Below, piece by piece: positions 1 through 64,000 of a DNA stretch of 64,000 nucleotides. Position 1 is the first letter of the stretch. Each line of letters starts with the position of its first letter. The position numbers and the translations under genes are program-made. The notes below the pieces were generated by a model. That model was not told the origin of the DNA, did not search any database, and saw only the letters and a program-made list of their open reading frames with translations. This DNA comes from Daucus carota subsp. sativus (lineage: Eukaryota; Streptophyta; Magnoliopsida; Apiales; Apiaceae), in assembly GCF_001625215.2 (NCBI RefSeq), contig NC_030383.2:11110779-11174778 (forward strand). The letters run 5' to 3'.

Positions 1-2
1 GC

Positions 3-92
3 GCTGGCAGAATCATCTTCCTGTACAGAAACTTGCTTCTGGGCACGGCAGATAACTTGGGTGGGCTTGGTGGAGTGAACATGGCGTTGTGA
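3..92 (+). CDS. Possible 3' end of an unidentified plus-strand gene (partial)
   Basis: Reading from base 3, one plus frame stays open for 29 codons and stops with TGA at 90-92. It gives a short tail that includes LYRNLLLGTADNLGGLGGVN. The glycine- and leucine-rich text looks protein-like, and the bases after it turn AT-rich like a 3' UTR. I do not recognise the family. The rest of the gene would lie before the window, so this could also be chance. Confidence 0.3.
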   Translation, partial: AGRIIFLYRNLLLGTADNLGGLGGVNMAL

Positions 93-1514
93 AGGAGAAG
101 ATTTAAGGAGTGCAGGGTGGTGCAAGGAACATGAAGTCGAAGCCATTTTTGTATTTTGTATGTTGTTACTCGGTGATATTTTTTAAAATTATTATTGTTG
201 AATGTGTGATAAACAAAGTTGATGAGAATCTTTTTGTGGAATGTAAATGGTTGGTTTTGGATCAGGGGATTTGCAGGAAGTGGATGACTAGATTCTTTTT
301 GATTTGGTGGATAAGATTTTCTAGTTTCTGATTGGTGCTGCACTGCCACTCGGCCACTTTCTTTACTGTTCAGTTTGGTACCATTTTTATGTGTTTTTGT
401 CTTTGAAAAATCAAATATTTATCGTGGATGAGAGTGAGTTGTCCGGGATTGCAAATTTGCGATCAATTTTACATTGTTGACCAGGTTATTTAGAGCACTC
501 ACAACCGGTGCGGATACTTTAACTGATTTAAAAAAAGTTGCTTCAAAATATTTTCAGTGACTCGCTAAAGACACGTGCTAATACTTTCTCCCTATCTTTT
601 TATATGGACCAATTTTTGAATATCTAGCGGTGGATTATATGATACATATTTTTGAATAACAACTCCAACTCATTTAAATATTAAAACCCTAGAAATTTGA
701 TTTTAATAACAGTGATTCTCGGCATGACCTTTGACTAGTTCATGGCCAATATTTCCTATGCAGCCCATGCACGATCCAAGGTTGTCAGATTGTACTTTCA
801 ATACAACCTAAGGTTGTAACTTGTAACAGCAAAAAATTGCAGTCCTATTCAGGGGCAATTTAAATGGCAATATTTGCTTGCATCCATGTCCAATCTATTG
901 CCTAATGCCTACATCATAGCCCTCAAAATAAAGCGAAACTGCAATGACACAAATGCATTTCAAACAAGTCTAAAGCAGCCCAAGGACTACTAAAACACAA
1001 CTACTTGCCCAGAGCAAACATCTACCTTCAAACCTCAGGAATGTGAATTTCTCTTGCAGACCCAGAAATGCTTCTCCAAGAAACATTCTACATTTAGAGG
1101 CAAACAACTCGGACAGGTAGTAATCAAACTAAAAAAGAAATAACAATATTAGAAAAGTGACAGCTTATTCAACCATCATTTTCCGGAATATTTGACCCCT
1201 GTACTATAGCTTCCGTTCAGAGCTACAATACAGAGTAAAAACCTTCTATACGGTAACATTTGAAAGTTACTAATCCCACTTACACAATTTTTAACATAAA
1301 CTACTAAGTTAAGCAGCACTGCAGTTAAGTCCATCAGGTAAAGCACCTAAAAAGTTACTGAGAGAGATAGAGAGAGATGGCATGATATATATACATGCAG
1401 AACATTTGATATCCAAGGGAGAGACTGTTGTAGCGATCCATGGTAGAAGCTATGAACATACGGAGAAGTCCTTCTGTAAGATTGCAATCGCCACATATCA
1501 GTTTGCCAGAATAG
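93..1514. other. Intergenic: probable 3' UTRs of two converging genes
   Basis: No gene is supported here. The left part is probably trailer of the partial gene ending at 92. The right part, roughly 850-1514, is probably the 3' UTR of the minus-strand PAT1 gene. A short CT/GA-rich run occurs near 1358-1380. Short open frames here lack protein-like composition. Confidence 0.5.
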
Positions 1515-4500
1515 CTAACCCCGTACAAATTCTGGAGTAACGAGACCGCTGCTCCCACTATGACCACTGATTCCACTTACTGGTGTGGAGCGCTTAGCAA
1601 AATCCAGTAGTAACTTCCTCTGCCGATCATTTGTGTGGGGAAGACTAGCACGTAGAACTTCTACAGGCATTTCTCTGCTTATAGCTCTTGCTGCCTCTGC
1701 ATTAATGACATCTGGGCTAGGTTGGGGGTTTTGTGCACATATGGACTGCATTATCCTGTCATATTTTCCCAGGCAATACTTAGTAAGAAGACCGAAAAAG
1801 GCATCAAATGAAGCCTGCCACAGGACAGGATTCGGCGGAACACGGTTGCTAGAGGACTGCGGATTGTTTAACAGCTGTGTTGCCCTCTCTAAGACACATA
1901 TCAACATAACAGATGCTCCATCTCCAGCAGAACTGCCAAGTGGACGAAGGGGTGGCTGCTCTGATGAACAAACCACAGCAGCAATACATGCACTCAGAGA
2001 ATTAAGGTCCATGCCACTAACACATTTGGTAACCATCTTTGCAAGACTAGAGACAGTTTCGACTGCTTCTGGATCAGAAGGAAGGCCGCCAAATAAGAAC
2101 CTTAAGTGACGAAAGATGGTCATGCAAACTATTCGGGCCAGCTCACCACCAGGAAAAAGAAGCTGAAGGTATTTTGAAATAAGCTTTCTGCCTTTTGGAA
2201 GAAAAACGAGCCATAAGAACACACTGTCATTCTTGGGATTTAGCCCAGCTGATGTTCCACTTCTCCCAAGTGGGTCAGCAAGCTGAACTGATGCTGCTAA
2301 GCCTTCCAACAGGATCTGGCGCCTCCGCCTCAGTTGAGTCCCACCATCTTGGGGCTGATTATATTGTAGAAACCTATCAATGTCCTCTACATCAAATAGG
2401 ACTCGAAGGCCATCCTCAATCGTTATTCTCGCAGCCAGCATGGGCTCCTGTTCCAAAGACCTCTCCGACATCTTCTGTTCAGCACTACCCTCGCCAGAAG
2501 CAGAGGAAGGAGGGTCGACTTCAAGGAGAGGACGAGGCCTACGAATAGAAGAGAATGAAACCCTTCCATGAGAATCAACCTGGAGATGAGGCTGGGAGTC
2601 TGAACTATTACGTGATCGAGAAGAGGGCTCCTTTAAACGAGCTGGGCAGAACTTTAGTTTTGACCTTGTTTCAGTAGATTTTTTTTCAAGACGAGCTTGG
2701 TGGTAGTAGTCATCTATATAAGGATCACTGCTCTGTGTTGCGGCATGCTGTATTTTAAGAATACCTTCTATTTCATCAGCAGTCATATATTTGGATCTAA
2801 ATTGTGGCCGATTGTAATCACTTTGCTGGCTGGCATCAGAACTTTGTTGAGATAACCACGCATGTTTACCTTTTTGTGAAACTTTAGGTCGTTGATCCCT
2901 CATATCAGCTGATTTATGTTTTCTCAGACGTGATGGTGGAGAAGGAAGGGCATTATAGAACTGGGATTGCAGAGATGAATAACGTGATAAAGATGGTTGA
3001 ATTGGAAGATGGAGCCTATGGTGCTGTTGCTGCTGCTGCTGTGACATTAAATGCGGGGAAACCAAATTACTTTGATGCGGAAATTGCTGTTGCAAAATGT
3101 TATTCATGACACTGGACTGATCCCCAAGAAGTAGCCCTGCACGGTTGTTCCAGTAATTTTGTGACCCACTACCAAGAGAAATATCAGGTGAGAGTAAATG
3201 AGGGATATTTCCACTATAACGGTACCCATGAGGCACACCAGTCATATGAATACTGGAGTTAGACAAGGGAGAGAGGTGTGGCGTAGAGAAGGGTAACTGA
3301 GGCCCACTACCCAGAGATGACAATTTCAGGTGTTGCGGATGGTGGTGAGGTGAAGACAATTGAGATATGCCACCTGGAGGAGGGTATGAACTGAAAGCTG
3401 ATTCTGACTCTAAATTAGTTTCAATAGGATATTGTTGCTGATGTTGCTGCAGCGGGTATGAAGCTGTCCTGTATATAGGTTTTGACTCCGGAACAAGGAC
3501 AGAAGAGAGATGTGGTTGGGAAGACCATCTTTTGCTTTCCTGGAAGCTCTCTGTGTCAGATATATGCTGATCTAACCAGTCAGGGAAATCCAATTCCTGT
3601 GACCATTCTGCAGCAGAGGAACCTGCAAACAAGTTTTGCTACTCAGTTTTTCAATTTAAATAATGGGGATAAAAAGAAAAAGGTAAACTGCTTAGAAATC
3701 AGGAGCATGTATATCAGTATATGTAAAATGAATGATGTCTAAACAAATTATCCAAAATGATGAGACAGAACTCAAATGCAGTAAATAACCCAATTTACAA
3801 GTATTTTAGCCAGAATTTGGCTAGGTCACGAAGCAATTTTCAAGTCTCTACCATAAAGTAAAACAAATTATGCAAAAGAACAGTAACCATACTACAAAGA
3901 ACCTTTGTTCGCCATTCAAGGAGGTACCTTTGCCCTTATCGAGCAGGCATTTTAGACATACAAATTGACTATTGGCTAGTATCAGTTATGTAACTTAATT
4001 AAAAGTTAGTCAGATGGTGGCTCTACTATATTGTAATATCCAATCTTAGATTTCTTAACTACCTGATGATCTGTAAAACAAATCATGCAAAAACCACGAT
4101 AACCATACTACAAAGAACCTTTGTTCGCAATTTAAGGTAAGTACATTTTCCCTTACCAAACAAGCATTTTACACATACAGATTGACAATTTACTAATATC
4201 AGTTATTTGACCAAAATAAAAGTTAGACAAGCTGCGGAAATTTCACGGCGTAAGTGTGGAATGAGTCTAACGAGAAACCAAACCCAAGAGTATTGAAGGG
4301 GAAAGCTACAATTAAATGTAGTCTCATATTTATTCATTACACCAGGTCATCAGTTTCAGTGATTTCTCAATTTATTGCCAACTGATGATTTGGTGTCATT
4401 GGTGACCAAGCCAGAAACTAATAAGGCATTTTGGAGAAGCAAATTTGTCATTTCCATGCTTGTTAACAATAAAGAAGCTGCTTTTCTAGTAGTAAGGACA

Positions 4501-7500
4501 AGCACAGTTACATGACATTACAAAATATTTAAGGGTCACCAGATTAGTTGCATTGCTAATATATAATGTCCAAATCTGGAAGTAAAATTAAACATTCTAA
4601 GTATAAAAGCAATATAAAAGATCTTAAACGGAGAAAGCAAGAGCAAAACGTTTACTAACTTTCCCTTGAAAAAGAACCAGATCCGCGATCACCGATAACT
4701 CCAGGATGTCTAGGTCCAGTGACAACTTTGTTTATCTGTACAAAAGAAATCTTGTTAAAGGAATTATAAGAGTTGGACCATAAAAATAAGTTCATAACTT
4801 TGAGGAAAAGGGACTTGCGAATAGTAATGCAGGATGGGTTGTTAAGCTGATGCACGAACTGGACAAATAAATTGATCAACTTGGGTGGACAGACCGTAGC
4901 AAATCCACTACCCCAGAGGTTACCCTATGGCAGAAGGAAGAAAACTATGGATCGCATCCCATAAACAAAATGTTTCTCAACCACGGAAGGAAAACACTAT
5001 TGACCAAAACCCATAAACAAAGAGGAGAATCAATTAAATACTCAATAGTATCTGGCAGACATATAAAGCGAATAGAAACCCAAAAACATAACCAGATGGA
5101 CTAACCCAAAATATTGGTCTTATCATATATAATATATATAGTAAATAAACTCCGAGTCCTATGTACACAACATATAGATACAAACAGTTAAAAATATATG
5201 TCCGGTCTCCGAAAAAAGATTCATTTAAACTAATCTAATAGAATATATAATCGTTTTCCTTTCTGTTGACTTCTGTCCGCAATCAGTTTCCCCTTGTCTA
5301 AAAAACTCGATCACGGGGTTTGTAAGAAGAAAAAAAACCTGCAAAAGTGAAATGGAACCAATAAATTCCTTTGGCGGTTCTTCGTAAAGAGCTCATGTGC
5401 GAAGAACTTTGAGAATTGACTTGCACTTAAAGGAGACTCAAAAGATTCTTTGAGAAATAAACCACATATGATCACCACCAACAATAGCATCAACCAATTC
5501 ATATTCCTTGAATGTTTTCTACGCCTTAATTTTTAACAGCGATCTTCATATTTTTAACTTGTTTAACCTCCTCTATTAACTCTCTTTGTAACTCTAGCTG
5601 ATTTACTTGTCTACCAATACGGTTTGGCAAAACAAACTAATTATTTCTCCTCGGTTGTTAAAACCTAAGATATTGTCAACCTCACAATGTTGTACCTTTG
5701 AATCATATATCCAACACTACCCAAGCAACAAATAAGCGATAACCATAGGAAAATCAAAATTACAAGGAAGTAGTGTGCAATGTCCAAAACCATTAGTAAC
5801 CGCCAAACATTTTGCAACTGTAATTGAATAGTCAACACAAGAAATCTTAATAATATGGAGAACACATTCAATCTGAAAGTTTAATGATTTCACAAGAGCA
5901 TCAGGAACACAATCAAGAGCCTTGAATCATTCTCACAAAAGAAGAAATCAAAAAATAATAATGTCATAAGACCTCTTCTCTCTCCATTTCACGTCTTTCC
6001 TTTTCTTAATTCCATCTCTCCCAACTTTTCAAATTCATAGTATTCTTCATCCAACTCATGCAACAGAAACTCATATTCACATAACATGCTTCGAAGACGA
6101 CAAGAATAAACTTTATAAAGTAGCAAATCACATTCTCAGATTTTACTTGACGTAGCAAAAGTTATATATGGAACAGCTGGAATTGAAGGATGAAGTTGAT
6201 AGGAGCTGATTTGTCAAATTCAGCAACTAAAAGGAAACAATTGTCAGATTTAAAAGTTCAAAGATTGAAATGTCAAATTCAGGGCCACAGGGGTTGATCT
6301 GTCAAGAATCTGGAGTTCACGGGCTTTTATGAATTATTTTGAAACTTTAAGACTGGACTAAAAATTCTGGAAAGTTGAGGGAAGATTGTTTTTCCTGGAA
6401 GTATGGCCTACATTGCAATTTCAAGATATTCGATATCTGGTTTGAAAAAAATTTAGAAAGTGAGGTCACCCAACTATAATCTTGCAAAATGTATGACAAG
6501 TTCAGGGTTACCCTTAGTTCCAGCAGCCTGCAGCCACCACACAGATTTCCAGGTTTGCACTTGTGCTCATCCCAGATCTATTCTCTCCCCCTTTTTGATA
6601 CTATGATTCTTTTTTCCTCTGAACTTTTTATAAAACTTGACTACACTAACACTTCTAAAGTTTAATGAATGATGAACTTGAATTTGTATTGGTTTCAGTC
6701 CTTTCGTGAGGACATCACATTCATAACATGCCATTCAAACTTTTCATACTATACAAATATAAACAATATTTCTCTCTAGACCAGATAAATATAATCTGAT
6801 TTATAACATATTCCCAGCATCTCACAATACTAGTCTCTTTTGAAGCAAAAAACATTGCCGTAATACATATCTATTTCTCTGTCTAAGATATGGGGACATT
6901 ATTTCCAGGTCATACTTTTTGAAAATTGCATAGTAATTAATGAGCGGTCAAGAGTCTTAAGTAGTTTTATATTCTGATTAAATTGCAATTACGATGGGAA
7001 ATCTTGGAACTTTATCATCAATTTTTTATTAATAAATGCGATAATTCAAAAAGAGGCTAGTATTGTAGGATGGAGGGTGGGATATATCCTAGGGAGTATA
7101 CAATAATCCTCCTATGTTCACATTTGCACCCATCACAGAGCTAGAGCAAGATGTAGATGCCAAAGAAAAAACTACAAAACAGTGATCAGTTGAACTCTCA
7201 TATTACAGGGATAATTAAAGGAACATCGCAATTGATCTTAAAGATATACTTATACGACACTCAAAGGTAAATGCATGTTAAAAATTTAGCAAGGAAAACA
7301 CATAATTATCAGATAAAATTGATTTCCTAAAGAAACAACTCCCTTCAACTAACAGGAATTCAGTAATCTCACAACTATATTATGTAAAACTAGAATTCGT
7401 TTTTCATAGATCCATACATTTATTGGGTCAACAAATCTATATCAGTTGAGCAAGTAAATAGTTGCTATGGAGCTATCAATGTATAATTAAGTGGAAACAG

Positions 7501-8642
7501 CAGACCATGTCACAGTAAAGAGACAATACAAGAAGACAGAAAAAGAGACAACACGCGTTAATGTGATTTTCTAATAATACTACTTATTAATAAAATTTAC
7601 AGAATAGTCTCAAAGCTCAAAGAGTGAAACCTCAAAATTCACAGGAGATAGTGAAACTGACCTTAGAAAATATTGTCGCCAGGTCATCCACATCAGAGAG
7701 AGATCCTATACCTGATTCCTGGCCAAATTTAAAACGGGGAAAAGCAGAAGTAAGAAGGTAAGTGATTGGACAGCTTCAAGCGAATTATAGAGAATCATAG
7801 CCAATGAAAACCCAATATACATATGTTTGCAAGGAAAAAGTGGCATATGAGAAAGATTGATCAGGTAACTATTACATCTTCCATATAATTTTGGAAAAAG
7901 GTCAAAAATCTAGTAACATAGGGTAAACAATAAGATGAAACCTATAAAAAATTAGTGCAAAGAGAAAAAATCCTCCTTATCCAGATGTCTTCTGAGCTAT
8001 ATGACTGGATGTCTTTTAAACGAAATATACCAGAATATGGCCACACTAGGAGAACAATAATTAATGAACCCAAATTACCTTACAAGCACTCATGCTGATT
8101 GCGAAGTTGTAAACACTTTCTTACCAATAGGCAACAAGTCACAATATTTTGGTAACCATCAGACGATTCAGGAAAGTAAGAATTAAAAATCTAAAGGAAC
8201 TTGTGTAAAAAACACAGGTTACGAGCTCTATGTAGTGTTTGTGTGTGTGTGTGAGCAGAGAAAGATGTTAAGAGATGGCACATGAGCCATAAATCTTTCA
8301 TGTAGTTTCCGTGCAATCCCAAAACGGCTCGAAAACAAATGACAACCATATTTCAGGGATGTGTTTAATACCCCAACAATCACCTCCGCTTACATGTGTG
8401 TGTGTGTGTGTGTATTTCATTATGCTTCGCAAAGACAGTTCAAGAAATATTACTTATAATACACCTTTATCAGCCAGTAAGACATCCAAAATTTTAGACA
8501 CCAATATAAACATTTATCAATTAAAAGCTAAAAATTGACTACTGAACTATATAAAGAGACCTATGTTACTGACTTAAAGATGGAAGCAAGAGAAGACACA
8601 CACACACACACACACAAACACATACATACATACATACATACA

Positions 8643-8715
<73 letters not shown>

Positions 8716-9696
8716 TTGAATTAATAATTTCTACCCAAACTTGATACTGCATCTAATAGTAGCAAGTAATACTACTTAACCATAAATACCTGCTCCTTAT
8801 CAAACAAATGATATTCATCATCGCCAAAACCAAGTACAGATGCATCATTCGCCTCATCTTCCAGTCCTCTCAGCACAGTGCCTTGCGCTCCATCTTGTCC
8901 AAAAAATGCATATTGTGATGCATCAAATAGTGCAGCATCTGCATTTGAAATTCAACTTAGTTTTTCATGAAAACGTATAAACACTAATGATCTTGTCTAA
9001 AAAGCTGCTGGGCTAAAGAAAAAATATAGTTCATCAAACTGGCAGGGTGTTTACGTGGAAGGGCACATGATAGTAAAAGTAAATAGATGGATTCATGCCA
9101 GACGAAACAGATCAATCCTTTTATGGTTCACAAAACAAAACAAAAAATTGTAACAACTTCATAATCAAGAATATGATACAATTGAAGTTCACTAAATAAA
9201 TACCCCACACTGACTTCAATTAGTGACACTGTCATTTAAATAAATTAGAAATAAAAATAACAAGAATTAAACCTCTCCACGAAACAACAGCTTCTTTAGA
9301 CCGCGTGGTTCACTAAAAGTAATAAAACAGAAAGTTACGGAAAACTATTTTTCCAAGCTGTGCCCAAAACAATAACATTCACACAAATCAGACAATCATA
9401 TATCATTATACAAGCACAACTCATATCCCTTAGCACCATCTTTACCGTAAACAAAACCGAGCAAATTCCCGCAATCAAACAACAAATATAACTTGAAAAC
9501 ACAACACACCCCATCAATTCAATTACAAAAAGATTCAACTTAATAAAACAAGCTCTCAAAGATTAAAAAAACACAAAAATTAAACACACAGATAAATTTA
9601 TAAGCAAACAGTAAAAACCCAAGTCAAAAGAAGCAGCTAACCTGAAGTAAAACTTGAAGAAAAGTGATTTAATTCATTAGAATCAGATCTCTCCAT
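1515..9696 (-). CDS. PAT1: PAT1 homolog, mRNA decapping activator (5 exons, 814 aa)
   Basis: PAT1 proteins bridge deadenylated mRNA, the LSM1-7 ring, the DEAD-box helicase DHH1/RH and decapping enzymes in cytoplasmic P-bodies. Coding exons on minus are 9696-9642, 8938-8790, 7718-7662, 4735-4660 and 3622-1515. All junctions are GT-AG and the phases fit, giving 815 codons with the stop. Residues ~23-33 ([11 protein letters not shown]) are the conserved N-terminal helicase-binding motif. Acidic and serine-rich text follows. The middle is rich in Q, H and P (QQQQQQHHR). A conserved block near [13 protein letters not shown] and [13 protein letters not shown] precedes the C-terminal helical Pat1 domain over the last ~280 residues. 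Length matches plant PAT1 proteins. The N-terminal start [12 protein letters not shown] is chosen because it splices in frame to the helicase motif. Family assignment is firm; the role is taken from the family. Confidence 0.93.
3858..4230. repeat. Tandem duplication (~215-bp period) in PAT1 intron 4
   Basis: Two imperfect copies begin near 3858 and 4073. Both contain GTAAAACAAATYATGCAAAA, then ACCATACTACAAAGAACC, then TTGTTCGC. They diverge by scattered substitutions and small indels, so the duplication is old. It lies inside the 1.0-kb intron 3623-4659 and does not touch coding sequence. Confidence 0.75.
8596..8717. repeat. Compound microsatellite (AC)n(ATAC)n(AT)n(AG)n in PAT1 intron 2
   Basis: Four adjoining simple repeats follow each other without unique spacers: CA dinucleotides, about fourteen CATA units, a TA run and a GA run. 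Two short GT runs lie nearby at ~8238-8253 and ~8396-8413. Open reading frames called across it are repeat artefacts. Confidence 0.95.
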
Positions 9697-11209
9697 GTTT
9701 GTTCAGACACAAAGCCAGTTCATTTGTGATCAGCTACACTTATATCTGCTTCCTGCAAGAAGAAAAAAAGAGGGTTTGGAGGGTGTGAAAGTAGAGAATT
9801 GCACAAAATCGATGAGAAGATGGATACCCAAATCGGTGAAGAACAGAGAGAAGATGGCCGCAGTTGCTGTGCGGTGCGGGCAATATGATAGAGCCAAAGC
9901 ACCGACCACTGTGTGAATTGTAGGTATGTAATGATATTATATTGTGTGTTTTTCTAGAATTTTTTTTTTATTTATCAAAAATGTGCATTTGATGTTAAAA
10001 CCGGATGTAGTCAGAATTAATTTAATTTATTTCTAAATTTATATATATTTGTATTATTATATTGTACGAATCGATTATCTTATAAAATCAAAATAGTATA
10101 ATTATATATATGTGATAAAAATATTATATATTATATATTATATATATAAGAAATATCATTAACAAATAATATAAGTATTATAAGTTATTAGTTATTACCA
10201 TATTTTATATGTCATCTCATTTGACATTTTAATTTTGTGATTGTGTATGTACAAGAATTTAGTAAAATTTATTTATTTAGATAAGGATTCGCATGTGAGT
10301 ATGATAAAAAAGAAACATAAAGAAAATACTATCGAATGCTTCTGTGACTAATTGACACCAAAAATTTCTTTTAATCAGAATTAATAAAAATTGAGGATCT
10401 TTAAAAACTTTGAAATGAAAAGGAGAAGGAACAAAAGATTTATTGTTTAATTAACTTTGCATACAAGAAAATTAACGACTTTCAGAACTTTGAATAATCA
10501 AACCTCATTAATTTCTTGCGTGGAAAATAGTGTAGTCAAAAATGTTCTCAAAAATATTTTTTTTAAACTTAATTAACGATGTATGATTGGTTCTATCCAT
10601 CATAATAATAATAATAATAATAATAGGACTCGGCATATAAAGATATTTAATTAAAATTAGTCATATTTTGTCACCTTAATGTGGGGAAAAAAAATAGGAA
10701 CAGATACATTACACTGTGTTCTTGCTAAGAGTGGTCAAAAACTGAATTAGTGAATTGTCAAGAGCGGTCAAAAACTGAATGAGCAAGGATATGTATATCA
10801 TGTGAGCATGGCCGGGTGACTCTTCTAACTAATATCTTGTCAAGTCCTCTAACACATACTAATAATTATTTTTTTAGATGAAGATTTTTAGTTGATGAAA
10901 AATTTTATACATAAAATAATCATCATTATCAATTAGATTCAAACTAATAAAATTCCATCACCTTGATAAAATCTAACTAAAAAAAAGAGTTGACAACCTC
11001 TATCCACAAGTTATCAAATTATCCACAACTTCTTTGTTAGTGTCATACCCTCATGATGAAGAACATGTCATAGATATGGATGGAATAGTGATAGATACCA
11101 ACACTACAGTCATCAATAATTGTTAAGAGCAAAACTGGACTTTGCTTCTTCCTCACAAGTCCTTTTGTTCAAACTGATTTTGGCAAGTCCTTTTTAGTCT
11201 TTTTTTTCT
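9697..11209. other. Intergenic: PAT1 5' region and AT-rich spacer
   Basis: The first ~220 bases are probably PAT1 5' UTR and promoter on the minus strand. The rest is strongly AT-rich, with poly-T tracts and an ATA trinucleotide run at about 10601-10624. A repeated phrase, GGTCAAAAACTGAAT, occurs twice near 10732 and 10767. No gene seen. Confidence 0.6.
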
Positions 11210-11217
11210 TATAAATA
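11210..11217 (+). promoter_or_regulatory. Probable TATA box of the first UGT gene
   Basis: TATAAATA lies 45 bases before the ATG at 11255. Transcription starting ~30 bases downstream would begin at about 11240, right at the upstream in-frame ATG. This favours the second ATG (MVRAEL) as the real start. Confidence 0.5.
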
Positions 11218-11254
11218 AGTCTCATTGATTTTTTAACTATTGTTATTACTGAAA

Positions 11255-12724
11255 ATGGTGAGAGCAGAGTTGATCTTTATCCCAGCTCCTGGAATTGGTC
11301 ATCTGGTATCTGCAGTGGAGGTTGCAAAGCTCCTGGTTCGTCGCGATGAGCGTATCTCCATCAGCATCCTGTTGTTAAAATTGCCTTTTCATGCAGGGGT
11401 TGCTGCTTTTACTGAGAACCTTAAGAAGGATGCTCCAGACTGTATAGACTTTGTAGACATCCCTGCAGTAGATGAGTCCATTATGACAGACCTCATGTCT
11501 CTGCCACATAACTCTTTCCTTGAGTCCTTCGTCTCGAGCCAGCGGGCTCAGGTGACAGATGTGGTTGCAACAATTTTGAAAAGATCAGAGGCTACTAAGC
11601 TAGGTGGATTTGTGCTTGACATGTTCTGCACTCCTATGATAGAAGCGGCTAATGAGTTTAATGTGCCAGCCTATGTGTTTTTCACTTCTGGTGCTTCTTT
11701 TCTTGGATTCATTTTTTATGCTCAATTTCTCAAAGATAGCAAAGGCCAGGACATTTCTGAGTTCAAGGACTCTGGCGTGGAGCTCTCTGTACCGGCTTTC
11801 TCAATTCCAGTTCCCGATAAGGTTTTTCCTTCGGTGATGCTAAGCGAGGGGGGATCTTCCAGAATGAGTATTGTAGCGAGAAGACTACGTGAGGTGAAAG
11901 CTATTTTAATCAATTCTGTATTAGAACTGGAAACTCATGCTTTTAAGTCCCTTGCAGATGATGAGGACATCCCGCTTATCTACCCTGTTGGGCCTATAAT
12001 AAATCTTGAAAGAGGTGAGCCAACACCGCGGAACAGAGAATCTGATGAGGCTATTATGAGCTGGTTGGACAGCCAACCATGTTCATCTGTGGTATTTTTG
12101 TGCTTTGGGAGTATGGGAAGTTTTTCTGAAGACCAAGTAATGGAGATTGCATGTGCTTTGGAGCTCAGTGGTAAGCGTTTCTTGTGGTCTCTACGATGCC
12201 CATTGAAAGATAATAAAAAGATGGAACTGCCAAAAGATTATGAGGATTATGTTGAGGTGTTGCCAGAAGGATTCCTGGAGCGGACATCAGGAATAGGGAA
12301 AGTTATTGGATGGGCGCCACAGGTGAAAATCCTTTCTCATCCAGCAGTTGGAGGATTTGTGTCGCATTGTGGGTGGAACTCTACGCTGGAGAGTTTATGG
12401 TGTGGTGTGCCAATAGCTGCGTGGCCAGTCTATTCTGAACAGCAAACTAATGCATTTCAGCTAGTAAAAGAGTTGGGACTGGCAATAGAAATTAAGTTGG
12501 ATTATCATAAAGACATTGTAACAAATGAAGCATCGGTACTAGTGACAGCAGAAGAAATAGAAAGGGGTATAAGATGTCTAATGGAGGAAGAAGGTGAAGT
12601 GAGAAAGAAGGTGAAAATGATGAAAGCCATATGCAGAAAAGCCACTGCAGAAGGAGGCTCGTCGTACAATTCACTTGGACACTTCATCGAGGATGTCCTA
12701 GATAATATCAAGCAAGGGGAATGA
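11255..12724 (+). CDS. UGT71-like UDP-glycosyltransferase 1 (intronless, 489 aa)
   Basis: Family 1 plant glycosyltransferase, expected to move glucose from UDP-glucose to a hydroxyl of a small phenolic or terpenoid acceptor in the cytosol. The catalytic base is His16 in PAPGIGHL, with its usual partner Asp122 in GGFVLDMF. The PSPG sugar-donor box runs from Trp353 ([16 protein letters not shown]) to Gln396 (YSEQQ). It is the standard 44 residues and ends in Gln, which is typical of glucose donors. LCFGSMGSF precedes it. An in-frame ATG at 11240 would add five residues, but all cluster members share the start (M)xRxELIF. This is the only plus-strand member and sits tail-to-tail with the next gene, 186 bases away. 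Family is sure; UGT71 is likely; the acceptor is unknown. Confidence 0.93.
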   Translation: MVRAELIFIPAPGIGHLVSAVEVAKLLVRRDERISISILLLKLPFHAGVAAFTENLKKDAPDCIDFVDIPAVDESIMTDLMSLPHNSFLESFVSSQRAQVTDVVATILKRSEATKLGGFVLDMFCTPMIEAANEFNVPAYVFFTSGASFLGFIFYAQFLKDSKGQDISEFKDSGVELSVPAFSIPVPDKVFPSVMLSEGGSSRMSIVARRLREVKAILINSVLELETHAFKSLADDEDIPLIYPVGPIINLERGEPTPRNRESDEAIMSWLDSQPCSSVVFLCFGSMGSFSEDQVMEIACALELSGKRFLWSLRCPLKDNKKMELPKDYEDYVEVLPEGFLERTSGIGKVIGWAPQVKILSHPAVGGFVSHCGWNSTLESLWCGVPIAAWPVYSEQQTNAFQLVKELGLAIEIKLDYHKDIVTNEASVLVTAEEIERGIRCLMEEEGEVRKKVKMMKAICRKATAEGGSSYNSLGHFIEDVLDNIKQGE

Positions 12725-12910
12725 TCAGAACCTGTTAGGCTGAACCCTGCATGTAAAGTGAAAATGAAACTATGGTTTTATGTAATACAAAGCAATCTGT
12801 GTTAATCTGGTTCTTTTTTATTTAGAATTTTACAGGAGGTGAAAGAAATGCAAATCAAGAAAACTTTGTGCTTGTAATATATTTTACAATAACAAATTTG
12901 GAGGCTCTTC

Positions 12911-14407
12911 TTAAGTACTAGTAGAACGTTGGTTGATGCTGTCAATGACATCGTCGATGAACTGTGTGAGTGAAATGCGCGATGAGCCTCCCTCCACAAC
13001 AGCTTTTCTGCATAAGTCTTTCATTGTCACCACCTTGTTTCTCATCTGATCACCTTCTTTATTCATCAGACATCTTATACCGCTCTCTATTTCCTCGGCT
13101 GTCACAAGTTCTGATGATTTATCCGGAGCCAAATATTCTTGTCGATAATCCAACTTAATTTTTACCGCTAATCCCAACTCCTTCACCAACTGAAATGCAT
13201 TAGTTTGTTGCTCGGCAAAGATAGGCCAAGTAGCTATTGGCACACCGCACCATATACTCTCTAGCGTCGAGTTCCATCCACAATGTGACACAAATCCTCC
13301 AACCGCTGGATGGGAAAGGATTGTCATTTGCGGCGCCCATCCAATTATTTTTCCTATTCCAGATGTCCGCTCCAAGAATCCTTCTGGCAACACCTCATCG
13401 TAGTCCTCATAATCTTTTAGCAGTTCAGTCTTTTCCTTCTCTTGTGATGGACGTCGTAGAGACCATAAGAAACGCTGTCCACTGAGCTCTAACGCCCTTG
13501 CTATCTCCTTCACTTGCTTAGTATCAAAGCTTCCCATACTCCCGAAGCACAAGAAAACGACAGATGAACATGGCTGCTTGTCTAACCACCTCATAACAGC
13601 CTCATCAGAATCTTCACAATGGGATGTCTGCTCAACTTTCTTGAAATTAATTAAAGGCCCTAGATGGTAAACACGAGGCACGCTTTCATCCTCTTCAAGA
13701 GACCTAATAGCATAACTTTCGAGTTCCAGTACTGTATTGACTAGAATACCTCTGACCTGTCGTAATCTTCTGGCTATACTTATCATCATGGCGGATCCAC
13801 TCTCTGTCAGCATCACCGAAGGCAAAACCTTAGCAGGAACCAGGTTTGAGAAACACGGGACAGAGAGCTCAACATCAGAGTCCTTCAACTCAAAAATCTC
13901 CTGGTCTTTTTTATCTTTAAGATGTTGAGCATAAAAAATGAAGCCAAGAAAAGAAGCACTGGAAGTAAAGAACACATAGGCTGGCACATCAAACTCATTA
14001 GCCAAATCTATCATTTGAGTGCAAAACATGTCAAGCACAAATCCACCTAGCCTTGAATCCTCAGACCGATTCATAATCTGTCTAACCACGTCCATCACCT
14101 GAGCCCGCTGACTCGAGAGGAAGGCATCATGGAACGACATGCGCGGCAAAGCCATGAGCTTTGCCATAGCAGTGTCGTCTAAAGAAGGGATCTCTACAAA
14201 GTTTATGCGCTCTGGAGCATCATTCTGAAGGGTCTGAGTAATATCAGCAACACCGTAGTCGAAAGGCATCTTTATTATCAAAATGTTGATGGAGATTCGG
14301 TGATCTTGTCGAGCAAGCAGCTTGGCAAGCTCAACCGCAGATACTAGATGACCAACTCCAGGAGCTGGGACAAAGATCAACTCTGCTCTCATTGTTTTTA
14401 GTAACAA
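12911..14407 (-). CDS. UGT71-like UDP-glycosyltransferase 2 (intronless)
   Basis: Paralogue of its neighbours with the same architecture. The N-terminal acceptor half has the catalytic His in PAPGVGHL, and LGGFVLDMFCT carries the partner Asp. The PSPG box begins [16 protein letters not shown] and ends FAEQQ, with [10 protein letters not shown] in the middle. The open frame gives 498 aa from 14407. The conserved start MRAELIF at 14392 gives 493 aa and is preferred by comparison with the cluster. A TATTTAA candidate TATA lies at 14466-14472 on the minus strand. No stops or frameshifts, so probably functional. Acceptor unknown. Confidence 0.92.
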   Translation of the reverse strand: MLLKTMRAELIFVPAPGVGHLVSAVELAKLLARQDHRISINILIIKMPFDYGVADITQTLQNDAPERINFVEIPSLDDTAMAKLMALPRMSFHDAFLSSQRAQVMDVVRQIMNRSEDSRLGGFVLDMFCTQMIDLANEFDVPAYVFFTSSASFLGFIFYAQHLKDKKDQEIFELKDSDVELSVPCFSNLVPAKVLPSVMLTESGSAMMISIARRLRQVRGILVNTVLELESYAIRSLEEDESVPRVYHLGPLINFKKVEQTSHCEDSDEAVMRWLDKQPCSSVVFLCFGSMGSFDTKQVKEIARALELSGQRFLWSLRRPSQEKEKTELLKDYEDYDEVLPEGFLERTSGIGKIIGWAPQMTILSHPAVGGFVSHCGWNSTLESIWCGVPIATWPIFAEQQTNAFQLVKELGLAVKIKLDYRQEYLAPDKSSELVTAEEIESGIRCLMNKEGDQMRNKVVTMKDLCRKAVVEGGSSRISLTQFIDDVIDSINQRSTST

Positions 14408-15150
14408 AAATTAGCTGAGAAAAGGTCACAAATGACTATGTTTTGTAAATCAAACAAAAGTACCCTTAAATACTCTAGTTACAGAATACAAATCTAAACT
14501 TCATTCAAACCACGTGATCTTTTGTGATTAAAAAGTCATATTAGCTAGATTTCTTTAATATTATGCTTTGTGTGTTCAAATCGAATTTGTTGTCCTCCGC
14601 GGATAGCAATTCATGACTTGGTTGGATTCAAATTAATCCATGCATCCGGGGACGGATTAAAAATAGTTGATTGTCGGGCTAAAAAAATATTTTAATACAT
14701 AAAAAAATGATAAGTATGTTGAAACTACTTGAGTGTACGTGGCTAGCAAGGGTTGGATACCAGAGTTATTGGTCTTAGTTGGCTGGATTATAAAACCGAG
14801 TTGCCTGTGCAAAACCGGTCACATCTCAAAACAGGAGCATTATCATAACAGCTCAAAATTAATCCATGCATCAACTTAAAAAATATTTCACTTCCAGATC
14901 ATCTCTTATAGATTGCTACATGAATACATTGTATTACAGACATCAAAGTAACCGAAAATACTTTGTTCACTTATCACAGTGGATTTCCATAAAAGAAGGG
15001 ATACTAGAGAGTAAATTCAAGACCTGAGTCCACTCAAACTAGAAGGAACTAGTTAATATGTAGACTTCTTTTTATAACCCTGAGATAATCTTTTGTAGGA
15101 TTTTTCTTTGCTCCTTAGCTTAGAGATCTGGAAATATACTCATCATCGAT
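14408..15150. other. Intergenic spacer between UGT 2 and UGT 3
   Basis: Contains the promoter side of UGT 2 and the 3' side of UGT 3. AT-rich, with no protein-like frame and no clear transposon ends. Nothing else is recognised. Confidence 0.5.
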
Positions 15151-16668
15151 TCAGGTGGAAGCTCCTTCCTGGATGGTATCTATTACAGCCTCAAGAAACT
15201 GTCCAATGGAAGTATAAGACGAGCCACCCTCTTCGGTGGCTTTTCTGCATTGGTCTTTCATTTCCTTCATTTTACTCCTCACTTCACTGTCTCCATCCAT
15301 CAGGCATCTTATACCCCTCTCTATCTCTTCTGCTGTCACAATCGGGTCTGGTTCGTTGTTAAGCATATTGCCTTTTCTGTAGTCCATTTTGAGGTCCACC
15401 GCGATTCCCAGTTCCTTCACTAACTGGAATGCATTAATCTGTTGCTCAGAATACAGAGGCCACGTAGCCATTGGAACGCCACACCATATACTCTCTAACG
15501 TAGAGTTCCATCCACAATGGGATACAAATCCTCCGACAGATGGATGGGAAAGGATTGTCACCTGCGGTGCCCATCCAATCACCTTTCCAATTCCTGATGT
15601 CCGCGCCAAGAATCCCTCTGGGAGCACCTCACTGTAGTCCTCATAGTCTGTTGGCAGTTTCATTTTCTCTTTCTCTTGAGATGGACGTCTTAGAGACCAC
15701 AAGAAACGCTGTCCGCTGAGTTCCAGTGCTTGTGCTATCTCAGTCACTTGCTCGTTACTAAAGCTTCCCATGCTGCCAAAGCACAGGAACACTACAGAAA
15801 GAGGCGGTTGACAGTCCAACCAGCTAATAATGTCCTCTTCTGACTTCTTGTCATTGTTTGCTGCACCAGCATTCGTAAAATTGATTATAGGCCCGACGTG
15901 GTGAATCAGAGGGGCGTTTACATCGTCAGCAAGGGCCTTAATAGCACAAGCCTCCAGTTCCCACACTGTATTCACCAAAATAGCTTTGGCTTCTCTTAAC
16001 CTTCGCGCTATAGCTACGATGAAAGCAGACAACTCTTTAGTACGAAACACTGAAGGCAAAACCTTAACAGGTACCGGATTGATAAAACCAGGTACAGGGA
16101 GATCAGCATCTGTGTCTTTGCATTCAGAAATTTCCCTGCAGTTCTCATTTTCTTCAAGATTTTGAGTATAAAACATGAGCGAAAGAAAAGCAGCACCCGA
16201 AGTAAAGTACACATAAGCCGGGACATTAAATTCATTTGCCACCTCTATCATTGAGGTGCAGAACATATCAATAACAAACCCTCCTAGCTTACCAGAATCA
16301 GGCCCTTCCAGAATACTTTTCACGATGTTTTTAACCGGAGTCCTCTGGTGCTCAATGAAAGAGGTGAAGAACGACATGCGTGGCAAAGACATGAGCTCGG
16401 TCCTTGTGGCCTCATCTAAATCAGGGATGTCTACGAAGGATATGCGTTCAGGAGCCTCTCTCTTCAGGTTCTGAGTGAGTGCTTCTATGCCGGAGTCATA
16501 AGGAAGCTTCATTATCAAGATGCTGATGGAAATCCGTTCATCTCGACGAGCAAGGAGCTTGGCAACCTCGCCAGTAGATAACAGATGACCAACTCCAGGG
16601 GAAGGAACGAATATTAGCTCTGCTCTCACCATTTTTAGTACTAAAAATTGGTCGAAAGAGATAAGCAA
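15151..16668 (-). CDS. UGT71-like UDP-glycosyltransferase 3 (intronless)
   Basis: Third cluster member. The catalytic His lies in PSPGVGHL, the partner Asp in LGGFVIDMFCT, and the PSPG box runs from WAPQVTILSHPSVGGF to YSEQQ. It differs from its neighbours in the acceptor half (LPYDSGIEALTQNL, FIEHQRTPVKN) and has [11 protein letters not shown] where the others have [11 protein letters not shown]. This suggests an older split and perhaps a different acceptor. The open frame gives 505 aa, but the cluster-wide start MVRAELIF at 16632 gives 493 aa and is preferred. Intact. Confidence 0.92.
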   Translation of the reverse strand: MLISFDQFLVLKMVRAELIFVPSPGVGHLLSTGEVAKLLARRDERISISILIMKLPYDSGIEALTQNLKREAPERISFVDIPDLDEATRTELMSLPRMSFFTSFIEHQRTPVKNIVKSILEGPDSGKLGGFVIDMFCTSMIEVANEFNVPAYVYFTSGAAFLSLMFYTQNLEENENCREISECKDTDADLPVPGFINPVPVKVLPSVFRTKELSAFIVAIARRLREAKAILVNTVWELEACAIKALADDVNAPLIHHVGPIINFTNAGAANNDKKSEEDIISWLDCQPPLSVVFLCFGSMGSFSNEQVTEIAQALELSGQRFLWSLRRPSQEKEKMKLPTDYEDYSEVLPEGFLARTSGIGKVIGWAPQVTILSHPSVGGFVSHCGWNSTLESIWCGVPMATWPLYSEQQINAFQLVKELGIAVDLKMDYRKGNMLNNEPDPIVTAEEIERGIRCLMDGDSEVRSKMKEMKDQCRKATEEGGSSYTSIGQFLEAVIDTIQEGAST

Positions 16669-17980
16669 TTACTAGATTTCCTGCAATAATGCTATACCAG
16701 ACTCACCAAATGTTTGTGGACATTATAAGAAGAGCTACAGATATGTAGGATAGGTAAAAAGCATGTGTATGTAGAATATACAAGCACTTGAATAGGACAC
16801 AATGGCCCATGTAAACCACTTCTTTGTGAGACTACCCAGTTCACCTTGAAGATATTGTGCGGATACAAATTTTCATGAATTATTATGCTATATATCATAG
16901 CACCGGGGCTTGAAATTCACGGGTGTTGGCTCCATGATCACAATATCTATTAGTAATGCTCAGAATATCAAAAAATAATCTCAAATATAATTTATTAACG
17001 CTATATCAAAAGAATAGTATTTTGTTAGGGTTAAAAGAGAACACTACTTCGTATAGTGTTTGGGGTTAAAATAACTCAACGTCACATGATCTAGCATTTT
17101 TTTCCAAAATTAATCTGGGGCCTTTTCTCGAAATTCACGTACTCAAATCTGCCCCCAGATCCTATGTATATATATCCGGATATTGATGATTCAAAAATTT
17201 TGAAGACTTAATTGTCGGGGCCTTAAGCGTAGAAGATTCTGCTAATCTTCTTGCTCTTGCAGCCCTTCTTTCATTATCATGTTAGACACATGACACATCA
17301 CAGATGACAATACAAATGATACATCATACTCTAGATGACACTACAAATGATACATCATACTCTAGATGACAATACATAAGCTGAAAAACACTGCAGAAAC
17401 AAAATCCACTACTAACCACAGTTAAACCTGGATATATGATCATTGATACTTTAGTGTACTCAAATTAGACGCGTTAACATGTTTAGCACGCATGAGAGAT
17501 GACCATGTAGAGTTCGGAACTGGTCATTCATCAGTTACAAAATTTCATCACTTATTATGTAGGGGACGTTTTACTCAACAAACTTAGCTCTGGAGTTTGA
17601 ACTACAGCAACCAATTTAGTAATTTTGTGATGCAGGTATTGACATTTGACCCCAGGTGAGATCACTGAACCAATTTCCAAAGATCTGACAAGAATACGTC
17701 GCAACATGAGTTTTATACTTTTATTTTATATAAGCAAATCTTATGAACAAATAGAAAATAACGTGACTACTGGGATTAAACACATATCAAACTACAACCA
17801 TAATAAAACTGCAAGTCACCGCAACCATGAGGTCAAGTATTAACGACAACAAGTACTTCTGGAGGCCTTTGTGAAGTACCAAATGATACTATTCTGCAAT
17901 TCCCCGGGCTTACTTGGACAACTGACACCTGAAAACATAGTTTCATGTGTTCCAGTCTTTTGTTTCACTTATTTGTTTGC
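16669..17980. other. Intergenic spacer with a short tandem repeat
   Basis: A 31-bp unit starting AGATGACA is repeated about 2.4 times at 17302-17375; later copies start at 17333 and 17364. The rest is AT-rich without a protein-like frame. Confidence 0.6.
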
Positions 17981-19895
17981 TTAATTGATGTTATCAATGA
18001 CTTCCTCGATGAACTGCCCGAGTGAACTATACGATGAGCCACCCTCATTGTTTGCTTTTCTGCATAAGTCTTTCATTGCTTTCACCTTGTTTCTCATTTC
18101 ACTTCCCGCATTCATCAGACGCCTTATGCCAAGTTCTATCTCTTGTGCTGTCACAGTTGGTGATACATCTCCAATTAAATCTTTCCTGTAATCCAACGTA
18201 ATTTCAACTGCCAATCCCAGCTCCTTCACCAACTGAAATGCATTGGTTTGCTGCTCAGCGTAAATTGGCCAAGTAGCTATTGGCACACCACACCATACGC
18301 TCTCTAGCGTCGAGTTCCAACCACAATGAGACACAAATCCTCCTACTGCTGGATGGGAAAGGATTGTCATCTGTGGCGCCCATCCAATAACCTTTCCTCT
18401 TCCTGATGTCCGCTCCAAGAAACCTTCTGGCAACACCTCATTGTAATCCTCATAATCTTTTGGCAGATCCCTTTTTTCCTTAGTTTGAGACGGGCATCGT
18501 AGAGACCACAAGAAATGGTGTCCGCTGAGCTCCAATGCACATGCTATCTCCTTTACTTGCTCGATATCAAAGCTTCCCTTACTCCCGAAGCACAAAAATA
18601 CTACAGATGTGCATGCTATGTTACCCGGACTCTCCATTTTTGTGCCTATACCCGTGTCCGCCGGATATGACATGGGTGTGGATATGGGATCTGTGTCGGA
18701 TCCTTCTTATTACAACCGGACACCTCACCTTGTAACATTCCAGGTCAAAATGAAAACTTAGGTCTTGTTTCAACCTGTTTATAGAGATCAAGATCCATGA
18801 ATGACTTGTTTCTATGTTGTTTTATTGATTTTATGCTTCAATTTTCAGCGTATGTCATTTATGTGCAGTAGACACTATTTTTATGAATGTACCATAAATC
18901 AGGGTATATAAAGTTTTACTTGCGTGGAGCTTAAGTATCAAGTCCCCGTACCCGAGTCTAATTCCGGATCCATGTCCACGAATCCTAATTATCCTAAAAC
19001 TACGAATCTGACTCTTGGATCTGTACCCGTGTCCGATACCCATACCCGTGTCTGGGTAACTTAGTGTGCATGGTTGCCTGTCCAACCAGCTCATTATGGC
19101 CTCATTGGATATTTTGTTTTGGGATGTTGGCTGGCCTATTTCAGAATTTATTAAAGGACCTACATGGTAAATAACAGGTGTGTTCCCATCCTCTTCAAGG
19201 GCCTTGATAGCACGAGCTTCCAGCTCCAAAACTGTGTTGAGAAAAATAGCTTTGGTCTTCCGTAGCCTTCTGGCTATAGTTCTCATCAAGGCAGATCCAG
19301 CCTCGTCTAGAATTACTGCAGGCAGACCCTTAGCAGGAACCAGATTTGAGAAACCTGGAACAGAGAGCTCAATATCCAAGTTCTTGAACCCTGAAATTTC
19401 CAGGTTTTTGCTGTCTTTGAGATCTTGAGCATAAAACGCGATATTAAGATAAGCAGCACTAGAAGTGAAGAATACATAAGCCGGAACATTGAAGTCATTA
19501 GCTACTTCTATCATGGGGGTAGTAAACAAATCAAGTACAAATCCACCAAGCTTGGAAGTCTCAGACTGCTTCAAAATTGCTGTAACTATATCTCTCACCA
19601 CTGTTCGTTGATTTGAGACGAAGGCTTCATGGAATGATGTGAGTGGTAGAGCCTTAAGCTCTGCCATAGTAGTCTCATCTGGAGCAGGAATGTCCACAAA
19701 GTCTATGCGCTCAGGAACATCTTTCTTAAGCTTCTGAGTGAAGCCAGCAAACCCAGTGTCATAAGGCATCTTCTGTATCAGGATTCTGACTGAGATTCGT
19801 TCATCACGACCAACAAGCAGCTTTGCAAGTTCTGCTGTAGCTACTAGATGACCAACTTCAGGAACTGGCATAAAGATCAACTCCACTCTCATCAT
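17981..19895 (-). pseudogene. UGT71-like glycosyltransferase 4, split by a MITE insertion
   Basis: The N-terminal half reads from 19895 (or 19892, MRVELIF) to WLDRQPC near 19073. It then runs into foreign sequence and stops at 18855. The C-terminal half resumes at [14 protein letters not shown] near 18607 and continues to the normal end at 17981, including an intact PSPG box ([16 protein letters not shown] to YAEQQ). Between them is a 449-bp element plus its 8-bp duplication, 457 bases in all, which is not a multiple of three. Without it the gene would read through in frame. It is the closest relative of UGT 5, sharing LIQKMPYDTG and the ending VIDNIN. A full-length enzyme is very unlikely. 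A truncated acceptor-half protein could still be made. Confidence 0.9.
18616..19064. mobile_element. 449-bp MITE inside UGT 4, with 17-bp TIRs and 8-bp TSD
   Basis: The ends read CTATGTTACCCGGACTC (plus strand, from 18616) and CTAAGTTACCCAGACAC (minus strand, from 19064), matching at 14 of 17 positions. The direct duplication TGTGCATG flanks it at 18608-18615 and 19065-19072. The interior has several CCCGTGTCCG-like words and no coding capacity. TSD length fits hAT (8 bp) or, with one mismatch, Mutator (9 bp), so the superfamily is uncertain. Confidence 0.88.
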
Positions 19896-20868
19896 TTTTA
19901 GTGATAAAAATTTTCACCTAAAAAGGTTAACTACTTTCGAATGAAGAGTGAGTCTAGTGCAGACTTGTATGGTGCAAATTATATACCAAACACTATAAGA
20001 CTCGTCTCATTTTGTTGTTTAGTTTATGAAGAGGCGATGTCCACTTCTGACATATTATATTGCAGGCCATTTCAATGTGTTAGCATTTAGCGCACATACC
20101 TTGACAGTATACGAGCTTTTGATTGTTACAGATATTAGTATATATCAACCAAAAATTGAGATGATTGTGGTCTGCGTTTTGGCATGTTTTGATGGAAGGT
20201 TCCTGAAAATTTAAGAATGCAGTATCGCTTGTTGAAGCTTGTGCTCATATCTGTGCTACTCGCATATTGAACCATATCTCTGCATTGTTATGGTTTACAG
20301 TACTCAGTGCAGTTGATGCACAGAGTCTAGTAACAAGATTACTTGATAATCAACCTTAATTATACCTTGTTTGTCAGATCACTGAGTTACTATCACTGTT
20401 TATCAAATTTTATGAGGCACTTCTATAATTTTGTAAAGTTTAGAATGAGTAAAGTGTCTCTCGTGCATCTTACTAGATCCACCGATACTAATACATAATA
20501 ATATTTGGGAAACAAAGCAGGGCCGATGAATAACAGATTCTTTACTCCTGCACAGGCTGCACTTTGCTCTTGTAAATAAGGCACGTGACATAATTGTGTC
20601 AAATGTCAGAGATATAAACTACAATAACTGTGGCTTTAGTTGTCAGAAAGATGCGACACTTGTATTATTATACGCAGGTTGAATTGAAATGATAGAAACT
20701 TCTAAAAACAAGATTAGATGAGCTGAAATATAAAAAAAAGGCAATAACATGACTCGGGGATTGAACACATACGAAAGCACAACCAAATTGAAGTATTAAA
20801 CTACTAATCACCTCAACTATGAGGTCATGTATTAACAACAAATACTTTTGTAGGCCCTTTGTAATTTA
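19896..20868. other. Intergenic spacer; promoter of UGT 4
   Basis: A minus-strand TATATAA at 19979-19985 lies about 85 bases before the UGT 4 start. It sits in a GTATATAATTTGCACCATAC context shared with UGT 5. Otherwise no gene or repeat recognised. Confidence 0.5.
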
Positions 20869-22326
20869 TTAGTTGATGTTATCAATGACTTCCTGGATGA
20901 ACTGCCCGACTGAGCTGTAGGATGAGCCACCCTCATCCAAGGCCTTTCTGCATACATCTTTCATTGTTTTCACCTTGTTTCTCATTTCGCCTTCTCCATT
21001 CATCAGACGCCTTATGCCAACTTCTATCTCTTCTGCTGTCACAACTGGTGACACATCTCCAATAACATCTTTCCGATAATCCAACTTGATTTCCACTGCC
21101 AAGCCCAGCTCCTTCACCAGCTGAAATGCATTAGTCTGCTGCTCAGCGTAAATAGGCCAAGTGGCTATTGGCACACCGCACCATATACTCTCTAGCGTCG
21201 AGTTCCATCCACAATGCGACACAAATCCTCCTACTGCTGGATGGGAAAGGATTGCCACCTGTGGAGCCCATCCAATAACTTTTCCTATCCCTGATGTCCT
21301 CTCCAAGAATCCTTCTGGCAACACCCCATTGTAGTCCTCATAATCTTTTGGCATCTCCCTTTTCTCTGTATTTTCAGATGGGCGTCGTAGAGACCACAAG
21401 AAACGTTGTCCACTGAGCTCCAAGGCGCATGCTATCTCCTTTACTTGCTCAATATCAAAGCTTCCCTTACTCCCAAAGCACAAAAATACCACAGATGAAC
21501 ATGGTTGCCTGTCCAACCAATTAATAATATCCTCATTGGATTTTTTCTTCTGGGATGTTGGCTCACCTTTTTCGGAATTGATCAAAGGTCCAACATGGTA
21601 TATAAGAGGTGTGTTACTATCATCTATAAGGGACTTAATAGCATGAGCTTCCAGTTCCAGAACTGTATTAACAAAAATAGCTTTAGTCTTCCGTAACCTC
21701 CTGGCTATACTTGTCATCATGTCAGATCCACCCTTGTCTAGAATCACCGAAGGCAAGCCCTTGGCAGGAACCAGATTTGAAAACCCCGGAACAGAGAGCT
21801 CAATATCTGAGTCCTTGTAGTCCGAAATCTCCAGGTTTTTGTTGTCCTTCAGATCCTGAGCATAAAACATAACATTAAGAAAAGCAGCACTAGAAGTGAA
21901 GAACACATAAGCCGGAACATTGAAGTCATTAGCCACTTCTATCATGGGAGTGACAAACATGTCAAGAACAAATCCACCTAGCTTAGAACTCTCTGACCGC
22001 TTCAATATCTCTGTAACCAAATCTCTCACCACGGTCCTCTGATGCGAGACAAAGGCTTCATGGAAAGCTGTCCGTGACAGGGACCTAAGCTCTGTCATAG
22101 TGGCCTCACTCGGAGCAGGAATGTCTACAAAGGCCATGCGGTCAGGATCATCTTTCTTGAGCTTCTCGACGAATGCAGCAGTGCCAGTGTCATAAGGCAT
22201 CTTTTGTATCAGAATGCTGAAGGAGATTCGTTCATCACGACGAACGAGCAGCTTTGCAAGCTCTACTGCAGCTACCAGATGACCAACTTCAGGTGCTGGC
22301 ACAAAAATTAACTCTACTCTCGTCAT
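20869..22326 (-). CDS. UGT71-like UDP-glycosyltransferase 5 (intronless, 485 aa)
   Basis: Intact paralogue that starts MTRVELIFVPAPEVGHL (catalytic His in the GHL) and carries LGGFVLDMFVT for the partner Asp. The PSPG box runs from [16 protein letters not shown] to YAEQQ. It ends VIDNIN, the same as the disrupted UGT 4, so the two are recent tandem duplicates. Only one good start exists, which supports the shorter start chosen for the other members. Expected to glucosylate a small hydroxylated metabolite; the acceptor cannot be read from sequence. Confidence 0.93.
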   Translation of the reverse strand: MTRVELIFVPAPEVGHLVAAVELAKLLVRRDERISFSILIQKMPYDTGTAAFVEKLKKDDPDRMAFVDIPAPSEATMTELRSLSRTAFHEAFVSHQRTVVRDLVTEILKRSESSKLGGFVLDMFVTPMIEVANDFNVPAYVFFTSSAAFLNVMFYAQDLKDNKNLEISDYKDSDIELSVPGFSNLVPAKGLPSVILDKGGSDMMTSIARRLRKTKAIFVNTVLELEAHAIKSLIDDSNTPLIYHVGPLINSEKGEPTSQKKKSNEDIINWLDRQPCSSVVFLCFGSKGSFDIEQVKEIACALELSGQRFLWSLRRPSENTEKREMPKDYEDYNGVLPEGFLERTSGIGKVIGWAPQVAILSHPAVGGFVSHCGWNSTLESIWCGVPIATWPIYAEQQTNAFQLVKELGLAVEIKLDYRKDVIGDVSPVVTAEEIEVGIRRLMNGEGEMRNKVKTMKDVCRKALDEGGSSYSSVGQFIQEVIDNIN

Positions 22327-22410
22327 GTTACTGATTAATATGTGCAGGAAAAAGTGTCAAAACTGATTTCAAAGGAAGAGTGAGCTTTAGTGCAAGCTGG
22401 TATAGTGCAA

Positions 22411-22416
22411 TTTATA
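22411..22416 (-). promoter_or_regulatory. Probable TATA box of UGT 5
   Basis: Minus-strand TATAAATTGCACTATACC lies ~85 bases before the ATG at 22326. The same word order occurs before UGT 4 (TATATAATTTGCACCATAC). Conservation in the two duplicates supports a core promoter. Confidence 0.45.
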
Positions 22417-22745
22417 CACCAATCATCACAAAACTTGTCTAAATTTTCTTGTTTTGTTTATGAAGAGGCAAAGTCCACTTTCCCTCGAGTATTATATTGG
22501 ATTCTTTTTTAGTATCATAATGGAATAATGGATGCAATTTATATCCTTGTAGCACACGTATCTTGACTATATCTGAGGTTACGAAAGCACATACACATAC
22601 TTGATTGTTATCTGTGTTTCGACATGATCTAAAGGAAGGTTACTAGGAAATTTCGCATATAAAGAATGATGTGCTCTGTGCTAATGACATATTGACCATT
22701 TATGTGCAGGGTTAAATATTATTTGAAGTTCAAGCACTAATAATA

Positions 22746-22772
22746 CTAGCCTTTAACCCGTGCGAAGCACGG
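22746..22772 (-). mobile_element. Possible Helitron 3' terminus
   Basis: On the minus strand a perfect hairpin, CCGTGC TTC GCACGG (22772-22758), is followed eight bases later by CTAG and then T. That is the layout of a Helitron 3' end inserted between A and T. The element would extend to the right. No 5' TC end or Rep/helicase gene was identified, so only the terminus is called. Confidence 0.4.
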
Positions 22773-23384
22773 ACGCGTATAGAATTCGTAATTTATTAAT
22801 TATAATTTAAATTTTAACATCATCTTATTAGTAGTATTAATGAATTAGATTTTAACCGGATTATATTTATCAATTGATTACATTTTTAGGACGACTACGA
22901 ATTATACCAATATCGGTTTATTATAATATAGTATATAAATAATATATAAATTATATCTAAAAGAATAATGGTGGAGTTTTTTATCTTGTATTACATCACA
23001 AGTGTTTGTAATTTGAACGATATAAAACTCTTTAATATTGTAAGAGTAAAAGAAGTTTACATGTGACAGACTTGTAGTTATAAAAGAGATGACCAAACCA
23101 AAATTTTGTACGACTACCAATTAAACCTATGTTGGCTTATTATATTATAGTATAGATTATAAAAATATTATTTATAGAGTTTTAGTGTTTTACACATATT
23201 TAGATGCTAGTACAACCAAATAAAAAGTTATGATTTCTAATATTTATATTTAGATTTATCAAGTTTATTTATTATTTACTTTTAATTAAAACAAAAAATA
23301 TAAGTATATAATAACTATATGATTCAAGAATAATGTGTAGACTGCTTTTTCTTTACATTTATTCTTGTCACCCCTTTTCATCAT
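22773..23384. other. AT-rich spacer before the MULE
   Basis: No coding sequence. Possibly the body of the putative Helitron remnant. Two loosely similar passages contain ACGACTAC and TATTATARTATA, near 22890 and 23108. Confidence 0.35.
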
Positions 23385-23393
23385 ATTTCCATC

Positions 23394-23464
23394 GGGTTAA
23401 ATGGCTTAAACATAATTGAACTCATAACTAACTTGCAAGTGGGTCACTGAACTGAAAAAGCTTG
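23394..23464 (+). repeat. Left terminal inverted repeat of the MULE
   Basis: 71 bases, with its partner at about 28009-28079 on the minus strand. It is probably both the transposase binding site and part of the promoter of the plus-strand gene, whose ATG lies 375 bases inside. Confidence 0.9.
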
Positions 23465-23768
23465 CGATCGCCTAATAGAAGTTTTTATAACTTGAAATCG
23501 ACTGACTACACACAATATTAATTGCATGTCTGTTAAATAGGGTTGACTTTTAGCGGAGCCCCGTTAATTTCTGCCACATGTACCGCCACGTGTTAAAAAT
23601 GACCCGAAAAGCCAATTACCCGATCCACCGATATAACCCACCTTTCAAAACCCGATCCATTCCTATAACCTAACCCGATACATATATCGGGTTATATCAT
23701 ATCATCATATCAAAATCGATTAACACCACTGCTGCGATTCAGGGAGACATACCGGCGACTCTGTGAGA

Positions 23769-26700
23769 ATGAAGAAAAAACGCGGCGGCAAAGGCAAGAA
23801 GACAAGATCTTCCACCGAATCACAGTAAGTAATCGATTTCCTTTTTAAGATTAGGGTTTAGTTAGGGTTCAATTAATTCATTTCCTTTTCAAGATTAGGG
23901 TTCAACTAAATCGTTTAATTAAAGAGTTCTCCTCTCTAAATTCTACAGGAAGAAGCTATATACGGTGAGAGTGTTTTATGGCGGCTGCTTCCAACACCTC
24001 CCTGTGTTTAGCTACAGCAGCAACACACACAAAACCTACACTGACATTGACTTGGAGGCTTGTAGTGTTGAAGATTTGGAGGCTGAGATACATACCCAGC
24101 TACCGACTTTTGGTTCGTTGTACTTCAAGCGTAGGGTATGTGGTATTCGACTCTTGTCTGATTCGACTATAGCTGAAATGGTAGAGCTTAGTAGGTCTGA
24201 TTATGTTTGTGAATTATTTGAGTACCGCCCTAATATACCTGAATGGGATGATGGTAATGATAATTTAGATGAAAATGACTATGACTATGATTTAGATGGA
24301 AATGACAATGACTGTGATGTTGATGAAAATAATAATGCTAGTGCTGGTGATAATGACTCTGGTAGGGAGGATAGTGACTGCCATAGCCACAGTGATGAAG
24401 AGTATGGGGAAATTTTAAAGATGAGTCGATTAGAAAAAGATAAAATGGATGAGCAAAGGATGGAGGAAGATTTAGAGAGTTTAGGGAGTGATAGTGACTC
24501 TGATAGTTCTTATGAGAGTGGGAATTTAGATGATATTAGTAGTGAGGAATCAGATGATGAAGTTTGTTATGCAGCCCCCCCTGTTCTTAAAAAGGGGAAG
24601 GGTGTTGGTGAATTGTTTAATCCTAAAACAAAAGCAAAAGATATTAAGTGGAAGGTTGGTTTAATATTTACAGATAAGAAACAATTTAAAGAGGCTGTGA
24701 GGGCTAGTTCAATGGAATCTGGTAGGCCCTACAAATACACTGTTGATGATAAAAAAAGAATGCAGTTGGGATGTGCTAAAGGGTGCCCTTTTAAGATGTG
24801 GGCCACCTTCATTGAAAGCAACCAAACTTGGCAGATAAAAACACTAGTAGATGAACATAACTGCATTTGGAATTACAAAAATAGGCTTGTGTCTGTCAAG
24901 TGGCTAGCTGATAGGTATGGGGATAGGATAAGAAAAAATCCAAATTGGAAGTTAGGTGAGATGCAGGAGGAGTTTAAGAGAGACCTTAAAGTTGATGTGG
25001 GAGAGTGGAAGTGTTGCAGGGTGAGGCAGAGAGCACTTAGAGCTGTTGAAGACAAAATGGTGGAGCATTATGCTAATGTTAGGAGGTTTGGAGGTGAGAT
25101 TCTGAGGAGCAATCCTAACAACACTGTCAAGATTTCTACAACTAGATTGCAGGAAGGGGATCCTCCAAGGTTTCAGAGGATGTACATTTGCTATGCTGGG
25201 TTGAAGAAGGCCTGGAAGGAGAATTGTAGGCCAATTCTAGGCCTTGATGGATGCTTTTTGAAAACAGTATGTGGTGGTCAGTTGCTAAGTGCAGTTGGGA
25301 GAGATGGCAACAACTGCATCCTTCCAGTTGCCATGGCTGTAGTTGAGTCAGAAAACTATGAGTCATGGAAATGGTTTCTTGAGTTTCTCATTGCTGACTT
25401 GGAGTTGGGGGAGGGCACTGGGAAGACACTCATTTCAGATCAACAAAAGGTATCATCTTTTGTTGTACTAATGAACATAAATATCTTTTCACTTCTCTAT
25501 TATGCACTAATGATTATTGTACTAATAATTATCTTATGACAGGGATTGGATAAGGCAATTAGGGAATTACTTCCCTTTGTAGAACACAGATTTTGCACAA
25601 GGCATCTGTGTTCCAATCTAAGGAAAGTGTATCCATCTGGCCTTGTGAAACAAAGCTTCTGGACAGCTTCAATGGCCACACATCCTCAAGCTTTTAGGAC
25701 TGCAATGAAGGAGTTGGAAAGGGTGTCTAAAGGTGCCTGGGAGAAGATGAATGAGCTTGATCCAGGGGTATGGTCCAAGGCTTTCTTCCAGACTCACTCC
25801 AAGGCTGATAGCACAGAGAACAATATGAGTGAATGCTTCAACAACTGGATAATGAGAGCCAGGTACATGCCCCTAATCGACATGTTAACTGAGATTCATG
25901 ACATGCTAATGACTAGATTACATCAGAAAAGAGATGCCATGTCTAGTATAGACTGTATTATTGTTCCAAGAATGAAAAAGAAACTTGACTTAGCTGTTAA
26001 AGAAAGTAGTGGTTTGAAGGTTCTTTGGGATGGGAGGGCAAATTATGTAGTCAAAGGGAATGGTAGTTCTTGTGTTGTGAATCTGGAGAGTAGGAGTTGT
26101 TCATGCAGGGTGTGGGACTTGACAGGGATTCCATGCTGTCATGCAGTGACAGCAATCCAGGAATCTAGACAGAACCCTGTAGATTATGTTGAAAGTTGGT
26201 ATACAAAAGAAACCTATATGAACACTTATTCAAACATTATTGAAGTGATTAAAGGGGAGGAATTTTGGGAGGATGTCCCTGGTGACACAGTGCTCCCACC
26301 CCTTATTGTTAAGAAACTAAAAGGGAGGCCAAAAAAGATGAGGAGGAGGGAGGGATGGGAGGGTCCTGTAAGCAAAGGAAACTACAAAAGGATGAGTTAC
26401 AGGGGTAGGAAGATGCACTGTGGGTATTGTAGAAAAGAAGGGCATAAAATAAATGTGTGCCCTGATAAGCCAGCAGACTATGTGCAACCTCAGTCAACAA
26501 AAAAGAGGGGAAGGCCCAAGAAAGTTGCTGAAACTGCAGTTGATGAGGTACAAAATGAGCTTGATCAATTAGAGAGGGAAGCTCAAACTGGTGAGGCCAC
26601 TATGATGGATGACTTGATGAATAGGCTGGAGGAACAGGAGGCATGGTCAAGGTTGGAGAATGATGAACCACCTGTGAGGCCTGTGAGGACAAGGAGTGCT

Positions 26701-26966
26701 ATGAAATTTGTGAGTCCATTATCACATCTTTTTATTTATTTCATTATCTTGAGTTCTGTGTTCTAATTTGTGTTCTTTATTGCTAGATGCCAACTCCAAG
26801 GGTGAACAGTGGGAGTTGCATAGGGAGTGGAAGTACCCCACCTGCCTCCACACCACCTACTAGCTCACAGAATAAAAAAGGGAAAGGTACAAGCAGACTC
26901 AGTCAGCCATCTACTCCAGCTGTGACTGGGGGGAAAAAATTTAGAGCTCCAAGAAGAAAATCCTAG
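23769..26966 (+). CDS. MULE transposase (MudrA-like), 4 exons, 967 aa
   Basis: Cuts and joins the ends of the element in the nucleus. Exons 23769-23824, 23949-25449, 25543-26709 and 26787-26966 join in phase with GT-AG introns. Residues ~1-15 are lysine/arginine-rich. About 19-95 resembles the PB1-like N-terminal region of MuDR proteins. About 100-185 is strongly acidic (D/N/E). About 210-345 is the MuDR-type DNA-binding region with Cys/His residues (GCAKGCPFKMW). The DDE catalytic core has Asp452 (GLDGCF), Asp516 (ISDQQK) and a likely Glu616 (NNMSECFNNW). A SWIM finger (CSCRVWDLTGIPCCH) covers ~705-719, and a zinc knuckle (CGYCRKEGHKINVCP) follows near 812. The tail is basic with AT-hook-like KRGRPKK. 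No stops or frameshifts. Confidence 0.92.
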
Positions 26967-27332
26967 TTCCACTCTTGCAACTTGATCTTTTAATATGCAA
27001 ACTTTTGACTATATAATGCACTTGTCTCTGCAGTACAATTATTTAAGATAGTGACCACTGTCCTTGGGAATCTACTTTTGAGCTATGTAATCTTTTGCAA
27101 CATTTGTAATGCACTTCTGCAACTACTGCTTTGGTGACATTAATTCACTTTGCTATCAGTTCTTTATTTTTATGAGTAATTGTAGTTTAAATTGTTTAAA
27201 TTATAGTTCGAATTTTTTCCATAATTATACTTCAAATTGTTTGCCAAATTACAAGAATTAAAGTAAATGACATATTTGATATAATTCGTACCAAATCCAG
27301 ATAAACAAATAAAAACCAAGCATTCACCTATC

Positions 27333-27755
27333 TTACTTCAAGCTAACCCACATGATAAAGCAAATTATTACAAATAAAAAGCAAATTTTTTTCCCTCCAT
27401 CTTTACCCATCATCTTCTTCTCCATCTGCAAAATCTTGTCATCCGCCATTGAAAGCTCATGCTTCAAGGTCGCAATCTCATCTTCAGCCAATCTCAGATC
27501 TTCACTCCTCGCATCAACTTTCATCTTCAATTCATGGATCACCTCTCTTGCTCTCTCAGAAAAAGCCGGCTCCGCCCATTGAAAGAAATTACAACTCCTA
27601 CCTGGGTCTTTGTATCTGCTGCAGCCATAAAAACGCCGTCCTGGGTCAAGGGTTCCATCTTTCCAAGCTTCCCAACATGGGGCTACAATCCCACATCTGC
27701 ACTTTATCCCGTGTTGTATCCCGCGTTTTGTGTTACAAGAACTGGAAGAACTCAT
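27333..27755 (-). CDS. GRF-type zinc finger, coiled-coil, tail-anchored protein (140 aa)
   Basis: Second gene inside the MULE, convergent with the transposase; the stops are 366 bases apart. Residues ~18-62 form a GRF zinc finger (CRCG, then GRRFYGC, then CNFFQW), a fold known for binding single-stranded nucleic acid. Residues ~70-118 are a charged heptad-like helix (DLRLAEDEIATLKHELSMAD). The last ~18 residues (KICFLFVIICFIMWVSLK) form a hydrophobic tail that could anchor in a membrane. A minus-strand TATATATA lies just upstream near 27791-27800. Small plant proteins of this layout are common, but their function is not established. Position relative to mudrA recalls maize mudrB, without visible sequence kinship. 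Confidence 0.82.
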   Translation of the reverse strand: MSSSSSCNTKRGIQHGIKCRCGIVAPCWEAWKDGTLDPGRRFYGCSRYKDPGRSCNFFQWAEPAFSERAREVIHELKMKVDARSEDLRLAEDEIATLKHELSMADDKILQMEKKMMGKDGGKKICFLFVIICFIMWVSLK

Positions 27756-28008
27756 CTTTCAGTGGAGTTGAATGGGTATGGTTCTGTGTATATATATCGG
27801 GTGTGTGTGTTTTAATATAGCCGTTGGGGTTGGGTTGGATCCTATTGGGGCGGGTTTGAATCGGTTCACTGGATTGGTCAGTCAGCAGCCAGCGTGTCAT
27901 TTTTTAAACAGGTCAGCGCGCGCCAACTAAGCATTCCGTCAGTTCCGTTAAAGAAGTTAACGGCGATCACTTGATTGCAAGCTTTAATGAGAACTGTTAG
28001 TTGACTCC

Positions 28009-28079
28009 AAGCTTTTTCAGTTCAGTGACCCACTTGCAAGTTAGTTATGAGTTCAATTATGTTTAAGTCATTTAACCCA
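28009..28079 (-). repeat. Right terminal inverted repeat of the MULE
   Basis: Minus-strand partner of the left repeat, with one mismatch in about 71 bases. It lies ~250 bases before the GRF gene start and probably contributes to that gene's promoter. Confidence 0.9.
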
Positions 28080-28088
28080 ATTTCCATC

Positions 28089-30295
28089 CATTTTATCATC
28101 TTTCTTTTGTGCAGGTTTTTTTAGAGGAATGACCAGAATAGGGATCCTTATTTGCATCTTTGTCTTTATCATACAGATCTTTGTCATTTATTTATGTATC
28201 TGACAGAAAGTACTTGGCATTTGACAAATAGCAAGTGTCTGATTATCGCATCATCACTTGTTTTGGAGTAACTCTTTGCTCAGTGCTACTCTAGTTTGCC
28301 ATCACACATCTATGAATCTGATATAATCAAAATTTTAAAATATTTTTTTTTAATAAGTCCTCAATTAGGTTGGTTTTAATGTAGTTATTTTTCTAATATT
28401 TTTATTTTATTATCCAATATTAATTTATTTATTATTCAAATTAATCTTTTTATTATATCATATTATTTCAATGTAGCGCTTAATACGTGATACATTTCAT
28501 GAAATATGGATATTATATTTTAATATTGATAATAATTTTTCACATCAATAATGAAAATAGAAATACTTAAGTTTCATATGCAGATTTTTATATATATAAT
28601 AAATTAAGCATAAGTTCTTTGTTAAATAATAATTTATAATTGTATAAAAGGATAATTCTTAAAAAGTTAATTCTCAACTTAATATATACAGGTGAAAGTC
28701 CAATATGACTTTTTTCCTCCAAACTTTGCCCAAAATAACTGTTTGCGGAAAGCATGTCCACAATGACGAGAGACATACGCATATGCCAATTGCGTGTATT
28801 ACACTCGCATACAATAGATGTGAGGGTTCTGCTTTCATGTCTGCATGCGCATCTCGGAGTTGTGAGAGCATTTTTCTTCCTCAACTACACGCATAATAGC
28901 TATGCGTATATAACCAAACTAAAGTTAGAATACGCATTGATGTACTGCGTAGCTCTTTATACGCAACTTAACAATGCGTATGCCCCTTGATTCCACATCA
29001 CTTCCAACTCACACAACCTTCTTCATTAACCCCAAATCACTTTGAGCCCAAAACATGATCCAAACCTTTTGGATGCTATTCAACTCCTACTCAGAGCAAG
29101 TCCAATGGTGGTGCTAAAGTAGGTGCTATTGCTATAATATAGCATCCAAGTAAAAAACTCAACTCCAATGGGATGCTATTTTTAGATGCAAAATAGCAAA
29201 ATGCTATACTTGGTGCTAAATATAGAACCAAGTATAGATGGTGCTATAATTGTCACGTAAGCATGCAAGTGACAAAATGCATTAATAAAGTAATAGTTAC
29301 AAATATAATTATGTACTTTAAGATCATGTGATTAGAATATAGCTTTGTTTGGATATGTTTAGTGCTATTTTGCATTTACCATTGGATCGTAAGTTCTATT
29401 TTATCATCAAAAACCACTTTTTGGTTTCAAATTATAACAATAGCTATGTTATATATGAGCCTTTATAATAGGACATACAAAGATGAAGTGAGTGAATTGT
29501 ATATCTTAAAAAGACAGTAAAGATAAGGGAAGTAATAAAGCAGGTATACCATACACGCATATAGAATATACGTATACAACTGGTTATTTTGGACACCTAC
29601 ATTCTAAAAAAATGATATAATAATCATTTTCTCAATATATACGATACCAAACATGCATTATGATTTTATGCTTTCACATGATTTTGATTTTGAAAGAAAG
29701 GAAAAACCTACAAATTTATTAAAAAAAAATGAAAGAAAAACTCATTAATATTGTAAAATTCGAAAATCGAAATTAATTGGTTCAACTAACATTTAACATT
29801 AACCGGATTATCGGGTATGAATTGAAATAAGTACTCAAAACATAATGTGTTCGACTCTTCTTGGATCATATTAATCAAAAAACATTAATTGAATATATTA
29901 AATAATATAATAATATTTAATATATAAATTTTATTATATTAGTTCTGAAAAATATTTTGTAATTAATAGAATTTAAGAAATCGAATCCACATTGTATATT
30001 GCAATGATAAATCGGTCAAGTTTTAAATCGATGAAAAGAACACATGAAGTTATGACATAAGTTAAGAAATGAGGCAAACAGGCCTAAAACAAGGGTTGGC
30101 TGTGTGGGTAGCTGCAACTTAGGGGGAACATTAACACAATAATATTGACCCGGTTCGGTTCCTGTTAGAAACAACAAGAGCAGTAAACAAGAGAATTCAA
30201 CAATTTTTGAATTTTGTGTCTTTCTGATTCATATGAAACCAAGATCATTGATAAGGGCTATTTGATCTAGGGCTTGTTCGTTTAGAATGAAAAGC
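28089..30295. other. AT-rich intergenic region with a possible MITE
   Basis: No gene seen. Around 29094-29395, a GAGCAAGTCCAATGGTGGTG start and repeated GCTAT words, then an inverted CCATTGGA near 29386, resemble a degraded MITE of the common CCAATGG type. Around 28740-28985 the words ATGCGTAT and ACGCAT recur. The last ~200 bases should hold the promoter and 5' UTR of the ERV gene. Confidence 0.4.
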
Positions 30296-33200
30296 ATGGG
30301 TGTCAAACAAGTAATCAAGAATTTGGATGCCTTTCCTCGCGCTGAAGAACACTTGTTGCACAAGACCCAATCTGGCGCACTTGGTTTCTTCTTTTTTCCT
30401 TATTATTTTTTATTTTCTGCGCTTTTTTTCTCGATTTTATATCAATTTTGCAATTGCATTTGATGATATGCCTTGTGTGGTATGTATGTACACGATCGTG
30501 TCTAGTTGCAAACTTATTTACCCCCTGTGTTGCTAAACCGTAAAATGTATTTGTGTTTTTAGGGAATTTTGTATCTGTGAATTTATAAAATTATCGAATT
30601 ATTTTGTGAGATTGCTATAATTCAATTCAATTTCACCCTGTAGATATATGCACATACATTTGTTTGGTTTGTTTGAATTTATACAACGTATTTGTGTTTT
30701 TAGGGAATCATGTATCTGTATTGTTTGAATTGATCAAAGTCATGAGTTTTGTAGTAGTTATGATATATATATAAGGAAGAAGCGCATTGTCCTTGAGTTC
30801 GCCCTATGTCTGCTCAAACTTTTTCCATTCTTTGATAAACTTTCTAACTTTAGAGCGGAGTTATGGCAGTTCAAGACTTGGTTTAACCTCAATTGTGGAG
30901 CAGAGTTGTGCAATTAAAAAAAATTATGGGAATGATATCATATTTTATCAGCTATAATATGGTAAATTGTAATTAAATTTAGTTTAAGTGCAGTTCCATG
31001 ATTGTTCTTCTCTTGTTGGTGGTGACTTAAGCTTGCTCCTGAACAATTTGTGTTATTATTTCTGTTCATCTTTTTTTTAACTAATATTAATGATGTGACG
31101 AAGTTCTTTATTTCTGTATTTCATTGATTGATTTTTCTTATTAAGTTGGTAGTAACATTTACTTTGTTTCCCTTTTCTTTACTAGTATCCATTATTGGTT
31201 TGGTGATAATGTCCACCTTGTTCTTGCACGAGCTGAAGTATTATTTTACAACATACACAGTTCATCAGGTTTGTTTCTGTTATTTATCCCTGATGACACG
31301 AATTCTCTTCAGAACTATATACTGGATCTGCAACTTTAATTTTCTTCCTGATGCTGTTCATGTTCCTCTATAGTTTTTGCTTATTGATACTTATATGTCT
31401 GGGCAGATGGCTGTTGATTTGAAACGTGGGGAAAGTCTTCCCATCCATATTAATATAACATTCCCATCCTTGCCATGTCATGTTGTGAGTGTGGATGCTA
31501 TCGATATGTCTGGAAAACATGAGGTGGATCTTGATACAAACATATGGAAAGTAAGGCATTAACTTATTTTTGTCATTTTACCCTCGTCCCAATCTCCCCA
31601 AATTTCTAGTTCTATCTCCGTTTTACATGAGAAATTATATCATTATAAATTTCATTGCTTGATTTACTATATTAGCAAAATGTTATTTTTTCATCTTTGC
31701 AAAGTTCAGTTTCAAATTTTATCAGTGTTCCTTTTATACATTTGTGATTTTGCTAACTAGTTGTGAGCTCTTGCAGCTTCGCTTAAATAGGGATGGTTAT
31801 ATAGTTGGCACCGAATATATTTCAGACCTCGTGGAAGAGGGGCATACAGCTCATGGTCATGGTAATTCCTTTAATGTGATTAAATCCGATAATTTCCATT
31901 CCATTATGCAATGGCAACCAGCTTATGATGATAGTTATTTTCGTGCTTTAGCATTTGGCTGCTGAAGTTCTTCTTTTACTGTAGTTAGTCCGGTTCAGGC
32001 ACCAAATCCATTACATAGCCATTTCAGTATCAGTCTACCTGTGTATAATATGTTGTTGAGAATTTTAACACGTGCTTCTCTCATTGGAATCATTAAGTTT
32101 ATCAAGTTGAAATTTATTTGTAGAAAGTAAAGCTACTTTTGTATAATCATTTGTGATGTATAATTCTCTTGAATTGTGTTTGACTAGATGAAGAAAAAGA
32201 TCATCTGGAGGTGCAAAAATTGCATCTGCATGGTTTTGATCAAGAAGCTGAAGATACGGTTAAGAAGGTCAAACAAGCATTGGCTAATGGGGAAGGATGT
32301 CGAGTAAGAACTTTTACGGACACCACGTTGTGCGCATTTTTTCTTATATAAACTTTCCTATCTTTTCGCACTCTAAATATCTGTTCCTGTTTAAGCTAGG
32401 TTTACGGGACTTTAGATGTTCAAAGGGTTGCTGGAAACTTTCACATATCAGTTCATGGATTGAACATATTTGTTGCACAAATGGTCAGTTTTTCTGTGAC
32501 TTCATTTATCAAACTTAATGCATTTGACAAAGATACATGATTATCTAATCATCTTGGCAGTTTTTAGACGTCTAGAAATCTTAGAGCTGCATTTGAGGGT
32601 AATGATACTTGCTTAAGATGGTGCCAGATGCACATGATGATTAGAGCAATTTTTCTATCTTCTTTTAATGTAGTATATGTAGCGCTTTTGCTTGTGGTTG
32701 GCAAAGCAAGCGTCACGCTGCAAGCATGTGATTTTGTTAATCTTCAGCGGAAAAGATAACAGTATGAACTCATGATTGTTCATCACAGTAAAACAAGTAG
32801 ATGCTGAGGCCAACTTGCCAAAATTATAAACCTTCAAATTGCAATTTACTCAAAATACATGGTTCAGATCCTTCTATTTTTATCAGGAAAGCTTTCAAAC
32901 TCGTCACCTGTTGCATCCTATACTTGTTGAACAGGAAAAATCTTAAAAATATACCATTAACAATACGTTTTACATAGAGATGTTTTTTGTTGGGAATGTA
33001 TGTCTGTAGTAACTGTTGCCTGTTTAATTTCTCTTATACCTTTTACATTTTGCTATAGATTTTTGAAGGGGCTAATCATGTGAATGTAAGTCATACCATT
33101 CACGATTTATCGTTTGGGCCAAAATACCCTGGCATTCAAAACCCGCTTGATGGGACATCTCGAATTCTCCGTGGAGCAAGTGGAACCTTCAAGTATTATA

Positions 33201-34976
33201 TTAAGGTTAATATAGTCTGTTATATTGTTTAAAATACTGGATCTTAACCCTTTTTCTATTAAGTTACCTGCACATTTATCCTCATAATTTATATTGTGTT
33301 ATTTGAATTAATGGTCAGGCTCTAATTTATTACTTGCCACAACATATGATGTCTATATAGACTGGGATGAAGTTTCCTACTACCCATACTAGTTTATATG
33401 TTATAAATTATATGTGGTACACTGTTAGATATTAGAAGAATGTTTAGACTTTGTAATGTTCAGAGGTATAATATTATTGTCATAGTAAATTGTGTGTATA
33501 TTATGCTTGCAAGTTTATTTCTTTATTTTAACTCGGACAATTTATGTGTTCTTAAAGTGAAGAATTGATTTTGGTACTTGCTTAAAGATTTCCAGAATAA
33601 GTTCCTGTCGTGAACATCTAGCAAGTTCGCTTAAGATATTTTTTTAACAGGTAGATTATTATAATCATTTAATGTGAGTAGTTTGATGGCATGTGAAATC
33701 AAGAATGGGTCTACACATGAATAAGATTTGTACGTGGTAGTTATATGAGTTTAAGCATCTACTTTGGATTCGTGAACTTGAGGAAAACTTAAATCAACAA
33801 GGATTTTTGGTTGGAGCCTGGATGGGCAAGAACAGATATTGTTTAGGAAATGACCACAATTACCTAGAATAACAGGTTACAGTAATCATCAAATGTTGAT
33901 CACACTATCAGTCTATCACAGTAACTTTTTCTAAATAAATGACTAAAAAAAGCTTCCATGATTCATTACTAGCTATAATGACCAAGATGTTTACAACTCC
34001 TCCTATCAGCCTGCACTAAAAAATTTCGCCAGATATAAACTTTCCTTCTGTTTGGATATAATGACTTGCTTAAAGTGCGAAAACTTCCTTCCTCCAGAAT
34101 TCAAGTTTAATGTTTTAGTATCCTTTTTCTGCTTAATATTCTCATATTTACTTTGTGTTAATAGATTGTTCCGACTGAATACAAGTATATCTCGAAAGAA
34201 GTTCTTCCAACAAATCAGTTCTCAGTTACAGAGTACTTTTCCCCTATGAAAGATTTTGACAGGACGTGGCCAGGTATTCTTATCAGGTCCATTATGTTTA
34301 TGTCGCTTTTTCCTTTTAGTATAATAAATAACCATCTGCTGTTTTTGTTATTATTGTTCCAATGTATTTCAGCTGTGTACTTTTTATACGACTTGTCACC
34401 AATTACTGTGACCATCAAAGAAGAACGACGCAGTTTTCTTCACTTCATAACCAGGCTTTGTGCAGTTCTAGGGGGGACATTTGCTTTAACAGGTTATCCC
34501 TTTTAAATTGTCTATTACTTTTATAACAATGTTATTTTTTGAGCAATTTGTTGACAATATAGGAGGCAAACAAATGTCTTCAGCGGTTGCATATATCTTG
34601 TAAAAGCTATACTGGTGAAAGGTTTGAGAGTAGAAGTATGAAGCAAGAAATAGTAAATGAACTTTTGAAGTTCAGATTCATGTTCAAATATTTAATAAAT
34701 GGTGCAGATGCAGTTTTAAACTGAAAACAAATTTTTTTTCGAGATTTTGCATATGAATGACTGATGGCCTTTGTAACAATTAAGTTATGTTGCAAGGTTG
34801 CGGGGGTGTAATATGCTCAGTGCTAAATTATCATTTATGTGCTTTGGGGTTCTTTTTGCATCTTTCTTTTGTAAACTTATTGAGTACATTTTTACTTGGC
34901 AGGAATGCTAGATCGTTGGATGTACAGACTTCTTGAAGTGTTAATGAAACCGAATGCTAGAAGTGTATTGAGATAA
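30296..34976 (+). CDS. ERV41/ERV46 (ERGIC2/3) family ER-Golgi cargo receptor (10 exons, 349 aa)
   Basis: These proteins cycle in COPII/COPI vesicles between ER and Golgi and help retrieve or sort cargo. Exons: 30296-30383, 31186-31268, 31407-31550, 31777-31861, 32188-32303, 32400-32483, 33059-33205, 34165-34273, 34373-34492 and 34903-34976. All are GT-AG with matching phases. The N-terminal cytosolic part (DAFPRAEEHL) is followed by membrane segment ~28-44. The lumenal domain then carries conserved blocks VDAIDMSGKHEVDLD, GNFHISVHGLN, HTIHDLSFGPKYPG and FSVTEYFSP. A second membrane segment follows at ~305-326 (FITRLCAVLGGTFALTG). The ERGIC3-type CxxC pair is absent, which favours the ERV41-like branch. 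The start at 30296 (MGVKQ) is preferred over 30287 by family habit. Confidence 0.92.
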
Positions 34977-36473
34977 ATGTGAAGATTTCCATGGAATAGC
35001 TATAAGGAACTTCTCCTGTAACAGAGATTCTGGAATATGTATGAAATTTAGCATCATAGCCATACCTACCAGCTACCCGTCAAGGTGCATGACATTAGAT
35101 CATTTTGAGTAAATTTTGCCTATCTTGTTTGGTTTCCTTAATGTAATCAGAACAAGTTAATCACTTAGTCTGTTAGTCATAAGATGTAGTTCTCAGCAAT
35201 GTAAGCATTACAATTTTGGAAACAGGATATTGTCTAACTGTGTAAGATGCCGGTTTAAGGTTGGATCACTTTCATTATAATGTGTAGATAGATGGATGGT
35301 AGAAACATCTGGTCATGTTTTTAAAAATAAAAAAACATTCATTATTTGTTTTACAAAATTTCTAAGAAACAAATTGTTGTGATAATTATAAAGGTTCAAT
35401 ATTGAGCCCCACTGGTCCTTGCCATAAACTATGGATACTCTGTGTTACATATTAAGTGCACGGACATAGAATATACAACACAGAATATACAACTTCAGTT
35501 TAATTTGAAGTGATGCCATCTAAGAGGCGAGATGATATCTAGGAGGTGGGTGATATCATTTTGCAGATACACGAGTGCACTTAAACTAATCTTAATACGA
35601 CGGTTCAATATGTAGGAGTCTGTAAAGCAATAAAAGTAAGAAAGGATTGGACTTGCGTTGCATGGCAAAACTGATTATCCTTGTGATTATGTACGAATTC
35701 CTGACCTCTTTTGAGTACTGGTCTGTATGCCAGACGCCAATTACCACTTCTCTACCACTGGCTAGGGCAGTATAATGCACTTTTCTCCTGAAAGATACTT
35801 AGAAAACTATATTAGGGGTCAAATTTCGAAATTTTTCAGAAAATTTGTTCTGATGCATAAACTTTTTTTTCTGGGGTCCAAGTGCTAAATTTCAGTTAAA
35901 ATATATATTAAATAATTGGACTTCCCACATAATTATAAGTTTATTGGGATCAATTAAACTCAGGCAGGCTAGTTTGTAGTTTCTTTAAAAAATATAGAAA
36001 GATTATTATCTACATGTTTTTTTCATACATTAAAGTGAATTTCAACTGGGAACTTTAAAATCTGTACTAGATAAGATTCTGCCAACAAAATGTAGAAGGC
36101 ACACTGTAGTCCATTTCATACGGATCAATCTATACATTACAAGTTTACAACACTATAAATCCATGTATATCTTGGCTAAAATAGCTGACCAAATACCACT
36201 AGTATAGTACTTCTGAAAGCGTTGAACGTTTGTGCCAAAAATCAAGAATTACTGACCAAATCCGCATAGAAAAAAATGATGCCTGCTCTTGCTTGTTTTG
36301 GAAATTCATGACCACACCTTTTAAGGGGTTGAAATTTAGTATGCCCTGTGTTATCTGTACATTTCCGGGGTTATGCACTGTGTGCCAAAAGAGCGTTAGC
36401 TGCATAGTACCCTTGAGTTGCAACACTCAGGAGTTGTATCAGCAGTTGTTGTGGCTGTTTTTGATGCTGAAGA
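34977..36473. other. Intergenic spacer between two gene 3' ends
   Basis: Holds the 3' UTR of the ERV gene on the left and of the RING-CH gene on the right, since the two genes converge. No other gene or clear transposon recognised. Confidence 0.55.
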
Positions 36474-39400
36474 TTATACTTGGGAGTGCTGGTGGTGGTA
36501 AATATGTTGATGTTGCTGTGGCTGGACAATACCATTAACATTTACGCCAGAAGGCTGTGTATTTCTACTTGCTTTCCATCGCAAGTACTCCACGAGAAGC
36601 GAATTAGTGCTGATTGAAATTCCAAATCCAGTAAACGATGAAAGCAGAACGGACAAAATTGCATTTACATTGAGCTGCACTTGGCAAAGACACACTGCTA
36701 AGCATAATCTTCCAACAGTCATTCAGAAAAATTGTTCAGAATTTAAAGCATAATTTTCCAACAGTCAATCGAAAACATTGTTTAAACATACATATTCTTA
36801 CCACTGTATAAAAGATGTGAGCAAACAGGATGACAATTGCAAACTGAAATGAAGCATATGCCCATATATAACTCTTGCTCACTGCCACGGATACATGTCG
36901 TCAGATCCAATTATTCTAGCATAAATAAAAATGATAGCAAACTCTGTATATGCATAAAATGTGCTTTTTTTTAGGGATGACATTGCAAAATATACATGTT
37001 CCTTTTCTGTTTAGTTAGTCATCATCATCTTGGCAAAAAATAGGGTCAACCTGCCTCAATCAACTCATGCCAATGAACACAAATATAGTTTACCTTGTAT
37101 ATCTTAACTTTATGCAGGTACAACAAGTCAATAATCTTACCCATGGTAGAGGCTATCATCGATGAAACGAGGCCTAGGACACAGGAGAAAGGTAAGGAAA
37201 TTGCAAGAGCACGAGGTCCCATATCAGTCACCTGTTTTATTTAGAGAAACTGATATAAATATAATTACAAGTGTGAAACCATAATATGTATATGTGTTGA
37301 CAATTTATCAATATGTACTACAGTGATATTTAGCAGAAAATACAGATTCAGCAAACAATCTGAATGAAGCAATCTTCCATAAGCGACCCACTGATCATAT
37401 AAGGATAGGGTGGTCACAAAGAGCACCCCTTATTTTAACAATGAATATAATCATGCAAGAAATGATTGTACTCTCCTATGAGAACAAAATAGCAAATACA
37501 TATCCGCATTCAAAAGTGCAAGGAAATACCAGGAGCTGCTCCAGAAAGCAGAAATATGCAAGCATGCTGACCATGACAAGAATTGGTACATCTTGCCAGA
37601 CTCTGTGAAGCAACAAAACATAAACTTGTAAGTATGTCACAATCACGTCAAGTGTTACTCCATCCGTCCCCCTCAATTGTTTACATTGGGGGACGGGGGC
37701 TCAGCACGCATTCTAATGCTATCATAAAATATAGTTTGATAAATTATTTTGAATTTTGTTTTCTTTTGAATAACTATTTACTATCTAAATTTTTATACAA
37801 AAAAGAAAATTTTCAAAAAAAAGGTTATGAAACTATGTTTTATATGCGCCTTAAAATGCGTTTCGAGCAATGCAAAAAAAGTGTAAAGAAATGCGAGGGA
37901 CATAGGGAGTAATATTTAAATACACAAAAATTCAAATCAAGCTCTCGGCTCTCACTGATACTTGCTAGAATCTAATCCTGCAAAATTTAGGGACTTCAAA
38001 ATCTTTAGGACACTTATTTATGTCTAACTTTCACTGTGGTGTCTTTAGACTGGCAATTAATGGAACCTTAAAAAAATTTTAATGCAAGAATAAGAAGTGC
38101 CTGAGAATTCATATAAACAAAATTCCCTCCGTTTCAAATTAGTAGTCCACTTTTGACTTTTTATGGTCAAATTGAGCTAACTTTGACTGGAAAGTGCAAA
38201 TTGCTCTTTTATTATTTAAAAAATATTCAAAATACATTTCGAGGAAAATTATATATTCTTCTTATTGATATAATTTTTATAATGTTTTTTAAATAATATA
38301 ATATATGTAAATTTCAGTCAAAGTTCGTTCAACTTGACTAGATAAAAGTCAAAGTGGACTAATAATTTGAAACGGAGCTAGTACATTATTTGACAAGAGG
38401 CAAGCTTTCTAGCGTATGAAGAAATGACAAATGTGAATCCAGATACAATTAACTGAGCTTAACTGGAAAGGAGAGAACATTATTATTCAGATTGCATCAC
38501 TGTTTATCCGAAAAGAATGTACAGCAGAATAAATATGGCAAGTGGACTCACAATTTTTCATGGACACGAAGGCAAACTTATCCCCAATGGGTTTTCGAGT
38601 GAGAGGGGTATTAGAAGATAATGATCATGGTAAAAAGATTTTCGGAGAAGCGGTCACTTAACACCCTTGATAACTATGCATATGAAGTTTTATAAGCAAT
38701 AGAAAGTTAACACCCTTTATAACTTTTACAATAAGCAATACAGAAAGATTCACCGTAAGTAGTAGTGACAAGACCTGACTTAATCGAAACCACATAGAAA
38801 CAACCCATTTATTTTATAAGATAAGTGTTATTATCTGCCAATGACAAAGAAATTTAATGGATCACCAGGCTTGCAGATAAATTTTAATTGTTTGTCAAAC
38901 TTGCCTGTAACGAGAGACTACCCTCTGCTGTACTATGGTAGGTGGCCTTCTAATAACAGTCTGTGGGTTTTGAATTTTTAATAAAGTTACTGGAAGGTTA
39001 CGAACATCCTGCTTGCAAACATCACAGGTCTTGTTTCCTTTAATACTAAACCACTTAACAGCACAATCTCGGTGAGCAAGTGCAAGCTCTCCTTTACAGC
39101 TGCACTCTAACTTAAGAGTTTCACCTCCTTCCCCAAGCTCAACAAAACAAATTCGGCAAACTGCCTCTTCTTCAGGTATATCCTCAGCAGCATCTTCACT
39201 ACCTAGATAGAAGTGCAGCATTTAGATAACACGGCATATCGTTCCTAAATAAATCCATCCCGAACCGGAAGTAACATTTTAGCATGCCACTTATTTATTT
39301 TTCTACGAAGTAGACATAGATACATGCATGCTGATGCAGGTAACTAGTGCCTGTACAAGACCGGTAAAAATACAGCAAACTGTAGTGCACCACTAGATTA

Positions 39401-40681
39401 GACTTTTCTTCAGTTGGATAGATTAACAACTATACTTTAGGCATGAATGCAGAGAGAATGAAATTACCCGTTTCTGTTTCTGATATGTCTATTGAAGTGC
39501 TATTAACCAAGGTAGACCGCGGGGTTGCTGGTATCACACGGATTAAACCACCCATAGAATCCATGCGTTTTAAGCTTCGAAGTTTAACATTAATAGGAAC
39601 TGACAGGGAGCGCGTCATGTGATGCTGAAGGGAAAAACATCAAACAAAACTGATAAGAAAAGAAACAACGGAGGTATATGTGGAATTGTCATAATAAGCA
39701 AACAATTTCAAAATATTTTACAAGTAAGATAAAACACTCACAGAAGTTTTTGTAACATGATCCAGTTGCCTTTCCTGTATAGGGTCAATACCTGAATTCG
39801 AAATTGGTGTCACTGGTAAGGAATGAGCTGATTTTGTTGGCGTAGAGAACAGAACTTTGTTAAGAGAGCATGACCTCGAAGTAGTGGGCTTATCTGAAGG
39901 TGGAGTGTCTGGGACAATAAGAACAGCCTTTTCACCCTCCTGAACTGAGTTCTTTTCCTTGATAAGGCTCTTCTGAAAAACCAGATTTCTCATAGAAGGC
40001 CTAAGCTTGGTTGAATGTGGTCTGGGCGGCAATCCTGCTCTAGCCGAACCAGGACTTGGAATGTCTATCCTCGTAAAACTAGGCAATGCATTTTCTATAG
40101 ACCTCATGGGGATTTCTAAGGACGAAAGATGAGGGCGCCTAGACTGTTGTTGCTGCTGAACCGACGTTAATACAGGTTCTTCTCCATCCCCATTCTGATT
40201 TAACCATCACATAGAAAATGTAGAAACCATAGTTAACTCTCAGTCAAATTCATCTCCTAACAAATATCTTACTAAGATACACTGACCAAAGAAAAAAAGC
40301 ATACAGGAAAAATCAAGATTTCGACATCCAACCATTGCCTCGACACTAAACTAGACCCCGATTTTCGCAATTCACTAACAAGGGTAATATGTATGTACAA
40401 AATTTGGCATCAGTTCACTGCATCCACCCCCTCACTCTTAACAACATTTCATAAAAACAATTACCCCTTCTAAAGTGGTCAAACAAATTCAGCTACATAT
40501 AAAGTGCATACATGTAACTATCTTTTCTCTCAACACAACCAAGAAAATCCAATATCATATCATATTTATACATACATATAAACATTCAGCAAGCAAAAGA
40601 TACAGAATAGAAGATGACCTGGAGATGGGTTTGTTCAGACAGTTGATGGGTTTGTTCAGACACAACAGAGCTCTCCTCCAT
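36474..40681 (-). CDS. RING-CH (MARCH-like) membrane E3 ubiquitin ligase (8 exons, 471 aa)
   Basis: Expected to ubiquitinate membrane proteins. Exons on minus: 40681-40619, 40194-39742, 39624-39468, 39202-38905, 37602-37530, 37231-37141, 36881-36802 and 36674-36474. The phases sum to 472 codons with the stop. Residues 22-225 are a low-complexity, Ser/Pro-rich cytosolic region. The RING-CH finger covers ~240-290 ([37 protein letters not shown]) in C4HC3 order. Four hydrophobic segments follow near 329-349, 356-377, 385-408 and 410-433, then a polar tail rich in Q and H ([13 protein letters not shown]). Intron 4 (38904-37603) uses a GC donor (AG|GCAAGT) and carries two MITEs. Plant relatives are annotated as RING/FYVE/PHD superfamily; substrates unknown. 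Confidence 0.88.
37658..37909. mobile_element. Stowaway-like MITE (252 bp) in RING-CH intron 4
   Basis: Ends CTCCATCCGTCCC and, inverted, CTCCCTATGTCCC. It is flanked on both sides by TA, the target of Tc1/mariner-type Stowaway elements. No coding capacity. Confidence 0.8.
38125..38381. mobile_element. Second Stowaway-like MITE in the same intron
   Basis: Ends CCTCCGTTTCAAATTAGTAG and, inverted, CTCCGTTTCAAATTATTAG. The inverted match continues as GTCCACTTTGACTTTTATC-like text. Exact borders are uncertain by a few bases. Confidence 0.75.
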
Positions 40682-43001
40682 TCTCAAAGCACTGTTAATG
40701 AAAGCCCTAGACAATTAGTTGGGTTTTCAGACAATTAGTTTGGTATGTTAAGAATTAGTTAAAAATAAACATCACGAGTGTAGTGGTTCGGAGATGAGTC
40801 AGATTACAGTAGTGCAATTGGAAACAAGCAAGAGAAAAGCTTCTTTCTTGAAATTTGAGTTATTTTATTACTATATTTTTTCTTTTTAATGTAAAGCACA
40901 TAAGAATAATCTACTTATTTTATATCTATAAAAAGGTACATAATTTGATCTTTTTCATGTGTTTGCACTATTTTCTTGTAAGGTGAAGACAGTTTGTGTA
41001 TATTAAGTATTTACATACACTGCATCCCCGCCAACTTGTTCGATGTTGTCGGATTCTGATTCGTTTCGTTGTCTTCTGTTATTTATGTCCATGCCCCATG
41101 GCAAATAATGTGTTAACATTAACATATTTGTTTTATTCAAAAAAAAAAACATTTACATATTTGTTTATACAGTATGCGGCAATATAGAGATTATTGACAA
41201 AGAATAAAATAATTATTTATAATTTAAGCTAATAATTTAGATATGCATATTCTATATTAAATTTATACAAATAATTTAATATTTTACTTAAAAAAATAAT
41301 TCTGATATTTCATCTATAAGTATAATTATACAAATTTTTAACATTTCATATCACAAAGATAAATTAAGTAAGTATTTATAAAATAATTCATTCTAAACTA
41401 TGTGTAGATTTTTATTATTATATAACTTATTAGGAAAATATATATTTTATAACTTAAATCTCGAATTAAAGTGTTTAAACAAACATGTTCGCAATATGTT
41501 ATTCTCTTATTTAGTAAAGTAAAATTGAATAATATATTTTTTTAATTATAATTTACTATGAGCATTTATAGAGATCAGCTAGGTTGAATGTATAAAATAA
41601 TCTGCATGACATACAAAAATAATTTACTGAAATCTGTATAGAGATAAAGATGGTAAGCTCGTATACGTGTGTGTGATTAGGAGAATATAACACACAAGAA
41701 TGTTAATTAGATTTGATCCCTAATCCTCTATGATCTACATCCTGGTCTCTGAACATGGTACGAGAATATATATATTCAACTACAATCTTTTCAACGATAT
41801 GAATTACAATCTTGTCTAAGCAATTGATAAAATATGAATTACAATCTTGTCTAAGCGGGCTTGTCAGTATGAATACAATATTTTCAATGATAGACAAACA
41901 TTGATAAAATATGAAATATATAATATTGATAATAATAATCTAATAATAAATATATAAATTTGACTAGATTGAATATTCGATTCGAAAATAATACCGACAT
42001 AATCATCGTCGTCCCTCATATCATTTTCTGTTGAATTATTAAATGCCAAACTAGTGTGTAATATAACAGATTTTGTATTATTTCGGAGACAAGATATCAA
42101 AATAAATTACAACAAAAGACACAGTGTTGTAATTGTAAAATACCTCCAAGCAAACCAAGCTGTGAAATAACAATAAAATAATTAAGCTCTGATTAGTTTT
42201 AACAGAGAATAATTATAGATAGGGGTGTCAAACGGATAAAACGGATACGGATTTGCCAATATCCGTATTCGGATCCGCCTACTACAAACTGTATCTGAAT
42301 TCGTATCCGTATCTGCAAATTTTTGAAAAATAATATCCGTATCCATATCCGCCGGATATTATCCGGATACGGATAATATCTGGATCCGTTTTTTCAAACA
42401 CCAAAAATAAAATATACATCCTGACATTGATTAAAACGCATGTTTTGAACCATTTAAGCAAATGTATACGGGTTTCAATCATAAACTAGCTGTTAACAAC
42501 TTAACATTACAAATTTAACACAATCTGCAACAAATTTAAAAATAAAAATCTTGAAGATGATAGTCCCAGTTTCTCCAATAATAGTCTTCTATTTGTAGAA
42601 CCTGAAAAAATGCAAAACAAACATTAGCTCCAAGTCCAAACAGAGAGTAGAATTTTTTGGCTTTGAGCAGGGTAGAGAACGCAAACAGCATGAGCCTGCT
42701 TCTCCGATAATCTCTATAATTTATAGAGATTGAAAACATGTTGAGGAAAACCCAACCTATTAATCCAAATTATTTTAATTTTAGAACAATCACAATAATA
42801 TCATATGATATATTCTTACTTGACATAGTAGACGATCTAGAAATTGTACTGTTTATGTTTTATGTGCGTACATTGAAATCTAATTATAACCTACCCAAAC
42901 ATTTCAGAGTACACTAGATAGTTCAAGACAGCTTGTTCAACCATTTAAAACACCATCTTATGTTCATATAGTTTTTTCCTAGTTATTGGATCTCCTGTCT
43001 C
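40682..43001. other. AT-rich intergenic region with a hAT-like MITE
   Basis: The promoter of the RING-CH gene lies at the left edge. Two tandem AATTACAATCTTGTCTAAGC copies occur near 41802 and 41838. The rest is very AT-rich without protein-like frames. Confidence 0.5.
42221..42402. mobile_element. hAT-like MITE or remnant rich in ATCCGTATCC palindromes
   Basis: Starts AGGGGTGTCAAACGG and ends with CCGTTTTTTCAAACACC, a partial inverted match. The interior repeats ATCCGTATCC and GGATACGGAT. Superfamily is judged only from end sequence. Confidence 0.45.
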
Positions 43002-43011
43002 TCTAGAAATA

Positions 43012-45029
43012 GGGTTAATTATCAAACTCATCACTGAAGTGGACAAATGGTATCAACTTCATCACTGATCTCCACGGGGTCTCAAGTTGCTCACTAAACT
43101 CGCTTTATGGTATCAAACTCATCATTGTCGTTAAAAAAAAGTAACGGAGGTTAGACGGAGTGACAGATTGCCGGTTGATGGGGCACATTAATAAAAAAGA
43201 TTGAAGAAAAACAAATGAAAGAAAATAAAAAAAAAGTAGAAAATAGAAATGCCACATAATTTGAAGTTTATATGGAAATAAAGCATGCAAACTTTTTATT
43301 AAATTGATTTTAAGATATAATTATCTAAATAAACGTATCGAACTAAATTTAATATATAATTAACTAAACAATTAAGATTAACTTTTATGTTTTTTATTAG
43401 ATTATAATTATTTTTGAATAATATTGAAATGTTTTCTCTTTTAATAAAATTTATTTATGTGAATATTATTGTTGGCAAAAAAATATTTTCAATTTTTTTT
43501 ATATCACCAACTTTTTTAAAATTTTAAGAAAAACCTAGAGATTAAACATAAAGAAATTCATTTCGATTTTTAACACTTCTATTTCTTTTGGAGTTTCTTG
43601 TACCAAACAAAAACATGAAAATAAATATATGTGAATTTAACATATGAAGCAACACACATTGTCCAAATCTTCAAAAACAACACATAATGTTTAAAAATAT
43701 TTTTTTGCCAAAAATAATATTCACATAAATAAAATTTATTAAAAGAGAAAACATTCAATATTATTCAAAAAAAATTATAATCTAATAAAAAACATAAAAG
43801 TTAATCTTAATTGTTTAGTTAATTATATATTAAAATTTAGTTCCATACATTTATTTAGATAATTATATCCTAAAATCAATTTAATAAAAAGTTTGCATAC
43901 TTTATTTCCATATAAACTTCAAATTACGTGGCATTTCTATTTTCTACTTTTTTTTTTATTTTCTTTCATTTATTTTTCTTCAGTCTTTTTTATTAATGTG
44001 CCACGTCAACCGCCAATGTGTCACTCCGTCTAACCTCAGTTACTTTTTTTAACGACAGTGATGAGTTTGATACCATTAAGCGAGTTTAGTGAGCAGCTTG
44101 AGACCCCATGGAGATCAGTGATTAAGTTGATACCATTTGGACAAGAAAATTAGGGTTTTGAGAGTCGACTCCCAAAATTAGCCGTCACTTCTCCATTCTT
44201 CACCTTCATCCTCTACATCCACCAAATCATTTTCGCTCTCCCATCTTCTCCACTATTTACCTGTTTTTTGTTTTTCAATAAAATCGAGTGTTGCTTAAAC
44301 CTCGAAGATTCCAATCGAGTTTTATTTTCAGATCTGTTTCGGATTTGAGCTTGGACTTGATTGTTTTATGAATAAATCAGATCTTTTGAAATCAAAGGTC
44401 CGATTGTGTTTTTCCGTCTCGCCTTTTGGCGTGTGTTGATTTAGTACCCAATTTTTGGGTGTTATATTTGTGGTTGTTATGTATTCCTGCATTATGAATG
44501 AGAATGATTGGGATGGAGTTTTGGGAGATCTGGTTTATCGCATCATTAATACTTTCGGCATGTCTATAGCTGGCTCCCGGCATGTAGATAGCTGGGGTAT
44601 GCTTGGAACGGTGGTGATCGCATGTGCTCACCTTTCACAAATTATAGTTGTTCATTATTCGAGGATTCTTGTTCCTCATTGCTTAGTTTTTACAACTGAG
44701 TCGTCTGAACACCGCAACAGCCATGGAACTATTGTGAAGGTCAATTGTGAAGCTACCATTTTCGGGATTTATGTAGGCTGGATTACTCGAGAAGCCTTTG
44801 TATTCATTTTCAATTTCAAGAATCATTGGATTCATTGTGTTAAGCAGTCTGGAAACAATGCGGCTATTTGTTTAGCTCGTTTTATTGTTTATTAACCTGA
44901 TTGCATTGTCAGTTGGGGATCTGTCCCGACTAGACTTGTTTTAATTTAATGGAGTGAATTTGCATTTTGTCAAAAAAAAAAAAGTTGATACCATTTGTCC
45001 ACTTCAATGATGAGTTTGATAATTAACCC
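43012..45029. mobile_element. Foldback Mutator-like element, 2.0 kb, with 10-bp TSD
   Basis: The left end GGGTTAATTATCAAACTCAT and the inverted right end match for about 45 bases. TCTAGAAATA is duplicated at 43002-43011 and 45030-45039. Inside, an arm of roughly 43052-43500 is repeated inverted at roughly 43655-44143, making a long hairpin. Beyond the second arm, ~840 bases of different sequence hold an open frame at 44455-44895. Confidence 0.85.
44455..44895 (+). pseudogene. Open frame in the foldback element, possibly a captured RNase H-like remnant
   Basis: 146 codons open to the stop at 44893-44895; the first ATG falls near 44479. The end of the product (HWIHCVKQSGNNAAICLARF) resembles the C-terminal motif of plant RNase H-like (RVT_3) domains. 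The middle does not show the full domain. It may be a gene fragment picked up by the element. Expression and function are unknown. Confidence 0.35.
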
Positions 45030-45210
45030 TCTAGAAATATATCCAACATCTCATGCACATACAAATAAATATATTAATTAATATTCATATAAAACATTAA
45101 ATTGTTATATTTATATTTTCTAACAACCATTTTCTCCAAAATACTATAAATCTAAATAAAATACTAGAAACAAAATCAAAATTCCAGTTTGGAATCATTT
45201 TCAAGACATT

Positions 45211-45455
45211 GGGGTGTTTGTTTACGGCTTTTAAGCCAAACTTCTGATTTATAAGTTAGAAACACTTATTTCTACCGTTTGTGCAAAAAGTCGAGAAGCA
45301 CTTATAAAAAGCTAGAAATGCTAGCTTTTGTTTCAGGATTTCTACTTATTTCTCAAACACTTTAATCATTTATAAATCTTAATTTGCTTCTAACTTCTAC
45401 TCTATTTTTTTATTTTAAGTAAGAAGCACTTATTTTAAACTCACCCAAACGACCC
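45211..45455. mobile_element. hAT-like MITE
   Basis: Ends GGGGTGTTTGTTT and, inverted, GGGTCGTTTGGGTG. The interior has ACTTATTTCTA and AAGCACTTAT words in both orientations, as in common plant hAT MITEs. No clean target duplication seen. Confidence 0.45.
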
Positions 45456-46161
45456 TATAATACCACTATCATAGATAAATAAAGGCTTGTATTATGGTCA
45501 AATATAATTTACAACTTCAACACAAAAATAATAAATATTGATGTTAACCTGCATTTTCAATGATAACATTTCTTTGACATGAAAGCAAGGAGATATATGA
45601 GTTGGAAAATGCTTGTTCTCATAGCATTTTTAAAAATAATTATTCATTCTTTAATCGTTTTTCATATTCGTCTTCATCAACTTCCATGGCTTAATTCTTT
45701 TTTGGTATCGGTATTTTGTGTATATTCAGCATATATGTGTATGTTTAATAATCTAGGGAGTTCCAAAAATATTAGTAAATGAGATGGTATAATTGTTCAA
45801 AACCAGAGCACTTCCTAATAACCAACTAAGAATAAAAATATAAAAAAATAATAAATGATATATAAAACTAAATGAAATACTAATTTTTTATTCTTAATAT
45901 TTATAATTATAAAACTATTTAAATCCATATACATATTCATATGTAAAATAATTTTAATATAATATATACAGCCAACGGCATTACACGAATTTCTACGCTT
46001 TATCATAATAATTCGTCGAAACTGATACATTTTCGTGGCCGCACACTTGAGGAATAAGGAAATGCTACAAAAACAAAACCCTTTCATCATTTCTTCTCCA
46101 CGACCTAAACCCATTTCACTCTCCTCCTCGCTTAAACCCTAATTAAACCCCTCTCACCAAA
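45456..46161. other. Promoter region of the DEAD-box helicase gene
   Basis: AT-rich. A TATATA word lies near 45963, and a C/T-rich leader precedes the ATG at 46162. Short open frames lack conserved features. Confidence 0.45.
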
Positions 46162-49100
46162 ATGAACAGCCTCCTCCTCCACTCACTCAAGCGATCCAAC
46201 CGACTCAAACTCGCACTCGCTTCTCTGACTCACCAGTCTCTCTCTCTTCTCAACCCACCCACCGGTCTCTCCTCAAATACCCACAATTTCTCCACACTTA
46301 CACACAATATTCACACCGCAAATCGGATAATTAACACTGCCAAAGCTCCGTCGGAGCTGAGTTTGAGGAGATGGGTTCACAGCGACATCGTTTTGAATGT
46401 CAGGGCTACTCCCAGTGTGTCGAGAATTTCGGCTGCGGTGGATGATTTTTCGGATGAGGATGTCAAGAAAGGAGGGGCTAGTAAGGATGAGGAGGGTCTC
46501 GAGATATCGAAACTGGGGATTGCGAGTGAGATTGTTGATTGTTTGGCTAAGAAGGGAATTACTAAGCTTTTTCCTATTCAGGTATATGGTGGGAATGTTT
46601 TGTTTCCGTTGCGTTATGCTTATTCAATTTTATGAATAAAGTTTGAATCTTTTAAGGTTTTTGTGTAGTAAGATGCGAATTTGCGGTATATATTGTTGTT
46701 GCATAGACTAGATTATTGTTGTTGCTTTAATGATTTAATTGGGGTATCATGACAGTTTGTTTGATTATATTTTGTAAAAGGTTACGTAATGTACTAAATG
46801 TGATCACAGTTTAGCTCATTTTAACAGGAATTCCCTTTTCAATGAAGTAAGTTCTGTGAAATGATAGTGTGTAGATGGGACGTTTGAAGGATTTAATAGG
46901 GTATGGTACTATTGATGGTGGTCTAATTTATTTTTGACTGATGAAAATATGTTATTTGTTTTTTTGAAATAGAGAGCCGTGCTCGAACCCGCAATGCAGG
47001 GGCGTGACATGATAGGGCGAGCTAAAACTGGAACAGGGAAGACTCTTGCTTTTGGGATTCCAATTATGGACAAAATTATTCAGTTCAACAAGAAGCACGG
47101 GTTTGTTGTTAACTTCTATGTTGTGTTTCTTATCATATTGTCAATTTACATGTTTGTTCGAAGTTATTGGCAACATGTGGTTTTTCACAGTTTTTTTGTT
47201 TTCTTCTGTATTGTGTTTCTTTTCATATAGTCAGTTAAGACTCAACATGTTTGTTAAAAGTCACTGGCTACACGGGGTTTTCCCCCTTTATCAGGACTCT
47301 TTTTGCAAGTGAATGATTCATATTTAGCTCTGTAAAAGAGAAGTTTAATCCCTGGGTTTTCTTCTTTATGACAGACAAGGAAGGTATCCTCTGGCTTTAT
47401 GTTTGGCTCCAACTAGAGAGCTTGCTAGTCAAGTTGAAAAAGAATTTTATGAGTCGTGCCCATTGGAAACAATCTGTGCCTATGGAGGCACTCCAATTTC
47501 ACGCCAAATGAGTGCACTTGATCATGGCGCTGATGTAGTTGTGGGAACACCGGGACGCGTTATTGACTTAATTAAGAGGGGTTCACTTAATTTGTCAGAG
47601 GTCCAGTTTGTGGTTTTAGATGAAGCTGATCAAATGCTTAATGTTGGGTTTGCGGATGATGTTGAAACAATATTAAAGAATCTCCCACTGAACCGTCAGA
47701 CCTTAATGTTCTCTGCCACAATGCCAAAATGGATCGTTCAACTTACACGCAAGTACCTGAAAAATCCGTTGACTATTGATCTAGTGAGTGCCATAAATGA
47801 ACATACCCTGATGTTGACATCCTCTAAACATCAAATCTTCCAGAATATAATTACATAATATGTACTCTTTGAAAACTTGCTTATTGTAAATTATATTTCA
47901 GGTTGGAGAAAATGATCAAAAATTAGCTGAAGGGATCACACTATATTCAATTGTATCAGATATGCATGACAAACCTGGAATTCTTGGCCCACTAGTAACA
48001 GTATGATCACAGTGCTTGTTTTTATATAGACACATTTCTCTGTATTTGTATTCTTCTTAATTCTTTAATTTTTAGACCAATGACATAATGTCACTTTTTA
48101 TTCTGATTTTCTTCATCATGTTTTCAGGAACATGCAAATGGGGGCAAATGCATTGTGTTCACTCAAACTAAGCGTGATGCTGATCGATTAGCATATGCAA
48201 TGAAGAAAAGCTTTCCATGTGAGCCTCTGCATGGGGACATCACACAAGCTCAGAGGGAAAGAACTCTTGCAGGCTTTCGTAATGGACAATTCAATGTTTT
48301 GATTGCCACTGATGTTGCTGCTCGTGGTCTGGATGTACCTAATGTTGATTTGGTGAGTCTGGACATGTTTTTGTGGCATTTGTTTTAAAAGTTAATCTGT
48401 AATCGTCGATGCGAGTTATCTCAACCTTTTCTTCTATGAATTGTGAGATATAATGAAGGGGAGAACCCCTCCTCTTTTCATATGAAAATAATTAAAACAA
48501 TATAACGAAAAAAGAATCATATCAAGCAGAACGAGTCTGAGTTTAAATAGAGAAATGGAGAATGATATCTGAATTTAATTGATGAGGGAAAACTGAACTC
48601 TCTAGCTTTAAATTTAGCTATCTGATTTTCCTTGCTCGGATCTTGTTGTGTTATTTAATCAGTAATGGTACATTTGATTTTTCTGTGTCCTGATGTAAAT
48701 ACTATTGTTCAGGTAATTCATTATGAACTTCCAAATTCTTCAGAGATTTTTGTCCACCGTTCTGGTCGAACAGGTCGTGCTGGGAAGAAAGGAAGGGCAA
48801 TTCTTATTCATTCATCAAACCAGTTGAGGGATGTTAAGACTATTGAAAGGGATGTAGGATGCCGGTTTTCAGAGGTAAGACGAATGCATGATATGTTCTT
48901 TTGTGGTTTGGTTTTGGTCAAACTTGAAGTGAGTACTCAGTGGAATAATTGTAATATATAATGTCTTATCTTTATTGATTTAAAATCCGTCCTGATGTTA
49001 CTTGAGGTGTTCTTCGGTGGCATTGCTTTCCTTTCTAGTTCTGAGGAGTTATTATAGTGCTGACATTTAATTACTTTGTAATCAGCTATCAAGTATTAAG

Positions 49101-49544
49101 GTTGATGCTGGAGCCAGAGACATGTTCAGAGAAATGGGTAGTGGCAGCCGTTTTGGATCCTCTGGAAGTAGGGATGGTGGTCGATTTGGTAATTCAGGTT
49201 ATGGTCGATCCAGTAGTTATGGTGGGTTTGGAAGTGGCGGTTCTGGAGGCTCGTCATATGGCCGTTCAGGCGGTTTTGGTGGGTCTTCAGGCCGATCAAG
49301 TGGTGGGTTTGGTGGGTACGGTGGACAAAGTTCAAGTCGGTCGAGTGGCGGGTTTGGTGAATCTGGATCTAGATCAAGCGGTGGGTTTGGTGGATCAGGA
49401 TCTGGACGTTCGGGTGGTTTTGGTTCTAATTCTGGACATTCAGGTGGTTTTGGTAACCTGGGAGGCTCGGATCGTTCAAGTAATAGAACCCGATCTGGTG
49501 GGTTTGGCTTTGGGAACAGCAAATTAGATGATAGCATCTTTTGA
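46162..49544 (+). CDS. RH53: Mitochondrial-type DEAD-box RNA helicase, RH53/PMH2-like (7 exons, 633 aa)
   Basis: ATP-dependent RNA chaperone. Arabidopsis relatives PMH1/PMH2 (RH9/RH53) act in mitochondrial group II intron splicing. Exons 46162-46581, 46973-47100, 47375-47783, 47902-48000, 48128-48352, 48713-48874 and 49086-49544 are all GT-AG and in phase. The N-terminus ([20 protein letters not shown]) is Ser/Arg/Leu-rich and lacks acidic residues, as in a mitochondrial presequence. Motifs in order: Q-motif end LFPIQ (~140), Walker A AKTGTGKT (157-164), PTRELA, TPGRV, DEAD (265-268), [13 protein letters not shown] and [10 protein letters not shown]. The last exon gives a Gly/Ser-rich tail (~499-633) of GGFG and SGRSS repeats. 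Whether it is RH53 or RH9 is not settled. Confidence 0.93.
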
Positions 49545-51252
49545 TTTTATTGGATGGTAAGCTTGTTCCCTCATCTCACTCCATAAAAGAGACTTTAAAT
49601 TTGATTACTATTGCAGGAAAAACTAAAAATTTCTTTTGTAGAGTGCTACTTCAACATGCATTGTGAATGAACAGCTGATTTTCTTTTTTCTTTTTCCTTT
49701 TTTTTTTGTGATTGTGTTAGGCGTGTGCTTAAATCTTTTAATGGGTTTATTGCACAAGTTATTCGACCTTTCCTCTTTCTTCCTTTATGTTTGCTAACTG
49801 TTCAATACTATGACCCTTGCAACCCTATCAAAGAGCACACAACTGGCAGTTCTGACCATCTGTTATTGGATCAATCTGTGAAGTGTGAACTTATTCATGT
49901 TTAACGTGGATATAGGGTTTGTTACAAGTTGTAACATGTTTTCATCTTCTATGTTATAGATGTGGTTTTAGGGGCACCTGGTGGTTTAAAATTGTGAATA
50001 AAAAACATTATCAATTGTTTTGATATATAAATGGATTTTATGTGAAAATTTTACTGTTGCAGTCATCATAAAAATGTGTCTTGAAGAATAATTGATATTT
50101 CTAGGGTTCTTAATAGTACTACTTCTATTTCTGTATTCTCTTGCATCTATGGTTGGCTAAATGTGTTGTCAATTGATGACTAGACACAGGCTGTTTGGGT
50201 GTTTACAACACCAGATCATGCATTTATGAGATTTAACTCCTTTAGACTACACCAAGTCACTAACAGATCGCTCAACTACATTACAGTTGTGAGATGACAG
50301 GCATAAGGAGTTTCATTTGGGAATCTCCAGTATTATGATGTGATAAATCATGGATAGTTTAGATGCCTGTAGTGATCATGCTTTGCCAATCCAATTGTGG
50401 AAATTGACAAAGTTTTAAAAAAAAGAGTGGAGATCTCATTTCCCTTGAACTGTAATGTAGTCTAAGTTATACATAGTCATTTGGATTGATATGCTAACCT
50501 GAATAATATATGGTTGTGAAAGCTGAAATCATTGCTGTGTTTAAATTACCATGTAAAAATGGCACCGTGTTATATATTCGAAGAAAAAGGTGGTGGATCT
50601 GCTAGTGTGAGAAGATGAAATTCTAGGTGGTGGCTGCATTAAAAAAAAAAAAAAGAAGAGAAGATAGTCTTACAAGAAAGATAACTTCTACAAAATTGCC
50701 AGCTGTGATGTTTTTATATACTTTCAGTGAAGTCTCCTGATTCACTTTAGCCAAAATTTATGTTGAGTTGTGTGGTATATTGCTAGAGTTCAAGGAATAA
50801 TGTTTAATAGTTATAGGATATTTAAATTTGCCTTTATATTGATGTAATGTTTATTTTAGTGTAGCAGGAAGCAATGTTGGAGAAAAGATGGTTTTCAAGA
50901 GGAGCCTCCAAAGAATAATGTCATACACCTGTGAAGTTTTTTTAGAAGGGGATAAGTTCAGGAAGTTGGCCCGGTAATATTGCAAAATATCTTGTTATCC
51001 GGAGAAATTATATTAGTAATACCTGTTGCTTAGGTAGAATATTAGATATTATATATGTTATATGTAATGAACATTTCACTGTGTGGTGAAACACTATGAT
51101 CCTTTCACTCTTATCTTGTTTATAGTTTTGTACTCCCTTAATTTCTATAAGCATCGTCTCTGATCAAATGACTATGTACGTATCTGGTGGGCTGCCATTC
51201 ATGCATTTATAATTGTGCTTGTACAGTACCGCAGCTCTCCTGCATGTTGAAT
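49545..51252. other. 3' UTR and intergenic spacer
   Basis: The first few hundred bases are probably helicase 3' UTR. No other gene seen; a poly-A run lies near 50641-50655. Confidence 0.5.
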
Positions 51253-51261
51253 TTATTATTT

Positions 51262-52794
51262 GAGGTAATTGCATATCACACCCCCTAAGTATCGTTCAAA
51301 AACGATAGAGTACCGATACTTTAAGAAACTCAACTCGCACCCCTTATCTTTACTTCTCAAAACCGATATGCACCCCCTGCCGTTAACTTCCGTTAACTCA
51401 GTGCACTCCGTTAAGTCAGTATATATATAATTGCAATTCGGACCCCCTAACTTACGTTCAAAAACGATATTGTATCCATATTTTTGAAAACTCGAATCGC
51501 ACCACCTATTTTTACATCTCAGGAACGATACGCAACCCCTCCGTTAAATTCCGCTACCTTCCGTTAAAATTCTCCCCCGTCTCAATTTACATGTCCCTTT
51601 TGCTTTTTGACGAGTTAAATTGACTAATTTTTTACCAACTATTTGAAAATATGTATTTATTATTTTAGAAAATAGAATAGATACCTCTATTAAAACAGGC
51701 TAGAAAGTATATTTTAATGTGTAACTTTCTATTTCCTAAAATAATAAATAAATATTTTTTTAATAGTTGGTCAAAAATTAGTCAATTTGACAAGGGACAT
51801 GTAAATTGAGACGGAGGAGTATTTTAACGGAAGGTAACGGAATTCAACGGAGGAGGTGCGTATCGTTGTAAAGATAGGTGGTGAGATTTGGGTTTCCAAA
51901 AGTACAGGTATAATATCGTTTTTGAACGTAAGTTAGGTATAATGTGCTTTTTATATAAGCCTCTTGTCGTTTAATCAAAAAGTAAATCTAGCCTATTTTA
52001 ATAGAGGTAAATAGTAGGGGGTCCGAATTGCAATTATCTCTATTATTTGTGAAATTCGGACCCTCTATTATTTGCGAAAACAAATAGACTAGATTTACTT
52101 TTTGATGATATTTTTTTTTTAAATTTTTGTTTAATTAAGTTATCCCCAAGTCAAAATGATTTTACATATTGAATGATTTTAAATTTTTAGTGACATGTGT
52201 ATTAGGTATTTAATATACACTATTTAAATATAAAAAATAAATATCATGTGATATTTATTATAAATATTACATAAATTTATCTATTGATTAAAATATATAA
52301 ATTTTAATTATTTTGTTTGGAAAAATTGATCAAAAAAATGTCATCAAAAATTAAATCTAGTCTATTTTAATATGTAACTTTATATTTTCTAAAATAATAA
52401 ATACATATTTTCAAATAGTTGGTAAAAAATTAGTCAATTTAACTCCTCAAAAAGCAAAAGGGACATGTGAATTGAGACGGGGGAGAATTTTAACGAAGGT
52501 AGCGGAATTTAACGGAGGGGGTGCGTAATGTTCCTGAGATGTAAAAATAGGTGGTGCGATTCGAGTTTTCAAAAATATGGATACCATATCGTTTTTGAAC
52601 GTAAGTTAGGGGGTCCGAATTGCAATTATATATATACTGACTTAACGGAGTGCACTGAGTTAACGGAAGTTAACGGCAGGGGGTGCATCTCGGTTTTGAA
52701 AAGTAAAGATAAGGGGTGCGAGTTGAGTTTCTTAAAGTATCGGTACTCTATCGTTTTTGAACGATACTTAGGGGGTGCGATATGCAATTACCTC
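51262..52794. mobile_element. Foldback Mutator-like element with nested MITE-like repeats
   Basis: The left end GAGGTAATTGCATATC is mirrored at the right end (GATATGCAATTACCTC). TTATTATTT is duplicated at 51253-51261 and 52795-52803 (9 bp). Arms of roughly 400 bases pair across the element. Inside them lies a second inverted pair (AATTGCAATTCGGACCCCCT near 51430 and inverted near 52620), and a partial third copy occurs near 52018. No coding capacity. Confidence 0.85.
51578..51828. mobile_element. Stowaway-like MITE nested in the foldback element
   Basis: Starts CTCCCCCGTCTCAATTTACA and ends with the inverse of CTCCTCCGTCTCAATTTACA. A further inverted copy of the same end occurs near 52465-52487 in the right arm of the host element. 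Confidence 0.65.
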
Positions 52795-53390
52795 TTATTA
52801 TTTTGCCTTGTATACAAACATTTCCAAGTTCTATTAGAATTGGGTTTTCTCTTTTTAGGGAAATGCTGGTGATGTGCATTTTGCATATAACAATTCAGTC
52901 ATGTCTTGATTTATTATAACCTTAGAGCATCTTCCAACCTGGAAAATTTTAGTTAAAAATTTACTGTTTCAAAAATAAAATTTGTATATGATATGTAGAA
53001 ATTTCATTGCTTAATGGTGCAAAACCCTGTTTTTATAGTATAGTCACCGGTGACTCTGAGAGGTTGGCTATGTTTAGCAGCTTGTGTATACCTAAAACAA
53101 GATTTCACATCATCTATTATTATATTATAACAATATGAAATAATAACATACTATTTTAAAATATAGATAATTAATATATCATCGATACAATATATATTAT
53201 AGGTCGAACAAATTTTATATAATATTTTGTAAGTCTTATTTAGTTAACCACTTATTGTCAATATATTTTAATTTGGTTAATCAGGATATTATTTATGATA
53301 AAATTAAAAAAATATGACTATTATTCTAGTACTTCAATTACTTTTATATTGAGCCTATAAAAGGGGTATAATGCAACAAACATATACTCT

Positions 53391-53583
53391 CTCCGTCTCA
53401 TTGTATTCTTTACATCGTAGAATGTAATCCTGACACGCATTATATAATTCTCATTAAGTATACTTACATAATTTATTTTTAAATTAAAATTTAGACATTT
53501 AATTATATTTTTTTTAAAGAAAATTTTTAAGAAAAATTATGGAACTATATTCGACGGAAGCCATAAAATGCGTGTCGAGCCCT
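53391..53583. mobile_element. Truncated Stowaway-like MITE related to the one at 37658
   Basis: Begins CTCTCCGTCTCATTGTATTC and contains ACACGCATT. It ends with AAAATGCGTGTCGAGC, matching AAAATGCGTTTCGAGC near 37853 in the complete copy. The outer right terminal repeat is missing. Confidence 0.55.
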
Positions 53584-53612
53584 CCTTATCTAAAAGTAAA
53601 GAATCTGGTTGT

Positions 53613-53738
53613 GCGATGGAGTACACACAACCACTGCCTTCACTTATTGGCGGATTGTAAATCAAGATTCGTATTGCGATGGAGTACACACAACCACTGC
53701 CTTCACTTATTGGCGGATTGTAAATCAAGATTCGTATT
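53613..53738 (+). repeat. Perfect 63-bp tandem duplication
   Basis: Two copies start GCGATGGAGTACACACAACC at 53613 and 53676. The unit is 21 codons long, so it stays open in several frames and mimics a repeat protein. No evidence of a gene. Confidence 0.9.
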
Positions 53739-54122
53739 GTTCTGTCTTCTCTCTCGTTGTCCCTCGGTTCAAATTAGGTTTGTCACGTAATTTAATTGTT
53801 TTTTTGATGTCTTCTATATTATAATTTACATGTCAACTTTTGTAAAAAGAAAATATGAAGTTAGTTATTTCAGCTTTAGTGTAGTATAGTTCATTAATTT
53901 CAGTTTCAAGATCAATTTATATCAAATATTTCATACATTATTTCTGATCAATGTAATAAACAAGACTAAAATTGTTTATAAAAATTAAAATTTCTTAATA
54001 TACACAATTTTTGTAAAGGTAAACCTATAATTCGAAAATTTTACTATTTAGTTTGTGAGTTGGATATTTTAAAACCAAAATCAAAATAAAAAGTGGATTG
54101 TTAATTGTTATTAGTGTTACAG

Positions 54123-54257
54123 GTTGAAGCCAATTTGAAACGAGGAGAAATAACATATCTTGCTGTCTTAGTTGAAATCAAACCGGATCAAGTGGTTGAA
54201 ATAATTGATGCTTTCGAAATATCCTTGATTGTGTCACCACTTCCGGCTTATCGGTAA
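54123..54257 (+). pseudogene. Scrap of a Ty3/gypsy-like polyprotein
   Basis: A 44-codon frame contains LKRGEITYLAVL and VVEIIDAFE. It resembles the join between protease and reverse transcriptase in plant Ty3/gypsy elements (KRGExTYLA, then VxxVLEEFxDV). No flanking LTRs or further domains are visible. Confidence 0.4.
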
Positions 54258-54372
54258 AATTTCTCTCATAAATAATTACTAACACATGATATATAAATAT
54301 AATTAGAATAAATATCCTTTTTAATTAACACTCTATAAATGTGAAATGCCTCTGTCCAAGTGATAATCATCG

Positions 54373-54374
<2 letters not shown>

Positions 54375-54440
<66 letters not shown>
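54375..54440. repeat. (TA)n microsatellite at the edge of the large element
   Basis: About 33 TA units, ending exactly where GGGGAGGGTTCCGGTACAAA begins. Confidence 0.95.
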
Positions 54441-54443
<3 letters not shown>

Positions 54444-54796
54444 GAGGGTTCCGGTACAAACTTTTTTAGTTAAAAACTTACAAACTTTTTTACACCATCA
54501 GATCTAAACAAAACAAGCGGCTGAGATTAAAAGATTTTGAAAAGGCGCGGTGGCAGTTTTGTAAATAACTGCAAGCCGCTCGTTTTCTGACACATTAATT
54601 AAAACGCACGATCTCCTAAATATTTAACTGCACGAAACCGCCATAACACTCAAACGACATTACACACAAACTCACTGCTACACACAGCGATTTTCGATCA
54701 TCATCTTCAGCAAATCTTAACCAAATCTTAATCAACTGCAAGTCTACATTCTCAAGCGAAGTCGTCGTTCAACTTTCAAGATCTTGATCACTAACA

Positions 54797-57700
54797 ATGG
54801 CTCCAAAGAGGAAAAGTGATGAATTACAGAGCGTCGCTGGTAATATCTCTACATTATTTCGTAAAAGCTTTGATTTAATAGTTTCAGTAAATTTAGGTTA
54901 AATGTTTGAGATATTTGTGCATTTTTTTCCATTTAGAGATTTTAGGTTAATTTTTTTGATTTTAGGTTATTCGGTTTAAAAAGTGTTGAATGTTTGATAT
55001 AATGTTGAATGTGATAATATACGTTTTGAACTGTGTTGAATAGTAAAAAATGTTTTGAAGTATTGAATATTTCGATTTTTATTTGTTGAATTTGTACTTA
55101 AAGTATGTTGAACATGTTTGAAAACCTTGTTGGAATGCTGTTGCCAGTAGATATTGTGTTGAATTTGTGAATGATTTGTGTTGAACATGTTTGAAAAACT
55201 TGTTGCACTGCTGTTCCCAGTGGATATTGTGTTGAATTTGTTATTGATTTGTGTTGAACATGTTTCAAAAGCTTGTTGCAATGCTGTTGCCAGTAGATAT
55301 TGTGTTGAATTTGTTAATGATTTGTGTTGAACATGTTTGAAAACCTTGTTGCAGTGCTGTTGCCAGTAGATATTGTGTTGAATTTGTTAATGATTTGTGT
55401 TGAACATGTTTGAAAACCTTGTTGCAGTGCTGTTGCCAGTAGATATTGTCTTGAATTTGTTAATGATTTGTGTTGAACATGTTTCAAAACCTTGTTGGAA
55501 TGCTGTTGCCAGTAGATATTGTGTTGAATTTGTTAATGATTTGTGTTGAACATGTTTGAAAACCTTGTTGCAGTGCTGTTGCCAGTAGATATTGTGTTGA
55601 ATTTGTTAATGATTTGTGTTGAACATGTTTCAAAACCTTGTTGGAATGCTGTTGCAAGTAGATATTGTGTTGAATTTGATAATGATTTGTGTTGAACATG
55701 TTTGAAAACCTTGTTGCAATGCTGTTCCCATTGTATATTGTTATTGATATTGTGTTGAATTCTGTTGAACCTATAGTTAAATACTTTAATTTGAAGAATA
55801 AAAACAATGATTTAATAAAGAATATAAGTGATTAAATTTTGTCAGATGCACCTATTCAGGAAGATCCTTTACTAGCAATTCTGCAAAATCCTACAAGGAC
55901 ATCATCACAAGAAAGATATGTTGTACAATGTTTAACTGAAATCTTTTCTAGTGAGAAATCACAGAATGTTCAGTTATCAACATCGATATGTCCTACAAAA
56001 TCACTAACTGGTATAGTGATGATCTCTGTATCCACCAGTACATATCAAACATCGATATGTCCTACAGAAGCTGCCATTGCTAATGATGAGGAATTTGATA
56101 ACTCATACTTATCTGTTGAGTTACAGAATGACTCTGATGAATGGTTAGCACTACAGGTGGAAAGAGATTTGATAATTGAATTATTTAAATGTTATGAATT
56201 TTTAATAGCTGTATTGTTCATATTTCATTATATTTTCTTTGAACAATATGTTCTTATTTAATTGCAGGGAAAAAATCATCAGTTCATGATGATATGGAAA
56301 AATCTGATACATCTGAATATCAACCTACTGATCAAGAAGAATCAGAGGCGTTGCAGACGGATGATGAGCTAGTAGAGACGTCAGATGAAGATCAGCTCAT
56401 TTCTACAATGAGAGATAAGATTTTAAAAAAAAAAGGAAAAGCAGAGTCAAGTACTGGTGCAAAAAAAAGAAAGGAAAAAGCGAAAGCTAAGGCAAAAGAA
56501 AGGCAAAAGGGAAAGCAGAGGCAAGATGAAGATGAAGATGAAGATGATGAAGATGACGAAGAAGACATACCAAAGGCAAGTTCTGCAAGGGATTTCTCCA
56601 ACAGAACAAGAACAAGAAATTCACCTTCAAAATTCTGTGAAGTTTTAAATCAACTATCTGCAGAACAAATACAATGGATAAGAGCAACAGGATTTCATGA
56701 GCTCCTTAATTTTTCAATTAAGGAGCTTCCACATAGACTGGGATTTCAACTGCTCAAATCGTTTGATGAGGACAAATGTGTCCTAAATTTGGAATGTGGT
56801 GAAATTCCAATTACTGAAGAAGATGTACATCTGGTTCTAGGATTACCAAAGGGCACTCTTCCTGTTGAACTTGAGACAGATGAAGACTCACAGGCAGAAA
56901 AAGAGAAACCTTTTAGAGCACAGTTTGGAAAAAGTCATGTTAGGACAAGTGATCTTGTCAGTGAGATTAAGAAAGGCACTGCTGATGATCATTTTAAGAC
57001 AAACTTTCTGGTTTTAATGGGGAACACTCTCATTCAAACAGTGTCGAACGGGCTTGTTGATCAGCGACTCGTTCGATTTAAAGGAGATATCAATCGCTGC
57101 AGTGTCTACAATTGGCGTTCTTATCTTTTGCAGAGTTTAAAAAATTGTAAAAAGGAATGGGCAAAGGATCCAGCAACAAAGTACTTTTGCGGACCTCTGG
57201 TTTTCCTCATTGTAAGTATATATTATCTATATTTTGTTGAATCTAATATTACAATTTGTTGAATCTAATATTTTGTTGAATCTAATATTTTGTTGAATCT
57301 AATATTAAAATCTGTTGAATTCTTGTTTCCAATGTTGAATATGTTGAATTTCTTTTTGAATTGTGTTGAACATGTTCAAAAATATATATTGTCATTATAA
57401 CATATTTTTTTATGTTATATGTAGTTGTTCTATGTGGATAGAGTGTGGATTAAAATTGAAACTGAAGTTGTCCGCACCATACCAAGATTCACAGCTTGGT
57501 CAGATAAAGATTTGAGAGCAAGAGAAAGGAAGGAAACTTCTGAAAATTTATTTGGAAAAGGAAGAATCAGGTCTGCAGATGAAAGCACTGAACAGACACA
57601 AGAAGTTGATAGAAATCTTGATGAAGAAAGAAAGAGAGTAAGTAAATATATGACTTTGTTTTTTTGACTTGCAATATTTTGTTGAATATATTAGTTTGTT

Positions 57701-60700
57701 TCTTTTCATTGAAATATGATGTTGAATCTGTATATCAATTCTGTTGAATATGTTAGATTGTTTTTTTTAGTTGAAATATTTTGTTGAATCTAAAATTAAA
57801 ATTTGTTGAATTTGTTAGGTTATTTCTTTAAGTTTCAATATTTTGTTGAATATATATATCAATGTTGTTGAATATATGATATTGTTTTTTACAGGAACAA
57901 ATGATTGTTGAATTAGAGAATTTGGCTTTTATCTTGGTTGAAAGTCGAAAGCAATTTGATGCTGCAAACAGACAATTCAACAAATATTTGAAAAGTTGTA
58001 TTGATTACAACACTGTAAATAATAATGAAGAGTTTCTGACGAGGGTTGAAGCTGCCCAAGTTTTTGTCTGTAGTGAGGCTGACCAATTTGAAAATCAATA
58101 AAGGCAGCAAGAAAAAGAAACTGAGGGAGCTTCTCAATATAATTTTGAACCATTGGGCAATCCGGTTTCTGAAGAAAGAGAAGTTCAAGCAAAAAAACAA
58201 GCTGAGGAAGAAAGACAAGTAGAAAAGGAAAGAAATATTCAGGAAGTTGAGGAAGAAAGAGAAGTTGAATCAGAAAAAGGAGCTGATGGAGTGCAAAAAG
58301 AAATTGAGAAAGAAAGACCTGTTGAAAAGACTGTTTCTCCGGTTCAGTCATCAAAAGAAATTGAGCAAGAAAAACCAGTTGAGAACACTGTTTCTCCGGT
58401 GCAGTCATCAATGGGAAGTGAGGTGATCAGAATGCTTGATGCTGCTGAAAAGGATTACCAAGAAAAAATCAGGGCCCAAGAAATGGCAAGCAACGTAAAT
58501 GTTGTTGGGATAGCAACGGAGGCTGTATCTGGGCTTCACGATGAACGCACCAGTGATACTGAGATGCCTGTTGCTGAACACGGAGCTGATGAAGAAGAAG
58601 CAGTAGAAGAACAAGCAGCACCAGAAGCTCTTGACGTCATTTCACGTAAAGCAGCACATCTTGTTAAAAAGGTAAACTATTAAGAATTTTTAATATAATA
58701 TAGTCGTGGGTTTAATATCACTTTATTCAACTAGTTCAACTGCCCAATAACCCATGTTCAACTTTTGTCTGTGTTGAACTTGGGTTCAATCCAGGTTGAA
58801 CATAGTTTATTTCTATAAACCAACTCAACCCCAAACATTATCTCGTAAGTGTGTGATTAGGGTTATAAATTGAAATAAAAAATGACATCTTTCTATACCC
58901 CCAACCAAACCCTTAAGAGTTTTTGTTATGTAGAGATTGGATCCATTTTATTCTCTATTTTAATTAATTTTACTGTTTTAGTATATTAAATATGTTTTAG
59001 TTCAACAGCCGATTAACCCATGTTCAACATTCGTCTGTGTTGAACATGTGTCCAAAGGAGGTTGAACATGTGTTACTTCTATAGTGATTGTTATAATGAT
59101 CAATAGGATGGAAAGAAAGTAAAGATTATATTCAACACATCAAGAAGGATGAATGTAGTATCTTCAACTGTTCCTCCTCCACAGAAGCTGACAATAAAAA
59201 CAACTGCCCAACCAAATGTGCAAAGCTCTGGAGAAGTCCTTCCTAGTTTTTCTTTAGGATTGACTCAAGTTGAAAAGGAAGCAGAGCTTGAAAGACAGCG
59301 AAAATCAGAAGAAGAAGCTGCATAGGTGGACAAGGGGAAAAGAATAATACATGCAGCTGAAGTTTGAAATCTCCCTGGAAGATAAGGTTAACAAGAATCA
59401 GCACAAAGATTAACAAAGAAGAGCAAAAGTTGAAAGATTGGCTTCTGACAATTGATCCAGAAGGATAGTAAGTTTCTTTTAACCTCCAGTCAAATTAAGA
59501 TTTTTGTTGAATATTGTATCATTTTATGTTGAGTATATGAATAATATTTAATCATATTTGTGTTGCAACAGTTTCCTTTACTTTGACACTGCAAACGCAA
59601 TTCTGGACAATTCAAATTGCATTTCTTTCCAGCCGAAACAGTTGGTGACGGCACAAGTTGTTGATGCTTTCTGCCACATTCTGAATATGAATGAAATGTA
59701 TAAAGCAGAACAATCACCTCTGAGACTATTTGTTCCTCATCATGTGACTGTAAGTGAATTGTCAATAGAGTTTAAAAAGTAAAATATATCATTATACCAT
59801 GTGAATAACATTTTATGATTACTTGTAGGTCTATGTTTTGAGACATTCAAATTCAGAGGAGGAAGAGCAACATTTCAAAAAGTTTGTAAGAGATTTTGAT
59901 GATGTTCTGGCTGCTTATGATCACATCAAATTCAACGATGTTGACTTGGTAAAATATTTACTTCATTATTCAGTGATATTATATATATGATAACTATAAT
60001 TTTAACTTATTTTAATGTTGCTGTATGAATGACTAATTATCTGTATATAATCATGTATTTAATATCACTGTATTCAACTACTTCAACAGCCCAATAACCC
60101 ATGTTCAACATTTGTCTGTGTTGAACATGGGTGCAAAGGAGGTTGAACATTGGTTATTTCTATACCCCAACCCAACCCTAAACCGTATCTCATAAATATG
60201 TGACTTAGGGTTGAAAATTAAAATAACAAATGAGGTCTTTCTATACCCCCAACCAAACCCTTTTGAGTTATTGTTTTTATCTTCTACTGATCAGAAATTT
60301 AACAGTGTTGAACATGGCTACAAAAAGGGTTGAACATGAGTTATTTCTATACTCCAAATCAAACCCGAAACACTATCTCGTAAGTATGTGATAAGAGTTA
60401 GAAATTGAAATAAAAAATGACATCTTTCTATACCCCCAACCAAACCCTTATGATTTTTCATTATGTAGAGATTGGATCCTTTATATTCTCTATTTTAATT
60501 AATTTAAATGTTTTAATTTAATTCTTTGTTAAATATCACTGTATTCAACTAGTTCAACAGCCCATTAACCCATGTTCAACATTTATCATTGTTTTTACTG
60601 TTTTGAGTTTTTGTTTTTTAGACACAGCATTCATTATATACTCTATTTTTATTAATTTTACTGTTTTAATATTTTCCAACAGATTTTCTTCAGCATGACA

Positions 60701-61314
60701 GTTTCCGACCATCACTACCTCTTATGTTTCAACATTAAAAAACCAAGTTTTGAGGTTATTGATAGTAGTGCTCTGCAGCCAGATTTCGATGCAAAGTACC
60801 AGCAAATACCTCAAAATATTGTAAGTAATTACTACTTTATTAAAATGATCATATTCTTTTTTGACTTGAATTTGACATGGATTTCTCTCAATTAATGTAT
60901 GCTTTTTAACAGAGAAACTTCCTTGTAAGATACATGGTTTTAAAAAATCATTCAAAGGCGAAGGACATAGCTTCTCTTGTGCCTGTTAGATTGGAAATGA
61001 AGTGGAGAACTGAGCACAATCATATTGATTGTGGTCTTTTTGTCATGAGACACATGGAGCACTACCAGGGTGTTTCAAAAAATTGGGATTGTGGACTCGC
61101 TGTTGAGGGAAAAGTCCAAGACCAACAGCTAGATGTTCTGAGGACAAGATATGCACACCAGATTCTAATGCATGAATGCAACAAACAGAAGCATCATGTG
61201 GAGTATCAGATTTTTGAAGAACATGTGAAAAAAGCTGAATTGGAGAAGCAGAAAGCGAAAGAAAAAAAGGAAAAGGATACTAAAGCTCCTGCAAAAAGAC
61301 AAAGACGTGCCTAA
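54797..61314 (+). pseudogene. Transposon-borne Ulp1-like (C48) cysteine protease gene, interrupted
   Basis: Readable exons: 54797-54839, 55849-~56156 (end uncertain), 56268-57211, 57425-57637, 57895-58671, 59107-59467, 59572-59749, 59829-59948, 60683-60820 and 60913-61314. The junction between the second and third exons does not fit in phase with the best donor. A Lys/Glu/Asp-rich region (56400-56580) is followed by a plant-mobile-domain-like block (IRATGFHELLNFSIKELP, EEDVHLVLGLPKG). Then come a charged coiled region and the C-terminal Ulp1 domain. The catalytic triad is present: His in DHHYLLCFN, Asp in FEVIDSS and Cys in HIDCGLFVMRHME. Breaks: TAA at 58099-58101, TAG at 59323-59325, and a one-base loss near 59366. 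Relatives cleave SUMO or SUMO-like conjugates; activity here is doubtful. Confidence 0.75.
55095..55750 (+). repeat. 73-bp minisatellite in intron 1 of the Ulp1-like gene
   Basis: About eight to nine copies with a regular 73-base step; for example GTTGCCAGTAGATATTG starts at 55286, 55359, 55432 and 55505. Each unit holds TGTTGAATTTGTTAATGATT and TGTTGAACATGTTT. Copies differ by a few bases. Minus-strand open frames rich in N, Q, S and T are artefacts of it. Confidence 0.95.
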
Positions 61315-61740
61315 GCACAATTTGATCAGACTTTTAAATGTTTTGCTTGTAAATATTTTGCTATTATGTGCATTTTGCATAATACATAATTCCTTGGTCA
61401 CCAAGAAATAGATATGTAATTGCATGAATGCTAATTGATCTGTATATAATTGTTTCTTTAGTATCAATGTATTTTATATGTACTATTCTTCCCCAGTTCA
61501 ACAGCCCATGAATCCATGTTCAACATTTATCTGTGTTGAACATGGTACAAAGACGGTTGAATTCATGAGTTATTCTATATCCCAAATAAAACCCCAAACA
61601 ATATCTCGTAAGTGTGTGATTAGGGTTATAAATTGAAATAAAAAATGACATCTTTCTATACCCCCAACCAAACCCTTAAGATTTTTTATTATGTAGAGAT
61701 TGGATCCATTTTATTCTCTATTTTAATTTGTTTTAGTTCA
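58715..61740. repeat. Dispersed ~250-bp repeat with a TTCAACA/TGTTGAA hairpin
   Basis: Related units start near 58725, 58998 (partial), 60066, 60300 (partial), 60540 (partial) and 61495. A unit begins TTCAACAGCCCAATAACCCA. It continues with the inverted pair CATGTTCAACA and TGTTGAACATG, and then TATCTCGTAAGTGTGTGATT and CTATACCCCCAACCAAACCC. They fill introns of the Ulp1-like gene and the gap between the two genes. Confidence 0.85.
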
Positions 61741-61860
61741 ACATTATTTATATACAAATTCAAGAATGAAAATATATGTGTTCAACATTATTTATATAGA
61801 AATTCAAGAATGAAAGTATATGTGTTCAACATTATTTATATAAGAATTCAACAAAACAAA
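61736..61860 (+). repeat. Three tandem ~42-bp units between the convergent genes
   Basis: Each unit reads GTTCAACATTATTTATATA, then AATTCAAGAATGAAA and ATATGT. They lie just downstream of the transposase stop, so they are probably in its 3' UTR, where the word reads TGTTGAAC in sense. Confidence 0.8.
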
Positions 61861-61894
61861 ACTTCAAAATAACAAATATTCAACTATACAAAAA

Positions 61895-63946
61895 CTAGAG
61901 TTCAAAATTGTCACCCATGCCACTTTCACTGTTGTCTGTACTTTGTTTTTGTTTCTTCTTCCCAACAGAATTCTCATCCAAATTTTGCATTTTTCTTACA
62001 GGACAATTCCTAAAGTCATGATAAACTTCTGTCTTGCAATACCTGCAAATCCTCTTTAGTTTACCAGAAAGTATAGTTGATTTTTCAGCAGCACTCTTAA
62101 TTCTCTTTGTTACACACCCTTTGTTCCGACATTGATTTGGAGGCTTGACTTCAATGTTAACTGGAATCTCTGATCCAATAAACTTTTCAACAACATCTTT
62201 CTTGTTTCCCACAACTAGCTTCCCTTCAAATTTCCAACCACGTAACTTCTGTTTTACATCTTTTAGACAACTTTGAATCAAATCAAGTGCTTCTTTATTG
62301 TCACCAGCCAACCCCATACACGAATTGAAATCAAACCAAATATCATTCACAATAACACTAAATTTCTCTTTATCATCACTTGATGTGCTTGAAACAAATC
62401 TTGTTGCATTTTTCTCAGCATTTTTCATCCATCTATTCAGAACAAGATGCCTTGGAAGCTTGTGCACAGGAACTTGTTTTAATGCAAGAATCAAATGACT
62501 GCATGGCAAACCAATTCTTTCAAACATCCTACAAGAACACTCAAGTTTATGATTTTCCAAAATGTGCAAAACCTGTACCAAATATAAGTGATTTAATATC
62601 AAATATAAAATACATACAAACATGAAAAATAAATTACATATATTCAACACTACTAAAACATATATTCAACACAAATTGAATTGTATTTCAACACAAACTA
62701 AAATATATTCAACACTACTAAAACATATATTCAACAAAAATAAATATATACAACACCCCTAAGACATGTATTCAACAACCCTAAAACATATATTCAACAC
62801 CCCTAAGACATTGTATACGAAATATACAATACATGCAAACATAAAAAATAAATTACACTAAAAAAGGCATTAAATAATAATCAAATGCAATCTACTAGTA
62901 CTTCAGAAATACCTGAAATTCTTTAGCAGCTTTAAGATCATGTAAAACAAACTTCTTTACTTCAACACCACTCATATCCTTTATTACCAAATGGAAACAA
63001 GCATCTCGTACTTGTTTCTGGAATTTATAAAATATTTCACGTGTGTATAACTCTGCAGCATCCTTCTCCAAAAATAGTTCTGTATCAGTACTTGGGAACG
63101 CAACATTAGACTTATGATTCAAGTCTGAATTGATATTACGTTGCTTATCCATTGCAGTCTCAAAACGTAGATAAAACTGAGATAGAGTATCACCAGGTTG
63201 ATGATAATGACTAAAAAATGAATTTGCACTTTCTGACCAAGATGTTGTCCGTAATATTCCTAATAAAGGATCTTCTTTGAAATATGCTGGAATCCATAAA
63301 TGTCGGCATTCATACATATCACACAACCACTCATTGTCAGTCATCTTAAACTCATCCATCAAAGATTTCCAACCAGCTTCAAACTCAGATATATCCAAAT
63401 TTTCACCCCATACAAAAGGTTTAAGCTTTGATAAAAATCCACCATCCATTGCCAATACCACACCAACCTAAAAATACATTTTAAAAAAAAAACTAACAAA
63501 TATCAGGCATACAAATTTCTCAACATAAAAAATAGATATATTCAACACTACTAAAACACATATTCAACACAAATCAATATATTCAACACCCCTAAGACAT
63601 GTATTCAACACCAATAAAACATATATTCAACACAAATACAAATATTCAACACAAATGTTATGGAGGTTCAACAGAAGATACCTTGGATGGAAATTTTTTC
63701 ATGATGTGCCACATACAAAGACGATGCCTTGTCTTTTCTTTATCAAACACATCAGCAATTGCTTGTTTCATTGCAGCACATTGATCAGTCAATATGCATA
63801 ATGGATGTCGCCCCATACAATTTAGTAAAGCTTGAAAAATCCATTTGTAATGAGCTATATCTTCTTTTGAAAGTAGACCAGCACCAAAAGTTACACACTT
63901 TCTATGATTGTCAACACCACAGATTGGAACAAAAACCATGTTATAC
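61895..63946 (-). CDS. FAR1-like MULE transposase, C-terminal part (5' end outside window)
   Basis: Exons on minus: 63946-63682, 63467-62913 and 62572-61895, joined in phase at GT-AG sites; more exons lie to the right. It resembles FAR1-RELATED SEQUENCE and Jittery-type transposases. The visible part starts in the DDE core (VPICGVDNHRKCVTFGAGLL). The second catalytic Asp is in CILTDQCAAM, then CMWHIMKKFPSK and a Glu candidate in SWSESANSFFSHY. The SWIM finger is CSCRMFERIGLPCSHL and a zinc knuckle CRYCKTEVYHDFRNCP follows near the end. The first catalytic Asp would be outside. No stops in the visible exons, unlike the partner Ulp1-like gene. It could be a domesticated FRS gene, but the repeat-rich setting favours a transposon. 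Confidence 0.85.
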
Positions 63947-64000
63947 CTGAAAACAAATATATGTTTATTAAGAATTGAAGAAAAAAGAGAATAAGCTATA

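Follow-up and report, generated by a model that had tools for sequence, protein, structure and literature searches.

The window, i.e. the whole stretch of 64,000 nucleotides of carrot DNA that was analysed, contains in its right-hand part a MULE with a FAR1-type transposase gene and a convergent gene with an Ulp1 domain. The features of this element are given below, together with the occurrences of the heptanucleotide TGTTGAA (the word) in its non-coding segments. Forward and reverse words read TGTTGAA on the plus and on the minus strand, respectively.

54441 to 54796, no strand assigned: presumed left end and 5' region, adjoining an (AT)n tract; no TGTTGAA on either strand
54797 to 61315, plus strand: plus gene, from a splice-site reading checked by tblastn with the sister proteins P0121, P0123 and P0128
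54797-54839, 55846-56166, 56268-57211, 57425-57637 and 57895-58671, plus strand: exons 1 to 5 of the plus gene
59107-59467, 59572-59749, 59829-59948, 60683-60820 and 60913-61315, plus strand: exons 6 to 10 of the plus gene
56615 to 57637, plus strand: DUF1985/PMD-like N-terminal domain in exons 3-4, from sub-threshold matches
59433 to 61183, plus strand: predicted Ulp1 (Peptidase C48) domain in exons 6-10, from the PF02902 profile
54840 to 55845, plus strand: 22 forward words in intron 1; tandem array of 73-bp units in which words are paired at a distance of 22 bp
57212 to 57424, plus strand: intron 3, 8 forward words
57638 to 57894, plus strand: intron 4 with 62-bp units and 7 forward words; one further word in the same register lies in exon 5, at 57906
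58672 to 59106, no strand assigned: intron 5 with a dispersed repeat and a composite site at 59001; words: 2 forward, 2 reverse
59468 to 59571, plus strand: intron 6, 1 forward word
59949 to 60682, no strand assigned: intron 8 with a dispersed repeat and a composite site at 60082; words: 2 forward, 4 reverse
61316 to 61894, no strand assigned: region separating the convergent genes, with a 44-bp array at 61736-61867 and a composite site at 61497; words: 1 forward, 6 reverse
61895 to 64000, minus strand: 3' part of the FAR1-type MULE transposase gene, exons 63680-63946, 62912-63467 and 61895-62577 (ends by eye)
62578 to 62911, minus strand: transposase intron, 7 words, all in gene sense, 22/41-bp spacing
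63468 to 63679, minus strand: transposase intron, 7 words, all in gene sense, 19/22-bp spacing

The element probably begins exactly at 54441, directly after an AT tract (54376-54440). No inverted copy of the first 30 bp of this presumed end was found in the window. The right end lies beyond the window, and so does the 5' part of the transposase gene, past position 64000. Searches for related sequence in plasmids, viral contigs and bacterial and archaeal genome contigs found none.

The plus gene is broken in the window: exons 5 and 6 contain in-frame stops, and exon 6 also a frame change. Its carrot relatives (P0121-P0128, among the best 7988 candidates scored) are 86-90% identical to it, and the exon joins of these sister proteins agree with the gene model. 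Since P0123-P0128 are encoded on contigs of four different lengths, carrot has several copies of the Ulp1 gene. Intron 1 spans 54840-55845, and the segment 54960-55750, previously taken as an intron, lies within it; the gene start and the later exon joins agree with the sister proteins. The N-terminal part of the protein matched PMD with 19.2 bits (cut-off 34.9) and DUF1985 with 16.9 bits (cut-off 35.1), both below threshold, and DUF287 was not matched in the domain scans. The C-terminal part is predicted to be an Ulp1 (Peptidase C48) protease domain, with PF02902 scores of 31.6 bits for the window version and 32.1 bits for the carrot sister P0121 (cut-off 20.7); Peptidase_C48 was missed in a scan that included the charged tail. 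The His and Asp of C48 are invariant between carrot and the Asparagus protein P0130, which is co-linear with the carrot protein and 43% identical to it over the N-terminal domain. The Cys was seen in the carrot sequences, and P0130 stops short of it. AlphaFold models of the sister proteins (mean pLDDT 34.8 and 31.6) were too poor for use. A PDB search with the Ulp1 region of the window gave no match at E up to 1, a search with a 3-row profile matched solely SENP7 (E 0.053 and 0.058), and an NCBIfam scan returned nothing useful.

The visible part of the transposase contains a MULE domain (PF10551, 78 bits, cut-off 27.6) and a SWIM domain (26.7 bits), and by this domain content the element is assigned to the MULE superfamily. 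The proposal of the earlier note that the element might be unrelated to the Arabidopsis VANDAL MULEs was thus wrong at the superfamily level. The visible exons are open, with no stop or gap relative to carrot P0002, and their product is 100% identical to carrot P0001. P0002 (666 aa) is 99-100% identical to the second and third exons of the window and scored 26.3 bits for FAR1 (partial, cut-off 28.1), 93.7 for MULE and 25.0 for SWIM. A full FAR1 domain was detected in the relatives P0010 (71.9 bits) and P0007 (57.4 bits), the latter an Asparagus transposase 47% identical to that of carrot. The search yielded 374 passing relatives, and the informative names among the 120 listed were those of FAR1-related, SWIM-type and MULE-domain proteins. 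PF03108, the mudrA-type DNA-binding domain, was not among the domain matches of the transposase relatives at E up to 1.

The word TGTTGAA is the top 7-mer of the element's non-coding DNA. Counted on both strands, it occurs 69 times in 4210 bp of non-coding DNA (nine plus-gene introns, the stretch between the genes and the visible transposase introns), 8 times in 5004 bp of exons and 15 times, about the level of shuffled DNA, in the 54.4 kb outside the element (window 1-54440). Expected numbers were obtained from 300 dinucleotide-preserving shuffles per region. Forward and reverse counts were 42 and 6 in the plus-gene introns (expected 2.1 and 0.35), 0 and 14 in the minus-gene introns within the window (0.00 and 0.18), 1 and 6 between the genes (0.17 and 0.18), 3 and 3 in the plus-gene exons (0.94 and 0.75), 0 and 2 in the minus-gene exons (0.31 and 0.71), and 10 and 5 in window 1-54440 (9.1 and 8.7). 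Introns 2, 7 and 9 of the plus gene and the visible 54 bp of the transposase intron at the window edge contained no word. These per-strand counts bear out the original observation that the non-coding DNA of both genes is packed with TGTTGAA. In the exons, which the earlier note called not enriched, the density of the word is approximately one tenth of that in the non-coding DNA, and the 8 words seen exceed the approximately 2.7 expected.

Most intronic words (56 of 62) are in the sense orientation of their gene, as the earlier note had described, but the orientation flips inside the plus gene, where introns 5, 6 and 8 together contain five sense and six antisense words, the latter all in introns 5 and 8. 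A pure gene-sense rule was rejected on account of this flip. To the left of exon 5 the non-coding DNA carries 37 forward and no reverse words, to the right of it 6 forward and 26 reverse. Gene sense and direction with respect to the element's midpoint fit the data equally well, and it may be the two halves of the element, not its genes, that the words follow; because the genes are convergent, the two descriptions nearly coincide.

The spacing of the words is regular. Twenty-seven same-strand pairs are exactly 22 bp apart, i.e. separated by 15 nt, and when spacers identical at 11 or more of the 15 positions were placed in one class, these spacers fell into 9 classes, whose representatives agree at 38.5% of positions versus 32% from composition. 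Consecutive spacings other than 22 bp are represented by one or two spacer classes each. In an unbiased scan of all 7-mers with gaps of 4-60, in which dissimilar spacers were counted, TGTTGAA-N15-TGTTGAA ranked first with 10 spacer classes and 27 pairs, followed by the same word at N56 (63 bp) with 5 classes and 7 pairs. The reporting level of the 7-mer scan (4 pairs, 3 classes) was not attained in any of the 12 control chunks, each 4210 bp long. With 6-mers, two of the 12 control chunks reached 4 spacer classes, versus 13 in the element.

The spacings are also phased with the DNA helix. The 24 spacing classes gave a best helical period of 10.4 bp with a resultant of 0.68, equalled by a fraction of 0.0002 of 5000 random sets, and with the 22-bp spacing counted once the best period was 10.6 bp, the resultant 0.72 and the random fraction 0.0014; in both cases the null was uniform over 8-75 bp and taken over the periods tried, and the classes are partly dependent on each other. 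Two further measures were left out of the support: the 45 distinct distances, which when each was taken once were weakly phased (resultant 0.27 at most), and the 139 pair distances (resultant 0.58 at 10.5 bp), which are non-independent. A composite site, TTCAACA-N15-TTCAACA-N8-TGTTGAA, is present at 59001, 60082 and 61497. The 22-bp spacing, the helical phasing and the composite site were all absent from the earlier note.

The words lie in repeats of several kinds. Tandem arrays have units of 73 bp in intron 1, 17 bp in intron 3, 62 bp in intron 4, 44 bp between the genes, and 22 and 41 bp in the transposase introns; a dispersed repeat occurs in intron 5, in intron 8 and again between the genes. 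In the array of intron 4, which consists of four 62-bp units, comparisons revealed 0 differences of 84 in the words versus 89 of 246 in the spacers, with some bias possible as the word slots were located from exact words. All eight slots are intact, the last unit being partial with its second word in exon 5. The 73-bp array retains 16 intact slots out of 17, and here the contrast between the constancy of the word (0.991) and that of its surroundings (0.962) is small. Intron 1, the 44-bp array and the two transposase introns also contain altered words at a distance of 22 bp from an intact word. Of 31 non-redundant contexts, 29 have a T or C directly after TGTTGAA, and the word is therefore written TGTTGAAY below. 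Expansion of a single satellite as the whole explanation was rejected in view of the 9-10 unrelated spacer classes at 22 bp and the contrast in intron 4; within this one copy the words thus lack the one-satellite explanation that the earlier note had named as its refutation. Constraint on the word is supported only within the one copy.

Anti-silencing systems of Mu-like transposons in eudicots were reportedly the subject of a study by Sasaki et al. (2022, EMBO J), in which VANC proteins are said to carry DUF1985, DUF287 and Ulp1, and motif sequence, density and helical periodicity are said to decide specificity. If the point about periodicity holds, the phasing described here would be expected of a VANC-type system. 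According to PMC5735166, in Arabidopsis VANC21 binds YAGTATTAY and VANC6 targets AGTTGTCC/AGTTGTAC (VANDAL21 and VANDAL6, respectively); such motifs occupy introns, intergenic and terminal non-coding DNA densely, in one orientation and in tandem repeats, and the VANC proteins bear DUF1985 and DUF287. The carrot element is likewise a MULE with a second gene beside the transposase, with a dense one-orientation motif in intronic and intergenic tandem repeats (orientation being mixed in introns 5 and 8) and with motif-poor exons. The likeness to VANDAL/VANC arrays suggested in the earlier note is strengthened by the finding that the arrays lie beside an Ulp1 gene with a DUF1985/PMD-like domain. 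Unlike VANDAL/VANC, the carrot motif is TGTTGAAY and not YAGTATTAY or AGTTGTCC/AGTTGTAC, the transposase is of FAR1 type, DUF1985 is sub-threshold and DUF287 unmatched, and the presumed left end lacks the motif. From the sub-threshold DUF1985 and PMD matches, the Ulp1 gene may be a distant relative of VANC.

Ulp1-bearing VANC genes, as well as ULP genes in Jittery-like MULEs, are already published. According to PMC13317346, some VANC genes, those of KIU and Kaonashi elements, carry an Ulp1 domain and have their effect on elements of their own kind. The carrot element shares with them an Ulp1 domain in the second MULE gene, but they are non-TIR MuDR/VANDAL-type MULEs, whereas the carrot transposase is FAR1-type. 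In the KI-MULEs described in PMC2528002 the second gene is oriented opposite to the transposase, as is the carrot Ulp1 gene. The same source reports ULP sequences in grapevine Jittery-like MULEs and refers to other work for those of melon; these elements resemble the carrot element in having a Jittery/FAR1-type transposase with a ULP sequence downstream. Motif arrays and anti-silencing do not appear in the passages on them. VANDAL has been placed in group 45 and Jittery, with FAR1, in group 36 (PMC6446971), and PMC10398659 presents VANC and RdDM as opponents acting on one and the same non-coding DNA. In the mostly open-access literature searched, no title or abstract dealt with phased arrays in Jittery/FAR1-type MULEs or in carrot.

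We favour, with somewhat better than even confidence, the explanation that the TGTTGAA(T/C) words are predicted binding sites of a protein encoded by the element, most likely a VANC-like anti-silencing protein of the Ulp1 gene. The DUF1985/PMD-Ulp1 protein would bind the words in the introns and between the genes. Sites two helical turns (22 bp) apart, or near other multiples of 10.5 bp, would place the protein on one face of the DNA, which would allow cooperative binding confined to word-dense DNA, and the bound protein would block or remove silent marks over the element. An action of the Ulp1 part on SUMO-bearing silencing factors is speculation. In favour of this explanation are the word counts, the 27 pairs at 22 bp over unrelated spacers, the helical fit, the constancy of the words in the intron 4 array, the Ulp1 domain and the sub-threshold DUF1985/PMD-like domain, the several carrot copies of the Ulp1 gene and the precedent of VANC. 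The identity of the binding protein, the cooperativity, the anti-silencing and any role of the Ulp1 activity in it are inferred. Counted against this explanation were the small exon excess (8 versus 2.7), the origin of all word evidence from one copy of the element, the window's, with a broken Ulp1 gene, the sub-threshold DUF1985 and the missing DUF287 match, the FAR1-type transposase, the small contrast in the 73-bp array (0.991 versus 0.962) and the value of 0.27 for distances taken once.

The words might instead be binding sites of the FAR1-type transposase, serving synapsis, self-regulation or demethylation. Transposase sites are expected at the ends used in transposition, whereas the presumed left end (54441-54796) is free of the word and introns deep inside the element have it (the right end is outside the window). 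We regard this as unlikely, even though the transposase is encoded beside the arrays, its relatives have a FAR1 DNA-binding domain, and TnpA of Spm and MURA of MuDR are transposon proteins that lower methylation, as cited in PMC10398659.

That the words are functionless remains of an old 22-bp minisatellite, which spread through the element and then decayed, would agree with the tandem or dispersed repeat nature of all arrays and with the clear relatedness of copies in the 73-bp array and in the dispersed repeat; we give it rather little credence, as the spacer classes are barely more alike than composition predicts (38.5% versus 32%), yet word and spacing persist, and as in intron 4 the words are invariant whereas the spacers differ in 36% of comparisons. 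As splicing or enhancer signals within introns, the words could be read by host factors and serve the expression of both genes, which would account for the gene sense of 56 of the 62 intronic words. Such a role would hardly account for the six reverse words between the genes, the six antisense words of introns 5 and 8, the absence of words from introns 2, 7 and 9 and a fixed 22-bp DNA phase, which is unexpected for RNA signals, and this explanation appears very improbable.

Should the favoured explanation, binding by a VANC-like protein of the Ulp1 gene, be correct, anti-silencing by a motif code might extend beyond the VANDAL branch to FAR1/Jittery-type MULEs with a DUF1985/PMD-Ulp1 protein reading TGTTGAAY at two-turn spacing, a generalization that we advance tentatively and with some doubt. 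On this view the co-linear protein in the monocot Asparagus would mean that the module either predates the eudicots or was passed from one MULE lineage to another. If true, a second transposon lineage, in a crop, would escape silencing with the help of a short, phased code in its DNA and a protein of its own. Since word, spacing and phase can be read from the sequence, the code allows direct tests of binding and specificity, and it would offer a further handle for sequence-specific change of DNA methylation. It would also give a role to the so far unexplained ULP genes of Jittery-like MULEs.

The presumed left end of the MULE (position 54441) is directly abutted by an (AT)n tract of 32.5 perfect units, and this tract may have been the insertion target of the element. 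The tract and further repeats of the window are as follows.

43044-44139, foldback-like inverted repeat; its arm pieces are 84-144 nt long and 90-98% complementary, and the innermost arms lie about 325 nt apart
51255-51677 and 52380-52801, long inverted repeat whose arms, in pieces of 323 and 116 nt, are 95-97% complementary
53612-53739, 63-bp tandem duplication with identical copies
54376-54440, (AT)n tract
59001-59044, 60082-60125 and 61497-61540, composite site TTCAACA-N15-TTCAACA-N8-TGTTGAA, three copies, within the repeat shared by introns 5 and 8 of the plus-strand Ulp1 gene and the stretch between the two genes

Within the long inverted repeat lie two matching ORFs, one of 95 codons and the other, on the opposite strand, of 119; a Pfam scan of the 119-codon ORF gave no match. 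The inner part of the composite site reads as an inverted repeat with a loop of 8 nt. When compared by eye, the AC-type motif of the Arabidopsis anti-silencing protein VANC6, as given in PMC5735166, AGTTGTAC, and TGTTGAAC of the element were alike at six of eight positions, an agreement that may be due to chance.

In the Ulp1 gene, the reading of the carrot sister proteins (P0123-P0126) was seen by eye to depart from that of the window exactly at an A-run in exon 3 (56425-56445), as if the frame had slipped there between copies or gene models. The minus strand of the intron 1 array (54976-55831) is open over 136, 115 and 92 codons, and these frames are likely to give rise to spurious predicted proteins.

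Among the matches listed (120 of 374), the best transposase relative outside the carrot family was P0007 of Asparagus officinalis. The sole non-carrot relative found for the Ulp1 gene, P0130, comes from the same species. That both relatives come from Asparagus officinalis is a hint that the two-gene unit of transposase and Ulp1 gene is old or was transferred.
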